Origin: Candidatus Cloacimonadota bacterium
Lineage (GTDB): Bacteria; Cloacimonadota; Cloacimonadia; Cloacimonadales; TCS61
Length of the DNA: 64,000 nt
Direction: 5' to 3'
Assembly: GCA_021736135.1 (NCBI GenBank)
Contig: JAIPGO010000009.1
Location: 1-64,000 of the forward strand
A model generated the notes under the pieces. It was not told the DNA's origin. It did not search any database and was given only the letters and a program-made list of their open reading frames with translations. Shown here one piece after another: positions 1 to 64,000 of this stretch. The position numbers were made by a program, and so were the translations under genes. The number at the start of each line of letters is the position of its first letter. Position 1 is the stretch's first letter.

Positions 1-252
1 AGTTGACAGGAAAAAGTGTGGAATCGAAAATAAGAATGCACAAGAAAAAAGAAGGAAGAGGGAAATATTTCCTTTCTCTCTTCTTTCTTGATGATTTTAG
101 CAATCTTATGGGGACATTTGGCACTAATGTAAATAGTTTGTCGTTGATCGTTAATAGAAAACCGAGACTGGGATAAGAGGGATTGACTTCTTTGAAAACA
201 CAACTGCCTGACTTCTTGACTGCGAGACTGAATGACTGAATTCAATTTCGAT

Positions 253-322
253 TAACTACTAACTACTAACTACTAACTACTAACTACTAACTACTAACTA
301 CTAACTACTAACTAACTACTAA
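253..322. repeat. 7-bp tandem repeat (TAACTAC)n
   Basis: About nine to ten near-perfect head-to-tail copies of TAACTAC run through this stretch, ending in the related words TAACGATTAACGAC. The surrounding 1-450 holds no convincing gene. This is one of several word-like tandem repeats in the intergenic spaces of this window. Confidence 0.9.
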
Positions 323-453
323 CGATTAACGACTGCCCGTCATTTCCTTTATCCCTCACTTTCACCAGGAATCGCCATTGAGCACAAAACATAGTTGGCC
401 TGCTAACAAGTGCAGGATTTTAATTCAGTACTTTGATGAATAAAAAATAAGAA

Positions 454-491
454 GTCACCTTGCGAAGGTCTGTGATCATCCGCAAGGTGAC
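454..491 (-). terminator. hairpin after the 199-residue membrane protein gene
   Basis: The 11-base arms GTCACCTTGCG (454-464) and CGCAAGGTGAC (481-491) are perfect inverted repeats. Read on the minus strand the hairpin lies just past the stop of the gene ending at 513 and is followed by a T-rich tract. A related sequence (CCTTGCGGATGAT..CAGACC) recurs at about 7777-7803, so the hairpin is also a member of a dispersed repeat family. Confidence 0.6.
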
Positions 492-512
492 ATACATAAA
501 TTCAGATATTAA

Positions 513-1112
513 TTATGACCTTTTTCTTACTACTTCTCGAATAATTTCTGTGGTTCTTATTGCCCTGTTTATATCAACTGATATTCCCTCTATAAAACTG
601 GGTTTGAATTTGATTCCGATTACTGATCCTCCACGTGTACGTACAGAAATACTGAGTGCTTTGCCAAAAAAATAAACTATTACAAATATAACACCCAGAA
701 CAAATAAAATAACTGTATAACTACCAGCTAATAACAAACCAGATATAAAAAAGATTATCGCTAAAAAGATTAACAATAAAGGTTTTGTATGTCCTGTTCT
801 TGTCTCAGAAATAGAATCTAACGGAATAGATATAATTTCTTCTCCAAACATACTCCTTTCTTCAAAATTCAGTTCATCCTGTTTTAATATAAGTTCATAC
901 CTGTTACTTATATTCAATTTGTGCATTATCCACGAAAAAAAACCCGCTCTTCTTCCTACTAAATGGATAATTGTTTCGCCTTCCAGTGATTCATCTAAAT
1001 CGTACTTTGTCATTACGAGAAAGGGTACTTTTGACTTTCTATTAATGAAATAAGCAATAAAAAAGAAAATAACAAAGTAAATTATTAAACTTAAAAAAGA
1101 ACTAGCAATCAT
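513..1112 (-). CDS. membrane protein of unknown function, 199 aa
   Basis: I do not recognise the family. The protein has one N-terminal membrane segment (about residues 3-22), a soluble stretch of about 80 residues rich in beta-type sequence, then two closely spaced membrane segments (about residues 108-148) and a short basic tail. The layout resembles small PH-domain-like membrane proteins, but that is only an impression. The start at 1112 is supported by AGGAGGTAAT directly upstream on the minus strand. It stands alone, with a hairpin terminator behind it, about 300 bases after the end of the peptide-export operon on the same strand. Confidence 0.7.
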   Translation of the reverse strand: MIASSFLSLIIYFVIFFFIAYFINRKSKVPFLVMTKYDLDESLEGETIIHLVGRRAGFFSWIMHKLNISNRYELILKQDELNFEERSMFGEEIISIPLDSISETRTGHTKPLLLIFLAIIFFISGLLLAGSYTVILFVLGVIFVIVYFFGKALSISVRTRGGSVIGIKFKPSFIEGISVDINRAIRTTEIIREVVRKRS

Positions 1113-1420
1113 ATTACCTCCTAAGTTTTAATTTAATTTATTTATTAACAAGGAAATTGTCAAGAAAACTCATTTTCCGTACGAGTATGCGCGGGAGTGA
1201 GGGGGAGAAAATGAGAGGGTGTGAAGATGTGATATAAGAGTAATGTAAAATGTAAAATTTTTTAACCCAAAGTAAGAGAAAAAATAGTAATATAAATCTC
1301 TTATCCGTGTAAATCCGTGTAATCCGTGGCTAAATACTCTTTTCTTCTTTTCCAGAATCCTGATTCCGAGTTTCGAATTCCGAGTTACGAATAAGGACAA
1401 ACGATTAACTATTAATTTTT
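1113..1420. other. intergenic stretch with word-like repeats
   Basis: No supported gene. It contains a GTGTAAATCCGTGTAATCCG-type repeat at about 1306-1330 and direct words such as GATTCCGAGTTTCGAATTCC at about 1361-1385. An open frame on the minus strand here translates these repeats and has no homologous look. Confidence 0.6.
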
Positions 1421-3412
1421 TCATAAAATTGCATTCTCAGTAAAGCATTTCAATAGATCCTGATATAATCCCGGCTGATTGATAAGATCAGCGTGTTTTC
1501 CGCTTTGCGTTATTTTCCCGTTTTGCATTATATGAAAAGTGTCAGCCAGGTTCATTAGTGCATTAATATTATGTGTAATTAAAAGCCCCTTTTTGTCCTT
1601 TAAACTACTTTTTAACACTGCCAGAAGTTCGCGTTCAGTGATGAGATCAAGACTGGTAAATGGTTCATCCAGTATTACAAATTCAGGCTCTTCTCTCAAC
1701 AAAAATCTTGCCAGCGCCAGCCTTTGTTTTTCACCGCCAGATATGGAAATTCCATCGCTTCCCAGATTTCTGCCCTGCAATTCTTCAATACCAGCCAGAT
1801 GGATAATATCGTTAAGTTTTTCTTTTTCGACGTAATTCTGCTCAAAACTTATCCTGCTTATCTCCTGGACAATGGAATCAATATTCCTGACCAAGGTCTT
1901 AACATATTCAAAATAATCATTTACCCTATCATCAGCAGGCCTGAATATTCCTATTAACTCCAGACAGGGCAGCATTTCCTTTTCCTTTTCCAGCCACTTA
2001 TGTATTTGCAAAAAATTCTCCGTTTCAATTCTATCACTAAGTTCCGCAAATATTCGTCTGAAATCTTGTTCATAATCTTTCATGATCTTATCTTTTTCTT
2101 TAAGTGGAATCACTTGTCTATTTAGCGTGAGATTAAACTCCAGATCATGATTAAATATCTCTATTACTTGCGGCAAAAGGTTGATCTTAAATAGGTAATA
2201 CCTCAGAGGAAAATGCTTAACATTTTCTCCATCAACACTGATCAATCCGTCTTTTAACTGTATCTCCTGACACATACTCTTAATTAGAGATGATTTCCCT
2301 TCACCTGATAATCCTACGAGTCCCGTTATGCCATCCTTAATTCCAAAAGAAAGTTTATCAAAAACAGGCTGGAAATCTTTATAAGAAAAATCTAAATTCG
2401 ATACCTTGATCTCCCCCCAGTGGCTTTCCGGAAGAAGTTTTGGTACATTTCCATTATCCTCAAGATAATTATTCTCAATATTGTCCAAGCGCTTAATACT
2501 TACGGTAGCAAACCTGAATCTTTGTATTGTATCAACAATATTATTCACAGGATTAATTATTATCATGTAGTATGACAACATAGCTAAAAGGGTTCCAAAA
2601 GTAATGTTCTTATTTAGCAGTAAGTCTATTGAAACAAGCAAAATTAGTACTAATCCCGTTCCACTTAACAATCCGAGTAATGCTGACGGAAGCGATTGTA
2701 AATTCAGAATTTTTAGCAATCCTTTCTGCATCTTTTCATAGCGTGCCCTCATACTATTTTCAAGCTTGTGACTTATAGACAGGTGACGGATAATCTGGGT
2801 ATTGGATAGTTGATCAATTAATTCATTATACATTTCTCCGGAAGCAGACCGGTTATCACTGTAGGCTTTGACCTGGCTTCTGGAAAAAAGTAAGCTAATT
2901 AGCAGGGCAAGTCCCATATATCCAATACAAATAAAACCATAGGTTGTTGACCATCTGATCACAATAAAGAAAACTAACACTGATTGTATGATACTAAAAA
3001 CCAGGTCAAAGAGCGCTAGATTAAATATTGAGCTGGTTAATCTGTTGATATCACCAAACATCATATCGGCATATTGACCGCTGCCCCAGTTTGATATCCT
3101 GCTTTTCTTCTGATTCACGATCAGTTTCAAATATTGAAAAAAGAAATGATTATCTATTTTCAACTTAAGTCTGCTATAGACCAAGTTACTCAAAATACTC
3201 ACTAAAGGAATGCCTATCTGGGTTCCCATAAACACAAATAGAAAAAAATAATTTATCCTGCTCTCTTCTATGACGGTATCTAATAAATACTTTTGATAAA
3301 GTGGTGATATCAATTGAAATATGTAAACAAAAGAATACAACAGTCCTAAGCACAAAAATATTACAAAATGTATGCTTTTCACACGCTTGATTATACTAAT
3401 CAAGTTCTTCAT
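1421..3412 (-). CDS. ABC exporter (permease fused to ATPase) of the Cys-rich peptide locus
   Basis: Half-transporter of 663 residues. Residues 1-300 form a six-helix exporter-type membrane domain and 330-663 the nucleotide-binding domain. Visible motifs: Walker A GLSGEGKSS (367-375), Q-loop Q415, signature SISGGEKQR (556-564), Walker B FVILDEP (578-584) and H-loop H614. There is no N-terminal C39 peptidase domain. About 100 charged residues (roughly 433-530) are inserted between the Q-loop and the signature, which ordinary ABC ATPases lack. AAGGAG lies just before the ATG. It sits 50 bases downstream of a 45-residue Cys-rich peptide, and both follow a SPASM maturase remnant on the same strand. 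Export of the modified peptide is therefore the likely role (inference); lipid or drug export is the alternative. Confidence 0.85.
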   Translation of the reverse strand: MKNLISIIKRVKSIHFVIFLCLGLLYSFVYIFQLISPLYQKYLLDTVIEESRINYFFLFVFMGTQIGIPLVSILSNLVYSRLKLKIDNHFFFQYLKLIVNQKKSRISNWGSGQYADMMFGDINRLTSSIFNLALFDLVFSIIQSVLVFFIVIRWSTTYGFICIGYMGLALLISLLFSRSQVKAYSDNRSASGEMYNELIDQLSNTQIIRHLSISHKLENSMRARYEKMQKGLLKILNLQSLPSALLGLLSGTGLVLILLVSIDLLLNKNITFGTLLAMLSYYMIIINPVNNIVDTIQRFRFATVSIKRLDNIENNYLEDNGNVPKLLPESHWGEIKVSNLDFSYKDFQPVFDKLSFGIKDGITGLVGLSGEGKSSLIKSMCQEIQLKDGLISVDGENVKHFPLRYYLFKINLLPQVIEIFNHDLEFNLTLNRQVIPLKEKDKIMKDYEQDFRRIFAELSDRIETENFLQIHKWLEKEKEMLPCLELIGIFRPADDRVNDYFEYVKTLVRNIDSIVQEISRISFEQNYVEKEKLNDIIHLAGIEELQGRNLGSDGISISGGEKQRLALARFLLREEPEFVILDEPFTSLDLITERELLAVLKSSLKDKKGLLITHNINALMNLADTFHIMQNGKITQSGKHADLINQPGLYQDLLKCFTENAIL

Positions 3413-3430
3413 AAATTCTCCTTAAAAAAT

Positions 3431-3452
3431 GGTGGAGAGTTGCCTCTCCACC
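3431..3452 (-). terminator. attenuator-like hairpin between peptide and exporter genes
   Basis: The 9-base arms GGTGGAGAG (3431-3439) and CTCTCCACC (3444-3452) pair perfectly around a 4-base loop. On the minus strand the stem is followed by ATTTTTTAAGGAG, a T-tract that runs into the exporter's ribosome binding site. This arrangement would give more transcript of the peptide than of the exporter, as is common behind precursor genes of peptide natural products. Confidence 0.75.
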
Positions 3453-3462
3453 TTACGCTTTT

Positions 3463-3600
3463 TTAACCACTTATAGGTGGACAACCGCACAAGAAAGTGC
3501 AAAGGGGCTCACATAGACCATAACAATGAATGTCACGGGCATCTCCAGTAATTAAAACACTTTTGCCCAGATGCTCAACTGCAGGTACTAATACTTTCAT
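3463..3600 (-). CDS. Cys-rich small peptide, candidate RiPP precursor, 45 aa
   Basis: A 46-codon frame (stop included) preceded by AAGGAGGAAAA and ATG, too short for ordinary ORF lists. The first 25 residues contain no cysteine and would be the leader (begins MKVLVPAVEHLGKS). The C-terminal part is CYGLCEPLCTFLCGC followed by PPISG: cysteines at 26, 30, 34, 38 and 40, spaced C-x3-C-x3-C-x3-C-x-C. It lies between a SPASM radical SAM maturase remnant and an ABC exporter on the same strand, with an attenuator hairpin directly behind it. That is the typical setting of a thioether-type RiPP (ranthipeptide/sactipeptide class), and the size and Cys density resemble SCIFF-type precursors, though I see no clear match to the SCIFF leader. 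The modification and activity are inferred, not seen. Confidence 0.75.
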   Translation of the reverse strand: MKVLVPAVEHLGKSVLITGDARDIHCYGLCEPLCTFLCGCPPISG

Positions 3601-3612
3601 TTTTCCTCCTTC

Positions 3613-3634
3613 AAGGTTATTTTTCCATAACCTT
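3613..3634. repeat. 8-bp hairpin upstream of the peptide gene
   Basis: AAGGTTAT (3613-3620) and ATAACCTT (3627-3634) are perfect arms around a 6-base loop, followed on the plus strand by a T-run. On the minus strand it lies between the maturase stop and the ribosome binding site of the small peptide. As a terminator it would only work on the plus strand, where no gene ends. It may instead shape the leader of the peptide mRNA. Confidence 0.5.
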
Positions 3635-3638
3635 TTTT

Positions 3639-4250
3639 TTAAGTCAATATTTGTAATACTGACCTGTTTTTTACATAACAGCTTCTCTTGTTTGTTTTAT
3701 GATAATCAACCGGACATCCTCCAAAACATATTGGGAGATATTTGCATTCCCTGCATTCAATATCTTTAAAAGGATTATTGGAGGCGTAATTAACTACTTT
3801 CGTGAAATCGAGTGTTATCTGTCCCTTCTCATTAATATATCCAATATTATCTAATTCAAATTCTCTATCTGATCCGCATTTCCAGACAGTTAAATCCGGG
3901 AATAAATGAAAGGTATTAAGCCCTCCATCTCCTTCACAGTAGTAGAAACTACCAGGTTTCTTATGTGTTTCCAAAGTATAAAATCCAATACTTCTTGCTT
4001 TGGCAATAAATTTATCTATCTCTAATAAATTTGAATTTGTCTTTTGAAATTTATCTGTATTAAATATTGGTCTGATTACTAATTCTATCACTTCCTTTTC
4101 TTTTTCAGTGAACTGATTAAGAAAAGTTGCAAGTTCAGAAAGCTCATTATTAAATATGTTTAACCTTATACTTACTTTTGTCTTATTTAATCCATCTAAG
4201 TCCATTGCGGAAAAGTCTTGACTATTCTGCAAAGTGCTGCAGTTTAGTCG
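3639..4250 (-). pseudogene. 5'-truncated radical SAM/SPASM peptide maturase
   Basis: The frame encodes only the C-terminal part of a radical SAM/SPASM enzyme. It has the late strands of the barrel (KVSIRLNIF) and then a SPASM domain with a CEGDGG segment, TVWKCGS, and the cluster C-x2-C-x5-C-x3-C in CRECKYLPICFGGCP, plus a final Cys near the end. SPASM cysteines ligate auxiliary [4Fe-4S] clusters. The N-terminal half with the radical SAM CxxxCxxC motif is absent: the frame runs into a stop at 4251-4253, exactly where the divergent ATPase begins. Possible starts are TTG at 4232 or ATG at 4205, neither with a good binding site. The gene is therefore probably inactive, cut by insertion or deletion. 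It lies just upstream of the Cys-rich peptide in transcription order. Confidence 0.8.
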
Positions 4251-4252
4251 CT

Positions 4253-5389
4253 ATGAAAAGAAATAAAGAAAAAATTATACTCAGCGATTTAGAAAAGAAG
4301 ATGGTATTTGTTACTGGCCCCAGACAGGTGGGCAAGACCTGGCTGGCAAAAAAAGTTGCTGAAAGCTTTTTGCATCCCGTTTATTTGAATTATGACAGGT
4401 TAGCTGACAGAAAAATTATCCGCAACGAATCCTGGTTATCTAATACCGATCTGATCATCTTTGACGAGATCCATAAGATGAAAGACTGGAAGAATTATCT
4501 CAAAGGAGTTTTTGATACTAGAGAAGAAAAATTGCGAATATTAATAACAGGCAGTGCCAGGCTCGAAACCTTTCACAAGGCTGGAGATTCACTGGCTGGA
4601 AGATATTTTCTGCATCATTTGCTGCCCTTTACACCGTTTGAAGTGGCAGGCAGAGCAGAAGATTTGAATCCGAACATCCTTTCAGAAGGAGGATTTCCGG
4701 AACCGTTACTGTCATATAGCGAGAGGTTTGTGAAAAGATGGCGGAATTTTTATATAAATGGTTTGCTCAGGGAAGACGTCGCTGATTTAACAAAACTGGC
4801 AAAAAACAAAGAACTTGAGCTTCTTCTGGAATTACTCAGGCAGCGGGTCTGTTCGCCCGTATCGTTCAGTTCATTGAGTACCGATCTTCAAATCTCTCCC
4901 AATACGGTAAAACGTTACATAGAAATTCTGGAAGCACTTTACATAGTTTTCAGGGTAACACCATTTTCCAATAATATAGCCAGATCAATTTTGAAGGAAC
5001 CCAAACTTTATTTTTATGATACGGGAATGGTGATTGGTGATGCTGGACAGAAACTCGAAAACGCCGTAGCTGTTTCTTTGATGGACTATACTTTTAGACA
5101 ATATGAAGAGATGGGAGAAATTTCCGGACTTCATTATATCCGCACAAAAGAGAAAAAGGAAATTGATTTTTGTCTCACGAAATCAGTGAATCCAATCCTC
5201 TTTCTGGAAGTGAAGAATAGTGATTATAACCTCAGCAAAACACTGTGTGATTTTTCTATCAAATACAAGGTAAAAGCAGTGCAACTTGTTGGTAATCTTA
5301 AACGAGAGCGAATCGAAAATGATATCGAGATCAGAGATGTGACAAGATTTCTGACGGAAGAATTAGCGACTGAGGGTGTAAGGGTGTGA
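4253..5389 (+). CDS. AAA ATPase with DUF4143/PD-(D/E)XK-like C-terminus
   Basis: A 378-residue member of the AAA_14/DUF4143 family. It shows Walker A GPRQVGKTW near residue 28, Walker B LIIFDEIHKMKDW, the ITGSARL sensor motif, then a winged-helix part (LQISPNTVKRYIEIL) and a C-terminal nuclease-like fold with the motif KEIDFCL...FLEVKNSD. The family is widespread, often duplicated and present in accessory regions; its function is poorly known. I start it at 4253 because longer frames only read antisense to the SPASM gene. No clear ribosome binding site is seen. Its first base touches the broken end of the maturase, so it probably arrived with the rearrangement that truncated that gene. Confidence 0.85.
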   Translation: MKRNKEKIILSDLEKKMVFVTGPRQVGKTWLAKKVAESFLHPVYLNYDRLADRKIIRNESWLSNTDLIIFDEIHKMKDWKNYLKGVFDTREEKLRILITGSARLETFHKAGDSLAGRYFLHHLLPFTPFEVAGRAEDLNPNILSEGGFPEPLLSYSERFVKRWRNFYINGLLREDVADLTKLAKNKELELLLELLRQRVCSPVSFSSLSTDLQISPNTVKRYIEILEALYIVFRVTPFSNNIARSILKEPKLYFYDTGMVIGDAGQKLENAVAVSLMDYTFRQYEEMGEISGLHYIRTKEKKEIDFCLTKSVNPILFLEVKNSDYNLSKTLCDFSIKYKVKAVQLVGNLKRERIENDIEIRDVTRFLTEELATEGVRV

Positions 5390-5854
5390 GGGTGTGAGAG
5401 TGCGACTAAAGGTAATTGAAAATTGGATTCTTTATATTTTGCAGTTCTATTTTCCTTATTCACCAATCACTGGTTCCTCTTTCGCATTTACTCTGTGTTC
5501 TCTGTGGTGAGGTATCTTCTCTTAATATTTCGAGTTTCGGATTTCGAGTCACGGATTTCAGGGGGATGGCAGCAAGATGGGATTAAGGTGTTGACATGGT
5601 AAAGTGGCAGGAATTTTGTCGTTTGTGTCAGGATTATGAGAATGCGGTTTTGAAAGCATTCAGGGCAAATATCCTTAGTGTAATAAAGAGGTAAACTTAA
5701 CCGGCTCACAGTTGCTGTGGTTGATAAGTGGAACCGAAATAGTGCGAAAGCAGAGGATACAGGGCTGTGAGATGGTGATTTAAACGATAAATTATGAATA
5801 AAAGTGAAAGGAATGATAGAGAGAAAAATGTTTGACAATTACAGGAGCGGACAG
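5390..5854. other. intergenic stretch with degenerate repeats
   Basis: No supported gene. It opens with GTGAGGGTGTGAG words directly after the ATPase stop (5381-5402) and carries a TCGAGTTTCGGATTTCGAGT segment at 5530-5549, both repeat families of the window. No trace of the missing N-terminal half of the SPASM maturase is visible here. An upstream in-frame GTG at 5804 would extend the next gene but lacks a good binding site. Confidence 0.55.
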
Positions 5855-6757
5855 ATGAAGATATTGCCATACGGGGCGGCATTGCTGGCGATGTTTTTCT
5901 GGGCTGCCTCCTTTATTGTCATCAAGATCGCTTATTTATATATGGGTGCCTATACTTTAACGTTTTTACGCCTGGTGGCAGCGTCATTGCTTATGCCTAT
6001 CTTATATTATATCAGTCCTCAACGGGACCGGATCAAGCGGAAACATATACTTCATCTGCTGCTGCTCTCCTTTTTCGAGCCATTTCTTTATTTTATTGGA
6101 GAGAGTAAAGGGATGCTTTATGTTCCGGCATCTTACGGCGCTATAATCATATCTTTGATACCGCTTGTAACACCGATAGTTGCCTGGATTTTGATAAAGG
6201 AACCCATTACAAAGTGGGGAATTGCCGGCACGATCATTTCATTCAGCGGGGTAGCGTTGCTGGTTTCAGGAAATGCAGATGGAACCGTATCTTTGAAAGG
6301 CCTGGCCTTTTTATTTCTGGCAGTATTGGCAGCGGTAGGTTATGGCATAAGTTTGCGTCAGATTGCCCATGAATATAAGCCCGTGACGATAGTGATGGTG
6401 CAGACTTTCTTTGGCATGCTTTATTTTCTGCCGCTTTTCCTGATTTTTGAGAGCAGGCAGTTTTTTACTGCCATCCCCCCCTGGGAGGCATTTTTGCCAG
6501 TATTGGGACTGGCAATATTTTGTACTTGTGGGGCATTTCTGCTTTTCACATTTGCTATCCGCCAGATTGGGCTGAATAATGCAAATATACTTTCTAACAT
6601 GATCCCTGTTTTCACGACAGTACTGGCATTTTTCATACTTAAGGAAGCAGTGCCGGTGACGAAGGCGGTTGGTATTTTAATAGTAGTGGGCGGACTTTTT
6701 TTATCTCAATACCCGCTGCTGGTAAAAGCGAAAAAGCGCAGACATTTATTAAAATAA
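5855..6757 (+). CDS. EamA-family (DMT superfamily) transporter
   Basis: A 300-residue inner-membrane permease made of two repeated EamA units, ten hydrophobic segments in all, with the family-typical AMFFWAASFIVIKIA start and a second-half FTFAIRQIGLNNANILSNMIPV segment (abridged). EamA proteins export metabolites such as amino acids; the substrate here cannot be told. I chose the ATG at 5855 because AGGAG lies 7 bases upstream (5843-5847). The earlier GTG at 5804 and ATGs at 5813 and 5828 have weaker sites and would add a polar leader before the first membrane helix. It is followed 76 bases later by an exported protein gene, possibly co-transcribed. Confidence 0.88.
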   Translation: MKILPYGAALLAMFFWAASFIVIKIAYLYMGAYTLTFLRLVAASLLMPILYYISPQRDRIKRKHILHLLLLSFFEPFLYFIGESKGMLYVPASYGAIIISLIPLVTPIVAWILIKEPITKWGIAGTIISFSGVALLVSGNADGTVSLKGLAFLFLAVLAAVGYGISLRQIAHEYKPVTIVMVQTFFGMLYFLPLFLIFESRQFFTAIPPWEAFLPVLGLAIFCTCGAFLLFTFAIRQIGLNNANILSNMIPVFTTVLAFFILKEAVPVTKAVGILIVVGGLFLSQYPLLVKAKKRRHLLK

Positions 6758-6833
6758 CTGTCTAAGCTTTTGAGAAAGTGGACAGAAAAATGAGAGAAAA
6801 CATAATTTGTCCGAAAATATTCAGGAGGTAGAA

Positions 6834-7382
6834 ATGACGACAAGAGCAAGAATCGCAATTGTAGTAATATTAGTTTTTCTGGCAGGCAGTGCAGTTCTGC
6901 TGGCTGGACCGAAAGTTGTTACAAGCGGCAAGAAAAGTCCCCGAGTTATTCAAAAAGAAACACTGCCCAAAGGTTCCGTGGAAATTGAAGTAGGTGGAGA
7001 ACGTTACTATCAGAATCATGGGATCTTTTATAAAAAACACCCGCATGGTTATAAAGTGGTTAAAGCTCCCAAAGGTGCGCGGATCAGACGTATACCTGAC
7101 GGATTCCGGATGGTTCGCCGGCATGACAGAGTGTTTTATGTATTTTACCATACCTGGTATTATTATGATGAACCGAATGATGTATATATAGTAGTAGATG
7201 AACCGGAAGATGAATACAAAGACAACAGCAGCGATAAAATATACTTGGTAAACGGCTCAGTTCTGGTGGGAATGTTTCTGGGGGGAACCGACGAAATAGT
7301 CAAATTCCTCTTTGATGATGAAGTACGCAAAATTCCGGTGGAGGAAATAGTTTCTATAGAATTTGCAGCAGCGATGGAATAA
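6834..7382 (+). CDS. exported DUF6515-like protein
   Basis: A protein of 182 residues with a signal peptide (about residues 1-24). The middle is rich in Tyr, His and Pro-Gly (VGGERYYQNHGIFYKKH, IRRIPDGFR, FYHTWYYYD). This pattern resembles the DUF6515 family, exported proteins with repeated short YY(x)GxYY units. The last ~45 residues (KIYLVNGSVLVG ... RKIPVEEIVSIEF) look like a small beta domain. The start at 6834 follows AGGAGG at 6823-6828. A strong terminator stands behind it. Function unknown; probably periplasmic or envelope-associated. Confidence 0.7.
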   Translation: MTTRARIAIVVILVFLAGSAVLLAGPKVVTSGKKSPRVIQKETLPKGSVEIEVGGERYYQNHGIFYKKHPHGYKVVKAPKGARIRRIPDGFRMVRRHDRVFYVFYHTWYYYDEPNDVYIVVDEPEDEYKDNSSDKIYLVNGSVLVGMFLGGTDEIVKFLFDDEVRKIPVEEIVSIEFAAAME

Positions 7383-7418
7383 CCCGGTAACCAGTGTTCA
7401 GTGACCGGAAATAAATTA

Positions 7419-7461
7419 AACCACAGATTGCAGGGATTTGGGATCTCTGAAATCTGTGGTT
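7419..7461 (+). terminator. rho-independent terminator
   Basis: AACCACAGATT (7419-7429) pairs perfectly with AATCTGTGGTT (7451-7461), followed by ATTTTTTAA. It ends the transcription unit of the preceding exported protein gene. Confidence 0.8.
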
Positions 7462-7463
7462 AT

Positions 7464-7650
7464 TTTTTAACCCATTTTGGGCAGTAGGATTTGATGAAGA
7501 GTAGTCCCGATGCATATCGGGATGAGTACAGAAGAGTTAGAGAATTTTTATGAATATTATTTTTATATTTATAAAAATTATCTAACTCTCTCTGTGCCAA
7601 AATCTTACTGCTATTCGCAAATTTCTACTGCACAATATGGGTTTAATCCA
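7464..7650. mobile_element. MITE-like palindromic element, copy 1
   Basis: A roughly 185-base non-coding unit. Its ends are inverted to each other: TTAACCCATTTTGGGCAGTA at the left and TACTGCACAATATGGGTTTA at the right. The centre is a near-perfect 57-base palindrome (7533-7589, arms from AGAGTTAGAGAATTTTTAT). A small perfect palindrome TCCCGATGCATATCGGGA sits at 7505-7522. A second copy lies inverted at 28487-28658, and degenerate or partial copies at 8455-8655, 8027-8054 and 28905-28955. It carries no gene; weak frames through it are repeat translations. Confidence 0.7.
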
Positions 7651-8048
7651 TCTAGTGCAACTCGGATACTTACTACTCTTTGCAAAAGCCTGACTCGGAT
7701 AAACCGAAACCAAAAAATGAAGATTATCAACCGCGAAAAGCACGAAAAGAAGAAATATAGCTGATTTGAGGTTGAGACCTTGCGGATGATTGCAGACCTC
7801 CGAAGGCTTTTACTTAAAATTCTGCCCAAAAAATGTAAGAATATTTTAGCCGCGTACTACGCTAACAACGCGAACGAATACAATTATTATATTATTAATT
7901 GCTTTCAGCAAAAACAGGATGCTACTTAAATATAGCCTAATATTTTTAAAGTATTCTCTTCAGTTCGCGTTGTTCACGACTCATAATCTCTTGTTCTACC
8001 AAAAGAATGTTAGAATATTATTGTTAATGTACTACTGCACAAAATGGG
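7651..8048. other. intergenic stretch with repeat fragments
   Basis: No supported gene. It contains a copy of the CCTTGCGGATGAT repeat (7777-7803), words GCCGCGTACTACGCTAACAA at about 7850 and GTTCGCGTTGTTCACG at about 7963 that match the arms flanking the element near 28430-28690, and a lone element end, TACTGCACAAAATGGGTTAA, at about 8033-8052. Confidence 0.55.
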
Positions 8049-8444
8049 TTAATGACAGAAAATATAGAGGTGGCGGGTGCGGGGTCCGTCGAATTCACAG
8101 AAGAATATGCCCTGCCAGGTACCCAGAAAAAGATTACCGTTTTCGATAATAACCTCCTGAGAGCATCCGATGAGAGAACTTTTCAGATGACTGTCGGAAT
8201 TACCTTCCAGATGGCGGAATTCCTTGAGAACGGGAGAGATACGGTTTAAAGCCAATATTATATCCTGCTGAACGGAGGGATCAGCATGTTCATTGATGGT
8301 GACAGCAGCGGTAGTGTGCGGGACATATAGCGTTATACTGCCATTGAGGAGCGACATATCCGAGACAGCTCTTCGCACTTGAGCCGTTATATCGATCATC
8401 TCATTCCGGGAATGAGATATGATCGTGATCTCTTTTTTCTTCAT
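8049..8444 (-). CDS. YjbQ/UPF0047 family protein
   Basis: 131 residues, the usual family length. Motifs of the family are present: GSITLYVPHTTAAVTINEHAD, then HLKSSLIGCSQEVIIENG, LGTWQGIFFCEFDGPRTR and the terminal short strand. The His and Glu/Asp residues in these segments form the presumed active site. Members have weak thiamine-phosphate synthase activity in vitro; the physiological role is unsettled. The ATG at 8444 is preceded by AGAGG. It stands alone on the minus strand between two repeat elements. A second, divergent family member lies at 48471-48887. Confidence 0.88.
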   Translation of the reverse strand: MKKKEITIISHSRNEMIDITAQVRRAVSDMSLLNGSITLYVPHTTAAVTINEHADPSVQQDIILALNRISPVLKEFRHLEGNSDSHLKSSLIGCSQEVIIENGNLFLGTWQGIFFCEFDGPRTRHLYIFCH

Positions 8445-8454
8445 AATTTACCTC

Positions 8455-8655
8455 TTGAATTTTACCCTTTTTGTGCAATAGACTTTTACAAAGAGTTGTA
8501 AGATCTAATCTGCAATTGGATTTACCCATCACCGTTCACCGTTCACCGTTCACCGTTCACCAATTAAATATTTATGATTATTTTGTAACTTACTCTGTGA
8601 CAGAAACCTGATGCTATTTGTGAAATCCTACTGCACAATATCGATTCAAATGTGA
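8455..8655. mobile_element. MITE-like element, degenerate copy
   Basis: The left end ACCCTTTTTGTGCAATAGAC (8462-8481) and the right end ATCCTACTGCACAATATCGA (8625-8644) match the inverted ends of the elements at 7464 and 28487. The interior is diverged and has received a direct repeat of CACCGTT words (about 8528-8562). It lies directly upstream of the yjbQ gene and about 170 bases before the perR promoter. Confidence 0.5.
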
Positions 8656-8817
8656 GTAATTATCTGATTTTGTCAAGTATGCTTATTTTCTGTCGAGATT
8701 ATTATAATTAGCAGCAGGGTAAGTTTTTTTAAGGGAAATGTTGTCTTAAAACTCAAATTCTTTATATTATATATTTATGGGAAGAGCACGTAATAAGTGG
8801 TGATGGTAAAAAAGCTC

Positions 8818-8846
8818 TTGACTTTTATAATGATTACAAAAATGTA
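8818..8846 (+). promoter_or_regulatory. perR promoter with Per-box-like operator
   Basis: A TTGACT -35 box is at 8818-8823 and a weak -10 (AATGTA) at 8841-8846, 17 bases apart. Within the spacer, 8825-8839 reads TTATAATGATTACAA, one mismatch from the Per box consensus TTATAATNATTATAA. Binding here by the gene product 30 bases downstream would give autoregulation, as known for PerR in other bacteria. Confidence 0.7.
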
Positions 8847-8868
8847 GTCATAACAAAGGGGAATATTA

Positions 8869-9273
8869 ATGCGAGATGCTAAAAGAATTCTGGAAGAGAA
8901 GGATATAAGTCCTTCTTTACAACGTGTGATAATATTGAAATATCTTCAGGAACATCCGAACCATCCGACAGTGGAGGATGTATATCACGATTTGATTGAT
9001 GATATACCTACCCTATCCAAGACGACTATCTATAATACTTTAAAGTTATTTACCCAGAAAGGTATTGTATATCAACTGGCGGTACCGGGAAATGAAGCGC
9101 ATTATGATTATTCAGAGGGTTATCATGCTCATTTGCTGTGTGAGGAGTGTGGTGGTATTTTTGATATTGAGAGTGACATATCCTTGAATATTGAAAATGA
9201 TCTGGAAGGTCACCTGATACTGGGAATAGAAGTGATTTACCGTGGTATCTGCCGTAACTGCAGGAAAGAATAA
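8869..9273 (+). CDS. perR: PerR/Fur-family peroxide-sensing repressor
   Basis: 134 residues, a full-length Fur-family regulator. Residues 1-80 form the winged helix (LSKTTIYNTLKLF recognition region). The second half has the dimerisation domain with the structural zinc site C91-x2-C94 and C128-x2-C131, and His residues at 86 and 88 for the regulatory metal. The placement at the head of a run of peroxide and superoxide defence genes, with a Per box before it, makes PerR more likely than Fur or Zur. In PerR, peroxide oxidises the metal-bound His and releases DNA. Its stop codon overlaps the mutM start by one base. Confidence 0.9.
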   Translation: MRDAKRILEEKDISPSLQRVIILKYLQEHPNHPTVEDVYHDLIDDIPTLSKTTIYNTLKLFTQKGIVYQLAVPGNEAHYDYSEGYHAHLLCEECGGIFDIESDISLNIENDLEGHLILGIEVIYRGICRNCRKE

Positions 9274-10073
9274 TGCCGGAATTGCCAGAAGTGGAAACCA
9301 TTGTGCGTGAATTGCGCGGAGAAATAACAGGAAAGGAACTTACAGAAATAATCAGTCTGCGGCCCGGAACAGTAAAGGGAGCATGCAAGAAGGAGTCGGG
9401 AACCCTGGGCAGGATAAACTCGGTGAGTCGAAGAGGTAAATATATCATTCTGGGAACAGATAGTGACCTGGCAATAGTTATCCATTTAAGAATGACGGGT
9501 AAATTACAGAAGCGGAAGGAGAACGAAGAGCGCCCAGCCCATTGTCGGGCGGAACTGCAATTCGGAGATGGGAGTGTATATTATTTTGATGATGTGCGAA
9601 CATTTGGAAAGATAGAAATATTAGAAAGCGGCAACCTGTCAGGAGCATTGAGTAAACTGGGAATAGAGCCATTTAGTGCTGAATTTAATGCGGAATATCT
9701 CAGTAACCGGATGCATAACAGGAAAGCACCGATAAAAAGTTTATTATTAGACCAGTCACTAATAGCCGGACTGGGTAATATTTACGTATGTGAAATTCTG
9801 CACCGCTGCGGAATTGCACCGCAAAGAGAGGGTAACAGTCTCAGAAGAGAAGAATTTGGCAAATTAGCTGCCGAGACAACTCAGGTATTAAGTGAAGCCA
9901 TTGAGAAAAACGGGACAACCATCTCAGATTATCGCAGAGTGGATAACAAGCGGGGAGAGTTTCAGAATTTTCTACGTGTTTATGGCAAGAAAGACTGCGT
10001 CTGCGGGAATAAAATTCTACGCATAAAGCAATCAGGCAGGACAAGTTACTACTGTCCGGTCTGCCAGCAATAA
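9273..10073 (+). CDS. mutM: formamidopyrimidine-DNA glycosylase
   Basis: 266 residues, normal length. The N-terminus MPELPEVE supplies the catalytic Pro2 and Glu3; HLRMTGKL follows, and DQSLIAGLGNIYV is the family's helix-two-turn-helix. It ends in a zinc finger, CVCGNK ... YYCPVCQ. The first cysteine pair is C-x-C instead of the usual C-x2-C, a small oddity. The enzyme removes 8-oxoguanine and other oxidised purines and nicks the strand. The start overlaps the perR stop, so the two are translated together. This places oxidative DNA repair under the peroxide regulator. Confidence 0.95.
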   Translation: MPELPEVETIVRELRGEITGKELTEIISLRPGTVKGACKKESGTLGRINSVSRRGKYIILGTDSDLAIVIHLRMTGKLQKRKENEERPAHCRAELQFGDGSVYYFDDVRTFGKIEILESGNLSGALSKLGIEPFSAEFNAEYLSNRMHNRKAPIKSLLLDQSLIAGLGNIYVCEILHRCGIAPQREGNSLRREEFGKLAAETTQVLSEAIEKNGTTISDYRRVDNKRGEFQNFLRVYGKKDCVCGNKILRIKQSGRTSYYCPVCQQ

Positions 10074-10128
10074 GGAATTAATTGAAAACAGAGAAAAAAT
10101 AATTAAGATATAGAACAGGAGGTTATTA

Positions 10129-11301
10129 GTGAAAGCGGTAAGAATAACAGATGACATTTACTGGGTGGGAGCGATAGACTGGGATCTGCGTAATTTTCAT
10201 GGCTACCTGACGCAGCGCGGGTCGACCTATAATTCCTATTTAATTATAGATGAGAAAGTGACATTAATAGACAACGTGAAATCCTATATGTTTTCTGAGC
10301 AGGTAGAGCGGATCAGCTCCGTGATAGATCCCGGTAAAATAGACATAATAATCCAGAATCATATAGAGATGGATCATTCGGGCAGTTTACCCTTGATCAA
10401 GCAGTTATGCCCCAACGCAGAGATCTATGCAACGGCTAAAGGTGCCGAGGGATTAAACCGGCATTTCAAGAAGAACTGGGATATTCATGAAGTAAAAAGC
10501 GGTTCGACCTTGAGCCTGGGGAAACGTGAGTTGACATTTGTGCCGACACCCATGGTGCACTGGCCCGATAATATGGTGAGTTATTCCGCAGCCGACAAGA
10601 TACTTTTTTCCAATGATGCATTTGGCCAGCATATTGCCTCGCATGAACGCTTTGATTATGAATATGCCCAGGGGATTCTGGAAGAGGAAGCAGCCAAGTA
10701 TTATGCCAACATCGTTTTACCTTATGGAGCGCAGGTAGTGAAAGCCCTGGAAGCAGTAGGCGGACTGGAAATAGACTGGATACTACCCAGCCATGGGCTT
10801 ATCTGGCATGACCGGATACCACGGATGATAGAGCTTTATGATAAATGGTCACATAATAGAACGCAGGAAAAAGCTTTGATCATCTATGATTCGATGTGGG
10901 GAACCACCGAAATAATGGCAAAAATGATTCATGGTGTATTTGAAGATTCAGGAATAATGGCTCAATTGTTTAATCTGCGTTATACACATATTTCAGATAT
11001 CATGACCAGTATTCTTGATGCACGCTATATATGTCTGGGCTCACCCACATTGAATAACAACATATTACCGACGATGGCATCATTTCTTACGTATTTTAAA
11101 GGGCTGGCACCGAAAAAGCGGATCGGACTTGCCTTTGGTTCTTATGGCTGGGGCGGGCAGAGTATTCCCATACTGGATAGTGCACTGGAAGAAATGAAAT
11201 TTGAGAGGCTAAAAGCAATCAAAGTAAAATTTATTCCGGATCCAGAGGAATTGACAGCAGCAGGCGAGCATTTGAAGAAAGAAATTGCAGCTTATAAATA
11301 A
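10129..11301 (+). CDS. fprA: flavodiiron protein (FprA-type oxygen/NO reductase)
   Basis: 390 residues: a metallo-beta-lactamase-like domain (1-245) with the diiron ligands H78, E80, D82 and H83 (NHIEMDHSG), later His and Asp in PMVHWPDN and SNDAFGQH, and His in PSHGLIWH. A flavodoxin domain (from about 250, DSMWGTTEIMAKMI) binds FMN. Such proteins reduce O2 to water, or NO to N2O, with electrons from rubredoxin, and a rubredoxin gene lies in the same cluster. The start is a GTG at 10129 after AGGAGG. It is cytoplasmic. Confidence 0.95.
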   Translation: MKAVRITDDIYWVGAIDWDLRNFHGYLTQRGSTYNSYLIIDEKVTLIDNVKSYMFSEQVERISSVIDPGKIDIIIQNHIEMDHSGSLPLIKQLCPNAEIYATAKGAEGLNRHFKKNWDIHEVKSGSTLSLGKRELTFVPTPMVHWPDNMVSYSAADKILFSNDAFGQHIASHERFDYEYAQGILEEEAAKYYANIVLPYGAQVVKALEAVGGLEIDWILPSHGLIWHDRIPRMIELYDKWSHNRTQEKALIIYDSMWGTTEIMAKMIHGVFEDSGIMAQLFNLRYTHISDIMTSILDARYICLGSPTLNNNILPTMASFLTYFKGLAPKKRIGLAFGSYGWGGQSIPILDSALEEMKFERLKAIKVKFIPDPEELTAAGEHLKKEIAAYK

Positions 11302-11319
11302 TAAAAGGAGAATGTATTA

Positions 11320-11820
11320 ATGGCAGTAATAAGTTTAAAGGGGAACGTAGTTAACACATATGGCGATTTACCGGTTTTGGACAGCCAGGCCCCGGGATTC
11401 CGCTTAACCAGGAATAATTTAAGTGATGTCGGCCTTCAGGAATATGAAGGCAGCCGGATCGTTATGAATATTTTTCCCAGTCTGGATACATCCGTATGTG
11501 CGGCATCAGTGCGCAGATTCAATGCATTGGCTGAAAAATTACCGGGAGTTTACGTTTTGTGCATATCAGCAGATCTGCCCTTTGCTCAAGCCCGGTTTTG
11601 TGGAGCAGAAGGATTGGAAAAAGTGGAAACGCTCAGCGATTTCCGTTCTCCGCGATTTGGCATTGATTATGGGATCAAGATCAAAGACGGCCCAATGGAA
11701 GGATTACTGGCAAGAGCCGTGATCGTGATAGAGTTTGATGGTGTGATTGGTTACACGCAACTGGTTCCTGAGATAGTTCAAGAACCTGATTATGATGCAG
11801 TAATGGCATATTTAAAATAG
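11320..11820 (+). CDS. tpx: thiol peroxidase, atypical 2-Cys peroxiredoxin
   Basis: 166 residues, the usual Tpx length. The peroxidatic cysteine is C60 in FPSLDTSVCAASVRRF and the resolving cysteine is C94 in ARFCGAEG, the arrangement specific to Tpx. It reduces hydrogen peroxide and small alkyl peroxides, recycled by thioredoxin. The start follows AAAAGGAG. It lies 18 bases after fprA and 18 before ferritin, in the middle of the oxygen-defence operon. Confidence 0.95.
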   Translation: MAVISLKGNVVNTYGDLPVLDSQAPGFRLTRNNLSDVGLQEYEGSRIVMNIFPSLDTSVCAASVRRFNALAEKLPGVYVLCISADLPFAQARFCGAEGLEKVETLSDFRSPRFGIDYGIKIKDGPMEGLLARAVIVIEFDGVIGYTQLVPEIVQEPDYDAVMAYLK

Positions 11821-11838
11821 AAATATAAGGAGGCAAAA

Positions 11839-12357
11839 ATGAGACTTTCAGAAAAACTTGCCCAGGCAATAAATATTCAGATCAATAAGGAACTGTATTC
11901 GGAATATTTTTACCTTTCCATGGCAGCATATTTTGAAGCGGAAAACCTGCCGGGATTTGCTAATTTCTTCATTGTGCAGACCCAGGAAGAGCGCTTTCAT
12001 GTGATGAAGTTTTTTCATTATATGCATGAACGCGGAGCACGAGTAAAACTGCTGCCGATAGCAGGTCCGCAGACTGAATTCCAGTCACCGCTGGAAATAT
12101 TTCAAATGGCATATAAGCATGAAGTATATGTATCGGACAGTATCAATGAATTGATGGATATTGCCAAAGCAGATAATGATCATGCTTCGCAGGTATTTTT
12201 GCAGTGGTATATAGGCGAGCAGGTTGAGGAAGAAGCGTCAATGGATGATATAGTAAACCGTTTAAGCCGCACAGGAGATAATAACTATGGTTTACTGATG
12301 CTTGACAAAGAGCTGGCGTTGCGGGTATTTACACCCCCGGTAACTCAAACAAATTAA
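11839..12357 (+). CDS. ftn: bacterial non-haem ferritin
   Basis: 172 residues, normal for FtnA. Ferroxidase-centre residues are visible in NKELYSEYFYLSMAAYFE and TQEERFHVMKFFHYMHERG, with later Glu residues in YIGEQVEEEASM. Twenty-four subunits would store iron as ferric mineral, which limits Fenton chemistry. AGGAGG precedes the ATG. It is cytoplasmic and part of the PerR cluster, between thiol peroxidase and desulfoferrodoxin. Confidence 0.95.
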   Translation: MRLSEKLAQAINIQINKELYSEYFYLSMAAYFEAENLPGFANFFIVQTQEERFHVMKFFHYMHERGARVKLLPIAGPQTEFQSPLEIFQMAYKHEVYVSDSINELMDIAKADNDHASQVFLQWYIGEQVEEEASMDDIVNRLSRTGDNNYGLLMLDKELALRVFTPPVTQTN

Positions 12358-12368
12358 GGAGGATTATA

Positions 12369-12755
12369 ATGGAAAACACGGCATTAAGAGAAGTTTATTA
12401 CTGTGAATTGTGTGGAAATGTGGTGGAAGTGCTAAATGCAGGCGCTAAAGATTTGACCTGCTGCGGACAGAAAATGAATTTACTGGAAGCAAAGACGGAA
12501 GATGCATCCACAGAAAAACATGTACCTTATATCGAAGAAACAGAAAATGGTGTTCTGGTGAAAGTAGGTCAGAATACTGCTCATCCTATGCTGGATAAGC
12601 ATTACATCAAGTTCATAGAAGTACATACGGAAAGTGAAGTATATCGTCATGAACTCAAACCCGGAGATGAGCCGCAGGCGGAATTTCCGCTAAAGAAATC
12701 CAGGATAAAATTTGCCCTGGAATGGTGTAATCTGCATGGATTGTGGAAGGGTTAA
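12369..12755 (+). CDS. dfx: desulfoferrodoxin (superoxide reductase)
   Basis: 128 residues with both iron centres. Centre I is the desulforedoxin-type Fe(Cys)4 formed by C12, C15, C31 and C32 (YYCELCG, LTCCGQK). Centre II, the active Fe(His)4Cys site, is given by EKHVPYIE, NTAHPMLDKHYI and EWCNLHGLW. The enzyme reduces superoxide to hydrogen peroxide without making oxygen, and the peroxide then goes to rubrerythrin or Tpx, both in this cluster. The start follows AAGGAGGATTATA. Rubredoxin is the usual electron donor. Confidence 0.95.
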   Translation: MENTALREVYYCELCGNVVEVLNAGAKDLTCCGQKMNLLEAKTEDASTEKHVPYIEETENGVLVKVGQNTAHPMLDKHYIKFIEVHTESEVYRHELKPGDEPQAEFPLKKSRIKFALEWCNLHGLWKG

Positions 12756-12756
12756 A

Positions 12757-12936
12757 ATGGATAACAAGCAGAAAATAATCGAGCTGATGCGCAAGGCGGG
12801 ACAGCCCTTGAAAGCAGGTGAAATTGTTGAATTAAGCGGACTGGAAAAAACAGTAGTTGACAAGGTAATGAAGGAATTACAGAAAGAAGAAGCAATAGTA
12901 TCCCCAAAACGTTGTTACTGGGAAGCTAAGAAATAA
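12757..12936 (+). CDS. mini winged-helix protein, 59 aa
   Basis: The start ATG at 12757 sits right behind the desulfoferrodoxin stop. The whole protein is one winged-helix domain: KIIELMRKAGQPLKAGEIVE is helix 1-2, SGLEKTVVDKVMKELQKEE the recognition region, and ISPKRCYW-like strands form the wing. There is no effector domain. Single Cys near the C-terminus. Such small HTH proteins occur next to rubrerythrin genes in anaerobes; DNA binding is likely, but the target is unknown. It could be a second, local regulator of the cluster. Confidence 0.75.
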   Translation: MDNKQKIIELMRKAGQPLKAGEIVELSGLEKTVVDKVMKELQKEEAIVSPKRCYWEAKK

Positions 12937-12949
12937 GACAGGAGAAGAC

Positions 12950-13537
12950 ATGGAATTTAAAGAATCAAAAACAGCACTTAATCTGATGAAAGCATTTGCC
13001 GGAGAATCTCAGGCGCGTAACCGTTATTCATATTACAGCCGTATTGCTAATAAAGAAGGCTATCAGCAGATAGAGGCAATCTTTAATGAAACAGCAGAAA
13101 ATGAGAAAGAGCATGCCAAGCTTTTTTTCAAAATGCTGTTAAAATATGGAATGAATGAAGAAGTGATCGAGTTGAACGGCGCCGGTTATCCGGTAGCAAT
13201 GTCAAGCACACTGAAGAATCTGGAGTATGCAGCCAACGGTGAGAAAGAAGAATGGTCGGAGCTGTATCCGGAATTTGCCAGAATGGCGGCCAGCGAAGGC
13301 TATAAGGACGTAGCGACTCTTTTTACTTTGATTGCGGCAATAGAAAAGCATCATGAAGAGCGTTACCGTCAACTCTGGAAGAATGTAAAAGACCTGAGTG
13401 TATTTAAGAAAGATGGCAAAGTTTTCTGGAAATGTCGCAAATGTGGTCATGTTGTAGAGGCTATCGAAGCGCCGGAGAAATGCCCGGTGTGTTCGCATGA
13501 ACAGGCGTATTTTGAGATTTTAATAGAGAATTATTAG
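12950..13537 (+). CDS. rbr: rubrerythrin
   Basis: 195 residues with the standard two domains. Residues 1-145 form the four-helix diiron domain with paired ExxH-type ligands (FAGESQARNRY, ETAENEKEHAKLF, AAIEKHHEERY). Residues 155-195 are the rubredoxin-like Fe(Cys)4 domain (WKCRKCGH, EKCPVCSHEQAYFE). It reduces hydrogen peroxide with electrons from rubredoxin and NAD(P)H. AGGAG precedes the start. It lies 13 bases after the mini-HTH gene and 12 before rubredoxin. Confidence 0.96.
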   Translation: MEFKESKTALNLMKAFAGESQARNRYSYYSRIANKEGYQQIEAIFNETAENEKEHAKLFFKMLLKYGMNEEVIELNGAGYPVAMSSTLKNLEYAANGEKEEWSELYPEFARMAASEGYKDVATLFTLIAAIEKHHEERYRQLWKNVKDLSVFKKDGKVFWKCRKCGHVVEAIEAPEKCPVCSHEQAYFEILIENY

Positions 13538-13549
13538 ACAGGAGGAATT

Positions 13550-13690
13550 ATGCAAAAGTATATCTGTGATGCCTGTGGTTATATCTATGACCCGGCAGAA
13601 AACAACAACGTACCGTTTGAAGACCTGCCGGAAGACTGGACTTGCCCCGAATGCGGCGTTGGTAAAGACCTGTTCAGTCCGATGGATTAA
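13550..13690 (+). CDS. rub: rubredoxin, 46 aa
   Basis: A 47-codon frame after AGGAGGAATT, too short for most ORF lists. The protein starts [17 protein letters not shown] and has the Fe(Cys)4 ligands C6, C9, C32 and C35 (second pair [13 protein letters not shown]). It is somewhat shorter than the typical 52-54 residues, with the middle loop trimmed. It would donate electrons to rubrerythrin, desulfoferrodoxin and the flavodiiron protein encoded upstream. It is the last gene before a terminator-like hairpin. Confidence 0.95.
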
Positions 13691-13725
13691 ATGGGATTTC
13701 TTTCAGTATGTGATTTAATGGAAAT

Positions 13726-13755
13726 AGAAAATGCTGCTTTCGGGCAGCATTTTCT
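13726..13755 (+). terminator. hairpin after rubredoxin
   Basis: AGAAAATGCTGC (13726-13737) pairs perfectly over 12 bases with GCAGCATTTTCT (13744-13755) around a 6-base loop. The downstream T-run is within the stem rather than behind it, so the strength is uncertain. It would separate the defence operon from the following ferritin-like gene. Confidence 0.6.
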
Positions 13756-13800
13756 AAAAGAAAAATTTTAAGATAATATATATACGGAGGATTTTAAAGT

Positions 13801-14253
13801 ATGAAAAGAGAAGATTTTAAAGCCATAATCGAGTTTGCGATTGAAAGAGAACGCGAGGCAGTAACATTTTACCAGGAATTACAGGAAAAAGTGAAATTCA
13901 AGAGCCAGCAGGAGATGCTAAAAGAACTGGAAATGATGGAACGAGGACATATAACGGTTTTAACCAACATCCTGGAGAAAGGAGCCGAAAACATAGTCCC
14001 CAAAAACGTGGAAGATCTGCACATTAGCGAATACCTGGTTAAGGGAGAGCCATCAGGAGAACTTACATATCAGGATATTTTGATAGTGGCAATGAAGCGT
14101 GAGGAGGCCTCCACGAATCTTTATAAAGACCTGGCGAAACGTTTTAAGGGAACGGAAACAGAAGGCTTATTTCAGAGACTGGCAGAAGAAGAAGGCGGTC
14201 ATAAACTGAAATTTGAAAAACTATATGATGAGGAAATTCTGAAAAACAATTAG
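13801..14253 (+). CDS. ferritin-like (rubrerythrin-domain) diiron protein
   Basis: 150 residues, a rubrerythrin-like four-helix bundle without the rubredoxin domain. Paired iron-ligand motifs are seen in IEREREAVTFYQEL, MMERGHITVL, MKREEASTNLYKDL and LAEEEGGHKLKFEKL. ACGGAGG lies a few bases upstream. This family occurs widely in anaerobes beside redox genes; a peroxidase or iron-handling role is likely but not shown. It lies 10 bases before the dihydroorotate-dehydrogenase-like gene, so it may start the transcript of the respiratory operon. Confidence 0.85.
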   Translation: MKREDFKAIIEFAIEREREAVTFYQELQEKVKFKSQQEMLKELEMMERGHITVLTNILEKGAENIVPKNVEDLHISEYLVKGEPSGELTYQDILIVAMKREEASTNLYKDLAKRFKGTETEGLFQRLAEEEGGHKLKFEKLYDEEILKNN

Positions 14254-14263
14254 GAGCGGATCG

Positions 14264-15241
14264 ATGTTAGATTTGCAGGTGAAATATGCCGGCTTGACTT
14301 TGCCAAGCCCTGTAATTGCGGGCTCCAGTGGTTTAAGCAGAAACCTGGAGACAGTGAAAGCTTTAGCAGCGGCAGGTGCAGGCGCGATTGTATTACCCTC
14401 ACTATTTGAAGAGCAGATAGAAAGGGAAATTGCTACCCTGGAAACAGAAAGCGCTTATACGGAAGGACAGGAAATGCTGGAATATTTCCAGAAACAGCAT
14501 GCCCTGGAAGAATATCTGGGGATGATAAAAAGAACGAAAGAGGCTGTGGAGATTCCCGTAATTGCCAGCATCAATTGTTATCGAGCAGGTTCCTGGATGG
14601 AATTTGCACATCGGATTGCTACGGCAGGAGCAGATGCTCTGGAACTGAATATTTTTTATTTAACCAGCAATCCGGATATAACAGATAACGAGATCAGGAA
14701 TAATTATCTGACAATTGCCCGTCAGATTGTAAAGGAAATAGATATTCCTGTGATACTCAAAGTTAGCTCCAGTTTTACAAATCTAACCGGGATTATGCGG
14801 GAACTCTCATTTACAGGAATCGACGGACTGGTGCTTTTTAACCGGTTTGTGAGACCGGATATTGACGTGGAACGCCTGGAAATGCGAACAGCAGAAGTGA
14901 TCTCATCCGTTTCTGATATGAGTGCATCTCTGCGCTGGATTGGTATTCTGAGCGATAAAGTTGATTGCGACCTTTGTGCCTCATCAGGAATAAAGAACGG
15001 CGAAGACGTGATAAAGATGCTGCTTGCCGGAGCAAATGCCGTGCAGATGGTGAATGCCCTTTATCTGGAAGGTGCATCTGCAGTAAGCAGCGCTCTTGCT
15101 TATATCCGTAAATGGATGGAGCGACATAATTTTTCTGATATTGAGGAATTTCGCGGCAGATTAAGCCAGGATAGCCTTACTGATGCTACTTTATATGAGA
15201 GAGTGCAATTTATAAAGTATTTCTCTGAATATAAAAAATAG
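14264..15241 (+). CDS. dihydroorotate dehydrogenase-like flavoprotein
   Basis: 325 residues, a TIM-barrel FMN enzyme of the class 1 PyrD superfamily. It begins with LQVKYAGLTLPSPVIAGSSGLS, has the substrate-loop region IASINCYRAGSWMEFA and ALELNIFY, and a late GIKNGEDVIKMLLAGANAVQMVNAL phosphate-binding segment. Members of this branch are annotated 'dihydroorotate dehydrogenase-like' and often sit beside pyruvate:ferredoxin oxidoreductase or ion-pump genes rather than pyrimidine genes. No pyr genes are near here. It lies 17 bases before nqrB and probably belongs to that operon. Confidence 0.82.
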   Translation: MLDLQVKYAGLTLPSPVIAGSSGLSRNLETVKALAAAGAGAIVLPSLFEEQIEREIATLETESAYTEGQEMLEYFQKQHALEEYLGMIKRTKEAVEIPVIASINCYRAGSWMEFAHRIATAGADALELNIFYLTSNPDITDNEIRNNYLTIARQIVKEIDIPVILKVSSSFTNLTGIMRELSFTGIDGLVLFNRFVRPDIDVERLEMRTAEVISSVSDMSASLRWIGILSDKVDCDLCASSGIKNGEDVIKMLLAGANAVQMVNALYLEGASAVSSALAYIRKWMERHNFSDIEEFRGRLSQDSLTDATLYERVQFIKYFSEYKK

Positions 15242-15257
15242 TCCGAACAGGTAATCA

Positions 15258-16166
15258 ATGTTAAAAAAGCTGTTTCTACAACAGAAGATAATGGACAGGG
15301 TGCTTTATGCACTGATACCCCTTGTCATCTATGGTATATTTCGCTTTGGCTGGCAGGTTCTGGCAATAGTGCTTGTCTCCAATGTTTTTGCCGTATTAAC
15401 TGAATATCTGTTTATCCGCCAAAAGAAAGGCGGCAGGATAAGTGGAGCAGTATGGGTAACGGGGACATTACTGGCTTTGATATTACCGCCAACCTTACCC
15501 CTTTGGATGGCTGCTTTGGGGGCGATAGTGGCAGTATCCTTTGGCAAGATGGTATTTGGCGGATTTGGCATGAATATCTTCAATCCAGCCCTGGTAGGAA
15601 GAATATTTCTTTTCGTGACATTCCCTCAGCAGATGGGAGCGAGCTGGCAAAATCCCTTTAGGGGTTTTCCGGGAGGATTGGCAGCCTGGAATCATTCTGC
15701 AGCTTTAACATCTGCCACACCGATTGCCGCATTAGGAAACGGGCAGACCAGTTTCTGGAATTTATTTTCAGGTAATACAGCAGGATGTATTGGAGAAGTA
15801 TCCACGCTTTTGATCCTTCTCGCAGGTGTATATCTGATCCTCACCAAAACAGCAAAATGGCAGCCGATGGCTGGAGGGATTATTTCATTCCTGGTTTTCA
15901 CACTGCTTTTTTATGGAGCGAATCCTTTTTACTATTTCGCTGCCGGAGGTGTTGCCTTTGGAATGGTTTTTATGATCACAGACCCGGTGAGTATGCCCAA
16001 GGATAAAAGAGTGATCTGGATAAATGCTGCCCTGGTAGGTTTTCTGGCGGTAGTGATCCGAAAATATTCCAATTTTGATGAAGGCTTCATGTTTGCGCTT
16101 CTCTTGGGAAATACGTTTTCTCCGCTACTTGATTATGCCTGGGGAAAGAAAAAGGGCGTTAAATAA
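15258..16166 (+). CDS. nqrB: NqrB/RnfD-type subunit of ion-translocating NADH dehydrogenase
   Basis: 302 residues with about ten membrane helices. Landmarks are GGFGMNIFNPALVGRIFL, and SAALTSATPIAAL, in which T154 is the predicted covalent FMN site, and FMITDPVSMP near the end. The length fits RnfD; classical NqrB has a further N-terminal extension of about 60-100 residues. Because the operon ends with nqrF rather than rnfC/rnfB genes I name it nqrB, but rnfD is an equally fair name by size. No nqrA precedes it. The stop overlaps the nqrC start (TAATG). Confidence 0.85.
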   Translation: MLKKLFLQQKIMDRVLYALIPLVIYGIFRFGWQVLAIVLVSNVFAVLTEYLFIRQKKGGRISGAVWVTGTLLALILPPTLPLWMAALGAIVAVSFGKMVFGGFGMNIFNPALVGRIFLFVTFPQQMGASWQNPFRGFPGGLAAWNHSAALTSATPIAALGNGQTSFWNLFSGNTAGCIGEVSTLLILLAGVYLILTKTAKWQPMAGGIISFLVFTLLFYGANPFYYFAAGGVAFGMVFMITDPVSMPKDKRVIWINAALVGFLAVVIRKYSNFDEGFMFALLLGNTFSPLLDYAWGKKKGVK

Positions 16167-16843
16167 TGAGCAGCCGCACAGCTTTGAAGGAGAAACGGTT
16201 ATATCCGGTTCTTTTTATGCTGATTTTGTCCATAATCCTTACTTCCATTCTAGCACTTTTTTTCGAATTATCAAAAGAAAGAGTTGCTGCTTATCAGGAG
16301 CTCAGTTTTCGACGTGACCTTATCGGATTATTTCAGAAACAGATAAGCGGAATTGACAATAGTAATCTGGCTATGATGGATATTAAGCAGATAAACAGCA
16401 TCTATGAAAGTGCAGTAACTGAGCTGCACATTGCGCCAAAACAGGAGATAATATATTACCAGGTAAAAGACGGCAATCAGCTGATAGGATTCTGTTATCC
16501 CTTCTCAATGAGCGGATTGTGGGGTACTATCAGTCTTCTTGCTGCTGTTGACGTGGATTTTAGCACTATAATGGGAATCAGGATCACTAATCAGAATGAA
16601 ACTCCGGGGTTAGGAGGAAGAATTTCCGAAGACTGGTTCCAGCAGCAGTTTGCCGGGCACAGGTTCCGAGCCGGAAATGAATTTCTTACCTGGGAACTGA
16701 TTCCGGAAAAATCAGTCCCGCAAAAGGAAGCAATCAGGCAGATAACAGGTGCCACCATCAGCAGTCGTTCAGTTACAGATGGATTGTTAATGAGGTTAAA
16801 GCAGATATATCAATTACAGGTTCCGGCAGGTTCAGATAAATGA
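16166..16843 (+). CDS. nqrC: NqrC/RnfG-type flavin subunit
   Basis: 225 residues. One N-terminal membrane helix (about 13-34) anchors a periplasmic domain. The FMN-attachment motif TGATISS has T197 as the predicted phosphoester-linked threonine, and ETPGLGGRI is the conserved loop of the family. ApbE-type flavin transferase would attach the flavin; no apbE is in this window. It starts overlapping nqrB and its stop overlaps nqrD by four bases. Length is between RnfG and NqrC. Confidence 0.88.
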   Translation: MSSRTALKEKRLYPVLFMLILSIILTSILALFFELSKERVAAYQELSFRRDLIGLFQKQISGIDNSNLAMMDIKQINSIYESAVTELHIAPKQEIIYYQVKDGNQLIGFCYPFSMSGLWGTISLLAAVDVDFSTIMGIRITNQNETPGLGGRISEDWFQQQFAGHRFRAGNEFLTWELIPEKSVPQKEAIRQITGATISSRSVTDGLLMRLKQIYQLQVPAGSDK

Positions 16844-17439
16844 AAAAAATTGAAATTTTCCGGCAAAGTGCTTTTAAAGAAAATGCTATTATAATACAAA
16901 TTCTGGGGATCTGTTCTGCCCTGGCAGTTACTAACCTGATGCAGAACAGTCTCGTGATGGGGCTTGGCGTCACTTTTACGCTGGCGCTATCCTCAATGAC
17001 TGCTTCCCTGATCCGCAATCTCATTCCTTCCCGGGTGCGTATGATGGCACAGACCTTCATCATCGCCTTTTACGTGATCCTGGTTGACCTTTTTCTAAAA
17101 GCTTTCTTACCCGAGGTCAGTCGTCAACTGGGTCCTTATGTTGGGCTTATTATCACTAATTGCATCATAATGGGCAGGCTGGAAGCTTTTGCGGGGAAAA
17201 ATCCGCCGCTGGAAAGTTTAGTGGATGGCATAGGCGCCGGAACGGGTTATACGCTGATTCTGCTGACCATATCTTTTGTGAGAGAGCTATTTGGCAATGG
17301 GACTTTATTTGGCTATAAGATTCTTGGTGAGTGGTGGATCGGCTGGTCGATAATGTCGCTGGCCCCGAGTGCTTTTTTTCTGCTCGCGCTGTTGATCTGG
17401 ATAGTGGAATCCCATAAAAGTAAAGCAGGGAGTAAATAA
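16840..17439 (+). CDS. nqrD: NqrD/RnfE-type membrane subunit
   Basis: 199 residues, six membrane helices. Typical segments are IQILGICSALAVTNLMQNSLVMG, RVRMMAQTFIIAFYVILVDL and ITNCIIMGRLEAFA (abridged), and PPLESLVDGIGAGTGYT. NqrD and NqrE are paralogues with opposite topology that together carry the ion path and a buried iron-sulfur centre held by Cys (here the Cys residues in GICSALAV and ITNCIIMG). The start and stop overlap its neighbours, showing tight translational coupling. Confidence 0.9.
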   Translation: MKKIEIFRQSAFKENAIIIQILGICSALAVTNLMQNSLVMGLGVTFTLALSSMTASLIRNLIPSRVRMMAQTFIIAFYVILVDLFLKAFLPEVSRQLGPYVGLIITNCIIMGRLEAFAGKNPPLESLVDGIGAGTGYTLILLTISFVRELFGNGTLFGYKILGEWWIGWSIMSLAPSAFFLLALLIWIVESHKSKAGSK

Positions 17440-18026
17440 TGGAAATCAACGCTTTTGTCATCTTTTTTGCAGCTATTTTCACGAGTAATATTCTGCTTAC
17501 TAATTTTCTGGGAATGTGTTCTTTTCTCTCTGTTTCCAGGGAAGTTGAATCTGCTTTCGGACTGGGGCTGGCAGTACTTTTTGTGATGATCTTTACAACG
17601 GCAATAAACTATGCCGTCTATTATCTTATACTTGTGCCTTTTGATATTATTTATCTGCAATATATTATATTTATAATAGTGATAGCCGCTTTTGTGCAGT
17701 TGACTGAAATGATCCTGGAACGTTTTTCTCCGGTTCTATATTATACACTGGGAATATTTCTGCCCTTGATCACAGTAAATTGCGCCATTCTGGGAGTATC
17801 ATTATTTATGGTCATCCGGCAGTATTCCTTTCTGCAGTCCATAGCTTACGGTGCCGGTTCCGGTCTTGGCTGGCTGCTGGCAATAATGGCTTTGGCCGGG
17901 ATTCGTCAAAGACTCAAGATCAAGCAGGTGCCCACCGGTTTACAGGGTGCCGGAATAACGCTTATAATTACCGGCATTATGTCTCTGGCTTTTATCGGAT
18001 TTTCCGGTATAGCAGTTATTCAATAG
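17439..18026 (+). CDS. nqrE: NqrE/RnfA-type membrane subunit
   Basis: 195 residues, six membrane helices. Landmarks are IFTSNILLTNFLGMCSFL, AINYAVYYLIL and LPLITVNCAILGVSLF with the conserved Cys of the intramembrane iron site in each half. It starts on the last base of nqrD. The next gene, nqrF, begins 10 bases downstream after GGGAGATGCA. Confidence 0.9.
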   Translation: MEINAFVIFFAAIFTSNILLTNFLGMCSFLSVSREVESAFGLGLAVLFVMIFTTAINYAVYYLILVPFDIIYLQYIIFIIVIAAFVQLTEMILERFSPVLYYTLGIFLPLITVNCAILGVSLFMVIRQYSFLQSIAYGAGSGLGWLLAIMALAGIRQRLKIKQVPTGLQGAGITLIITGIMSLAFIGFSGIAVIQ

Positions 18027-18035
18027 GGAGATGCA

Positions 18036-19136
18036 ATGCTGATACTGATTCTGCAGACAACCGGATTAACGGCACTAATCGCCGGGCTGCTGTCTTTGAT
18101 ACTCGTAATTGCGGAACGCTATCTGGCTGACTATGGCGAGTGCAAAATAGATATCAATGGTAAACGCAAGGAAGTTGTTAAAGGTGGTTCATCCCTGCTG
18201 GCTACCCTTAATGAAAAGAAAATTTATCTCGCTTCCGCCTGTGGCGGCAGAGGTAGCTGCGGTTTCTGCAAATGCCTGGTTCTCGATGGTGGCGGGCCCC
18301 TGCTGCCTACGGAAAAACCGTTCCTTACAACTGATGAAATTTCTCAGAATATCCGCTTAGCCTGTCAGGTAAAGATCAAGCAGGATATTAAAATCCAGAT
18401 ACCGGAAGCCATATTCAATATCAGAAAATACAAGGCTGTTGTGGAAAAGATTGTTGATTTTACTTACGACATCAAGGAGTTGACCTTTCGTCTGCTCGAA
18501 CCGGCAACAATTGATTTCAAAGCCGGACAGTATGTGCAACTGCATACCAGAAGTTACGAAAAGATCAAAAATCCTGTTTCCCGAGCTTATTCCATTTCAT
18601 CTAATCCCAGTCAAAGCAATCTACTGCAATTGATAATACGCCGCGTGCCTGAGGGCATCTGCACCACCTGGGTACATGATTACCTGAAAGAAGGCGAAGA
18701 AATAGAATTCACCGGACCTTTCGGGGATTTTTATATTCGGGAAACTGAGGCAGATATGCTGTTTATTGCCGGAGGTTCCGGGAAAGCGCCCATAAAATCC
18801 ATGCTCGAATGGCTGGCCGAAAATAAAAGCCAGCGTCGCATGGTTTATTTTTTTGGTGCCAGGGCGGTACAGGATCTTTATCTGACTGAATATTTCCATG
18901 ACTTTGAAAAAAAACTGGCTGATTTTAATTATGTACCGGTTCTTTCACAACCCCTGGAAAATGATAAATGGGAAGGCAGAACAGGTTACATCACCCAATA
19001 TCTGACGGAATTTGTGCGGGATTGCGCTAATACGGAAGCATATCTCTGCGGCAGCCCGGCAATGATCAACGCTATGGTCAAAGGCCTGAAGGAATGTGGT
19101 ATTAAAGATGAGAAAATCTATTATGACAGTTTCTAA
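18036..19136 (+). CDS. nqrF: NqrF, NADH-oxidising reductase subunit
   Basis: 366 residues. One N-terminal membrane helix (about 5-27) is followed by a plant-type [2Fe-2S] domain with C69, C75, C78 and C110 (ACGGRGSCGFCKC, RLACQV). Then come an FAD-binding domain (R183-AYS) and an NAD domain (IAGGSGKAPIKSML), with the family-like C-terminus EKIYYDSF. NqrF takes electrons from NADH. It is about 40 residues shorter than classical NqrF. Its presence separates this operon from Rnf, which instead uses RnfB and RnfC. Confidence 0.92.
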   Translation: MLILILQTTGLTALIAGLLSLILVIAERYLADYGECKIDINGKRKEVVKGGSSLLATLNEKKIYLASACGGRGSCGFCKCLVLDGGGPLLPTEKPFLTTDEISQNIRLACQVKIKQDIKIQIPEAIFNIRKYKAVVEKIVDFTYDIKELTFRLLEPATIDFKAGQYVQLHTRSYEKIKNPVSRAYSISSNPSQSNLLQLIIRRVPEGICTTWVHDYLKEGEEIEFTGPFGDFYIRETEADMLFIAGGSGKAPIKSMLEWLAENKSQRRMVYFFGARAVQDLYLTEYFHDFEKKLADFNYVPVLSQPLENDKWEGRTGYITQYLTEFVRDCANTEAYLCGSPAMINAMVKGLKECGIKDEKIYYDSF

Positions 19137-19150
19137 TTGAGAGGTGAGAT

Positions 19151-19609
19151 ATGAAGCAGACTCCCGATGAAAAAAGCATTCAGCAAAAAATGCAGCCCGG
19201 AAACCTGACTCTGAAGGGATTTCTGGGAAATGACCAGCGTCACTATCACGAGATCATTGCCGAGGATCTTAAAAAACTCAGCCAGCTGGGTATCACAAAA
19301 GAACAGGTGGCAGATAAACTTCAGGAACTGACGGAGATGGCTTATGAAAATTTTGAAGGTCTGGCAGAACCGGAACCGGGAATTTCTGTGGAATATATTT
19401 CCGTACGAGGAAAAGTGCTTAGCCCCTTCAGCGGTCAGAAACCTGCTCACAAAGGCGTGATTCACTATCACGACAGCATTCGCAATCTCAGTTTCTGCTG
19501 GACTCCTCTCAATATTAAAATGATTCGTGATTACGGATTTTTCGAGGGAAAAGGCTCTGACAATCGCCTGGATCCTGAAATTATTTATCTGGCGTTCTTT
19601 AAAGATTAA
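19151..19609 (+). CDS. conserved-looking cytoplasmic protein of unknown function
   Basis: 152 residues, no signal peptide or membrane segment. The first half is helical and charged (KKLSQLGITKEQVADKLQEL); the second half has a beta-rich stretch with His-containing motifs (KGVIHYHDSIRNLSF). I do not recognise the family. GAGAGGTGAGAT precedes the ATG and it lies 15 bases after nqrF, so it is probably co-transcribed with the pump. A role in its assembly is possible but unsupported. Confidence 0.7.
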   Translation: MKQTPDEKSIQQKMQPGNLTLKGFLGNDQRHYHEIIAEDLKKLSQLGITKEQVADKLQELTEMAYENFEGLAEPEPGISVEYISVRGKVLSPFSGQKPAHKGVIHYHDSIRNLSFCWTPLNIKMIRDYGFFEGKGSDNRLDPEIIYLAFFKD

Positions 19610-19654
19610 TAAATCAGATTAATCGAAATTCAATTTAAAGGAGTATATGGATTA

Positions 19655-20233
19655 ATGAAGTTAGCTCTTCGTTTTTTTATGCTTGTTATGCTCAGTATTA
19701 TTCTGAGTGGCTGCCTGAATACAGAATTTAAGGAATATTACTTCCTGATCAATGATGATGGCTCAGGTTCCGGCTCGATAACGTACTATAATCTTGTTTC
19801 TAGTGAAGAAGATGGTGTAGATGTTTCCGAAGACGATTTTGCCAGACTGGTCAATAATTGGCTATATGGTGATTCCTTCGAGTTGGATAATCCTGATATG
19901 ACGGTGACCTGGAAAGAGATTTATGCTGATGAAGTTCAATTGAACGGCTACGTGGAATTTACTTTTACCGATTATCTGAAAATCGGTTTTTCGCGTCTGG
20001 AGATTGCTGATGGTTATGTGTTAGAATATTATCTTGATGATATAACCGAAACAGTCATTGAGTCAAATGGTGATTTTTATACTGATGAGGATGCCCTTCC
20101 GGTTGTTAACTGGCCTGTTGACACTAAAGAACTTAGTGTTAAAACATTAGTAAAAAAAGATATGAAAGGAGCGCATAGTCTTCTGGGACTTTATCAAGAA
20201 TGGTTAAAGTCAGGGAAAGAGCAGCAGGATTAA
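19655..20233 (+). CDS. lipoprotein, tandem family member 1
   Basis: 192 residues. The signal peptide ends in a lipobox IILSGC, so a diacylated Cys anchors it to a membrane. Mature features shared with the next two genes: N/L-T/S-EFKEY, then INDDGSGSGSI, an Asp-rich turn, a VEFTF strand, and a C-terminal P-V-DTKE segment. I do not recognise the domain; the DGSGSGSI element suggests a beta-strand protein with a repeated turn. AAAGGAG lies upstream. The first copy is the most diverged in its middle. Confidence 0.8.
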   Translation: MKLALRFFMLVMLSIILSGCLNTEFKEYYFLINDDGSGSGSITYYNLVSSEEDGVDVSEDDFARLVNNWLYGDSFELDNPDMTVTWKEIYADEVQLNGYVEFTFTDYLKIGFSRLEIADGYVLEYYLDDITETVIESNGDFYTDEDALPVVNWPVDTKELSVKTLVKKDMKGAHSLLGLYQEWLKSGKEQQD

Positions 20234-20329
20234 TTTATTTACAGAAATGCTTTTTCTGGACTAAATATTTCCTTAATTCTAATTTTGTTTGTGATCATTT
20301 TCCTCAATATATATTTTAAGGAGTAATTT

Positions 20330-20902
20330 ATGATGAAAAATTTTGTTCCCAGACTTTTTGTTCTTATCCTGGTAAGTTTTTTACTAACTGGCTGTTTAAC
20401 TTCTGAATTTAAGGAATACCGGTTTCGGATTAATGCCGACGGTTCGGGTTCCGGCTCTATTAAATTTGTGAACCTGGTATCTGAAGAAGATGATGGGAAA
20501 GATGTTTCCTTCTCAGATTTTGATGAACTGGTTAACAACTATCTGCAGGGAGATACTTTCGAAAATGATAATCCCCTCAAATCAGTTACTTCCAAAATCC
20601 TGTTTGAAGAAAACGGTGTGCTTTGCGGAAAAGTGGAATTTACCTTTGCCAATTATCAGGAAAATGGATTTTTCAAATATGAGGGAAACAGCTGCGCTCC
20701 GGTTATGTATTATCTGGGTGATCTGGGTGAAACATTTATAGAATCAGATGGTGAACATTATGCCGGTGATGCTGACATTCCCATTATTATCTGGGCACCT
20801 GACACTAAGGAATTTTACTTTAAAACTAATGTAAAAGACGATATGACAGATGCTCATAATCTCCTGGAGCTTTATAATCTCTGGAAATTGACTCAGGATT
20901 AA
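20330..20902 (+). CDS. lipoprotein, tandem family member 2
   Basis: 190 residues, paralogous to its neighbours. Lipobox LLTGC, then SEFKEYRFRINADGSGSGSI, and the shared order FVNLVSEEDD, FDELVNNYLQGDTFE, CGKVEFTF and APDTKEFYFKTN. It is closest to member 3 in the central EENGVLCGKVEFTF / EEDGVLCGIVEFTF segment. AAGGAG precedes the start (ATGATG; the second ATG at 20333 is equally possible). A hairpin follows it. Confidence 0.8.
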   Translation: MMKNFVPRLFVLILVSFLLTGCLTSEFKEYRFRINADGSGSGSIKFVNLVSEEDDGKDVSFSDFDELVNNYLQGDTFENDNPLKSVTSKILFEENGVLCGKVEFTFANYQENGFFKYEGNSCAPVMYYLGDLGETFIESDGEHYAGDADIPIIIWAPDTKEFYFKTNVKDDMTDAHNLLELYNLWKLTQD

Positions 20903-20920
20903 GGTTTAGCTTCAGCTTGA

Positions 20921-20954
20921 AAATAGCCCTGATGCGAAAACAGAAGGGCTATTT
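20921..20954 (+). terminator. hairpin after lipoprotein 2
   Basis: AAATAGCCCT (20921-20930) pairs perfectly with AGGGCTATTT (20945-20954). There is a short T-rich stretch after it. It suggests that member 3 has its own promoter. Confidence 0.6.
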
Positions 20955-21051
20955 AGTATTTACCTGTTCGGTTTTATCTTTTTCTGGACTTAATTATTTC
21001 AAAATCCAGTTTTGTACATTATGATTTTGTGAGAAATTATTGTAAGGAGGT

Positions 21052-21642
21052 ATGAAAATGAAAGTGTTCTATATCAGAATTTTTATCCTTATCCTGGCAA
21101 GTCTACTCGCCAGTGGCTGTCTTAGCTATGAATTTAAGCAATATACTTTTAAGGTTAATGATGATGGTTCAGGTTCGGGTTCTATTAAATTCATTAATCT
21201 GGCTTCGCAGGATGAAGATAGTCTTGATGTGTCACTGGCGGATTTTGACAAACTGATAAACGATTATCTTCAGGGGACCAGCTTTGAAGAAGGAAATCCC
21301 TCCTTTAAGGTGAATAATAAAGAGCTTTACGAGGAAGATGGCGTTTTGTGCGGTATTGTGGAATTTACTTTTGATGATTACTTTGAGGCTGGATTTTACA
21401 CTGATCTGAATTACTTTAACGATTCCGTTACGGACAGTGTTCTGATCTATTATGATGGTGAGTTTGATGAAATAGTATGGGAATCTAATGGTGATGACTT
21501 GTCGGAAATCCTGGATATGCCCGTGATTTCCTGGGCTCTTGATACAAAGTTTTTCTATATAAAAACACAATCAATCCAGGATGATACAAACTCTCACGAA
21601 CTATTGGATATCTATAATATCTGGCAGCAGTCGCAGGAGTAG
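21052..21642 (+). CDS. lipoprotein, tandem family member 3
   Basis: 196 residues with the same plan as the two preceding genes: lipobox LLASGC, SYEFKQYTFKVNDDGSGSGSI, FDKLINDYLQGTSFE, EEDGVLCGIVEFTF and ALDTKFFYIKT. The insertion around YTDLNYFNDSVTDSVL is unique to this copy. AAGGAGG lies close before the first ATG; the in-frame ATG at 21058 has better spacing. The three copies probably arose by tandem duplication. A long inverted repeat separates it from the convergent FtsX gene. Confidence 0.8.
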   Translation: MKMKVFYIRIFILILASLLASGCLSYEFKQYTFKVNDDGSGSGSIKFINLASQDEDSLDVSLADFDKLINDYLQGTSFEEGNPSFKVNNKELYEEDGVLCGIVEFTFDDYFEAGFYTDLNYFNDSVTDSVLIYYDGEFDEIVWESNGDDLSEILDMPVISWALDTKFFYIKTQSIQDDTNSHELLDIYNIWQQSQE

Positions 21643-21661
21643 AAGAATCGTGAGTCGTTAA

Positions 21662-21763
21662 GAGTTAAGACGGTACTCCGGATTGACTTAAGGGTGACAC
21701 CAAAAACCACCCTGCCAACCCATCCCCCAAATCTTAAGTCAATCCGGAGTACCGTCTTAACTC
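21662..21763. repeat. 31-bp perfect inverted repeat between convergent genes
   Basis: The arm 21662-21692 (GAGTTAAGACGGTACTCCGG...) is perfectly complementary to 21733-21763 with a 40-base loop. It lies between the stops of lipoprotein 3 and the FtsX gene, so a bidirectional terminator role is possible. The arms are far longer than needed for that, and there is no T-tract on either side. Confidence 0.85.
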
Positions 21764-21779
21764 AATATTTGCCACTCAC

Positions 21780-22922
21780 CTATTTCAATGCCTCCACCGG
21801 ACTCATCTTAGATATCCCACGCACCGGAAGATAACTCACCACAAGCAATATCAACATAATGATCACAACAGTCAATGCAACCAGCCCCAAGGTATATTTC
21901 GGATACATAGCATCCAGAAGCCCATCCATTCCATAACTGTCCATCATCTCCGGCAGCCTCATTCCAGTTTCCTCAAATTTCCTCAGTAATGGTATCCCCC
22001 ATATGGCTCCCAGTCCCACTGCCAGAAACCCGGAAAGCAGTCCTTCCAGCGTAAAAATCCTGATGATCTGCCCTCTCTGCATTCCCAGCGCCATCATCAT
22101 ACCCACTTCCTTTTTACGTTTAAAAAGCGCCAGTACCTGAGTATCGAATACTGCTATCATCGCCAGAAAGACCAGCAGGATATACATAAATATACCTCCT
22201 GTCAACTCAGTGGCAAACACTGCTCTGAATTCCGCCAGCAGGTCATCCTGCGTTTTATGCTCCCAGCCGGCGCTCACAACAGGTTTCACTCCCTTATAAC
22301 TAAAATAAGTTACTTCTCCCTGCCTATCCAGCATTCCCCACATCTGCTGCAACCCCAGCCAGACCATTCCCTGATCTATCGTAAGTACCGTTGTTTTGAA
22401 TATATGCACGATTTCAAATTCCCGAGCATCGAAACTGCCATGACTGTTCCGCCATCTCAGCATCACTTTATCGCCTTCCTCCAGTTCCAGTTTCTTAGCA
22501 GTCCTGTGCCCCAGCATCAGTTTATTTTTCCCGGCTTCATACTTCAAATATTCAGTCGGCAGTTCCAGTATATCCTGTTCTTCCTCAATCCCTTTTAAAA
22601 TAATATTCTGCATCCGTCCCTGCGGATAGATAACTCCCTGACTCACCAGAAATTCCACCGACTTCTCATCTGCAATCCCTGCCGGCATCACACTCCGGCT
22701 CTTCTCAAAACTGAAAGCATCATAAGGATCATAATCCTGCTGCCAGAACTGCCCATCAGCAATATGCCACTTGATCATCGCCGTCTCTGCATCACGCTGC
22801 CACCCGATATAAAGCCCATGAAACCCGATTATTGCCACCAGTACTATCGATAATATAAAAACATTCAACCACGTCCTGATCCCGCCCCCGATAATATTCC
22901 GCCAGGCCAGCTTAAGCATCAT
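21780..22922 (-). CDS. FtsX/MacB-type ABC permease
   Basis: 380 residues: an N-terminal membrane helix after LKLAWRNIIGGGIRTWLNV, a large extracytoplasmic domain (about 45-240), then three C-terminal membrane helices in the FtsX domain (MIAVFDTQVLALFKRKKEVGMMMALG, with TLEGLLSGFLAVGLG), and SKMSPVEALK at the end. It is a close paralogue of the adjacent gene at 22979. With the LolD-type ATPase of the operon the two permeases would form a heterodimeric, LolCDE-like transporter for lipoproteins or another envelope cargo. The start follows GAGAGGTT. Confidence 0.88.
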   Translation of the reverse strand: MMLKLAWRNIIGGGIRTWLNVFILSIVLVAIIGFHGLYIGWQRDAETAMIKWHIADGQFWQQDYDPYDAFSFEKSRSVMPAGIADEKSVEFLVSQGVIYPQGRMQNIILKGIEEEQDILELPTEYLKYEAGKNKLMLGHRTAKKLELEEGDKVMLRWRNSHGSFDAREFEIVHIFKTTVLTIDQGMVWLGLQQMWGMLDRQGEVTYFSYKGVKPVVSAGWEHKTQDDLLAEFRAVFATELTGGIFMYILLVFLAMIAVFDTQVLALFKRKKEVGMMMALGMQRGQIIRIFTLEGLLSGFLAVGLGAIWGIPLLRKFEETGMRLPEMMDSYGMDGLLDAMYPKYTLGLVALTVVIIMLILLVVSYLPVRGISKMSPVEALK

Positions 22923-22978
22923 CACAACCTCTCATTATATAAGTCCCATAAGTCCTATTAGTCCCATATTCCCAAAAA

Positions 22979-24127
22979 TCACTTAAGAGCACTCACCGGA
23001 CTCATCTTAGATATAGATCTCACTGGCAGATAACTCACCACCAGCAATATCAAATTGATCAGCACTATCGTCAAGACCACTATTTTCAGTGAATATTGCG
23101 GATACATGGCATCCAGAAATCCGTCAATCCCATAATTATCCATCATTTCCGGCAGCCTTAAACCATACTTGCTGAATCTCAGCAGCAGCGGAGTCCCCCA
23201 TAATGCACCTAATCCAACAGCCAGCAATCCTGATAGCAGTCCTTCCAGTGTAAATACCTTTATTATCTGCCCAGAACGCAGCCCCAGCGCCATCATCATA
23301 CCAATTTCCCGCCTGCGCTTGAACATTGCCAGAACCTGAGTATCAAAAACCGCTATCATTGCTAAAAAGAGCAGCAATACATACATGAAACTCACACCCG
23401 CCATCTTGGCTGCAAACAGCGCTCTGAACTCACTCAACAGTTCGTCCTGAGTCTTCCAGATCCAGCCTGCTCCCAATTTTGGTCTCAAACCACGATAACT
23501 GAAATAAGTAACCTCACCAGGTGCATCCAGCATTTCCCGCATCTGCTCCAGTCCAAGCCACACCTGCCCTTGATCTATGGTCAATACTGGAGAAGTGAAA
23601 ATATGCACGATCTCAAATTCACGTGCATCAAAACTCCCATGAACATCCCGCCACCGCAGCATTAACCGGTCTCCCTCGCTCAAACCCAGCTTTTTTGCTG
23701 TACGGTAGCCCAGCATTAATTTATACCTGCCTTCTTTAAATCTCAAATATTCCGTCGGAAGTTCCAGCAAAACCTGTTCTTCCTCTACTCCCTTCAAAAT
23801 TATATTCTTCATCCGTCCCTGCGGATATATCACTCCCTGATCAATCAGAAATTCCACACTGGCAGCATCATTAATCCCTTTTGGCATCGCACTCCGCGCT
23901 ACATCAAAACTGAAAGGATCATAAGGATCATAATCTTTCTGCCAATACTGCCCATCTGCTATATGCCAGCGTATCATCCCATTCTCAGCATTTCGCTGCC
24001 ACCCCACAAAAAGCCCATGGAAACCGATAATTGTCACCAGCACCACCGAAAGTATAAACACGTTCAGCAGACTCCGCACTCCCCCACCCACCAGGTTCCG
24101 CCACGCCAGCTTAAGAACCATCAGCAT
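22979..24127 (-). CDS. FtsX/MacB-type ABC permease, paralogue
   Basis: 382 residues with the same plan as the next gene: LKLAWRNLVGGGVRSLLNV, a periplasmic domain, and the three-helix FtsX domain ending SKMSPVSALK. The two proteins align along their whole length, so they arose by tandem duplication. I start at the ATG 24127 with AAGGAT shortly upstream; ATG 24121 is also possible. The start overlaps the end of the four-helix-bundle gene by 17 bases. The spacer after it contains the GTCCCATAAGTCCTATTAGT-type repeat (about 22942-22968). Confidence 0.88.
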   Translation of the reverse strand: MLMVLKLAWRNLVGGGVRSLLNVFILSVVLVTIIGFHGLFVGWQRNAENGMIRWHIADGQYWQKDYDPYDPFSFDVARSAMPKGINDAASVEFLIDQGVIYPQGRMKNIILKGVEEEQVLLELPTEYLRFKEGRYKLMLGYRTAKKLGLSEGDRLMLRWRDVHGSFDAREFEIVHIFTSPVLTIDQGQVWLGLEQMREMLDAPGEVTYFSYRGLRPKLGAGWIWKTQDELLSEFRALFAAKMAGVSFMYVLLLFLAMIAVFDTQVLAMFKRRREIGMMMALGLRSGQIIKVFTLEGLLSGLLAVGLGALWGTPLLLRFSKYGLRLPEMMDNYGIDGFLDAMYPQYSLKIVVLTIVLINLILLVVSYLPVRSISKMSPVSALK

Positions 24128-24479
24128 TATCCTTTTGTTTTGCACTTTTCACAATTGCGATTAACATTCGTATTATAACTTTCATATCGCCTTCAATTTC
24201 TAAAAACTGCTTCTCAGTTAAAAAACCAGTCCTCTTCATTAATATTAGCCAATAATCAGTCTCATAAGCTTCTTTTAGCGCGATAGACATCTTATGGATA
24301 AAATCCGCCTTGCTTTCTCCATGCTCTGCTTCTCTTACCATCGCCCCAATAGAAGTTCCGCTTCTCAATACCTGTTTCGATAAGACATACTCCTTCTTCT
24401 CGCTACATAAATATTGATACATCTTCACAATCCTGATTGCAAAATCCAGGCTTCTCTCTTCAATCTCATTCTTCTTCAT
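24111..24479 (-). CDS. four-helix-bundle (S23/IVS-type) protein inserted in an ABC operon
   Basis: 122 residues of the TIGR02436 four-helix-bundle family, known from 23S rRNA intervening sequences and from many scattered chromosomal sites. Typical segments are LDFAIRIVKMYQYL, LSKQVLRSGTSIGAMVREAEHG, FIHKMSIALKEAYETDYWL and ITLI-like ends. The start at 24479 follows GGAGG with good spacing. The region upstream of it is a CCATCGT-type direct repeat (24494-24514). It lies between the ATPase and permease genes of one transporter, an odd place, and has no known part in transport. Function is unknown. Confidence 0.85.
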   Translation of the reverse strand: MKKNEIEERSLDFAIRIVKMYQYLCSEKKEYVLSKQVLRSGTSIGAMVREAEHGESKADFIHKMSIALKEAYETDYWLILMKRTGFLTEKQFLEIEGDMKVIIRMLIAIVKSAKQKDNADGS

Positions 24480-24510
24480 CTTTTTATCCTCCATCGTCCA
24501 TCGTCCATCG

Positions 24511-25191
24511 TCAATTGTCTTCCACCACTCTTCCATCAACCAGAGTTATCTTCCGTCTTAAATATTCGATAACTTTCGCGTCATGGGTGCTAAAGATAAA
24601 AGTCGTCTTCAACTTCTCATTCAATTCCACCATAGTTCTTAAAATGTGATGTGAGTTTTCTGCATCCAGATTCGCCGTCGGTTCGTCTGCCAGAACGATC
24701 TGCGGTTCTTTCACGATCGCCCGGGCAATTGCCACCCGCTGGCATTCACCTCCCGAAAGCTGTGCCGGCCGGCTCTTGCGCTTATCTTTTAAACCCACCC
24801 ATTCAATAGCTTTATCAACCATCTCTTTCCGGATTCCTGGCTTTACATCCATCAGCAGTAACGGGAATTCCACGTTCTCAAATACGGTATAAACCGGCAG
24901 AAGATTATAAGTCTGAAAGATGAACCCGATATGCTCCGAACGCAATCTTGCCGCTTCTTTCCGGGTAAGTTCACTAACTTCCCTGCCCATAACCTTCACT
25001 TCGCCCTTACTCTGCACATCCAGTGAACCGATTATATTCAATAATGTCGTCTTCCCTGAACCGCTCGGACCCACGATCCCGCTGAACTCTCCTGCCTCGA
25101 AATCAAGATTGATGTCTTTTAAAGCCGTAAACTTGCCCAATCCTATCGGGTAATCCTTAAACATATTCCTGATGCTGATCAATTGCTCCAT
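24511..25191 (-). CDS. LolD/MacB-type ABC ATPase
   Basis: 226 residues, normal for this class. Walker [11 protein letters not shown]-loop [13 protein letters not shown], signature [14 protein letters not shown], Walker [13 protein letters not shown] and the H-loop FSTHD are all present. I use ATG 25191, five bases after AGGAG; GTG 25197 would add two residues. It energises the two FtsX-type permeases downstream. Cargo is unknown; extraction of lipoproteins or envelope material, or export through the barrel encoded just upstream, are the likely options. Confidence 0.92.
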
Positions 25192-25199
25192 ATCCACTC

Positions 25200-26321
25200 C
25201 TAATAATCTAATTGCAATAGTATCTGAAAAGAGCTCCCGGTATTATAAACTCCGGTTTCCCTGCCGGAATACACTCTTTCCTGATTTATCGATAAATTGA
25301 AATTTATACTCAGATAATCATAAGTCAGTCCATAACTGAAAAACCAGTTCCACACCTCTGCCTGCCTGTCATAAGCAACCACACCCAGCACTTTATCATA
25401 TATCCCCAAAGGCATATCTGCTGCCAGTATATGATATTGTCCATACCGGTTTTCCTGACCCCAGAATTCATCTCCCTCATGCCAGAACATCGTTTCCCAG
25501 AGCAGATGTAATCCACCTCCAATGCCCACCGTATAATCCGCTCCCAGTGTATAGACTTCACTTCTCGGCGCAACAATCTTAACGTCTTTCCTGACATTCA
25601 AAGTGCTCTCAAACCAAAAACCGATAAAGGAATCCCATCTGCCATCAATGCCATAACGCTGTTCCTCTCCCGCAGAATTCCAGTTGGCATCTATCTGCTC
25701 CTCCAGTTGACGCGTATGATAGCTGACTCCGCAATCTCCTCCCAATATTGGCAATTGCAGCCTCCCTCCCGGTTCTATGCTCTCAGGTTTTGACCTTATC
25801 AATGCCTCTTCAACGCCTTCATCTTTATTGTAAATGCCCCAGAACCAGAAATTGCTGTTGTCTAATAAATAGTAGCGTGCCAGAGCTGACCACACTCCTG
25901 GTGTCTGCTGCCTTTCATCCAAAGGATTCAACTGATCAAACCATTGCAGACTCCGTAAATATGCTGCCGGACCAAAATTTATCTTTTGCAAACCCACGCG
26001 AAGTTCCGATTGTTCCGTCGTCGAACGCAGCCAGCAACGGTAAAATTCCGCATTAAATTCTTTCTCTGTTGCCCCTGTTCCCCAGCTTATCCGCTCACTT
26101 AGTTCATATTCCCCAAATATATCCATGCCAATATTCGACTGCTGAAAAAGTGGCAGCTTGAAGCTCGGATAATATTCCAGCAGCATAGCCCCCGTATCAT
26201 TGCTTTCAGTATTGCTGTAACTCCCCAGCAGATTGATCCGGTGACTCAAATCCCAGCCATAAGCCAGTCCTGACCAGAATGCTATCAACAAAAAAACTGC
26301 TATTCTTTGTGTCTTGTCCAT
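25200..26321 (-). CDS. outer-membrane beta-barrel protein
   Basis: 373 residues with a signal peptide ending near ...SGLAYG. The rest is a run of alternating, aromatic-rich strands with many Trp and Tyr (SNFWFWGIYNKDEG, WDSFIGFWFESTLNV) and a C-terminal strand ending in Tyr (SSFQILLQLDY), as in outer-membrane barrels. I do not recognise a specific porin family. It overlaps the TetR gene by 22 bases and lies 8 bases before the ATPase gene, so it is an integral part of this operon and may act as the outer-membrane partner of the ABC transporter. Confidence 0.75.
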   Translation of the reverse strand: MDKTQRIAVFLLIAFWSGLAYGWDLSHRINLLGSYSNTESNDTGAMLLEYYPSFKLPLFQQSNIGMDIFGEYELSERISWGTGATEKEFNAEFYRCWLRSTTEQSELRVGLQKINFGPAAYLRSLQWFDQLNPLDERQQTPGVWSALARYYLLDNSNFWFWGIYNKDEGVEEALIRSKPESIEPGGRLQLPILGGDCGVSYHTRQLEEQIDANWNSAGEEQRYGIDGRWDSFIGFWFESTLNVRKDVKIVAPRSEVYTLGADYTVGIGGGLHLLWETMFWHEGDEFWGQENRYGQYHILAADMPLGIYDKVLGVVAYDRQAEVWNWFFSYGLTYDYLSINFNLSINQERVYSGRETGVYNTGSSFQILLQLDY

Positions 26322-26902
26322 ATTCCCCTCAATGCAATGTTGATCAGGGCAACCGTAAAATCTGCCATATCAGGATAGAATTCCGCCAGCTTCTCATCCT
26401 CTATAAGCTTCTGCAGACTCATAAAATACATACTCAAAAACTCCGCATCGTATTCCCCACAAATATTGCCCTGCTTCTGCTCTCGCTTTAGAAATTCGAC
26501 AAAACTCCTGCTGATTTCCGCCTGGATTTCAGTTAATGCCACCCGATATTCTTCATCTGCCAGGATCTCTTTGATGAAAATCTCGCCCATCTCCTGAAGT
26601 GCTGCCAGCTTCGATTCCGTGATCATGGTCAGTTTCGTCTCAAATGACAGTGTTTCATTATCCAGCTCATTCATCAAGGCTGTTGCCCGTAATCGCATTG
26701 CTCCCAGAAGCCGCATCACTATCTCCCGCTTACTGCTAAAATATTTATATAATGTCGTCCGCGATATTCCCGCTTCTCTGGCTATATCCTGCATCCGCAC
26801 CCGCCGGATGCCATACAAACCAAATAACTGGTAAGATTCAAAAAGTATCTCTCCTATAAGTTCCTCTTCACTATATTCCCGCTTCTTCTGAAGTTGCACC
26901 AT
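26300..26902 (-). CDS. TetR-family transcriptional regulator
   Basis: 200 residues. The N-terminal HTH is clear: ESYQLFGLYGIRRVRMQDIA followed by EAGISRTTLYKYFSSKREIV. The C-terminal helical ligand domain has no recognisable specificity. It heads the operon with an outer-membrane barrel, an ABC ATPase and two FtsX-type permeases, whose genes overlap or nearly touch, so self-regulated control of an efflux-like system is likely. The start follows AGGAGAAAGCTGTT. Confidence 0.88.
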   Translation of the reverse strand: MVQLQKKREYSEEELIGEILFESYQLFGLYGIRRVRMQDIAREAGISRTTLYKYFSSKREIVMRLLGAMRLRATALMNELDNETLSFETKLTMITESKLAALQEMGEIFIKEILADEEYRVALTEIQAEISRSFVEFLKREQKQGNICGEYDAEFLSMYFMSLQKLIEDEKLAEFYPDMADFTVALINIALRGIWTRHKE

Positions 26903-27615
26903 AACAGCTTTCTCCTGTTCTCTGATTTCAAATAAGCTTGATAAGCCTTATACGCCTGATAAAAAAAACCCTTAGTATTTAAGATATGCCATAAGCCCCA
27001 TAAGACCTATTAGTCCCATATTCACTTTTCCCACTCTGAACAATTCCATCGAAGTACACATTTTCTGTCAACCTGAACAATCCTTGTCCACTTGAACGCA
27101 TTTTGTTCATTTATCTAATTTATGTCCACTACTTTTTTTCTTTTTATTACTTCTTTCCTTTTTTTCACTGAAATCCTAAGGATTCGTTTCTCCTCATCTC
27201 AATGACCTGACCCTCCTCCACTTATTGATCTAATGATCATCATATTACCTTATTACAATATCTTACGCAATTTCAGCCCAGCCTGGTTCTCTCCCGATCA
27301 GATATTGTCAGCTATTTCTCCACATATAATCTTCTTCCAGAGAAGCAGAACCGTACTATTACCGTGCCTTACCCTACATACGCATAACAAAAAAGTGTTA
27401 TGCGTATGTAGGGTAAGGCACGGTAATAGTACGGTTTTGCTTCCTTTGAGTTGGTGTTAATTCATCAGAAGTTCTTTTGTATTATTTTTCTGATAGTTCC
27501 GATTTAATGTAGGAAAAATAAAGAGATCAGGAAAAAATAATATGGAAATTTGAGAAAGAGTTTTGCCCTGATAAAATCGTAGAAGTATATTAAGCAGTAT
27601 AAAGGAAAGTTGTTC
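26903..27615. other. long intergenic stretch
   Basis: No ordinary gene is supported. It holds a GCCCCATAAGACCTATTAG-type repeat (about 26994-27016), a pyrimidine-rich segment (27121-27200), and the very long hairpin at 27342-27443. A plus-strand frame through the hairpin is a translation of the inverted repeat. Confidence 0.6.
27342..27443. repeat. giant hairpin, 48-bp arms with 6-base loop
   Basis: The arms 27342-27389 and 27396-27443 are complementary with one mismatch (GAAGCAGAACCG against GAAGCAAAACCG at the base of the stem). The loop is AAAAAG. A palindrome this long and tight is unstable in DNA unless maintained, and it is not a plain terminator. No gene lies within 400 bases on the left. 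Confidence 0.9.
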
Positions 27616-27732
27616 ATGGATGTTATTCATTTATTTATCAAAGAGTACAGCATAATAGCGATCTTCCTGAATACACCTATCTTTATGCTTCGTATTATCT
27701 TAGCTCAAATCGGAAATATTAGCAGTAAATAA
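27616..27732 (+). CDS. possible 38-residue membrane microprotein
   Basis: A short frame starting MDVIHLFIKEYSIIAIFLN with a hydrophobic stretch through FLNTPIFMLRIILA and a polar tail. AAGGAAAG lies nine bases before the ATG. Only the binding site and the hydrophobic pattern support it; it could be chance. Confidence 0.25.
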   Translation: MDVIHLFIKEYSIIAIFLNTPIFMLRIILAQIGNISSK

Positions 27733-27888
27733 ATCCGGTTCAGATTCCCGGCTTCTTACAAGCTAAGTTGTTAGAGATTGCAGCTTGAACAGTCTCGCAG
27801 AATTATTTTGTGTCCAAAAAAATTCTTATTGACAAGTTGTAGAAAAATACTGTCATTTGTCATAGAAAAACGAATTGAAGAGGGAACT

Positions 27889-28371
27889 ATGAAAATTGTT
27901 AAACTTTCTTTTCTGTTGTTGATTGTTGTGCTTATTCTGTGTACTTGTGATAATAGCAGTTCCGGACCGGGTAATACAAATCCCAAAGAGAAATGGGATA
28001 TTGAGATAGACGATGGAGCTGGAAATGGCTCATTCACCCTGGAACTACTTCCTGACTCAACGATTACCATCTATGGCTCATGGGAGTATAACTATTACGA
28101 ACGAAACATGGTTACCTGTAATTTTTCTGATGGTATTGCCGTCATAGATGGTTCTGATTTTTACTGTTATACGGAAGGGTCGGCGCATGATCATACTTAT
28201 AATGAAAATTCCGATTTTCATTTAGAATTAGGTGGTATTTTATTTAATGGAGCAGGATATGGCGTTTCTGTAATGCAATATTTTGCGCCAGGATGGGAAG
28301 ATTACATTGAAGGAACCTGGACTGCGACGCTGGTTAATGGAGAAGGTATAACAATGACAGAGGGAGAGTAA
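27889..28371 (+). CDS. small lipoprotein of unknown function
   Basis: 160 residues from the ATG at 27889. The signal peptide has a hydrophobic core LSFLLLIVVLILCTC and a plausible lipobox ending at Cys (ILCTC). The mature part is Asp/Gly/Tyr-rich with beta-type strands (WDIEIDDGAGNGSFTLEL, ITIYGSWEYNYYE, GTWTATLVNGEG). Such short GSW..GTW beta proteins are common in this phylum's exported set; I cannot name the family. A longer frame from 27778 has no binding site. Confidence 0.65.
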   Translation: MKIVKLSFLLLIVVLILCTCDNSSSGPGNTNPKEKWDIEIDDGAGNGSFTLELLPDSTITIYGSWEYNYYERNMVTCNFSDGIAVIDGSDFYCYTEGSAHDHTYNENSDFHLELGGILFNGAGYGVSVMQYFAPGWEDYIEGTWTATLVNGEGITMTEGE

Positions 28372-28429
28372 ACAAATTAGTCGCTTACCACTAATATTCA
28401 TACAATTCTCGGCAGAAAAAGAATTTATG

Positions 28430-28690
28430 AGCCGCGAACAAACGCTAACAAACGCGAACTAAAGAAATTAAAGATAATGATATTTGCTTTAAACCCATAT
28501 TGTGCAGTAGAAATTTGCGAATAACAGCAATCTTATAGCACAGAGAGAGTTAGATAATTTTCATAAATATAAAAGTAATATTCATAAAAATTCTCTAACT
28601 CTTCAGTACATAAAATCTTACTACCCCTCATCAAATCCTGATGCACAAAATGGGTTAAAAGTTCGCGTTTGTTAGCGTTTGTTCGCGGCT
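28430..28690. repeat. 31-bp inverted repeat flanking a MITE-like element
   Basis: AGCCGCGAACAAACGCTAAC... (28430-28460) and its exact complement (28660-28690) enclose the palindromic element copy 2. A degenerate relative lies at 7850-7977. Together with the element they make a nested palindrome of about 260 bases. Confidence 0.8.
28487..28658. mobile_element. MITE-like palindromic element, copy 2
   Basis: This is an inverted copy of the element at 7464-7650, with the same ends (TTAAACCCATATTGTGCAGT and TGATGCACAAAATGGGTTAA) and the same central 57-base palindrome (28546-28602). It lacks the TCCCGATGCATATCGGGA segment present in copy 1, which shows that it has a separate history. It holds no gene. 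Confidence 0.7.
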
Positions 28691-28949
28691 AAAGATATTC
28701 TAATCCTCTATCCGTGTAATTCGCCCAATCCGCGGTTTAATTTCTTCCTTTTTATTTCGGTTTATCAGAGTTAGTCACTTACCACTGAATACTCTGAACT
28801 CACTGAAAATTAAAAGCAAAAAGATAAATCTCTTCTCTTCCTTCCGTGATTTCAGTGCTTTCCGTGGTTGAAAATCTTCTTTTGGGGGTTTCGTTTTATC
28901 CGAGTTAGGAATTTGCGAATAGCAGTAATCTCTACTGCACAAGATGGAT
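28691..28949. other. intergenic stretch with repeat fragments
   Basis: No gene is supported. It contains TCTATCCGTGTAATTCGCCC-type words (about 28708) and a partial element end, TCTACTGCACAAGATGGATT, at 28931-28950, next to the stop of the following minus-strand gene. Confidence 0.5.
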
Positions 28950-29798
28950 TTAATCCCAGCCAATTGAAATGACGATGATATTATTATCTTCAATAACCTG
29001 ATTGAATAACTCCCTCAATTTATTTTCTTTAAATTGGAAGTCTTTGTCAGTTTCAGTTGATAATATATCCACATCAATGTGATGCCGGATATATTGGAAA
29101 TATTCCAGGGCATGATACACCTTAAATTCATTAACATACATTTGCGTATCAGTCATATAAATTAATTTACGATAAAATTCTAACAGTTCGTCCTCGTTAG
29201 GTGGTCTTTTCATGAGATCATTCTTGATGATTTCAAGATAATTATAATCAATTAACATTCTATTTGTTTCATTTGAAAGCGGATGGTCGATCAGGATATA
29301 ATGTTTTACAGCCATAACATCTTCATCATCTATAATGAATTTTTGCATAGAACCGCAGTTTCTCAGACGTTCTATATCTTTTACAGACATAACGATGAAT
29401 CCACTATATTCGCAAGCTCTATAATCCAGCCAGTCGATATATTCAATGCTTGTTATGTTTTGGAGGCTGTCTAAAGGAGTAATTTTGTCTGCGGGTACAA
29501 CTCCCAGCATATCAGGTATATAGAAAATCTCTTCAGCGAACTTTCTTCGATGCACTTCATCTGAAAAATAGGGAAGAATATCAGTACCGGGAAGTAATTT
29601 ATATATCTTACGGCTATCAACTCCAATTGCAGACATTTTAGACACATCCCAACCATGAAGCGTTGTATATCCATATAAAGGTTCATCGTTTTCGAAATTT
29701 ATCTTAACTCTCAGACAACCGACACAAGCCCAGGGTGCATCAGCGGAAAGAGAAAAGGTCAGTAATAGAAAAAGAACCCCGATTAATAATATCTTCAT
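28950..29798 (-). CDS. exported protein of unknown function
   Basis: 282 residues with a signal peptide (cleavage probably after ...SLSADA). The mature protein has two Cys close to its start (WACVGCLRVKI), is mostly acidic and helical, and ends in IIVISIGWD. No family is recognised. The ATG at 29798 follows TTAAGGAGGATATTGTT. It is a single gene between repeat-rich stretches, which suggests accessory content. Confidence 0.7.
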   Translation of the reverse strand: MKILLIGVLFLLLTFSLSADAPWACVGCLRVKINFENDEPLYGYTTLHGWDVSKMSAIGVDSRKIYKLLPGTDILPYFSDEVHRRKFAEEIFYIPDMLGVVPADKITPLDSLQNITSIEYIDWLDYRACEYSGFIVMSVKDIERLRNCGSMQKFIIDDEDVMAVKHYILIDHPLSNETNRMLIDYNYLEIIKNDLMKRPPNEDELLEFYRKLIYMTDTQMYVNEFKVYHALEYFQYIRHHIDVDILSTETDKDFQFKENKLRELFNQVIEDNNIIVISIGWD

Positions 29799-30104
29799 AA
29801 CAATATCCTCCTTAAGTTTTTGGAATACCCTTAAATAAATATCTGAAAATAGATATTCACGTCAAGCATATTCATTAATTCAATATCACATAGTATTTGT
29901 GAGATGTTTATCGTTAGTCGTCAGGAATCAGGTGTGAGTCATTAAAGAAGCATGCCTCCGGTTAAGCTTCCGCCCTGCTGCGCAGTGTTGTATAAAGATG
30001 AAACTTAGTGGATTTCTTCCAAAATTGGGATTTTACTTCTGAATACTCCAATATCCAGCTTCATTCTTTTGCTTTACAATCTCATATTTGTATTTAAAAA
30101 AAGG
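29799..30104. other. intergenic stretch left of the IS110-type gene
   Basis: No gene is seen. The word GCCTCCGGTT at 29955-29964, with ATGAAACTTAG at 29999-30009, recurs inverted right of the transposase (AACCGGAGGC at 31874-31883 and TTAGTTTCAT at 31851-31860). Confidence 0.4.
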
Positions 30105-30148
30105 CTTTGCGTATTTTCACTCAAACCAAATCATAAAAATACGCAAAG
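30105..30148. repeat. 13-bp inverted repeat in the IS110 5' flank
   Basis: CTTTGCGTATTTT (30105-30117) and AAAATACGCAAAG (30136-30148) pair perfectly around an 18-base loop, immediately before the transposase start. It is a candidate for part of the element's left end or a structured leader. Confidence 0.8.
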
Positions 30149-30157
30149 GAATAACTA

Positions 30158-31495
30158 ATGGAAAATGTTAAAAAGTCCCGTAACACAGTCAAGAAAAATG
30201 TTGTTTTTAATGGTTTATCAGTTAAAAATCCTAATTCAGCAGGAATTGATCTCGGATCAAAAGACCATTGGGTTGCCGTATCTCCACACTTAGCAAAAGA
30301 TCATATTAAAAGATTTCCTACTTTCACCTGTAACCTACATGATATCAGCAACTGGCTAAAAAAATGCAATGTAGATTCTGTGGCAATGGAATCTACTGGA
30401 ATCTATTGGATACCACTTTATGAATTACTCGAAAAAGATGGTTTTGATGTCAATTTATGTAATGCTCAACACGTTAAGAATCTTCCTGGACGTCAGAAAA
30501 CAGATGCAAAGGACTGTGCCTGGATACAAAAATTACATTCATTTGGATTATTAACCGCTTCTTTTGTACCCAAACTGGATATTCTTGCTCTTCGTACGTT
30601 GATGAGATATCGTGAAAGGTTACAAAGCGAAAATTCCAGACATATTTTAAGGATGCAGAAAATACTTACTCAAATGAATGTTCTACTTCCCAAAGTACTA
30701 AGTGATATTACTGGAAAAACAGGAACAGATATCATGAAAGCCATAATTTCAGGTAAAACAGATCCCGAGTATTTGATGCAATTCAAAAATAAGCAAGTCA
30801 AAGCATCAGATGAAAATTTTCTGAAAGCACTAAATGGTAATTATCAATATTTCTATATCAAAATTCTATCGTATGAGCTAATACACTACGAATATTTTGT
30901 AGAAGAAATCGAAAAGATCGATAAAGAGGTATCATCTCTTTTAACCATAATGATTAAATCTGAAAATGATGATTACGATGATTCTATCATTTTCACAGAA
31001 GCTGAAAAGTTGATTTCTTTAACTGGTGTTGACCTTACTCAAATACCTGGCTTAGATATATTGAGTATTAGGAAATTAATCGGTGAGACAGGTCTTGATA
31101 TGAGTAAATGGAAAGATGCTAAACATTTCGCTAGCTGGTTGAAGCTTTCACCAAATTCAAGAATAAGTGGCGGAAAAATTCTCAGCAATAATAAAAGTCG
31201 GAAGAAACCAAAAGCTGCCATATATTTTAGGATGTGCGCCGGTAGCTTAAGAAACAGTAAAACTTATCTTGGTGGCTTTCTAAGAAGAAAAACAGCTCAG
31301 ACTGATTATACAAATGCTCTTACTGCAACTGCTCGCAAAATTGCTGTAATTTACTATAACATGCTTAAAGACAAGTCTTCTTATATTGAATTAGGGAATG
31401 ATTATTATGAAAAGCAGCATAGTGAAAGGGTAACGAGAAATCTAAGGAAATCAGCAGAACGGCTTGGTTTTACTTTGGTTAAGAAAGATGAGTAG
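30158..31495 (+). CDS. IS110-family transposase (DEDD recombinase)
   Basis: 445 residues, full length and intact. The RuvC-like N-terminal domain has the DEDD set D31 (GIDLGSKDHW), E78 (AMESTGIYWIP), D116 and D119 (KTDAKDC). The C-terminal Tnp20 domain has the catalytic Ser in RISGG (S337) after IPGLDILSIRKLIGETGLD and ASWLKLSP. IS110 enzymes use a bridge (seeker) RNA transcribed from a non-coding end of the element. The non-coding flanks here (30105-30157 and 31496-about 31740) are the candidates. Such elements normally lack terminal inverted repeats and I could not fix the ends. Confidence 0.92.
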   Translation: MENVKKSRNTVKKNVVFNGLSVKNPNSAGIDLGSKDHWVAVSPHLAKDHIKRFPTFTCNLHDISNWLKKCNVDSVAMESTGIYWIPLYELLEKDGFDVNLCNAQHVKNLPGRQKTDAKDCAWIQKLHSFGLLTASFVPKLDILALRTLMRYRERLQSENSRHILRMQKILTQMNVLLPKVLSDITGKTGTDIMKAIISGKTDPEYLMQFKNKQVKASDENFLKALNGNYQYFYIKILSYELIHYEYFVEEIEKIDKEVSSLLTIMIKSENDDYDDSIIFTEAEKLISLTGVDLTQIPGLDILSIRKLIGETGLDMSKWKDAKHFASWLKLSPNSRISGGKILSNNKSRKKPKAAIYFRMCAGSLRNSKTYLGGFLRRKTAQTDYTNALTATARKIAVIYYNMLKDKSSYIELGNDYYEKQHSERVTRNLRKSAERLGFTLVKKDE

Positions 31496-32008
31496 AATTC
31501 GTAAACTAATTGGTGTAATTGCTCCAAGGCTTTTAGTACATTGGTGTAAAACCCGCGGTTAAGCATAGTTGCCTGTATTGCCGTTTATATTATTGGTGGG
31601 TTTGGTAACTATAATTTACCAGATACCCCGTATAGGAGAGTCAAGCTTTTGAATACAGGTGGGCAATTACTATTTGATTTGTTATTATCATAGGATTTCG
31701 TTTGTCTTATAATTATACTATAATGTGCATATTTTGGAGCTACTATAGTTTAGATTAAAACAATTTTAATTTTTTAGCATACACTATCATAGTATCCAAA
31801 AACCGCTTCATTTCCCCAATATATTGGCAAAATTGGGTGATAAAGAAAAGTTAGTTTCATAGGAGGTATTCCGCAACCGGAGGCTAGGCACCTTTTTTCT
31901 CTGGCGGGGATATAAAATAAATATTTTATGAGAGAAATAAAAGAAGTTGAATGCCAGATCAAAGCGATAATCGATTGACATATATGCCTGGGAAATATTC
32001 CTGCAGCT
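31496..32008. other. non-coding stretch after the IS110 transposase
   Basis: No gene is seen over about 500 bases. The first ~240 bases have the look of a folded RNA (GGTGGGTTTGGTAACTATAA around 31595-31614) and would be the element's right end and candidate bridge RNA source. Further right is an ATTCCGCAACCGGAGGC word (31867-31883), a dispersed repeat. Confidence 0.5.
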
Positions 32009-33058
32009 ATGAAATTGAATAAAACATTGCTGGTTGTTGTTTTTTTACTGTCGCTGGTGCTTATGCTGCAGGGCAAGGGAGATAATCTCTGCCTTATGGC
32101 TGTGGGTGACATTATGCCTGGGACTAATTACCCTTCTGAAAGGTATTTACCTGTGGGTGACGGAAGCGGACTGGTCAGTCATAAAGTCAGGGGACAATTG
32201 CTGGGGGCAGATATTTTGTGCGGGAATCTGGAAGGCTGTTTTCTGGATGCGGGAGAACCATCAGAACGGAAGAAGGGAAAGTTTTTATTCCGGATACCGG
32301 AAAAACTGGGGAGTGTTTTAACTTTTAACGGTTTTGATCTTTTATCTTTGGCTAATAATCATGCCGGTGACTTTGGAGATGAGGGTCGCTATAATACACA
32401 GAGAGTACTGGATTCTCTGGGAATTGAGTATGCGGGATTTCTGGAAAAGCCTGCTGCGATAATAGAACATGATGATTATCGGGTAGGATTTCTGGCTTTG
32501 GCACCTTTTCGCGGGTGTCTTTCGGACTGGCAAAGATATTTCGTGGAAGCAATTATTGATTCACTATCACTGGAGACTGACCTTATTATAGCCTCAATAC
32601 ATTATGGCGGGGAAGGTGAAGATTTTCTGCATATTAAAAACGAGGATGAGATATATATGGGCGAAAACCGGGGAAATCCGGTGGCAGTAGCACACTGGCT
32701 GGTGGATTGCGGAGTTGATCTGATTAATGGGCATGGACCGCATGTGCCACGGGCTATGGAATTATACAAGGGCAGGCTGATCGCTTATTCTCTGGGAAAT
32801 TTTATCACCTGGGGAAGATTTTATCTGGAAGGTGAATACCGTCCGCTGGCACCGGTACTGCAGGTTTATTACGATAAAGAGGGCAATTTCATATATGGCA
32901 ATATCATCAGTTGCCGGCAGAATTATGAGCAGGGAGTGGATATTGATGCTGACCGGAAGGCTGCGCAAGTATTGCAGGAATTGAGTGAAACAGATTTTCC
33001 CGGAACTAAATTGCGGTTTCTGGTGGACAAGCGGGGTTTCTGGTTTTATGGGATTTGA
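32009..33058 (+). CDS. CapA-family (poly-gamma-glutamate/metallophosphatase-like) exported protein
   Basis: 349 residues with a signal peptide (about 1-23). Metallophosphatase-like CapA motifs are visible: LMAVGDIMPG, CGNLEGCF, SLANNHAGDFG, IIASIHYGGE, NGHGPHVPRAMELYKGRLIAYSLGNF. In capsule operons CapA helps make or anchor poly-gamma-glutamate; isolated members like this one have no proven function. There is no capBC neighbour. No clear binding site lies before the ATG at 32009. Confidence 0.85.
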   Translation: MKLNKTLLVVVFLLSLVLMLQGKGDNLCLMAVGDIMPGTNYPSERYLPVGDGSGLVSHKVRGQLLGADILCGNLEGCFLDAGEPSERKKGKFLFRIPEKLGSVLTFNGFDLLSLANNHAGDFGDEGRYNTQRVLDSLGIEYAGFLEKPAAIIEHDDYRVGFLALAPFRGCLSDWQRYFVEAIIDSLSLETDLIIASIHYGGEGEDFLHIKNEDEIYMGENRGNPVAVAHWLVDCGVDLINGHGPHVPRAMELYKGRLIAYSLGNFITWGRFYLEGEYRPLAPVLQVYYDKEGNFIYGNIISCRQNYEQGVDIDADRKAAQVLQELSETDFPGTKLRFLVDKRGFWFYGI

Positions 33059-33121
33059 GAGGCATTTAAAATGGGACGTATAGGACTTATGGGACGTATA
33101 AGCCCTATACGACGGTAATTT

Positions 33122-35191
33122 TTATTTCAGCAGGAGCATTTTCCGGATGGTGGTGCTGGCTGGAGTCCGGAATTTCAGGAAATATATGCCGGATGTTTCT
33201 TTGGCGGCATTCCAGTAGATTTCGTAAGATCCGGCATCACAGGTTTCGTTCAGGAGTTCTGTGACCAATTGCCCCTTGAGATTATATACGCTGATGTTTA
33301 CCTGTTGACTTTCGGATAACTGATATGATATGGTGGTTTGGGGATTAAAGGGATTGGGATAATTACTGAGCAGATGAGTTTGAGTGACTATTTCATTTTC
33401 GTCTCCCGCAAGCAGGGGATCAAAGTAGAAAGTTTCTTTTCTGCTTTCCAGGTAAACGTCATCAAATGCCGCAGCAATAATGAATTCGTAATAATCTGCT
33501 TCTGTGATCTGCTCAACAATATATTCGGAAGTTTCCGAAGGTAATTCTATAAACGTCCAATCCGAAGCGGGAGCATCAACCTGCTTATATTTAACCCATA
33601 AAGTATCGGGAATAGTGATATTCAACCAGTCAAGCTTCAACTGATGATAATAATTCTGCACATATCTGATAATCGGTACTGAAGGTGAATTCATATAAGC
33701 AGTAAGATCAAAACCTGAGTTATAAAAGTCTATTGCTGCAGCGCATTTTTCATCCAGATCATCACTATCAGTTCCAATGAACATGACGGCATACAGGTCT
33801 TTTGTTTCCAGAGGTGCCAAATCATATCTTTTAAAGTATTTCCCGTTTTCATCGGTTTCCAGGTAATCGAGTATACCGTTATTATCACGGTCACCGGTAT
33901 GCGGCATTGCTCCATAGATGGAATACATAAAACGGGTATCCTGCGGACAGGTTTGAGCAGTGGGGAAATCCCACAGGGACAAAAATTTATCACCGTTGGG
34001 ATTGGCATAATGGGTCATCAGCCAGTATTTTTCATTATGAGTAATAGTACCGGAAGGCAGATCAAAAGCCTGGGAGTCAGAGTCATCAGGACCATCTCCC
34101 ACAGCCCAGGTCCAGCAGGAAATGCCATAATCGCAATTCAGCATCCTGGCACCCAGAATACTTTGAGAAAGGCCATCATCGCCATCATAATCGTAACTAA
34201 AGGCATAGTCGTAATCCGGGTCTCCATTATAATTGCTGCCATCATCATTATAAATAGTGTCCCATTCAGCAGGACCGATATCGGCATCAACCATTAAACC
34301 ATAACTGAGATATTTCAGGGTATCTATGGTGGAAGTATTATGTATTTTCCAGTTAACAAAGACCATATCCTCCAGTCCGCAAATAGGATAGCTCCAGGTC
34401 TGTTGTTCAATAGCCAGATGCAGCGGATAATGCGAACTCTGGCTTTTTCCATCTCCCCAGTCCCGTTCAGTGATTGTTCCGAAAGGGCTGTAATCATAAT
34501 AATAGGCAAGGGTAGTTTCAAAACCAGGAGAATCCCAGTCTTCATCACAAATCCCATCCCCGTCATCATCATAAGGAATAGTAAAACACCAGTTTTCTTC
34601 GGGATCATCAACGGCAAATGGTCTGCCCGGGCTATCCTCATCAGTGAGACCATCATTATCATCATCTGTTCCGGAGAATTGACCATAATTATGTAGAACA
34701 ACATCGCTTAAGTTATATAAGTCGAAAATATTGCAGGCAATCGATTCCAGAGGATTAAAAGCCGGTAAGAATTCCATAACATCGCGGTCACCTTCATATC
34801 CGGTAGTAGTGAGAGTATCTATAACCACATCCAGATCAGGAGTCCACTGGGGGTCAGATTGAGTAACCACATCTTCATTGCTGGATGCATCCGGCAGCCA
34901 GTAAAGCAATTCATCATTGCCATTTCGGCGGTAGCGGGTTGCACTTACCCAGAGATTTGCCTGAAAAAGATGCTCACAATATCCTGCACTTGTAAGATTA
35001 GGCCAGATCAAGCCATCACCATAATTGCCAACATTCCCCAGACAACCGAAATTACTTACTTTTAACCCGAGGTTGCTTTGCTGCAGAACAACCTCATCAT
35101 CAAGACCGCGAGTATTCACCTGTTCATTGAGATTACGGGCAAATAGCGAAAATACTGCTAAAAGGGTAACGACTAAGATGATCTTTTTCAT
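33122..35191 (-). CDS. large secreted protein with Por-type C-terminal sorting domain
   Basis: 689 residues. A signal peptide (about 1-18) is followed by a beta-rich body with calcium-type Asp repeats (DDDNDGLTDEDSPG, DDDGDGICDEDWDSPG, DNNGILDYLETDENG). The last ~85 residues are a type 9 secretion sorting domain: LLSNYPNPFNPQTTISYQLSE, NISVYNLKGQLV, SGIYFLKFRT and a basic KMLLLK end. It is therefore exported and probably surface-attached or released. No catalytic motif is seen. It lies 2 bases after the next upstream lipoprotein gene, so both are in one operon. Confidence 0.85.
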   Translation of the reverse strand: MKKIILVVTLLAVFSLFARNLNEQVNTRGLDDEVVLQQSNLGLKVSNFGCLGNVGNYGDGLIWPNLTSAGYCEHLFQANLWVSATRYRRNGNDELLYWLPDASSNEDVVTQSDPQWTPDLDVVIDTLTTTGYEGDRDVMEFLPAFNPLESIACNIFDLYNLSDVVLHNYGQFSGTDDDNDGLTDEDSPGRPFAVDDPEENWCFTIPYDDDGDGICDEDWDSPGFETTLAYYYDYSPFGTITERDWGDGKSQSSHYPLHLAIEQQTWSYPICGLEDMVFVNWKIHNTSTIDTLKYLSYGLMVDADIGPAEWDTIYNDDGSNYNGDPDYDYAFSYDYDGDDGLSQSILGARMLNCDYGISCWTWAVGDGPDDSDSQAFDLPSGTITHNEKYWLMTHYANPNGDKFLSLWDFPTAQTCPQDTRFMYSIYGAMPHTGDRDNNGILDYLETDENGKYFKRYDLAPLETKDLYAVMFIGTDSDDLDEKCAAAIDFYNSGFDLTAYMNSPSVPIIRYVQNYYHQLKLDWLNITIPDTLWVKYKQVDAPASDWTFIELPSETSEYIVEQITEADYYEFIIAAAFDDVYLESRKETFYFDPLLAGDENEIVTQTHLLSNYPNPFNPQTTISYQLSESQQVNISVYNLKGQLVTELLNETCDAGSYEIYWNAAKETSGIYFLKFRTPASTTIRKMLLLK

Positions 35192-35193
35192 AA

Positions 35194-37404
35194 TTACTCC
35201 CCCTCAATAAATATTTCATTGAACATAGCCTGCAGATCAGCTATTTCCATAAAGGAAAGATTGAAGCCAAAGACAAATGCCTGACTATCCCGGAAGTTAT
35301 GATGAATGGCAATGGGGCTTTCATGGAATTCGGCATACTGTTCTTCGGTAGGTGGATAAAATTCGCAATCGACAGGTTTACAATCATAGCGATAGATTAT
35401 ATCTGAAGTAATACCTTCCTCTAAAAAGCGGCAGCAGGGGCCTAATCCTGCTCTTGAGGTCACAAGAGAGTTCCAGCCTGGAAGCTGAAGATCAAGATGC
35501 GTTTCCATACCACTGGCAGGAATGGCTCCTATCAGGAAAGGATTAGTAAGAGTACTTGAGGAAATACACTCAACATATTGTTCGGACGAAGAGACGTCTA
35601 TTCTCCAGTAATCTTCGAGCACCTTCTCCAGTTTTCCGGAATCATTATACAGGCAATTTGAACAGAGATATGCCAGATTAGCACCAGCGCTCAGGATCAG
35701 ATTGCTTTTCTGAGTATGAATATCATAGAGATTATCACATAAACTCCGGTGAAAATATGACCCGGAAGCGCTATCCACGTGTAATATTATCCATTTATAA
35801 TCAATGAGATCACTATGCGCAATCAAAGCTCTCTCAAAATGCATATTGCTGTTATAAGTTCGATATTCCGCAGAAATGATTGATTGATCTTCCAGGTCAA
35901 TCACGCTGACAGCATAAGGGTAACCGGAAAGTGCGTCCAGGTAGATATCGTCAATAGTGTCATCGGGACTCATTAGGTTATCCCTGTCAGCATCAATGAT
36001 CAAGAGTGCCTGACGGTCTTCCGGTTCAATATAATCATAAATCCTGAACTGAAAAACTGCCGGTTCCGGATCAATATTACCGAAATTATCGGCAGCACGA
36101 ACGGAGAAAGTATGCCAGCCCGGCTCCAGGTTTTCCAGCATGATCTGCCTGCAATGCGGGTGCAAAGCTCTGATCCTTAACCAGCCCGGCGTAAGTTCTT
36201 CAGCAGCGGAACCATAATAATCTGTTTGCACTGCCTGCCCATCAAGCTGCATTTCATACCATTCGATTTCGGCAGAATATTGCGTTGTGCCATCAGGATT
36301 TGTAAGTAAGCCGATTTCTTTATCAAAAGGGTTATTCGTGATTTCAGGAGGCCATCCATGAAATCCGGGTTCACCATATTGTCCCCAATATCCCCATTCC
36401 AGATAAAACTGCAGGTCGGGGCTTTCCAAGGCAGTATAATCTCCTTCGAAATTAATATCAAAAGGAGCAGCATAGTGCGTTTCACCGGCTACTGTTTTCT
36501 GAGGCAGATCGTAATTAATATTCTTTAAAGCGCCATGCCGTTCCAGGTCATAGTGGTGTTCTCCCAGAAGCCAGCAACGGTTATAATCCCAAATAACGTT
36601 CATATCCGTACCGGGTTCAATGCCGTTATAAATAATAGTTTCGGGATGATTAAATTCATCCTGACAGGCGAAACTCAGGGAAGCTGGATTATCACTATCA
36701 GCAAAACCGGAACGGGTTACCACATAAACTTCCAGTTGATAGAGTTCATTTTCTGAAAGAGGCAACAGGGCAGGAGTGCTCACTGTGGATAATTCCAGAG
36801 CTCTGATATCCGTTTGCGCCAGAGAATTATACCATTCACCAGTAGATTGTAGAATCCCGTCAAGATCAGTAACATTGAGACGATACATGAAATGATCGGC
36901 ATAGAAGCCATCTGTAAAGAAATTACTGATAGTTTCCGTTACTTTGAACCGATAACAGTTTCCCACGCTCAATCCCTCAACAGGAGCGAGGATCAAAGTG
37001 CCCACCAGTCGCCGGTCACAAATCTGCAAATTCTCCTCCTGCTGGTCAGGAGTGCGATATTCTATATCCAGAAACTGGATGGCATCAGTCAGCTTACCCG
37101 AAGTTAGAGAAAATTCAAATAAGATATCCTTTTCCGTAAGCCAGCGACTGCCTTTTTTTATGTACCAGCCATCCTGATCATACTCTCCTGAAACAGGTAA
37201 TTCCCCGGAAAAAGTATGAGGTTTGATGGAATATTCCAGCAGGTTTTCCATATCGACAATAAGCTGCTGCTGATAATAATCTTCCGATTGAACTCCTGAA
37301 AAATCAAATGACGATATAATGGGCAAATTTTCACTTTCTGCCGTGTTTCTGAAACTGCACCCCATTATAAGTAATAGACTAATTGCTATAATTATCTGTT
37401 TCAT
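35194..37404 (-). CDS. large lipoprotein of unknown function
   Basis: 736 residues from ATG 37404, chosen because GGAGG lies 7 bases upstream. The lipobox is LIMGC. The mature part has Ig/fibronectin-like beta strands (GWHTFSVRAADNFGNIDPEP) and a late alpha/beta-like stretch around ALLIIDADRDNLMSPDDT and LSAGANLAYLC. I know no family for the whole protein. It is translated with the sorting-domain protein that follows, which suggests that they act together at the outer surface. Confidence 0.78.
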   Translation of the reverse strand: MKQIIIAISLLLIMGCSFRNTAESENLPIISSFDFSGVQSEDYYQQQLIVDMENLLEYSIKPHTFSGELPVSGEYDQDGWYIKKGSRWLTEKDILFEFSLTSGKLTDAIQFLDIEYRTPDQQEENLQICDRRLVGTLILAPVEGLSVGNCYRFKVTETISNFFTDGFYADHFMYRLNVTDLDGILQSTGEWYNSLAQTDIRALELSTVSTPALLPLSENELYQLEVYVVTRSGFADSDNPASLSFACQDEFNHPETIIYNGIEPGTDMNVIWDYNRCWLLGEHHYDLERHGALKNINYDLPQKTVAGETHYAAPFDINFEGDYTALESPDLQFYLEWGYWGQYGEPGFHGWPPEITNNPFDKEIGLLTNPDGTTQYSAEIEWYEMQLDGQAVQTDYYGSAAEELTPGWLRIRALHPHCRQIMLENLEPGWHTFSVRAADNFGNIDPEPAVFQFRIYDYIEPEDRQALLIIDADRDNLMSPDDTIDDIYLDALSGYPYAVSVIDLEDQSIISAEYRTYNSNMHFERALIAHSDLIDYKWIILHVDSASGSYFHRSLCDNLYDIHTQKSNLILSAGANLAYLCSNCLYNDSGKLEKVLEDYWRIDVSSSEQYVECISSSTLTNPFLIGAIPASGMETHLDLQLPGWNSLVTSRAGLGPCCRFLEEGITSDIIYRYDCKPVDCEFYPPTEEQYAEFHESPIAIHHNFRDSQAFVFGFNLSFMEIADLQAMFNEIFIEGE

Positions 37405-37760
37405 GTTTGCCTCCAGCATAATTCACTTATAATATAATTATCTGTCAATAATATAATTTTCCACCATAGTCAGGTAACAAATTGTGAGTGGTTACAACTG
37501 TGTAGTTGGTAGTTATAATGACATAATTATCATCGATAGCAGGAAAAATGCAGGCTTTTATAGGACTTATGGGACGAATAGGACTAATACAGTTTTGGGA
37601 TGGGGAAATTCTGCTTGACATCAGGTAAAATTAGGGAAAATAGGGAATGTCGCCTTTAATAATGCACAGCACTGATTCCTACCCTGGAGGGAGAGTCTGC
37701 TTTCTGCGCTGAGCAGAAAGGGTATCAGAATTATATCAAAAAAGAATAAAGGAGCATGGT
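37405..37760 (+). other. intergenic region and leader before the aldehyde oxidoreductase gene
   Basis: It contains a TATAGGACTTATGGGACGAA repeat (37559-37578) and a consensus -35 TTGACA (37615-37620), with no convincing -10. A structured segment then follows at 37672-37728. The gene's binding site AAAGGAG is at about 37748. Confidence 0.5.
37672..37728 (+). promoter_or_regulatory. structured 5' leader, possible cis-regulatory RNA
   Basis: Nested pairing is visible: CTGA (37672-37675) with TCAG (37725-37728), TACCCT (37680-37685) with AGGGTA (37719-37724), and an inner CTTTCTGC (37700-37707) with GCAGAAAG (37713-37720), which competes with it for two bases. It lies about 30 bases before the start of a gene for a tungsten/molybdenum-type enzyme. 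I could not match it to a known riboswitch. Confidence 0.4.
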
Positions 37761-39932
37761 ATGGATGTAAAAAACCTGAAAGCCAGTCACAAGCTGCTGA
37801 AAGAACAATCTTACGAAGTTGTTGAGTTAGAGCGCGGTTATGCCGGAAAGACGCTTTATATCAATCTTGATGACAACACTATTTTGGAAAAACCTGTGAC
37901 TGCTGAGATGAAAGAGAAATTCATTGGAGGCAAGGGATTTGGACTGCGCCTGTTATGGGATGGGACGCGTCCGGAAACAAAATGGGATGATAATGATAAT
38001 GAGATCATCATCGCCGGTGGACCAATTTGCGGGATCACGCAATATGCCGGAGCAGGTAAAAGCCTGGTAGTAAGCATCTCCCCCACTACGGATGTGGTAA
38101 TTGACAGCAATGTGGGCGGATATTTCGGACCTTACCTGAAATTCAGTGGTTTTGATGCCCTCGAAATCCAGGGAAAAGCAAAGAAAGATGTGATCATTGT
38201 TATTGACGGAACCACGGGTACCGTGAGTATTAAAGAAGCAGGCGGAGAAGCAGCAGACAGCCATATTATGGCGGAGCAGTTGACTGAGATGTATGCCTCC
38301 AGCGATAAACCGATTGATAAAATGAAAGTTGCCGTTGTCAGTGCCGGTTCTGCCGCAGACCACAGTTATATTGGCATGCTTAATTTCAGTTTTTACGATC
38401 TGCAGCGCCAGGTTTGCCGGCTGAAACAGGCAGGACGTGGCGGCATCGGCAGCGTTTTCCGAAACAAAGGGATACGCGCCATCGTCTGCAAGAGTAACGG
38501 CGTGAAAGGTGATATGAACCATGTGGTCAATATGGAAGCCATTCAGGAGCGCGGTAAGAATTTCACCAAAGAAATGAATGACTTTGATGATGAACAGTGC
38601 CAGATGCGGAAAGTGGGTACAGCCCACCTGATGGAGATCATGGATGCTTATGACCTGCTGCCCACGCATAATTTCCAGTATGGCAAGGCAAGAGATGTGC
38701 ATAAGAATATTGACGATATCAATAGTCACGTATGGACGGATAAATTTACACCGCGCAGCAGTGACGGCTGCTGGCTGGGCTGCACGATGGCTTGCGCAAA
38801 AGTATCGGAGAATTTTAAGGTACGCACGGGACCTTATAAGGGGAAAACGGTGCATGTGGACGGACCCGAATATGAGTCAGCAGCGGGACTTGGCTCTAAT
38901 ATGGGAAACTTTGATCCTGATGCTATATTGGAATTGAATTTTTACTGCGATACTTATGGAATTGACACTATTTCCTTCGGCACGATGACGGCGTTTGCCA
39001 TGGAATGCTATGAAAAAGGGATCATAAATAAAGAAATAACCGGTGGACTAGAGCTTAAATTCGGCAATGCGGACGCAGCGCTGGAAGCCATGCATCAGAT
39101 GGCACGCGGTGAAGGTTTTGGTGTGATTTTGGGTCAAGGCACTAAAAGAATGACAAAGATATTCCATGAACAATATGGTGGCGACCTGAAATTCATGCAG
39201 GATATTGGTATGCAGAATAAAGGACTGGAATACAGCCAGTACGTATCCAAGGAATCACTCGCTCAGCAGGGCGGATATGCCATGACCAATAAAGGTCCGC
39301 AGCATGATGAAGCATGGCTTATCTTTATGGATATGGTCAATAACCAGATACCTACATTTGAAGATAAAGCGGAAGCCCTCCACTATTTCCCCATGTTCAG
39401 AACCTGGTTCGGACTGATGGGACTCTGCAAACTACCGTGGAACGATGTGGAACCGGCAGGAAATGCCAAAACTGCTGAACCGGCAAAAGTGCCGGAACAC
39501 GTTGATAATTACGTTACCATCTATAATGCCGTCACGGGGAGTAACATTGATAAGGTAGAAATGGTGCGTCAGAGCGAACGGGTATATAATTTCCAGAGGA
39601 TATTCAATATCCGCCGCGGATATGGACTCAGAAAGAATGATGCCCAGCCATATCGCGCCTGCGGACCGGTAACTGAAGCTGAATACTTGAGCAGAAGTGC
39701 CCGATATGATAAAGAACTGACCGAAAAAATAGGTCTTGATCCCGCGAAAATGAGCCTGAAGGAGAAAATGGCAGCAGTGCGCAAATACCGCGAAGACAGA
39801 TATGAACAGCTTCTGGATGCAGTATATTTACGCAGAGGCTGGAACAGTAACGGTGTACCGAAAATCGAGCACTTACAGAATATAGGAATGGTTCTGCCGG
39901 AACTTATCGACGTAATAACTCCGCTGCAGTAA
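37761..39932 (+). CDS. aldehyde:ferredoxin oxidoreductase family protein
   Basis: 723 residues, about 100 longer than typical AOR. The N-terminal AOR domain has GYAGKTLYINL and EKFIGGKGFGLRLLWD, followed by SNVGGYFGPYLKFSG and RGGIGSVFRNKGIRAIV (pterin binding). The cluster ligands are C337, C341 and C345 (CWLGCTMAC) with a distal C556 (GLMGLCKLP). The first pair is spaced C-x3-C, where classical AOR has C-x2-C. It would oxidise an aldehyde to an acid with tungsto- or molybdopterin and pass electrons to ferredoxin, matching the Kor complex downstream. The extra N-terminal ~25 residues and C-terminal ~80 residues are unexplained. Confidence 0.88.
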   Translation: MDVKNLKASHKLLKEQSYEVVELERGYAGKTLYINLDDNTILEKPVTAEMKEKFIGGKGFGLRLLWDGTRPETKWDDNDNEIIIAGGPICGITQYAGAGKSLVVSISPTTDVVIDSNVGGYFGPYLKFSGFDALEIQGKAKKDVIIVIDGTTGTVSIKEAGGEAADSHIMAEQLTEMYASSDKPIDKMKVAVVSAGSAADHSYIGMLNFSFYDLQRQVCRLKQAGRGGIGSVFRNKGIRAIVCKSNGVKGDMNHVVNMEAIQERGKNFTKEMNDFDDEQCQMRKVGTAHLMEIMDAYDLLPTHNFQYGKARDVHKNIDDINSHVWTDKFTPRSSDGCWLGCTMACAKVSENFKVRTGPYKGKTVHVDGPEYESAAGLGSNMGNFDPDAILELNFYCDTYGIDTISFGTMTAFAMECYEKGIINKEITGGLELKFGNADAALEAMHQMARGEGFGVILGQGTKRMTKIFHEQYGGDLKFMQDIGMQNKGLEYSQYVSKESLAQQGGYAMTNKGPQHDEAWLIFMDMVNNQIPTFEDKAEALHYFPMFRTWFGLMGLCKLPWNDVEPAGNAKTAEPAKVPEHVDNYVTIYNAVTGSNIDKVEMVRQSERVYNFQRIFNIRRGYGLRKNDAQPYRACGPVTEAEYLSRSARYDKELTEKIGLDPAKMSLKEKMAAVRKYREDRYEQLLDAVYLRRGWNSNGVPKIEHLQNIGMVLPELIDVITPLQ

Positions 39933-39999
39933 GAGAATATTAATAAACCGTGGACATATCTGATTAAGTGGAAAAAAGAAGATGCTGAAGAGTTCAGGT

Positions 40000-41454
40000 T
40001 TTTTTATCCGTTTAATCTGTGTGATCCGCGGTTAAATTATAAGTGTAATAATAGCTTAACAAAGATTATGAACCGCGGATAAAACGGATTTAACGGATAG
40101 AAGAGGAAGATGATAATATATTATATTAGGTCACTTTCTTTTTTGTCTCTTATCCGTTTAATCTGCGTTATCCGCGGTTAGTATATTTAAGTGTAACAAA
40201 AGCTTAATAAAGAATTTGAACCGCGGATAAAACGGATTTAACGGATAGAAGAGGAAGATGAGAATATATTATATTAGGTCACTTTCTTTTTTGTCTCTTA
40301 TCCGTTTAATCTGCGTTATCCGCGGTTAGTATATTTAAGTGTAACAAAAGCTTAATAAAGAATTTGAACCGCGGATAAAACGGATTTAACAGATAGAAGA
40401 GGAAGAAGTAAAAGAATTTAATATGCTAATACTTTTCGTTCTGTCTTTTATCCGTTAAATCTGTGTGATCCGCGGTTGAAAAATATTCGTTTTCAAAGGA
40501 GTTTCTATGGGGCAATTACTATTTGAGAAAGAGAGTTACAAGATCAGAGGTGCTGCTTTTCAGGTTTATAATACTATGGGATGTGGATTTTTAGAAGCTG
40601 TTTATCAGGAATGCCTGGAGAGAGAACTTTTAATCAGAAATATTCCTTTTGCTGCAGGTGTAATATTGAACCTGGAATATGATGGTTATTTGCTTGAACA
40701 GAAATATGTCTGCGATCTTATCTGTTATAATGAGATCATTGTTGAGATCAAGGCTGTAAAAAGTCTGGAAGATATACACCGTGCTCAAGTGATGAATTAT
40801 TTGAAGGCAACCGGGTTAAAACTAGGATTATTGGTAAATTTCGGAAGTTACCCAAAAGTCACAATCGAACGTATAATCTGGGAAAAAAAGTAAAAAAAAA
40901 TTTTATGAACCGCGGATAGAACGGATTGAACGGATAGAAGAGGAAGAAGATAAATATACTATTAGGATTATTTTCCGTATTGTTTTTTATCCGTTTAATC
41001 TGCGTTATCCGCGGTTTGTATATTTACTTGTAATTATAGCTTAATAAAGAATTTGAACCGCGGATAGAACGGATTGAACGGATAGAAGAGGAATATGAGA
41101 AATATACTACTCGTGATCACTTTCCGTATTGTCTTTTATCCGTTTAATCTGCGTTATCCGCGGTTTGTATATTTACTTGTAATTATAACTTAACAAAGAA
41201 TTTGAACCGCGGATAGAACGGATAGAAGAGGAGAAAGATAAATATAATATCCGTGATTAATTTCTATATTGTCTTTTATCCGTTTAATCTGCGTTATCCG
41301 CGGTTTGTATATTTACTTGTAATTATAACTTAACAAAGAATTTGAACCGCGGATAGAACGGATTGAACGGATAGAAGAGGAATATGAGAAATATACTACT
41401 CGTGATCACTTTCCGTATTGTCTTTTATCCGTTTAATCTGCGTTATCCGCGGTT
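40000..41454. repeat. ~147-bp tandem repeat array with inverted arms
   Basis: Two words alternate. Word A, AACCGCGGATAAAACGGATT and its continuation AACGGATAGAAGAGGAA, starts at about 40071, 40219, 40367, 40909, 41056, 41205 and 41345. Word B, TTATCCGTTTAATCTGCGTT and TATCCGCGGTT, ends at about 40033, 40179, 40327, 40477, 41017, 41165, 41305 and 41454. B is the inverse of A, so each A-B pair can form a hairpin. The period is 140-149 bases. The array is split by the GxxExxY gene at 40507-40893. It is not a CRISPR: spacers are conserved and there are no cas genes. Confidence 0.9.
40507..40893 (+). CDS. GxxExxY family protein (PD-(D/E)XK-like)
   Basis: 128 residues, the usual size of TIGR04256. 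The name-giving motif is GFLEAVYQECLERELL (G-x2-E-x2-Y). The nuclease-like core follows: YVCDLICYNEIIVEIKA gives the D...ExK signature. It ends VTIERIIWEKK. AGGAG precedes the ATG. The gene sits as a cassette inside a tandem array of hairpin-forming repeats, with array units of the same period on both sides. Function is not established; the nuclease-like fold and setting suggest a link to the repeats (inference). Confidence 0.88.
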   Translation: MGQLLFEKESYKIRGAAFQVYNTMGCGFLEAVYQECLERELLIRNIPFAAGVILNLEYDGYLLEQKYVCDLICYNEIIVEIKAVKSLEDIHRAQVMNYLKATGLKLGLLVNFGSYPKVTIERIIWEKK

Positions 41455-41481
41455 TTAAACTCTTTTATTTTTTCCTGGGGG

Positions 41482-42507
41482 TTAATATCCCAGTTTCAGG
41501 AACGTGAATCCTATGATCAAACCGACTATCAGGTTTATCACTTTTACAAAAACAAATCCGCGTCTGCTTTCTGCCAGCATCGGTATCATGCCGTGTCCAT
41601 CCTGGACTATGGAACTGGCAAGAAGAATACTGAAGGGGATAGTACCCTCGAAAAAAAGCGTTACAAAGATCAGGTGTGGACCGGATTCGGGAACTAAGCC
41701 GACGAGAGCGGCAATCAGCAGTACAATATAGCTGTTATTGGAAATCCATGATTCCACGGCGAAGAAGTGCATTAGAATGTGAATAAACAGTAATGCTCCT
41801 AAAGTCCAGGCAAAAATGGTGGGCAGATGCACTTTAACAATGTGATCCCAGAGATGCTCGGTAAGGAAATGCTCAGGCACCGTAACTGCCACAAACATAA
41901 GGAAAAGTGTCACCAGCACCACAGTGACCTTCATCCAGAGCATAAGATCATCTGCGACAACACCGGAAGCATATCCGATAAGGATAAGTAATAAAACCAT
42001 GATCAGCAGCACTCTCTGCATGGATGGTTTTTTCATGTAAACCAGCAGATTACCCTTGGGCAGACACTGGCATTTCTCTTCTAGATGAAGGGGAAGTTTG
42101 CGGTGTGATTTATGAAGATCAAGATGGGGAAATATTTTATCAGTAGCAAAACCGGCAATGATGCCAATAACGAAAGTGAGGGCGATAATAATTAATGCCT
42201 GGCTGGGGATCATAGCCAGCATTACGAAGGTCTCATCACCGCTGGTGGCGATCATGGCAGCAACCACAGCCCCTATGGAAACGATACCATGCGAATACAT
42301 GGCAACAATGGTAAATGCACCCAGACAACCTGGAAATGCGCCTAATCCGGCAGCAATGAGATATTGCATCAATGGTTTCTGTTTGAGAAAATGTAGCCAT
42401 ACACCCCGTGTCTGCACATTAACATACTCGATCAGAAGCATCATAACAAATACGAAACCCGTGATCATCACGGCATGTTTGAGAACTTCCATTAGAAGAT
42501 TTATCAT
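41482..42507 (-). CDS. ArsP_2-type putative metal permease
   Basis: 341 residues with about ten membrane helices. The pattern matches the 'putative 10TM heavy-metal exporter' family (PF11449): two related halves, each with a P-G-rich re-entrant stretch (AAGLGAFPGCLGAFTIVAMYSHG and ALVGLVPESGPHLIFVTLFFEG, abridged), and a central cytosolic loop with His and Cys (LDLHKSHRKLPLHLEEKCQC). The substrate is assumed to be a metal or metalloid, often listed as manganese. It is transcribed away from the kor operon. Confidence 0.82.
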   Translation of the reverse strand: MINLLMEVLKHAVMITGFVFVMMLLIEYVNVQTRGVWLHFLKQKPLMQYLIAAGLGAFPGCLGAFTIVAMYSHGIVSIGAVVAAMIATSGDETFVMLAMIPSQALIIIALTFVIGIIAGFATDKIFPHLDLHKSHRKLPLHLEEKCQCLPKGNLLVYMKKPSMQRVLLIMVLLLILIGYASGVVADDLMLWMKVTVVLVTLFLMFVAVTVPEHFLTEHLWDHIVKVHLPTIFAWTLGALLFIHILMHFFAVESWISNNSYIVLLIAALVGLVPESGPHLIFVTLFFEGTIPFSILLASSIVQDGHGMIPMLAESRRGFVFVKVINLIVGLIIGFTFLKLGY

Positions 42508-42768
42508 TATTTATTCCCCCATTCGCTGATTTATAAAAAATATAAGCAAAATTATGTCAAAAGAAAAAAAAACAGAAATTCTCACTGAACAGCCACAACA
42601 AAAAGCATATCCTCAAAAAAATACGTGTATGCTTTTTTGTTGTGTCTGATTGACGGCATTCACAAAATTGGAAGCACACGATACTGATTTCAGGAAAAAT
42701 GCTTTGACATGAATAAAAGCAGTTAGATTATTAGTTTAATGTAAATAAAATATAGCAAGGAGTGATTT
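42508..42768. promoter_or_regulatory. divergent promoter region with a strong hairpin
   Basis: For the minus-strand permease there is a TTGACA -35 at 42555-42560 with an AT-rich -10 area. For the kor operon TTGACA (42704-42709) and GATTAT (42726-42731) are 16 bases apart. Between them CACAACAAAAAGCATA (42594-42609) pairs with TATGCTTTTTTGTTGTG (42628-42644) with one bulge. The hairpin lies upstream of both promoters, so it may insulate or bind a regulator. Confidence 0.55.
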
Positions 42769-42972
42769 ATGGCGAGAATGACCGTTGATCCGAACTATTG
42801 CAAAGGTTGCGGACTGTGCATTGATGCCTGTCCCAAGAAGATTATCCGGTTTTCCGAAAAGATTAACAAGAAAGGCTATCATTATGCTGAATGTTTTGAC
42901 CAGGAAGCTTGTATAGCCTGCAAGATGTGTTACACCACCTGTCCTGACGTGGCGATAACGATCGAGAAATAA
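42769..42972 (+). CDS. korD: 2-oxoacid:ferredoxin oxidoreductase, ferredoxin subunit
   Basis: 67 residues with two [4Fe-4S] motifs, YCKGCGLCIDACPK and ACIACKMCYTTCPD (each C-x2-C-x2-C-x3-C). It passes electrons from the thiamine-diphosphate centre to free ferredoxin. AAGGAG precedes the start. It is the first gene of a four-gene operon, 9 bases before korA. The order D-A-B-C is that of 2-oxoglutarate or branched-chain 2-oxoacid oxidoreductases. Confidence 0.92.
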   Translation: MARMTVDPNYCKGCGLCIDACPKKIIRFSEKINKKGYHYAECFDQEACIACKMCYTTCPDVAITIEK

Positions 42973-42981
42973 GGGGGTAAC

Positions 42982-44064
42982 ATGTCAGAAAAAGTATTAA
43001 TGAAAGGAAATGAGGCAGTGGCAGAAGCAGCGATCAGAGCTGGCTGCCGTTTATATTTTGCCTACCCGATCACACCGCAAAGCGAATTGATCGAATATAT
43101 GGCGCGTATGATGCCGAAAGTAAAGGGCACATTCGTGCAGGCGGAAAGTGAAATAGCAGCCATTAATATGGTTTATGGAGCTTCCGGCTGCGGCAAGCGG
43201 GTGATGACGTCATCATCATCACCGGGCATAGCTTTAAAACAGGAAGGCATATCTTATATGGCAGGCGCAAATCTACCGGGAGTGATCGTAAATGTGCAGC
43301 GTGGTGGACCTGGTTTAGGTGATATCCAGCCGGCGCAGGGTGATTATTTCCAGGCAACGCGTGGTGGCGGTAATGGTGATTATTACACTCCCGTACTGGC
43401 ACCGAGCACTGTGCAGGAGTTTGCTGACATGGCATCACTGGCATTTGATCTGGCAGATAAATACCGCAATCCGGTATTGATACTGGCAGACGGGCTTTTA
43501 GGTCAGATGATGGAGCCGGTGGAATTTCAACCCTATAAAACGGAAGAAGAGCTGAAAGTTCTAGATAATCAGCATCTGGACTGGTGCTGCTGTCCTAATG
43601 AAGACGAACCGAATCATCATCATCATGAGATCAATTCTCTGGAAATAGACCCGGTAGTGCTGGAACAGCATGTATTAAAATTAGGCAGAAAGTACGAAGA
43701 AATCACCCGCAATGAGCAACGCTGGGAAGATTATGACGTAAACGCTGATAATGAAATTCTGGTTGTAGCCTTTGGCACGGCATCACGCATCTGTAAATCT
43801 GCAGTTGATGATCTGAATGCGGCAGGACATAATATCGGACTCGTGCGTCCGATCACGTTGTGGCCCTATCCTTATGATGCAGTGGCAAAAGCTGTGGGAC
43901 CCAAGGTAAAGAAAGTAATCGTTTTTGAGCTGAATCTGGGACAAATGGTTCAGGACGTGAAGTTAGCAGTAAATGGCAAAGTTCCGGTAGAATTTATGGG
44001 TAAAGTAGGTGGCATATTATTTACTCCGGAAGAAGTTCTAACAAAAATCAGGGAAAATCTTTAG
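42982..44064 (+). CDS. korA: 2-oxoacid:ferredoxin oxidoreductase, alpha subunit
   Basis: 360 residues. The pyrimidine-binding domain shows GNEAVAEAAIRAGCRLYFAYPITPQSE (abridged), the E of FVQAESEIAAINM that activates the cofactor, and NVQRGGPGLGDIQPAQGDYFQ. The C-terminal domain begins EILVVAFGTASRICKSAV. A His-rich loop (NHHHHEIN) is inserted between them and is a local oddity. It decarboxylates a 2-oxoacid with CoA to acyl-CoA and CO2. The sequence resembles VorB (3-methyl-2-oxobutanoate) as much as KorA, so the substrate is open. Confidence 0.9.
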   Translation: MSEKVLMKGNEAVAEAAIRAGCRLYFAYPITPQSELIEYMARMMPKVKGTFVQAESEIAAINMVYGASGCGKRVMTSSSSPGIALKQEGISYMAGANLPGVIVNVQRGGPGLGDIQPAQGDYFQATRGGGNGDYYTPVLAPSTVQEFADMASLAFDLADKYRNPVLILADGLLGQMMEPVEFQPYKTEEELKVLDNQHLDWCCCPNEDEPNHHHHEINSLEIDPVVLEQHVLKLGRKYEEITRNEQRWEDYDVNADNEILVVAFGTASRICKSAVDDLNAAGHNIGLVRPITLWPYPYDAVAKAVGPKVKKVIVFELNLGQMVQDVKLAVNGKVPVEFMGKVGGILFTPEEVLTKIRENL

Positions 44065-44072
44065 GAGGAAAC

Positions 44073-44819
44073 ATGCAGATAATAGCAACGAGACCAAAAA
44101 CACTTACCGATTTGAATTTCACCTATTGTCCCGGCTGCCTTCATGGTGTGGCACACCGGCTGATAGCGGAAGCGATAGATGAACTAGGCATGAGAAACCA
44201 GATGATGGGCGTAGCGCCCGTAGGATGTTCCGTATTTGCATATAAATTCTTTAATATAGACATGCAGGAAGCAGCCCATGGCAGAGCGCCGGCGCTGGCA
44301 ACCGGCATGAAGAGAGCGCGTCCTGATATGCACGTTTTCACTTATCAGGGAGATGGCGACCTGGCAGCGATAGGCACGGCAGAAATAGTGCATGCAGCTA
44401 ATCGTGGAGAACATATCACCGTATTCTTCGTTAATAATGCGATTTACGGCATGACAGGGGGTCAGATGGCTCCAACAACCTTACCGAATATGAAAACCAC
44501 AACATCACCTTACGGTAGAGATGTGGATGATATCGGTTACCCGATCCGCGTTTGTGAATTGCTTGATTCACTGGTGGCACCTTATTTCATCGAAAGAGTA
44601 AGTTTATTATCACCCGCAGAGATCATGAAAGCCAAAAAGACAGTACTTAAAGCCTTGCAGTATAATAAAGAAGAGCGTGGATTCACGTTTGTGGAATTCG
44701 TCTCCACCTGCCCCACGAACTGGGGACTTGATGCTCTGGAATCACGGAACTGGGCACGGGAAAATATGCTTCCCTTCTTCAATGTGAAGAATTACCGCGA
44801 TAAAGGCAAGGAGGCATAA
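44073..44819 (+). CDS. korB: 2-oxoacid:ferredoxin oxidoreductase, beta (ThDP) subunit
   Basis: 248 residues, normal length. The start TYCPGCLHGV has the Cys pair-type iron-sulfur ligand region, and the ThDP-binding motif is GDGDLAAIG ... NNAIYGMTGGQ, with the family's APTTLPN-like continuation. It binds thiamine diphosphate and carries the cluster nearest to it. AGGAGG precedes the ATG, and the next gene starts on the base after its stop. Confidence 0.93.
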   Translation: MQIIATRPKTLTDLNFTYCPGCLHGVAHRLIAEAIDELGMRNQMMGVAPVGCSVFAYKFFNIDMQEAAHGRAPALATGMKRARPDMHVFTYQGDGDLAAIGTAEIVHAANRGEHITVFFVNNAIYGMTGGQMAPTTLPNMKTTTSPYGRDVDDIGYPIRVCELLDSLVAPYFIERVSLLSPAEIMKAKKTVLKALQYNKEERGFTFVEFVSTCPTNWGLDALESRNWARENMLPFFNVKNYRDKGKEA

Positions 44820-45359
44820 ATGAAATCTGAAATGATCTGCGCAGGATTTGGAGGACAAGGTGTATTGACCATTGGCAAGTTTATGGTCAAAGCAGGCATG
44901 GTGGAAGGCAAAAATGTTTCCTGGCTGCCATCTTACGGACCGGAAATGCGGGGTGGAACGGCAAATGTATCCACAGTTATATCCGATAAACCTGTTGGTT
45001 CACCCATAATATCTTATCCGGACATCGTGATTGCTCTTAATCAGCCATCCATAGATAAATTTGGATATAATATCAAAGCCGGAGGACTATTGATCTATAA
45101 TGAAGATATGTGTCCTAACGGTATAGACAGAGACGACATTGACATTGTGAAAGCACCGATGTCTTCCATTGCCATAGAGATAGGTAGTGCCCGTGTGCTG
45201 AACATGGTGGCAATTGGCATCATAATCGGTAGAACGGGACTGGTGAAGATTGAAACGATGCTTGATTCCATCGCCCCTTTAAAGAAAAAGGCACCTGAGC
45301 TTTATGAAATGAATGTGTTAGCAATCGAAAAGGGCTTTGAAATAGGCAAAAAACTTTAG
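44820..45359 (+). CDS. korC: 2-oxoacid:ferredoxin oxidoreductase, gamma subunit
   Basis: 179 residues, full length. The family motifs FGGQGVLTIGKFMVKAGM, SYGPEMRGGTANVSTVISD and the MVAIGIIIGRTGLV segment are present. It completes the four-subunit enzyme that in anaerobes makes reduced ferredoxin from amino-acid-derived 2-oxoacids. It directly abuts korB; a hairpin lies 9 bases behind its stop. Confidence 0.93.
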   Translation: MKSEMICAGFGGQGVLTIGKFMVKAGMVEGKNVSWLPSYGPEMRGGTANVSTVISDKPVGSPIISYPDIVIALNQPSIDKFGYNIKAGGLLIYNEDMCPNGIDRDDIDIVKAPMSSIAIEIGSARVLNMVAIGIIIGRTGLVKIETMLDSIAPLKKKAPELYEMNVLAIEKGFEIGKKL

Positions 45360-45367
45360 TATAAACC

Positions 45368-45391
45368 GGCAGGATTCTACGGGATCCTGCC
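45368..45391 (+). terminator. hairpin after the kor operon
   Basis: GGCAGGAT (45368-45375) and ATCCTGCC (45384-45391) pair perfectly around an 8-base loop. No strong T-tract follows, so it may be partial. Confidence 0.5.
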
Positions 45392-45422
45392 TGATATTCA
45401 ATTAAAAGAAAGAGAGAAAATT

Positions 45423-46031
45423 ATGAAGAAAATCATCTATTTCGCCATCGTATCCCTTGTTGTATTTATGCTGAGCGGCTGCGCCAGCAGTACACCTCAG
45501 GTAAAACGCGTCAGTCTGGATGAAATTCCCGATTATTCCTGGCGCTGGGGTGAAAATGATAACAGAATAGTATCCGAACAGATAACTATGGAAATGCTTT
45601 CCTCACCGTGGTTGCCCAGTTTCCGAGAGGAAGAAGGCAGAAAACCGGTACTTATCGTTGGCACAATAAGAAACCTGAGCAGTGAACACATTGAAACGCA
45701 GTCATTTGTAAAAACCATTGAAACCCAGATCACTAACAGCGGCAAAGTAAAATTAGTAGCTTCACGCACAGAAAGAAAAGAAATCCGTGATGAACGCATG
45801 GAACAACAAAACTATGCCTCTGATGAAACAGCAAAGGCTTTAGCCAGAGAAACAGGCGCTGATATAATGCTGCAGGGAAGCATAAAATCCACACGGGATA
45901 CCAAAGGTGGAAAATCCGTGATCACATACCAGGTGGATATGGAACTGATCAATCTGGAAACCAATGAGAAACTCTGGATGGGTTCCGTCCCGATATCAAA
46001 GATTGATTCTCCTGCTAAGGCAAAGTGGTAA
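45423..46031 (+). CDS. LpoB-like lipoprotein (penicillin-binding protein activator family)
   Basis: 202 residues with lipobox FMLSGCASS. The mature domain is the CsgG/LpoB alpha-beta fold: ERPVLIVGTIRNLSSEHIET-like strand and helix (here KPVLIVGTIRN), NSGKVKLVASRTER, ARETGADIMLQGSI and YQVDMELINLETNEKLW. In gamma-proteobacteria LpoB activates PBP1b; members elsewhere are linked to CsgG-type export. It heads three consecutive lipoprotein genes in the same order seen in other bacteria. Confidence 0.85.
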   Translation: MKKIIYFAIVSLVVFMLSGCASSTPQVKRVSLDEIPDYSWRWGENDNRIVSEQITMEMLSSPWLPSFREEEGRKPVLIVGTIRNLSSEHIETQSFVKTIETQITNSGKVKLVASRTERKEIRDERMEQQNYASDETAKALARETGADIMLQGSIKSTRDTKGGKSVITYQVDMELINLETNEKLWMGSVPISKIDSPAKAKW

Positions 46032-46035
46032 TATA

Positions 46036-47424
46036 TTGAATTTTCGAAGCATAAGTTTAATCTTACTGAGCATTATCCTTTTAAGCTGTTCCTATATGGG
46101 AACGAATAAGACATTTTTTTCAGATACAACGGAAATGGCCTTTAATGGAGATTTTGGCACAGCAATAACGGCAACAGAGAATGCTAAAGATATAGTATAT
46201 AAGCTCAAGGACAGGGTAATGTATTTTCTTGATCTGGGTATGCTGCTGCATTACCAGGGCGAATATGAGCGCAGCAATGCGATGCTGGAGCAGGCGGAAA
46301 GAGCAATTGAGGAACTATATACAAAAAGCATTTCTAAAGCGGCACTTTCCCTGCTGCTGAATGATAATGCGCTTGATTATGCCGGAGAAGATTACGAAGA
46401 CATCTATATCAACATCTTTAAATCATTGAATTATATCCATTGTAAAGACAATGAAGCAGCCTTTGTAGAAGTGCGCCGGGTTAATGAAAAGCTGACTGCC
46501 CTGGAAGATAAATATGCCAGATTAAGTTCAGGACTTAACACTTCCAAAGATGCCAAAATCAAACTGGAAGCTGGTAAGAACCGTTTTTTCAATTCAGCGC
46601 TGGCAAGATATTTAAGCCTTCTTTTATACCGCAACAGTGGAAAATGGGATGATGTGCGCATTGATGCAGACAGATTCAGAGCTGCCTGGGAAGAACAGGG
46701 CAGCATCTATAATTTTGATGCACCGGATATATCGGCAGGACTGCAACCTGATGGAGCTGCGCATCTGAATCTTTTCTGCTTCACGGGATTATCACCAGAT
46801 AAGCGCTCAAAAACCTGGTGGATACGTACTTTTAAAGACCATATCTTCATTGGAGAATCTAAGGAAAGTTTATCCGGTGAGGAAGTGCTTAATTATGCAG
46901 ATATGTTTTACTGGAAAGACGTGGAGGATAATCTATTCTTTAAATTCGAAATCCCGCTTTTTCAGCCGCGCCCTTCGAATATCTACCGAATGGAAGTATT
47001 GATCGACGAGAAAAGTTACCGAACTCATAAAGTTGAGAGTATTGATAAAGTTGCAGAAGCAACTTTTGCAGTAAAAAAACCGCTGGTTTATCTTAAAACC
47101 ATCCTGCGCACAGTATCCAAAGGCTTGCTGGCAAAACAGGGTAAAGACAAGATGGATAAGCAGTTCAATAACGATTTTCTTTCTTCACTGGCGGCAATAG
47201 GTACAGATATTGCCGTATCCGCCACGGAACAGGCAGACCTGCGCATTTCGCATTTCTTTCCAAAAGTTGCTTACATTGCAGATATACCTTTGTCCACAGG
47301 TACTCACCAGATTACGATCAACTATTATAATAAATTTGGCAGTATTATTTATTCAGATAACCGGGGAAAAGTGGAAATTACTCCGGATAAACTTAATATC
47401 ATAGAATCAATATGTCTGCAATAG
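46036..47424 (+). CDS. COG3014-family lipoprotein
   Basis: 462 residues from a TTG at 46036, four bases after the LpoB-like stop; this start gives a proper signal peptide (SISLILLSIILLSC). A longer frame from 45964 would only overlap the previous gene. The mature part is helical with TPR-like stretches (MLLHYQGEYERSNAMLEQAE, FKSLNYIHCKDNEAAFVEVRR, abridged) and then a beta-rich second half ending in SDNRGKVEITPD. The family occurs next to LpoB genes and is of unknown function. Confidence 0.8.
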   Translation: MNFRSISLILLSIILLSCSYMGTNKTFFSDTTEMAFNGDFGTAITATENAKDIVYKLKDRVMYFLDLGMLLHYQGEYERSNAMLEQAERAIEELYTKSISKAALSLLLNDNALDYAGEDYEDIYINIFKSLNYIHCKDNEAAFVEVRRVNEKLTALEDKYARLSSGLNTSKDAKIKLEAGKNRFFNSALARYLSLLLYRNSGKWDDVRIDADRFRAAWEEQGSIYNFDAPDISAGLQPDGAAHLNLFCFTGLSPDKRSKTWWIRTFKDHIFIGESKESLSGEEVLNYADMFYWKDVEDNLFFKFEIPLFQPRPSNIYRMEVLIDEKSYRTHKVESIDKVAEATFAVKKPLVYLKTILRTVSKGLLAKQGKDKMDKQFNNDFLSSLAAIGTDIAVSATEQADLRISHFFPKVAYIADIPLSTGTHQITINYYNKFGSIIYSDNRGKVEITPDKLNIIESICLQ

Positions 47425-47435
47425 AGGTAATAAAA

Positions 47436-48470
47436 ATGAAAAGAGCTATTATAATGATCCTTGCCTTATTACTGGTGATGACTTCCTGCGCCGGCAATAA
47501 GAAAAGCGCAGGGGAGCCTGAATGGCTGACCAATCCGGAAAGCCGCTATCCCAGCCGTACTTATATCACGGCCATCGGTTCCGGTTTTTCACGTTCAGAT
47601 GCAGAACAGGATGCAGCAGGAAAACTGGCGCGTATCTTTCGTTCTGATGTGCAAACTTCCGAAATAACTGAATTACGTTATGAGGAATTAACCCGTGGTG
47701 CAGAAACAGAAACTGAGGATTATGGAAAAGTAACACGTAATATTCAGCTTTCAGCAGAAGAATCCCTAATCAACATCCAGTTCGGTGAAAGCTTTACTGA
47801 TGAAATGGGCAAAGTGCACAGTATTGCCTATCTGGAGCGCTTTTCCACTGCCACGATCTATGAAGAGATGATCTCCGGAAACAGCGAAAAAGTTAACTAT
47901 TATCTTAAGCAGAGCTCAATTCTCGCTGACCCTCTTGACAAATATGCTTACGCAGGAGCGGCCTGGACTATCGCCATCAAAAATGAAGACCTTCTGCGTC
48001 AGGTAAAGATAATTTCCCCCTCTCTGGGTGACATGATCAGCGCAGATTACGAAGTGAGAGAAGTGGAACAGACATACCATGATCTGGCGCGCGGGATAAC
48101 CTTTACCATAATAGTGGAAAACGATGAAGATCAGAAGATTACCAGCATCATAAAGAGGCTTTTGACCCAAAAAGGATTCCGGATTTCAGATACGGAAGGC
48201 TATCTCACCTGCAGCGGGAAAATTATCATCGAAAAGACTGACCTTAATCGAGCTGATGAGACTATCTTTTATCGCTGGGAACTGGCACTTGATCTTACAA
48301 ATCCGCAGGACGAGAACATACTCACATTTAATCCCAAGGGTCGTTCGGGTTCAGTTTCTGACTCGGAAGCAATTTCCAGAGTCTATCGTGACTTGGAAAA
48401 AGAACTGAATAAAACTCTGCTCAAAGATCTGGACCGCTGGTTTGACAATATTGTTTTGCAGGCAAAGTAA
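47436..48470 (+). CDS. LPP20-family lipoprotein
   Basis: 344 residues from the ATG at 47436. Lipobox LVMTSC. The N-terminal half is the LPP20 domain: EPEWLTNPESRYP, then TYITAIGSGFSRSDAEQDA and a helix rich in Ala and Arg. The second half (FTIIVENDEDQKITSIIKR) resembles the repeated alpha/beta part of CsgG-like outer-membrane lipoproteins. It follows COG3014 by 11 bases and directly abuts the YjbQ gene. The three lipoproteins probably form one envelope complex. Confidence 0.82.
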   Translation: MKRAIIMILALLLVMTSCAGNKKSAGEPEWLTNPESRYPSRTYITAIGSGFSRSDAEQDAAGKLARIFRSDVQTSEITELRYEELTRGAETETEDYGKVTRNIQLSAEESLINIQFGESFTDEMGKVHSIAYLERFSTATIYEEMISGNSEKVNYYLKQSSILADPLDKYAYAGAAWTIAIKNEDLLRQVKIISPSLGDMISADYEVREVEQTYHDLARGITFTIIVENDEDQKITSIIKRLLTQKGFRISDTEGYLTCSGKIIIEKTDLNRADETIFYRWELALDLTNPQDENILTFNPKGRSGSVSDSEAISRVYRDLEKELNKTLLKDLDRWFDNIVLQAK

Positions 48471-48887
48471 ATGAAATCATATCGCAAAGAACTCTGGTAT
48501 AATACTGCCGTTCGCCGGCAACTGCTCAATATCACTCCCCAGATAAACGATTGCCTGCGGGAAAGCGGAATAAAAGAAGGCTTATGCCTTGTTAATGCCA
48601 TGCATATCACAGCAAGTGTATTTATTAATGATAATGAGAGTGGACTGCATAGCGATTTCGAGCGCTGGCTGGAAAAACTTGCCCCGGAAAAACCTTATTC
48701 CCAGTATGCACATAACGGTTTTGAAGATAATGCCGATGCTCATCTGAAAAGAACCATTATGGGGCGCGAAGTAGTGGTTGCCATCACGGAGGGAAAGCTT
48801 GATTTCGGACCCTGGGAGCAGATTTTCTATGGCGAGTTCGACGGCATGCGCCGCAAAAGAGTGCTTGTAAAAATTATCGGAGAATAA
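48471..48887 (+). CDS. YjbQ/UPF0047 family protein, second copy
   Basis: 138 residues. Family motifs: [43 protein letters not shown] and [21 protein letters not shown]. It differs clearly from the copy at 8049-8444, especially at the N-terminus ([20 protein letters not shown]), and belongs to the longer subgroup of the family. It abuts the LPP20 gene and is followed by the CGGC-domain gene, so it travels with this operon. Confidence 0.88.
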
Positions 48888-48892
48888 TAATA

Positions 48893-49335
48893 ATGGAAAC
48901 TAGAAAAATTGGCATTATAATCTGCGACCGCTACCGTAGATGCGCTGGAGGAAAATGCCTGCGAGCTCTAAAAAACAGGGAAGGCGCCTTTGGCAGATAT
49001 GAAAATTGTGATGTGGAACTGGTTGGTTACACTTCCTGTGATGGCTGCCCCGGAGGAAACATCGAATACGCAGTTGACGAAATGCTGAAAAATGGCGTGA
49101 ACACTGTCCATTTTGCCAAGGGCTGCTGGTCGGATATCCGCCATGTCCACGCATCAGTTATTTTCGTGATTATATTCAGCAGAAATATGATGTAGAAGTA
49201 ATATTGGGAACTCATCCAATTCCCGAGAAATATTTTGATGTACATGAAAAACTGGGAACCTGGAACAGCGACCAGTGGCAGGAATTTATTAAGCCGGTTA
49301 TAACAGATCCGGCAACACGAAAAAATTACGATTAA
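48893..49335 (+). pseudogene. CGGC-domain protein gene with a single frameshift
   Basis: The first frame gives IGIIICDRYRRCAGGKCLRAL ... VELVGYTSCDGCPGGN ... NTVHFAKG and then runs off into nonsense to a stop at 49195. From about 49123 the frame one base over continues in register: LLVGYPPCPRISYFRDYIQ, then KYDVEVILGTHPIPEKYF, ending ...ITDPATRKNYD with a stop at 49333-49335. Restoring one C within AAGGGCTGCTGG would give the normal VHFAKGLLVGYPPCP. The family binds metal through its many Cys; function unknown. It is either a real mutation or a base-call error. Confidence 0.85.
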
Positions 49336-50036
49336 CCGATAATCTCACGCAGATCGCGTACAGCTTGTCCCAGTCCCGAAAAAATAGCACGCGCCAGCAA
49401 CGTGTACCCAATGCGGAATTCATCAATTCCCTTAATTTCCACCAGCGTTCTGATGTTTCGGTAATCAATGCCATGCCCCACGGCACAAATCTTATGATAC
49501 TGTTTCACGATATCTACGGAACGATGAATGTTCTCTATTTCGAGGTTAATTTCCTTATTATCGGTTAAAAATGCGAAGTTTCCCGTACATATTTCAATCA
49601 TCTGGATGTCCAGCCTGGCTGCCTGTTTGATCTGTTCCGGGTCAGGATCCATCAGAAAACATACTTTAAAACCTTTTTCACGTAATTCGGAAACTGTTTC
49701 GTCCAGGTTTTTATTCATTTTGAGACCCTTCTGGATCACATTGTTTTCATGATAAGTCGGAATTATAGTGATCATATCGGGTTTATAGCTTTGTGCCAGT
49801 TCAATATAATCCCGGCGATTGGATATTTCCAGATTTAGGCAGGTTTGCACGGTCTCTCTTAAAAGCTTAATATCCCTCGGTTGAATGGCAACTTGACCTG
49901 AACTGAGACGCACAGAAATACTATCGGCACCGTTAAGTTCGCAGATAGCGGCAGCAGTAACCGGATCCGGCTCAAGTGAATCCCTGAGATTTCTTAATCC
50001 GGCTATTCTATCCAGCTTTACGCTAAGTTTTCTCAT
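49332..50036 (-). CDS. pdxJ: pyridoxine 5'-phosphate synthase
   Basis: 234 residues, a TIM barrel of normal length. Motifs: KLDRIAGLRNLR, GADSISVRL, RDIKLL, NLEISN, FLMDPDPEQI, EICTGNFA and GHGIDYRNI, and the IGYTLLARAIFSGL end. It condenses 1-deoxy-xylulose 5-phosphate with 3-amino-2-oxopropyl phosphate to pyridoxine 5'-phosphate. It is the last gene of the mutL-miaA-ppiC-pdxJ run. Its stop overlaps the stop of the convergent CGGC gene by two to three bases. Confidence 0.93.
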   Translation of the reverse strand: MRKLSVKLDRIAGLRNLRDSLEPDPVTAAAICELNGADSISVRLSSGQVAIQPRDIKLLRETVQTCLNLEISNRRDYIELAQSYKPDMITIIPTYHENNVIQKGLKMNKNLDETVSELREKGFKVCFLMDPDPEQIKQAARLDIQMIEICTGNFAFLTDNKEINLEIENIHRSVDIVKQYHKICAVGHGIDYRNIRTLVEIKGIDEFRIGYTLLARAIFSGLGQAVRDLREIIG

Positions 50037-50064
50037 TATTCTCCCCTTAATTGTAAATTATGGA

Positions 50065-50901
50065 TTATTTTATATCAATATCAGCCTGCTGGCGCAGTTC
50101 GGCATAGTGCTTCTCAACATTCAGTTCAAAAAACATCTTTTGACGGTAACGCTTCAGGAGATGCTTAACTTCCAGGAAATCAAGTCTCCGGGCAGGCTCA
50201 TATTCTTTGATATAAAAGATATGGTAGCCAAAAATTGTTTCGATAATATCACTTACTTCACCTTTATTGAGCTTGAAGATAGCTTCATCCAGCTCCGGCA
50301 TTAGTTGTCCGGGAATAACATACCCCAGATCGCCGTTCTTCAGAACACTGGGACAACAGGAATTATTTTGAGCCAGTTCTTCAAAATCCTTTTCAGTCTT
50401 GATCTTTTTTCTAATATTTCTGGCAGTCTCTATAGCGTCAGGTAAATTGTTACTTATCAAAATGTGGCTTACCCGAGCTCTATCTTCTGTAATAAACAGG
50501 TCGCTGTTGCTCTCGAAGAACTTTAGCAATTTTTCTTCGCAATCATCATCATCGCAGTCAAATCTGTTATGCAGGTATTTGCCGACGAGAATGTGTTTCT
50601 CCAGCCGGTTTCTCAATTCGGTTTCGGTGAGATGGTATTCCTCCAGTTTTGCCTTATATTTCTCTTCGGTACAAAAATGAGTGATCACATCCACAAAACC
50701 TTCATCAACTTCATATTCCTCAACAATGATCCCTAATTTTTCAGCAGCTTGAGTGACCAGCTCAGTATTAATCAGGCTTTTCAATGCTTTCCTAGTAGTC
50801 TCCTGGGCTGAAATATCTTTACAGCGGAGGTTCATAAAAATACTTTCACAATCTAACTGTCTGGAAGTGATTTCCTTACCATTAATTCTTGCTACTATCA
50901 T
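50065..50901 (-). CDS. PpiC/parvulin-type peptidyl-prolyl isomerase
   Basis: 278 residues. A SurA-like N-terminal helical part (INGKEITSRQLDCESIFMNL, TRKALKSLINTELV) leads into one parvulin domain: ARVSHILISNN, DFEELAQNNSCCPS, NGDLGYVIPGQLMPELDEAIF and FGYHIFYIKEY. No signal peptide is seen, so it is probably cytoplasmic, unlike SurA. A local Asp/Cys-rich loop (CDDDDCEEK) is unusual. It lies 6 bases after miaA and 28 before pdxJ. Confidence 0.9.
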   Translation of the reverse strand: MIVARINGKEITSRQLDCESIFMNLRCKDISAQETTRKALKSLINTELVTQAAEKLGIIVEEYEVDEGFVDVITHFCTEEKYKAKLEEYHLTETELRNRLEKHILVGKYLHNRFDCDDDDCEEKLLKFFESNSDLFITEDRARVSHILISNNLPDAIETARNIRKKIKTEKDFEELAQNNSCCPSVLKNGDLGYVIPGQLMPELDEAIFKLNKGEVSDIIETIFGYHIFYIKEYEPARRLDFLEVKHLLKRYRQKMFFELNVEKHYAELRQQADIDIK

Positions 50902-50907
50902 ATCCTG

Positions 50908-51831
50908 TTATTTTCTCCAGTACTCTTCAATTTTTTCCTGTACATGATATAGGTTAAGAGAATCCAGATCGATTGTCAAATGAAATTCCTGTTTTCTATA
51001 CCAGGTTAGTTGTCTTTTTGCATAATTACGACTGTGCTGCTTCACTTTTTCCACTGTTTCGGCAAGTGAAACCTCGTTTTTCAACCAGGGAAAGAACTCT
51101 CTGTAACCAACCGAATTCAAACCGGGATCACTTTCTTTGTAGCCATTATTCAGCAGCCACTTTATTTCTTCAGTCAATCCAGCCTCCAACATAAGATCAA
51201 CGCGTCTATTGATCCTGTCATATAGCTTGATTCGATCCCGTGTGAAGAGGATATTCAGATAGTTATATTCAAATTTATTTTGACCTGCTTTCCAGAATGC
51301 GGAAAGCGGGGTTCCCGTCTCTGTAAAAACCTCCAGCGCTCGTTGCTGCCGATGCAGATCATTCATCTCAATACCGGCTGCCGCTTCCGCGTCCACCTGA
51401 CGGAGAAAACTATAAATTTCCGTAGGGGAAGAATGCTCAATTAAAGTGCTTACCTGCTTTCTTGTTTCACTGCTTATGGGGGGGATTGCAGCAAGTCCAT
51501 TGACTAAAGCTGAGATATAAAATCCTGTTCCTCCAACAACGAAAGGAATTTTACCTCGCCCCCAGATATCATTCAGGCATTCCAGGGCATCAAGCCGGAA
51601 TTGTCCGGCATTGTAATCCTCATCAGGCGATACAATATCCAGTAAATGGTATTTTATTCTGTCTCTTGTTTCACTGTCCGGTTTGGCCGTTCCAATATCC
51701 AGATAGCGATACACCTGCCGGGAATCAGCAGAAATTATTTCCCCGTTAAATTTCAGTGACAGAGCTTCAGCAAGTGAGCTTTTACCCACACCTGTAGGAC
51801 CCTGCATTATGATTAGAAACTTTTCCTGCAT
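50908..51831 (-). CDS. miaA: tRNA dimethylallyltransferase
   Basis: 307 residues. P-loop GPTGVGKSSLAEAL, DSRQVYRYLDIGTAKP, HHLLDIVSPDE-type motif (KYHLLDIVSPDEDYNAGQF, abridged), VGGTGFYISAL and the C-terminal RNYAKRQLTWYRK are all present. It transfers a dimethylallyl group to A37 of tRNAs reading U-starting codons. It starts on the last base of mutL, an order (mutL-miaA) found in many bacteria. Confidence 0.96.
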   Translation of the reverse strand: MQEKFLIIMQGPTGVGKSSLAEALSLKFNGEIISADSRQVYRYLDIGTAKPDSETRDRIKYHLLDIVSPDEDYNAGQFRLDALECLNDIWGRGKIPFVVGGTGFYISALVNGLAAIPPISSETRKQVSTLIEHSSPTEIYSFLRQVDAEAAAGIEMNDLHRQQRALEVFTETGTPLSAFWKAGQNKFEYNYLNILFTRDRIKLYDRINRRVDLMLEAGLTEEIKWLLNNGYKESDPGLNSVGYREFFPWLKNEVSLAETVEKVKQHSRNYAKRQLTWYRKQEFHLTIDLDSLNLYHVQEKIEEYWRK

Positions 51832-53678
51832 CAGGTTTCAATGCGTTTGAAACGCCGTTCCAGTTCATGAATGGTCATTTTAATGATAACAGGTCTGCCA
51901 TGAGGGCAGTAGTAAGGTATATCGCAGGCAAAAAGGTCATTAATCAGCGCCAGCATCTCTTTTCTACTCAGCTTTTGACCGGCTTTGACTGCAGATTTGC
52001 AGGCTACTGACTTGGCAAGCCCATCCCGAAAATCCTCAGTTTCACCCAATTCATCTTCCAGTTGCTTGATTATCGATATAAATATCTCTCCCCCATCCCA
52101 GTTTTCCAGTTCCGCGGGAATTTCGTCTATCACGATGGAATTACCGCTGAATGATTTTATCCCGAATCCTATATTGTAAAATAAATCCTTCTTTTCTTCC
52201 AGCAATTGCGGAATGGTGGAACTCATATATGGTGGCAGTTCCACAACTATCGGGAAAAGAAGTTTCTGGCTTTCAGCCGGGGCACCATGAATGCGCTGCA
52301 ACAGTTTTTCATATACTACTCTTTCATGAGCCGCGTGTTGATCAATCACCAGCATCCCGTCTTCAGTTGCCACAAGTATATAGCTCTGGTGTAATTGCCA
52401 GGGATTAACAATTTCCTCTTCCGAAGGCAAAAGCGCTTGGCGTTCTTCCCGTTGGCGGTTTTCCACAAACCGGCGCTGCAGCTCTTCCGTTGATGCTTCT
52501 CTTCCCTTAAAAATATCCGGTTGATAAACATCCTTCAGTTCTCGTTCCACCTCCGAAAAACGTTTCTTATCAGTTTTATTATTAAAGATACGTGCTTCCA
52601 CCTTATTAATTCCTTCCGAAGCGGAAGTTTCGCGTATCTTTTCCTTGATCACGCTGTATTTGGCATCCTCATGTTCCAGTAACTTTCCTGTTAATACTGC
52701 TTTCACGAAACTGTGCACCATCCCTGAATCTCGAAATCTTACTTCTGCCTTTGCCGGATGCACATTATAATCCACTTGAGCAGGATCTATTTCCAGAAAG
52801 AATATGTAAGGCGGTATTTTACCATGCTGAAAAGTGCGGTATTTCTTTAAAAACGGCTCATAAGATGATTTTATGCTGTGGTAGATTATCCTGTCATTAA
52901 TGAAACGCCCGTTAACGAAAAGATAATTCTTATCAAAACCGGTTGCTTCTTCATCAATACCTCCCATATAACCGTAAAGACGAATATTATCTTTGCTTTC
53001 ATCTACCCGTAAGAGATTCTCCTTAAAAAAACTGTCACCAAAAACTGCCCGGATACGTTCTTCCAGGCTTTCTACCTGCGGGTAATGCAGTTTCTCTCTG
53101 CCATTAGCAAGCAGCCGAAAGGAAATATGCGGATAAACCAGCGACTGGTAATGTATATAGCGTAAGATATGATTAAATTCCACAACTTCTGATTTCAGGA
53201 ATTTACGCCTTGCCGGAACATTGCCAAAAAGCTGCCGAACTTCAATAGTGGTACCCGGATTTGAAGATGTTTTACTCACTTCCACTAGTCTGCCACCCTT
53301 GAATTCGATCCTGGTGCTAACTTCATCTTCACTGGAGCGGGTTAATATGGTTAAATTACTCACAGAGGCTATACTTGGCAAAGCTTCACCCCGAAAACCC
53401 AGGGATGATATGCTGAAAATATCCGTTACCGTGCGTATTTTGCTGGTTGCATGCCTTTCAAAAGCAGTCAGGGCATCATCCTCACTCATACCGCAGCCGT
53501 TATCAACGATCTTGATCAGAGTCCTGCCCCCGTTTTCTATGGTTACAATGATCTGGTCTGCCTCGGCATCAATGGCATTTTCCACCAGCTCTTTCACCAC
53601 GGAAGCAGGTCGTTCAATTACTTCACCTGCCGCTATTCTGTTACTTACTTCTTCTGATAATATTCTGATTTTACCCAA
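51831..53678 (-). CDS. mutL: DNA mismatch repair protein MutL
   Basis: 615 residues. The GHKL ATPase has ELVENAIDAEA, DNGCGM, TSKI and GFRGEALPSI. Beyond a linker (about 335-425) the C-terminal domain carries the endonuclease motif D446-QHA-x2-E452-x4-E457 and the terminal CPHGRPV, so this is an active, latent-nuclease MutL of the type found in species without MutH. It lies 3 bases after the upstream exported-protein gene and shares a base with miaA. Confidence 0.96.
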   Translation of the reverse strand: MGKIRILSEEVSNRIAAGEVIERPASVVKELVENAIDAEADQIIVTIENGGRTLIKIVDNGCGMSEDDALTAFERHATSKIRTVTDIFSISSLGFRGEALPSIASVSNLTILTRSSEDEVSTRIEFKGGRLVEVSKTSSNPGTTIEVRQLFGNVPARRKFLKSEVVEFNHILRYIHYQSLVYPHISFRLLANGREKLHYPQVESLEERIRAVFGDSFFKENLLRVDESKDNIRLYGYMGGIDEEATGFDKNYLFVNGRFINDRIIYHSIKSSYEPFLKKYRTFQHGKIPPYIFFLEIDPAQVDYNVHPAKAEVRFRDSGMVHSFVKAVLTGKLLEHEDAKYSVIKEKIRETSASEGINKVEARIFNNKTDKKRFSEVERELKDVYQPDIFKGREASTEELQRRFVENRQREERQALLPSEEEIVNPWQLHQSYILVATEDGMLVIDQHAAHERVVYEKLLQRIHGAPAESQKLLFPIVVELPPYMSSTIPQLLEEKKDLFYNIGFGIKSFSGNSIVIDEIPAELENWDGGEIFISIIKQLEDELGETEDFRDGLAKSVACKSAVKAGQKLSRKEMLALINDLFACDIPYYCPHGRPVIIKMTIHELERRFKRIET

Positions 53679-53681
53679 TTA

Positions 53682-55211
53682 TTACTCTCCGCCCCTGATG
53701 CCGGAAAACCTGCCTTGCCAGCTTCTTTCTTCGTTGCATAAGATCAATTTATATTCGTAGAGAGCTCCGTTTTCCAGTTCCTCAAGCCTGATATCTTCAA
53801 TTTCCGCCCATTTCCAACCCTGTTCAGGATAATCCGGCATTTCACTAAAACCTTCTGAGATTCTTCCCATTAAATTGCGGGTATAATTACGTTCCATATC
53901 TTCAATTATCTCCAGAAACTGATGCAGATTCTCTTCTTTTTGCCAGTTCTGTCGCAACACCCGGTAATCGATGGGTTTCATACCCAGCCAGACGCCACTG
54001 ATGCGGTTACTACGATCCGTTTTTATAACCAGGTTACAGTCAGCTTCTATTTGCCCTGCAAAATTTATGCCAATTTTAAATCCCCGCCAGATGCGGAAAG
54101 AGGCAGTTTCTTCTACTTTGATCCTTCCGCCCGTTAACAGGTTGCGGATGTCAAGACTTGCCAGCAGACTTGCCGTCTCCTGACGCACGCCTTCACTGCT
54201 GAATATTCCCGTGTTATGTTCTTCACCATACTCGATATTTTCCAGAAATCCACTGAGATTAGCTTCCACTTCACGCTGTGAAGTACTATCTGCCAGCAAC
54301 GGATAAATCTGCTCATCCCAGTAGAGAAATTCTGCTTTTTTCTGCGGCAGTGGTATCGACTTGCTGGCTTCAAAAGCATTCATTCCCGTGATCTCGCCTA
54401 ATCGCTTTATCCTTTCTCCCCATACTCCCGTCAGCCGGTCCTGCAGGTCTATCATAAATGAAAGATTGGGTAATTTTTCAAATTCCACCCCGAAAAGGTC
54501 TATCTCTAAAAAACGGTCTTCCACAGAATACCCCTGATTTCCCTCCGGCAGTATTATTCCCAGCCGCAGATCATTTACCGGGCGGTTCTCATAAAGCACA
54601 TGGAATAGCAATCGCCGCATTCCCAGATGATATTCGTTCCCTTTAACTTTGATGAATAAATTCTCCACGACTTCGCTGATCTCGTCAATAAAGCGGTCAC
54701 GATTCCAGATTGATCCAGCGACTTCTATTTCCAGATCCGGGATAATATCACTAAGGATCAATGCCCAGTAAAGATTCCTGAGATAAATACCCAGCTTGTT
54801 ATATTGCATAGCTTCTTCAGCTTTTACGATCTTATCCCTGATCTCTTTTTTCAGTGTATTATAATGTTCCTGAACTGCTGATTTTTCCAGATATAAAAAC
54901 ACTTCACCACTTTTGCTGACCTCTGTTATATCTGCTATAAAATCATCCAGCCAGACTTTTGTTAAACGTCCCAGTTGTGCCTTCCGCCCGTAACTGAATT
55001 TTTCTTTCAATCCATTACTAACCAGGTACCAGTTGCTGATGGTACTTGCCAGTTCCTCGACCGCCTGCTCCCGTGCAGTCACTTCAGCACTGTCTTCCCC
55101 ATATCCCCAGACTATATCATCACGTTCCTGCAGCTTAACAATTTCCCTGTCCACACAACTGGCAGTTAATGCAAACTGTAGAAAAAAAATTATAACCAAT
55201 ATCCGCTTCAT
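53682..55211 (-). CDS. exported protein of unknown function before mutL
   Basis: 509 residues from ATG 55211, chosen because GAGGT lies 6 bases upstream and the signal peptide follows at once (LVIIFFLQFALTASC, a possible lipobox). The first part, WGYGEDSAEVTAREQAVEELASTI, resembles the LPP20/lipoprotein 'DAEQDA' helix, and the protein continues with long helical then beta-type stretches. I do not recognise a family for the whole. It is translationally close to mutL, so it probably shares the promoter. Confidence 0.75.
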   Translation of the reverse strand: MKRILVIIFFLQFALTASCVDREIVKLQERDDIVWGYGEDSAEVTAREQAVEELASTISNWYLVSNGLKEKFSYGRKAQLGRLTKVWLDDFIADITEVSKSGEVFLYLEKSAVQEHYNTLKKEIRDKIVKAEEAMQYNKLGIYLRNLYWALILSDIIPDLEIEVAGSIWNRDRFIDEISEVVENLFIKVKGNEYHLGMRRLLFHVLYENRPVNDLRLGIILPEGNQGYSVEDRFLEIDLFGVEFEKLPNLSFMIDLQDRLTGVWGERIKRLGEITGMNAFEASKSIPLPQKKAEFLYWDEQIYPLLADSTSQREVEANLSGFLENIEYGEEHNTGIFSSEGVRQETASLLASLDIRNLLTGGRIKVEETASFRIWRGFKIGINFAGQIEADCNLVIKTDRSNRISGVWLGMKPIDYRVLRQNWQKEENLHQFLEIIEDMERNYTRNLMGRISEGFSEMPDYPEQGWKWAEIEDIRLEELENGALYEYKLILCNEERSWQGRFSGIRGGE

Positions 55212-55297
55212 TAATACCTCACTCACTGATAATGACACACTTGCCAAACCTCTCTCCTGCTGGCAAGAAAAAAGTCATTCCATTCACTGTTCACTAT

Positions 55298-56350
55298 TCA
55301 CCGTTTACTTTTCTTAATCGAGTGACGAATAAAAAGTATCTTGGCACCCTTTATCTCTCCTCCTTTCAACTCCAGCAGCGCTTTATTAGCTTCTGCCAGT
55401 TCATATTCCCGCACTTCCGGTTTTATCCCTGCTTCAGCAGCAAGTTGTAGAAACTCGCTTACATCCGCCCGAGTTACATTTGCCACTGATTTCAACTCTT
55501 TTTCCTGCCAGAGATGTCTGGCATAGTCAAGGTGTAAGAGATAATTTTGATCCAGACTCTCTTTTCGTATAGCATTGATCACCAGTCTGCCACCAGCTTC
55601 CAGATTTGCTAAAGCTTCCACTACCGGTTTCCATGCCGGAGTTGTATCTATTATTGCCCGGCATTTATAAGGTGACCGCTCATCCGTATCACCAGCCCAA
55701 CTGGCACCAAGTCTTAAAGCAAATTCACGTTCCTGAACATTTCGGGCAAAAACCATTATCCTGCTTTCCGGATACAGAAAACGCACGACCTGCAAAACAA
55801 GATGACCGCTTGCCCCAAAACCGGTTAAACCTAACACGTCCCCATTTTTTATCTCTGCCAGCTTCAAAGACCGATAGCCTACACTTCCAGCACATAATAA
55901 CGGCGCTGCTTCACTACTGCTGAAAAATTGCGGAATCATGTGCACAAATCCTGCCGGTGCAATCATGTATTCTGCATATCCCCCATTCCTGTCACGACCG
56001 GTTGCCAGAAATTCCCGACACAGATTCTCATTGCCACACCGACACCAGGAGCATTTTCCACAAGCTGAATATATCCAGGCTACCCCGACCCTGTCGCCAT
56101 TCTGCCAGCTCTTTACTGCAGAACCCGTCTTTACGATCCGTCCAACTACCTCATGCCCCAATATCACCGGAAACACTGGCGGTGGCGTGCGGCCTTCGAT
56201 CTCGTCCAACTCTGTATGACAGACTCCACACACTTCCACCTGAATGAGCACTTCGTCATTCCCAGGTTCCGGAACTGCCATCTCCACCAGTCTCAATGGC
56301 TTTAGTTCCTCCTTCAGATCACAAATCCTTTCCAGTATCATTGCTCGCAT
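55298..56350 (-). CDS. zinc-dependent alcohol dehydrogenase (TIGR02822-like)
   Basis: 350 residues, an MDR-type dehydrogenase. The catalytic zinc site is in CGVCHTELDEIEGR and GHEVVGRI, the structural zinc in CGKCSWCRCGNENLC, and the nucleotide fold in LTGFGASGHLVLQVV. GASGH replaces the classical GxGxxG glycine pattern, as in this subfamily, which usually acts on primary alcohols with NAD(P). The start could also be the third codon (MILERI). It stands alone, separated by 86 bases from the exported-protein gene on the same strand. Confidence 0.9.
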   Translation of the reverse strand: MRAMILERICDLKEELKPLRLVEMAVPEPGNDEVLIQVEVCGVCHTELDEIEGRTPPPVFPVILGHEVVGRIVKTGSAVKSWQNGDRVGVAWIYSACGKCSWCRCGNENLCREFLATGRDRNGGYAEYMIAPAGFVHMIPQFFSSSEAAPLLCAGSVGYRSLKLAEIKNGDVLGLTGFGASGHLVLQVVRFLYPESRIMVFARNVQEREFALRLGASWAGDTDERSPYKCRAIIDTTPAWKPVVEALANLEAGGRLVINAIRKESLDQNYLLHLDYARHLWQEKELKSVANVTRADVSEFLQLAAEAGIKPEVREYELAEANKALLELKGGEIKGAKILFIRHSIKKSKR

Positions 56351-56904
56351 ACTATCCCTCCCTAAAGGTATTCCACATATTTCCTGACCAGCCTGTCAAC
56401 TTCTTCCTGCCAAAACATGGCATCCCCTCCATTTTTTTTTCTTAATATTGAGTCATTCCCTGATTCTTACGCATTCTCTCATTAGCCCCCATTTTTAAAT
56501 AGGGGGTTCAATATTGATACTAACGTATAGTCGCTTCAGCGAGTTCAGCTTATTTGATAATAAGATAAAATAATATTATTATTATTCAGACAGATAAAGA
56601 GAAGTGGCTGAAGCCATTGGACATCCTTTCTTTGGCTATAAAAAACACCCAGATGAATCTGGGTGCTAATGAAAGAATAAAAAGAATAAATCACTAATAC
56701 ATCGTACACCTATAATTATATATTTCAAGAGAATACAATCATCATTTCTGTAGAAAACCGGGGGATGACAGCTTCCTGCCAAAACTGAGATTCGAGTCTC
56801 GTGTTTCGTATTTCGGATTTCGAGTCTTGTGTCACGGCTTCACGTTTAATTTGACAAAATTCCTCAAAGTTCATCATTAACAACAAATCTGGTTCAGGAA
56901 TAAA
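56351..56904. other. intergenic stretch with hairpins
   Basis: No gene is supported over about 550 bases. It contains a CCCCCATTTTTAAATAGGGGG inverted repeat (abridged; about 56488-56508), the word pair TCGCTTCAGCGAG / TGGCTGAAGCCA (56531 and 56605), a terminator-like hairpin facing the minus strand (56646-56665), and GAGTCTCGTGTTTCGTATTT words (about 56795-56814). Confidence 0.5.
56646..56665 (-). terminator. orphan rho-independent terminator
   Basis: CACCCAGA (56646-56653) and TCTGGGTG (56658-56665) form a perfect 8-bp stem with a 4-base loop. On the minus strand it is followed by a run of T. No minus-strand protein gene lies to its right before murJ, so it may end a small non-coding transcript arising within 56670-56900. 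Confidence 0.55.
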
Positions 56905-58422
56905 ATGAGCAATAAAATATTAGCGCGGAATATAGGTTCCATGGGCATTGCGGTTTTTATCAGCCGCATTTTCGGTTTACTGCGAGATGTGATCATGACG
57001 GCTGTTTTTGGCACAAGCTGGGTTGCTGATGCTTTTCAGGTCGGCTATCAGATTCCTAATCTTTTGCGTAAACTCTTTGGAGAAGGCGCTCTTTCTTCCG
57101 CTTTTATCCCGGTGTATAATGAAATCGGCATCCGGGACGGCAGAAAAAACCAGATCAATTTCGCACTGAATATCATCTCTATTCTTAATCTTTTACTCCT
57201 GGTCCTCAGCATAATCGGCATACTCGCTGCCCCGCTAATTGTACGCCTGCTGGCTCCGGGTTTTGATACCGAACGCTTTCTGCTCACGGTAAAACTAACA
57301 CGTTTGATGTTTCCCTATCTATATTTTATCGGCTTTTCTTCCACACTCATCGCTATTCTCAATTCTCACGACAGGTTCTTTCTGCCAGGACTTTCCTCTG
57401 CTTTCCTGAATATCGGCATGATTGGCGTTCTCGCTGCCTATATTATCTTCAATCCCGCCAGTTCTTTGGAAGATAAGATATTGGCAACTGCTGCCGGAGT
57501 TGTCCTCGGTGGACTGTTGCAGACCATAGTCAATTTACCTCTTTTGAAGAAATTAGGCTATAAAATGCGCTTTTACCTGAACTTAAAGGATAAAAGCGTT
57601 TCCACTGTCGGCAGATTATTCCTGCCGGGTGTTTTCGGGCTTGCTATACGGCAGATCAACCTGGCTGCCGATCTCATCATTGCTTCCTTTTTACCGGCTG
57701 GCAGCATTGCTGCGCTTAATTACGGCAACCGGCTCATGCAGCTTCCACTTGGGATTATCGGAGTTTCTGCGGGGGTGGCCGTTTTACCGCTCTTCAGCCG
57801 TTATGCTGCTGAGAAAAAATGGGATGAACTGCACAACAGCCTGCGCTTCAGCCTCATAACTCTCTGCTTCCTTATGATCCCCATCACGGGTATAATTTTT
57901 GCTCTGGGCAGAGATATTACCGGCGTGATATTTATGCGGGGTGCTTTTAATGAAAAATCTCTGCAAATGACCAATATGGCGCTTGTCTTCTATTCTACGG
58001 GTCTTATCTTTTATTCTCTGAACCGTCAGATCATCCCCATCTTTTATGCCCGAAAAAATACTAAAACACCCGTAAAAATCTCGGCTGTAATTGTAGCCCT
58101 TAATATTGTGCTAAATATCATTCTTATGCAATGGCTGCAGCATGGCGGTCTGGCTCTGGCAACCTCACTTTCCTCCCTGGCGCAGTTCCTTATTCTCATG
58201 CACTACCTGAAAAAGCTCTACCCCGAAATGATACTTCCCAATATCTTACCCGAAGTACTAAAAATTGTCATCATCACTGCCACCATCTATATTATTCTCC
58301 TCTTCCTGCAGACGCTATACACTCCTGTGAACTTCTGGCAATCCGCCCTCCGACTCATCATCCTGCTCGTAATCAGCGGAATTTTACTTTTCCCCTCCCG
58401 GAAATTGATCAAATTTAAGTGA
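56905..58422 (+). CDS. murJ: lipid II flippase MurJ
   Basis: 505 residues with about 14 membrane helices, the MurJ/MviN plan. The start NIGSMGIAVFISRIFGLLRDVIM (abridged) and FGTSWVADAFQVGYQIPNLLRKLFGEGALSSAFIPVY (abridged) are hallmark segments, with key charged residues in the central cavity. It flips lipid II across the inner membrane for peptidoglycan synthesis. No strong binding site lies before the ATG at 56905 (GGTTCAGGAATAAA). Next is uvrC, separated by repeat words. Confidence 0.95.
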   Translation: MSNKILARNIGSMGIAVFISRIFGLLRDVIMTAVFGTSWVADAFQVGYQIPNLLRKLFGEGALSSAFIPVYNEIGIRDGRKNQINFALNIISILNLLLLVLSIIGILAAPLIVRLLAPGFDTERFLLTVKLTRLMFPYLYFIGFSSTLIAILNSHDRFFLPGLSSAFLNIGMIGVLAAYIIFNPASSLEDKILATAAGVVLGGLLQTIVNLPLLKKLGYKMRFYLNLKDKSVSTVGRLFLPGVFGLAIRQINLAADLIIASFLPAGSIAALNYGNRLMQLPLGIIGVSAGVAVLPLFSRYAAEKKWDELHNSLRFSLITLCFLMIPITGIIFALGRDITGVIFMRGAFNEKSLQMTNMALVFYSTGLIFYSLNRQIIPIFYARKNTKTPVKISAVIVALNIVLNIILMQWLQHGGLALATSLSSLAQFLILMHYLKKLYPEMILPNILPEVLKIVIITATIYIILLFLQTLYTPVNFWQSALRLIILLVISGILLFPSRKLIKFK

Positions 58423-58677
58423 AAAGTAAATAGTGAGAAAAAAACGTGAACAGTGAACGGTGAATGGTGAATAGACAATGAATATAAAAGATCCAATATC
58501 CCAAAGTAATTCCAATAAATCTTATCCGTGTAAATCCGTGAAATCCGCGGCAAAAAAATCTTCTCTTTATCTTTCGTCTTCATTTTCCATCATCAATCGT
58601 CCATCATCCATTTATTATAAGTCCCATATTCGTCTTTCGTTTCTCGCATCACGCATCACGAATCACGAATCACGCTT
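58423..58677. repeat. spacer of word-like direct repeats before uvrC
   Basis: AACAGTGAACGGTGAATGGT words (58448-58467), TATCCGTGTAAATCCGTGAA at 58523-58542, and CGCATCACGCATCACGAATC with further ATCACGAATCACG words (58647-58674) fill the gap up to the uvrC start. No gene or terminator is seen. Confidence 0.7.
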
Positions 58678-60486
58678 ATGACCTCCTCTCCCATCCGGAA
58701 AAAACTCGCGCTCCTACCTGATAGACCGGGCTGCTATCTCATGAAAAACGCCGACGACAAGATCATCTATGTCGGCAAAGCAAAAAATCTGAAAAACCGC
58801 ATCCGCTCTTATTTCAATAACAGTGCCAAAGATCCGAAAACCACCGAACTGGTCAGCCGTATAATTGATTTTGACTATATCATCGTTTCCACCGAAAAAG
58901 AAGCGCTCATCCTGGAAAGCAATCTCATCAAGGAACATTATCCACGCTACAATATAATGCTCAAGGATGATAAGCAGTTTCCTTTTATTGCCCTTACGCC
59001 GGAGCCTTTTCCACGCATTTTTGTCACACGTCAGACGCCACGTAATGGTTCGCATTATTTTGGACCTTTTACGGATGTGAAGGCTCTCAGACGTACTCTG
59101 CGTCATCTGGAATGGATTTTCCCGCACCGCACCTGCAAACGCAGTATTCCGTCAGACGAAATTAAATATAGAAAAGCCTGCATTAATTTCCAGATGGGCA
59201 AGTGTCCCGCACCCTGTATCGGCAAAATCTCGCTGGAAAGTTACCAGATAATCATCAAACGTATTATGCAGTTCCTTACAGGCAGAAATGAAGAAATTAT
59301 CACCCAACTCACAGCTGAGATGCTGCAGGCCTCAGAAGAACTCAATTATGAACTCGCTGCCCAGTTACGTGACAAGATCCAAAGCATCCAGCGCGTAAAC
59401 CGCAAGCGCACGCTTTTTTTTGATGACCAGAAAGACCGTGATTTCATCGGCATCTATAAAGAGAACAATAAAGCAGCAGTTACCGTAATGAAAATCGTGG
59501 AAGGAAAACTTCTGGCTAAGGAAAGCTACCGTATGCAGCTCGAAGAAAAGGATACTGAATCCGAAATTCTCAGTGCTTTCCTTTCACAGTACTACGAAAG
59601 CCGCCTGGATAAATTGCCCTCAAAAATCCTGCTCCAGATCGAACCTGCCGACTTTGCCGAACTTAATGAAATGCTGGATAACAAACTCCACGTACCCCAG
59701 CGCGGGGACAGCCTCAAACTTATCAAAATCGCTGCCGATAATGCCTTCAACCGCGTGGAAGAAGATAAACTTATGCACCTGCGCTCCAAAAACCGCACGA
59801 TCTTCCCCGTTAAAGACCTCAAAGATAAACTGCAACTTACCAGGCTCCCCCGTAAAATGATCTGCATAGATATTTCCAATATCCAAGGCACCGATGTTGT
59901 TTCATCTTTAGTCTATTTTGAAAATGGTAAACCAAAAAAGAAAAATTACCGCAATTTCATTATGCGCACCTTTGAAGGTCAGGACGATTTTGCCGCCATG
60001 CGCGAAACCATGCAGCGCTATTTCAGCAAAGTGGAAACAGACGACAAACCCGACCTCATCGTTATTGACGGCGGTAAAGGACAACTGAATGCCTCCACTA
60101 AAATTTTGCAGGAATTAGCAGTAACAGACATCGAGATCATCTCACTCGCCAAAAGACTCGAGGAAGTATTCCTGCCCGGTAGAAATGATTCCGTTATCCT
60201 CCCCCGCAGCAGCTCCGCATTGCGGCTGCTCATTAACATTCGTGATACCACTCATGACGCGGCAGTTGGTTTTCACAGAAAACGCCGTAAAACCAGAACC
60301 CTGCAAAGCGAACTGGATACCATCAACGGGATCGGACCCAAAACCCGGTTCCTGCTCCTCAAACACTTCGGCTCCGTCCAGAAAGTAAAAGAAGCAACCA
60401 TTGAAGAACTGCTAAAAATAAAAGGAATAGGGCCTAAACTGGCGAAAGAGATAATAGAAAAGGTGAGCAAAGAACGTGAGTCGTGA
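58678..60486 (+). CDS. uvrC: excinuclease ABC subunit C
   Basis: 602 residues, full length. The GIY-YIG domain (GCYLMKNADDKIIYVGKAKNL), the RNase H-like second nuclease domain (MICIDISNIQGTDVVSSLVYF, VIDGGKGQLNA) and two terminal helix-hairpin-helix motifs (INGIGPKTRFLLLKHFGS, LLKIKGIGPKLAKEI) are present, with a UvrB-binding UVR motif in the middle. It makes both incisions in nucleotide excision repair. No ribosome binding site precedes the ATG, which is embedded in repeat words. Confidence 0.96.
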   Translation: MTSSPIRKKLALLPDRPGCYLMKNADDKIIYVGKAKNLKNRIRSYFNNSAKDPKTTELVSRIIDFDYIIVSTEKEALILESNLIKEHYPRYNIMLKDDKQFPFIALTPEPFPRIFVTRQTPRNGSHYFGPFTDVKALRRTLRHLEWIFPHRTCKRSIPSDEIKYRKACINFQMGKCPAPCIGKISLESYQIIIKRIMQFLTGRNEEIITQLTAEMLQASEELNYELAAQLRDKIQSIQRVNRKRTLFFDDQKDRDFIGIYKENNKAAVTVMKIVEGKLLAKESYRMQLEEKDTESEILSAFLSQYYESRLDKLPSKILLQIEPADFAELNEMLDNKLHVPQRGDSLKLIKIAADNAFNRVEEDKLMHLRSKNRTIFPVKDLKDKLQLTRLPRKMICIDISNIQGTDVVSSLVYFENGKPKKKNYRNFIMRTFEGQDDFAAMRETMQRYFSKVETDDKPDLIVIDGGKGQLNASTKILQELAVTDIEIISLAKRLEEVFLPGRNDSVILPRSSSALRLLINIRDTTHDAAVGFHRKRRKTRTLQSELDTINGIGPKTRFLLLKHFGSVQKVKEATIEELLKIKGIGPKLAKEIIEKVSKERES

Positions 60487-60620
60487 ATCGTGAATCGTGA
60501 GTCGTAATAAAAAACCAGACCAGGATGGTCTGGATACAAAACCTCCATCTCATCCTGGTCTAGTTAAATTTCAAATCACGAGTCACGAGTCACGGATTAC
60601 GATTCACGACTCACGACTCA
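60475..60620. repeat. inverted repeat-word block with terminator after uvrC
   Basis: ACGTGAGTCGTGAATCGTGA and following words (60474-60505) are mirrored by ATCACGAGTCACGAGTCACG ... CACGACTCACG words (60574-60621). Between them AGACCAGGATG (60517-60527) pairs with CATCCTGGTCT (60551-60561). The block lies between convergent genes and should stop transcription in both directions. Confidence 0.75.
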
Positions 60621-60625
60621 CGTTC

Positions 60626-63600
60626 CTACTTAAACATCAGACATTTCCTGATCGCCATCGCTCTTCCATCAACCCGTAATTCATAGAAATATATCCCGGA
60701 ACTAACCGTCTTTCCCGCAGCATTATTACCATTCCAGATTACACTATGATTTCCTTCCGGTTGATTTCCATGTTCCAGAGTTTTGATTTTCTGACCTTTT
60801 ACGTTATAGATCGTGAGCTCAACCAAAGCATCTTCCGGCAGATAATATGAAATCGTCGTAGTCGGATTGAATGGATTCGGATAATTTTCAATTTTCCATT
60901 TTCCATTTTCAATTACCCAATCGTCGTTGATTACCGGAGCAAAGGGCGTTCCAATAGTCCAGAGGGCATTATGGATTGTGCAATCATTACCATTAACGGT
61001 CTCATCACTTGCTGTTGCTCCCATTGCGTCATTTAATTTCCAGTAGCCTTTTAGTCCGGTCTCGTTTCCTGCCAGATATTCTGTCATATTAGCTGCAATA
61101 TTTTCTCCGGATACCACGGTGTCCCACAATCGAAGTTCATCCAGCACTCCCTGGAAAGTATAACCTCCGGAAACACTGTTGCCAATGTATAGATCATCAA
61201 ACAGATTGCTTTCTATATTTCCGGACGGAGCATTAAGATATGTTAATTCCTGATCAACGCCGTTAATATACATTTTCACTTCGTCAATACCATCGTAACT
61301 TACGGCAACATGCTGCCAGGTATTTAAAGTAATCGAATTTTCCGGGGTTCCTGCAAAACTGTTGCCATCCTCGGTTATCAGATATAGAACCAGACTGTGA
61401 TCGGCAAATGTTCCCTGAGAATTGATCAGATAAATTCTGAATTTATTTTTATCAAAGATCCTTCCGTAACCGGCATTTGCGTCTTCGCCCCAACCCGTGG
61501 GATTGATCCAGGCTTCCAGCGTAATTGCTTCGGTTATATCCAGCCCTGCATGAGAAGAACATTCCAGATAACTGTCAATTCCATTGAATTCCAGGGCACT
61601 TTCATCTACAAATACACGGATATAATCCTCCATGACCACAGTTTGTGTCTGATACCCGTTATCAATTGTCAAACTTACATCGTAATACCCCGGCTCATAA
61701 TATACCCAGATCGGCGTTTCCTCATTTGAATCGATCACCCCGTCATTTTCAAAATCCCAAGCCCAGGCAATTACTTCCGGCAGTGCCAGGGAATTATCGA
61801 AAAATATCACCGGCAACGGGGAGAATCCTGAGTAAGGCTGACCCTCAAACATCGCTGTCATGGAAGGTATGCCAAAGAAATCGATAAGCCTGATCAGAAA
61901 TTCCTCTCTTGTAGAAGGATACCCGTTATCAACCAGTTCCGCCAGAGAATAAGCAAAGGCAAATGTCTTCTGTCCATAAATCCCGCTTCCCTGAAGTCCC
62001 ACATTACCGAAACCCGATTCCGAAAAAGCTATCGAACCATAACCATTGGCAAAATATTTATCTATATACCAGTTATTAACCTGAGTTGACGAAGTATAGG
62101 TCATTCCGTCTGCTACTGTTCCATTTAACCCGCTGAGTTCATTGATCGGATTACTCCCCTGGAAAAAATTCTGAGCACTCTGCATCCCGAATAGCTGCCT
62201 GAGTAACTGATAGTTCGGGTAACCAATATATTCCATCCCGCCAAAAAGTGAACCGCTTTCCAGATATACTTTCCCGCCGGATTGCAGATAATCTGCTATT
62301 GCAAAACCATCTTCAAAACTGGGAAAGGTTCCTGAATCAAAATTCGCTCCCAGATTACCATAAGAAAGAAATACCGCCGAAAAACCCTCCAGTGAAGAAG
62401 GCAATGAATTGGAGTAACTGGATACAATGCCCAACTCGGTTAAAGTTTCATAAATATATGTCCCGCTGAAATCAATACCACCGGGAATCCCCTCGTAAAC
62501 CAGCACTCCTGTATTTACGGAAATATAGTTTTCTCTCAAAAGCGTATTAGAGTTTTCTCCATCGGAAATGGTAAATGAAACTGAATAAAGCCCTGCTTCC
62601 GAAAATGTCCAGGTTGGATTTTGTTCATAAGAATCAATTTCTCCGTCATCGTCAAAATCCCATTCCCAGCTTGTCAGCGGACCAGGATAAGCAAAAGACA
62701 CATCGGTAAAATTTACTACTACCGGACTGGGACCACCTGTCACGTCACATTCAAAAAGTGCTGTCAAGGGACCCGCAATATAACCTCTGTCTGTAAAAAC
62801 GGGAATGATCTGTTCCATATTTTCACCGTCATTCAGTTCTATATCCGCCTGCATAAAGGCATAAGCAGCATCTCTCTGATTGGTGTTCGCGTCAGTCATG
62901 GAAATACTTTCCCACAAATCACGGTCGCAGTATTCCCTGCCGATGAGATCATAGATCGACATCAGCGATGATGACCATAACTGACCATCATAGTGCACTT
63001 CTCCTGCCAGCCCTTCCGGATAATGGTTCGGAATATTTGTCACTCTCATGTGACTGCCGTTCAATTCAGGTTGCAAACCCCAAAGCCCAAACCAGTCATA
63101 TTCAGTATCGTCTGACTCATAAATGCCCAGGCTTCTCGTATATGATTGCGCCCAGTAATCAGCACAACCTTCGCTTAAACCTTCCACCTGCGATAATTGG
63201 CCAAAAGTTATCCAGTCATGAATGGCATGCCCCAATTCATGAAGTACGATCGCATGATCTTCGGCAGCATCAACCGCGTTGGGCGCACTCCCAAATGCCA
63301 CATGCCCGGTACTAGGAGAATAATGCGCATTAACGTCACTATTAAGTCCATGCGGATCAAAATGAACTCCCCCGTCATACTGATACGGCATAATTTCATA
63401 ATCCATAAGTTCCTGCAGATAGCGCATCGTATGGTCAATGTGGTAATAAACATTTACCGCTTCAAAGTTCGGCACGCTCCTGGTATAATGAAATTCACCG
63501 CTGTCTTGAGTATAAAGCCCCGTAAATGGCGCTTCATTATCGATTATAGAAGCAAAAGGTCCTTCCAGAGAATATATTCCACCATCTTCAGTTATTTCCA

Positions 63601-64000
63601 GAAGTTCAACTTCCTTTAATTGTGCCGTCAACGAGTCTGAATCATCGTCACCGTTATCGATAAAACCAACGGCACCATAAACTGATTGGGCATTAGTTAT
63701 CGGATCAGGATCAAATACCCAGCCGGAACCGGTTTCCCGGAAATAACATGCCTTGTCTTCCACCCTTAATATTGTACCTGTGCCGGCATCCACCAGAATT
63801 TCCCAGTCTCCAAAACTGCTTTCTGCCGGGACCAGCACTACTTTCTGCACCAGCATGCCCTTAAATAAATTCGGGACATAAACCATGGTCTCGGTTTTCT
63901 GATAATTTAGTTTACCGCTGATATTCAAATAATTCCGGGCGATCTGCAATGCTGCCGACTCCGAAATATTCAGGTCCATAGTCACATTCCCGGTTTTCTG
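60626..64000 (-). CDS. giant secreted metallopeptidase with PKD, LamG-like and sorting domains (5' end missing)
   Basis: At least 1124 residues; the frame is open to the window edge, so the signal peptide and the start of the propeptide lie outside. The first visible part (SAALQIARNYL ... GTGTILRVEDKA) looks like a pepSY/FTP-type propeptide. The zinc site is HELGHAIHD (about 63216-63242) with EGLSEGCADYW, as in thermolysin/fungalysin-like peptidases. Two PKD-like domains (WEWDFDDDGEIDS, WAWDFENDGVIDS) follow, then a LamG/concanavalin-like domain (WINPTGWGEDANAGYGRIFD, TWQHVAVSYDG, abridged) and the sorting domain ENYPNPFNPTTTISYYLPE. It probably digests proteins outside the cell. Confidence 0.88.
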   Translation of the reverse strand, partial: QKTGNVTMDLNISESAALQIARNYLNISGKLNYQKTETMVYVPNLFKGMLVQKVVLVPAESSFGDWEILVDAGTGTILRVEDKACYFRETGSGWVFDPDPITNAQSVYGAVGFIDNGDDDSDSLTAQLKEVELLEITEDGGIYSLEGPFASIIDNEAPFTGLYTQDSGEFHYTRSVPNFEAVNVYYHIDHTMRYLQELMDYEIMPYQYDGGVHFDPHGLNSDVNAHYSPSTGHVAFGSAPNAVDAAEDHAIVLHELGHAIHDWITFGQLSQVEGLSEGCADYWAQSYTRSLGIYESDDTEYDWFGLWGLQPELNGSHMRVTNIPNHYPEGLAGEVHYDGQLWSSSLMSIYDLIGREYCDRDLWESISMTDANTNQRDAAYAFMQADIELNDGENMEQIIPVFTDRGYIAGPLTALFECDVTGGPSPVVVNFTDVSFAYPGPLTSWEWDFDDDGEIDSYEQNPTWTFSEAGLYSVSFTISDGENSNTLLRENYISVNTGVLVYEGIPGGIDFSGTYIYETLTELGIVSSYSNSLPSSLEGFSAVFLSYGNLGANFDSGTFPSFEDGFAIADYLQSGGKVYLESGSLFGGMEYIGYPNYQLLRQLFGMQSAQNFFQGSNPINELSGLNGTVADGMTYTSSTQVNNWYIDKYFANGYGSIAFSESGFGNVGLQGSGIYGQKTFAFAYSLAELVDNGYPSTREEFLIRLIDFFGIPSMTAMFEGQPYSGFSPLPVIFFDNSLALPEVIAWAWDFENDGVIDSNEETPIWVYYEPGYYDVSLTIDNGYQTQTVVMEDYIRVFVDESALEFNGIDSYLECSSHAGLDITEAITLEAWINPTGWGEDANAGYGRIFDKNKFRIYLINSQGTFADHSLVLYLITEDGNSFAGTPENSITLNTWQHVAVSYDGIDEVKMYINGVDQELTYLNAPSGNIESNLFDDLYIGNSVSGGYTFQGVLDELRLWDTVVSGENIAANMTEYLAGNETGLKGYWKLNDAMGATASDETVNGNDCTIHNALWTIGTPFAPVINDDWVIENGKWKIENYPNPFNPTTTISYYLPEDALVELTIYNVKGQKIKTLEHGNQPEGNHSVIWNGNNAAGKTVSSGIYFYELRVDGRAMAIRKCLMFK

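Follow-up and report, generated by a model that had tools for sequence, protein, structure and literature searches.

The locus examined here lies near the start of a 64,000-nucleotide stretch of Candidatus Cloacimonadota DNA (hereafter the window) and raises the question of whether a 45-codon Cys-rich frame between a radical SAM-related gene and an ABC exporter gene encodes the precursor of a modified peptide, and what such a peptide would be for. Direct reading of the minus strand, which gives ...CCTTGAAGGAGGAAAAATG... across the start of the frame, bore out the frame proposed in the initial annotation at 3463..3600, together with its ribosome-binding site, AAGGAGG, at 3605..3611 on the same strand, with the ATG four bases on. 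The translation, MKVLVPAVEHLGKSVLITGDARDIHCYGLCEPLCTFLCGCPPISG, comprises a leader, MKVLVPAVEHLGKSVLITGDARDIH, and a core, CYGLCEPLCTFLCGC-PPISG. The first Cys is residue 26, leaving the first 25 residues free of Cys as had been described, and the spacings of 4, 4, 4, and 2 between the Cys residues correspond to the proposed C-x3-C-x3-C-x3-C-x-C core. The peptide gave no match in Pfam or NCBIfam at E ≤ 1, in agreement with the earlier remark that the leader belongs to no recognized precursor family. The description of the neighbors stood in part: an ABC exporter gene with a TMD and an NBD (Pfam ABC_membrane and ABC_tran) is located at 1421..3412 on the minus strand, but the upstream "SPASM radical SAM gene" proved to be the C-terminal SPASM part only.

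Among 125 genomes of the phylum, one significant homologue of the precursor was observed (genome G040, E 7e-8, 55% identity), flanked there by a complete radical SAM/SPASM gene of 427 residues and an exporter gene. A second homologue, in a near-identical cassette, was found on the IMG/VR contig 3300050335_000100. This phage precursor, of 50 residues, reads MVIMVNAVEHVGSASGTVMDTRASTGCYIGCYGLCTTLCSFLCGCPPPNT, is also preceded by AAAGGAGGTAAAA-ATG, keeps all five Cys residues of the window peptide, and adds a sixth in the four-residue register (spacings 4, 4, 4, 4, and 2). A check of the lower-scoring precursor matches (L004-L031) for Cys-rich frames led to their rejection, L003 alone excepted. 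The initial annotation had looked to homologues beside intact SPASM genes as the check on its proposal, and to their absence or to random changes at the Cys positions as grounds for abandoning it; such homologues exist in both G040 and the IMG/VR contig, and the five Cys residues are conserved. A codon comparison between the window and the phage cassette revealed saturated synonymous sites (pS about 0.80-0.86), with pN values of 0.30-0.36 for all three genes and of 0.14 in the 17-codon core, and on this codon evidence all three cassette genes are under purifying selection. Because saturated synonymous sites combined with a constrained core are unlike a non-coding frame, the precursor frame appears to code for a real peptide, as judged from two independent precursor lineages only, that of the window and that of the phage and G040. 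A short, Cys-rich peptide with a CxC end might instead bind metal or form disulfides and stand beside a maturase by chance, which we regard as highly improbable, since two lineages have inherited the maturase, peptide, and exporter genes together in the same order and the set moves as a unit. The locus thus shows what is generally expected of a RiPP system, namely a conserved short precursor that remains next to a modifying enzyme from one lineage to another. The original assignment to this class draws support from an intact syntenic homologue that has a CxxxCxxC motif, a SPASM domain, and an exporter.

The cassette is sporadically distributed, occurring in 2 of the 125 genomes. A scan of genome contigs beyond the phylum with two short patterns for the maturase pair yielded no orthologue, and an equivalent scan for the exporter pair, also with two short patterns, yielded generic ABC transporters only, none of them an orthologue after inspection of their neighbors. 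A viral scan with the maturase of genome G044 returned a single unrelated phage, and INPHARED phages contained radical SAM relatives at only 22-33% identity.

The intact enzyme of 427 residues, encoded at 6001-7284 of the phage locus L042, carries the sequence CNCSCNYC (C-NCS-C-NY-C in L042/L034), which contains the CxxxCxxC motif, matches Pfam Radical_SAM, and has aligned SPASM Cys residues. Its best PDB match by sequence is CteB (E 2e-15), a maturase that forms thioethers. A structural model of the enzyme, which is weak (mean pLDDT 53), gave CteB as the first fold match, followed by TigE, ChlB, SuiB, and SkfB; with low confidence, the strand-strand-strand-helix arrangement at the N-terminus of this model would fit an RRE. 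The best NCBIfam scores were 169 bits for TIGR04463, 151 bits for CefB (NF038107), and 138 bits for Clo7bot (TIGR04334), all below the equivalog cut-offs of 525, 600, and 600, respectively.

In the window, the maturase is represented by a fragment at 3639..4208 on the minus strand (homology 3642-4208), which aligns with residues ~238-427 of the intact enzyme at 50% identity and keeps all seven SPASM Cys residues. Its SPASM domain was recognized by TIGR04085 (1.2e-9, 38.4 bits, cut-off 27), and it contains no RRE-like domain, radical SAM barrel, or CxxxCxxC motif. The homology ends in a break zone at 4209..4250 on the minus strand, where the frame is still open with no convincing homology, and the zone abuts a gene for an AAA_14/DUF4143 ATPase (4251..5389, plus strand) outside the cassette. 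This gene was considered as an inserted element, which was not supported, as only partial DNA matches of 66-74% were found elsewhere. A search of the 4.1-Mb assembly did not reveal the N-terminal ~240 residues of the maturase; the other match in this genome is 30% identical and has its own SPASM region, ruling it out as the missing half. The fragment shows no extra decay, with a pN of 0.32 compared with 0.30 for the exporter. The open frame, together with divergence like that of the exporter, suggested that the break is recent or is an assembly fault. The latter would mean that the join at ~4209-4250 is artificial and that the organism carries an intact maturase, as might happen in a MAG-type assembly of 148 contigs and as the lack of extra decay would allow; we consider it rather unlikely, since the assembly is 98% complete and holds no N-terminal half, and since the adjoining gene begins cleanly at an ATG. 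With the RRE and the radical SAM barrel lost, the window copy should not modify the peptide. It is thus fairly probable that the frame in the window is a nonfunctional remnant and that the cassette is inactive in this genome, where the only other related enzyme is the partial match with its own SPASM region, even though the precursor and exporter are intact and have good ribosome sites. This concerns the window copy only and is compatible with the explanation of the locus as a mobile RiPP cassette.

The exporter of the window is 54% identical to the phage copy, and likewise to that of G040. Its TMD and the first half of its NBD match bacteriocin transporters of the PCAT1 type; no C39 peptidase was found with Pfam, and the N-terminal C39 domain that characterizes PCATs is accordingly missing. 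The NBD contains an insertion of ~100 residues before the signature motif (about residues 435-540), and the ABC_tran match spans 233 residues; the insertion is kept in the phage copy and gave no Pfam domain. Between the precursor and exporter genes, the minus strand at 3431..3452 can form a hairpin with a 9-bp stem and a GCAA tetraloop, followed by a U-run (MFE z-score -4.2). Both intact copies have a hairpin of different sequence in the same place (z -4.4 and -3.2), and we propose that it is probably an attenuator or processing hairpin favoring precursor transcripts. No immunity gene was evident in the cassette. Downstream of the exporter, a membrane-type ORF of 199 residues (513-1112) with weak similarity to DUF6232, which is absent from the phage cassette, may have an immunity role. 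The DNA at 1-1420 of the window is AT-rich (32.7% GC) and includes, near the contig start, a short tandem repeat of CTAACTA units (262-318).

The surroundings of the intact copies are those of a phage. On the IMG/VR contig, the cassette is flanked by a phage lysozyme gene on one side and a Mu-F-like head gene on the other, with portal and XkdF-type protease genes nearby, and the same contig encodes a Mu transposase C-terminal domain, a TniB-like ATPase, and an S24 repressor, which identify it as a Mu-like temperate phage. The intact copies can therefore be described as phage cargo (a moron), lying inside a phage module and absent from the same place in relatives. The window copy cannot: no phage gene adjoins it and its genome has no portal match. 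Its exporter lies 1.4 kb from the contig end. Of the 125 genomes examined in the phylum, 14 have relatives of the portal, one of them a single-contig genome carrying two copies; the window's own genome has none. Genome G011 gave nine portal matches (L146, L160, L167, L169-L174), suggesting many prophage copies. Between G040 and the IMG/VR phage, the cassette DNA is 98-99.7% identical, compared with 73-92% for the adjoining phage genes, and the cassette has a GC content of 34.5% against a background of 42% in the window, and of 34.6% against 48-50% in the phage. The higher identity inside than outside, together with the low GC content, argues that the cassette moves as one piece and is of outside origin. 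In L042, the cassette is separated from a shortened type IIG gene by a short ORF (9649-9873) that resembles, by eye, the start of an IS3-type transposase and could mark how the cassette was inserted.

A lysozyme search led to 33 IMG/VR contigs that also have a portal gene, and 31 lysozyme-adjoining stretches were inspected. The cargo in these stretches is interchangeable. When nine cargo proteins were analyzed with PADLOC, seven, from six further phages, matched defense models, namely BREX (BrxC, PglZ), Mza, and type I, II, or (weakly) III restriction; of the remaining two, one in the cassette-bearing phage gave a type IIG match, and one gave no match. Radical SAM peptide cassettes occupy three of the 31 stretches. 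One (L070, the same as L042) is of the window type. Another (L073, 6564-8380) has a PqqE/SkfB-like radical SAM/SPASM enzyme beside a 64-residue peptide with six Cys residues spaced by four, which scored weakly against TIGR04117 (17.5 bits, cut-off 50). The third (L097, 3183-7858) has genes for two CcpM-like radical SAM enzymes, one on each strand and each adjoining a similar ORF of 162-171 residues, and is possibly a duplicated peptide system in a phage. In genome G044, the same slot holds a fourth kind of cassette (L055, G044:C76, 5140-10523), consisting of an enzyme (TIGR04463, 229 bits), a 63-residue Cys-rich precursor, and an ABC exporter, together with a 732-residue protein with no Pfam match. 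A 387-residue ORF in this locus (3605-4768) recurs in L073. The start of the G044 precursor, MRIIVNPINHM, resembles the window leader, MKVLVPAVEHL, to a degree exceeded by only 3 of 2000 shuffles, a likeness of sequence that is suggestive only.

The company of PADLOC-recognized systems in related phages might mean that the RiPP itself is an anti-phage (superinfection) system, sharing its slot with BREX, Mza, and restriction for that reason; RiPP clusters do occur near defense systems, and a lanthipeptide family has anti-phage activity (PMC12715929). However, the slot from the Mu-F-like gene to the lysozyme gene (L070-L101 and L103 in IMG/VR) also holds very large predicted secreted proteins with no defense match, from which we regard it as a general accessory slot, and the exporter implies action outside the cell. 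A direct role in phage defense thus seems improbable, and the reading that we prefer is that of a mobile three-gene RiPP cassette, of which the window locus is a remnant and whose intact phage-borne copies likely yield a weapon of the lysogen (probability roughly 0.7).

Whereas the genes, homology, conservation, phage context, and break are shown by the analysis, we infer the type of modification, the export of the peptide, and its role as follows. The leader, MxxxVxAVEHxG, would be recognized by the N-terminal RRE-like region of the intact enzyme, whose radical SAM and SPASM clusters, by analogy with CteB, would join some of the Cys residues of the C-x3 repeat to neighboring residues as thioethers. 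The leader would be cut by a protease encoded outside the cassette, and the ABC exporter would carry the modified product out, while the hairpin after the precursor gene would keep precursor transcripts above exporter transcripts. The window copy, in a bacterial chromosome and deprived of the catalytic two thirds of its maturase, would make and perhaps export the peptide unmodified. Because the cassettes ride in a variable slot of Mu-like temperate phages, the product most likely benefits the lysogen, and a secreted weapon against competitors would be our first choice for its role. The same RiPP machinery could instead make a signal, passed between lysogen cells or reporting density, a role for which one might cite the reported part of SCIFF-type ranthipeptides in clostridial quorum sensing (PMC8326336) and the lack of a visible immunity gene in the cassette; the sporadic, mobile distribution of a cassette with no receptor fits a weapon better, and we consider signaling unlikely.

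A broader version of the weapon reading, put forward tentatively and with doubt, is that in Mu-like phages of this phylum one slot swaps anti-phage systems and unrelated radical SAM cassettes, that the peptides serve the lysogen in conflict between strains or between phages, and that the C-x3-repeat peptide would represent an undescribed thioether class. The arrangement suggests that peptide weapons or signals of this kind are cargo exchanged among viruses. In the limited literature searched, we found no report of several radical SAM peptide cassettes swapped with defense systems at one slot of Mu-like phages. Little work has been done on the radical SAM peptides of mostly uncultured Gram-negative bacteria, and what such peptides do is usually obscure; a cassette that passes between phages as one unit, in a slot also used for defense systems, offers an ecological clue to their purpose, and the intact copy provides a compact enzyme-precursor pair that is directly testable in E. 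coli.

We compared the cassette with known systems. In sactipeptides, the Cys thioethers are formed to alpha carbons, usually between N-terminal donor Cys residues and C-terminal acceptors, giving a hairpin. Such a hairpin fits poorly here, as nearly the entire core is taken up by the Cys residues, the last of which has just five residues after it. The SCIFF system (CteA-CteB) is similar in that a short Cys-rich precursor stands beside an enzyme with RRE-like, radical SAM, and SPASM regions, and CteB (5WGG/5WHY) is the best solved match of the intact enzyme by sequence and, in the weak model, by fold. It differs in that the intact enzyme scores 79 bits against the TIGR03974 cut-off of 425, the precursor has no SCIFF match, and the Cys residues here occur at every fourth residue within a stretch of 15-19 residues. 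SCIFF peptides are ranthipeptides, in which Cys forms a thioether to a non-alpha carbon, and their wide spread was argued to speak against an antimicrobial role (PMC8326336). The TIGR04463, CefB, and Clo7bot maturases of Cys-rich peptides are the top-scoring families over nearly the full length of the enzyme, with scores far below their cut-offs and with precursors that are not matched here. The targets of the CXXX-repeat system (TIGR04115 enzymes, TIGR04117 peptides) share the placement of Cys at every fourth residue, whereas the intact enzyme reaches 48 bits against the TIGR04115 cut-off of 350 and neither the window nor the phage precursor matches TIGR04117. Thus, by sequence, the precursor is unassigned to any family, yet its design of Cys at every fourth residue is already known in CXXX-repeat targets.

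As for the context, sublancin is encoded on SPbeta. Biosynthetic gene clusters on temperate phages have been described (Dragos et al. 2021, as cited in PMC9927498), and RiPP clusters are found near defense systems, with RiPPs possibly acting in phage interactions (PMC12715929); both are therefore known kinds of arrangement. The cassettes resemble phage-borne clusters in that peptide biosynthesis is placed on a phage with a presumed benefit to the lysogen, and would differ from them in the Mu-like phages, the Gram-negative phylum rich in uncultured members, the radical SAM chemistry (assigned by analogy), and a fixed slot common with defense systems. They resemble the defense hotspots of phages and prophages in their conserved flanks and interchangeable restriction and BREX-type cargo, and differ from these in that the slot is also home to several unrelated kinds of RiPP cassette.
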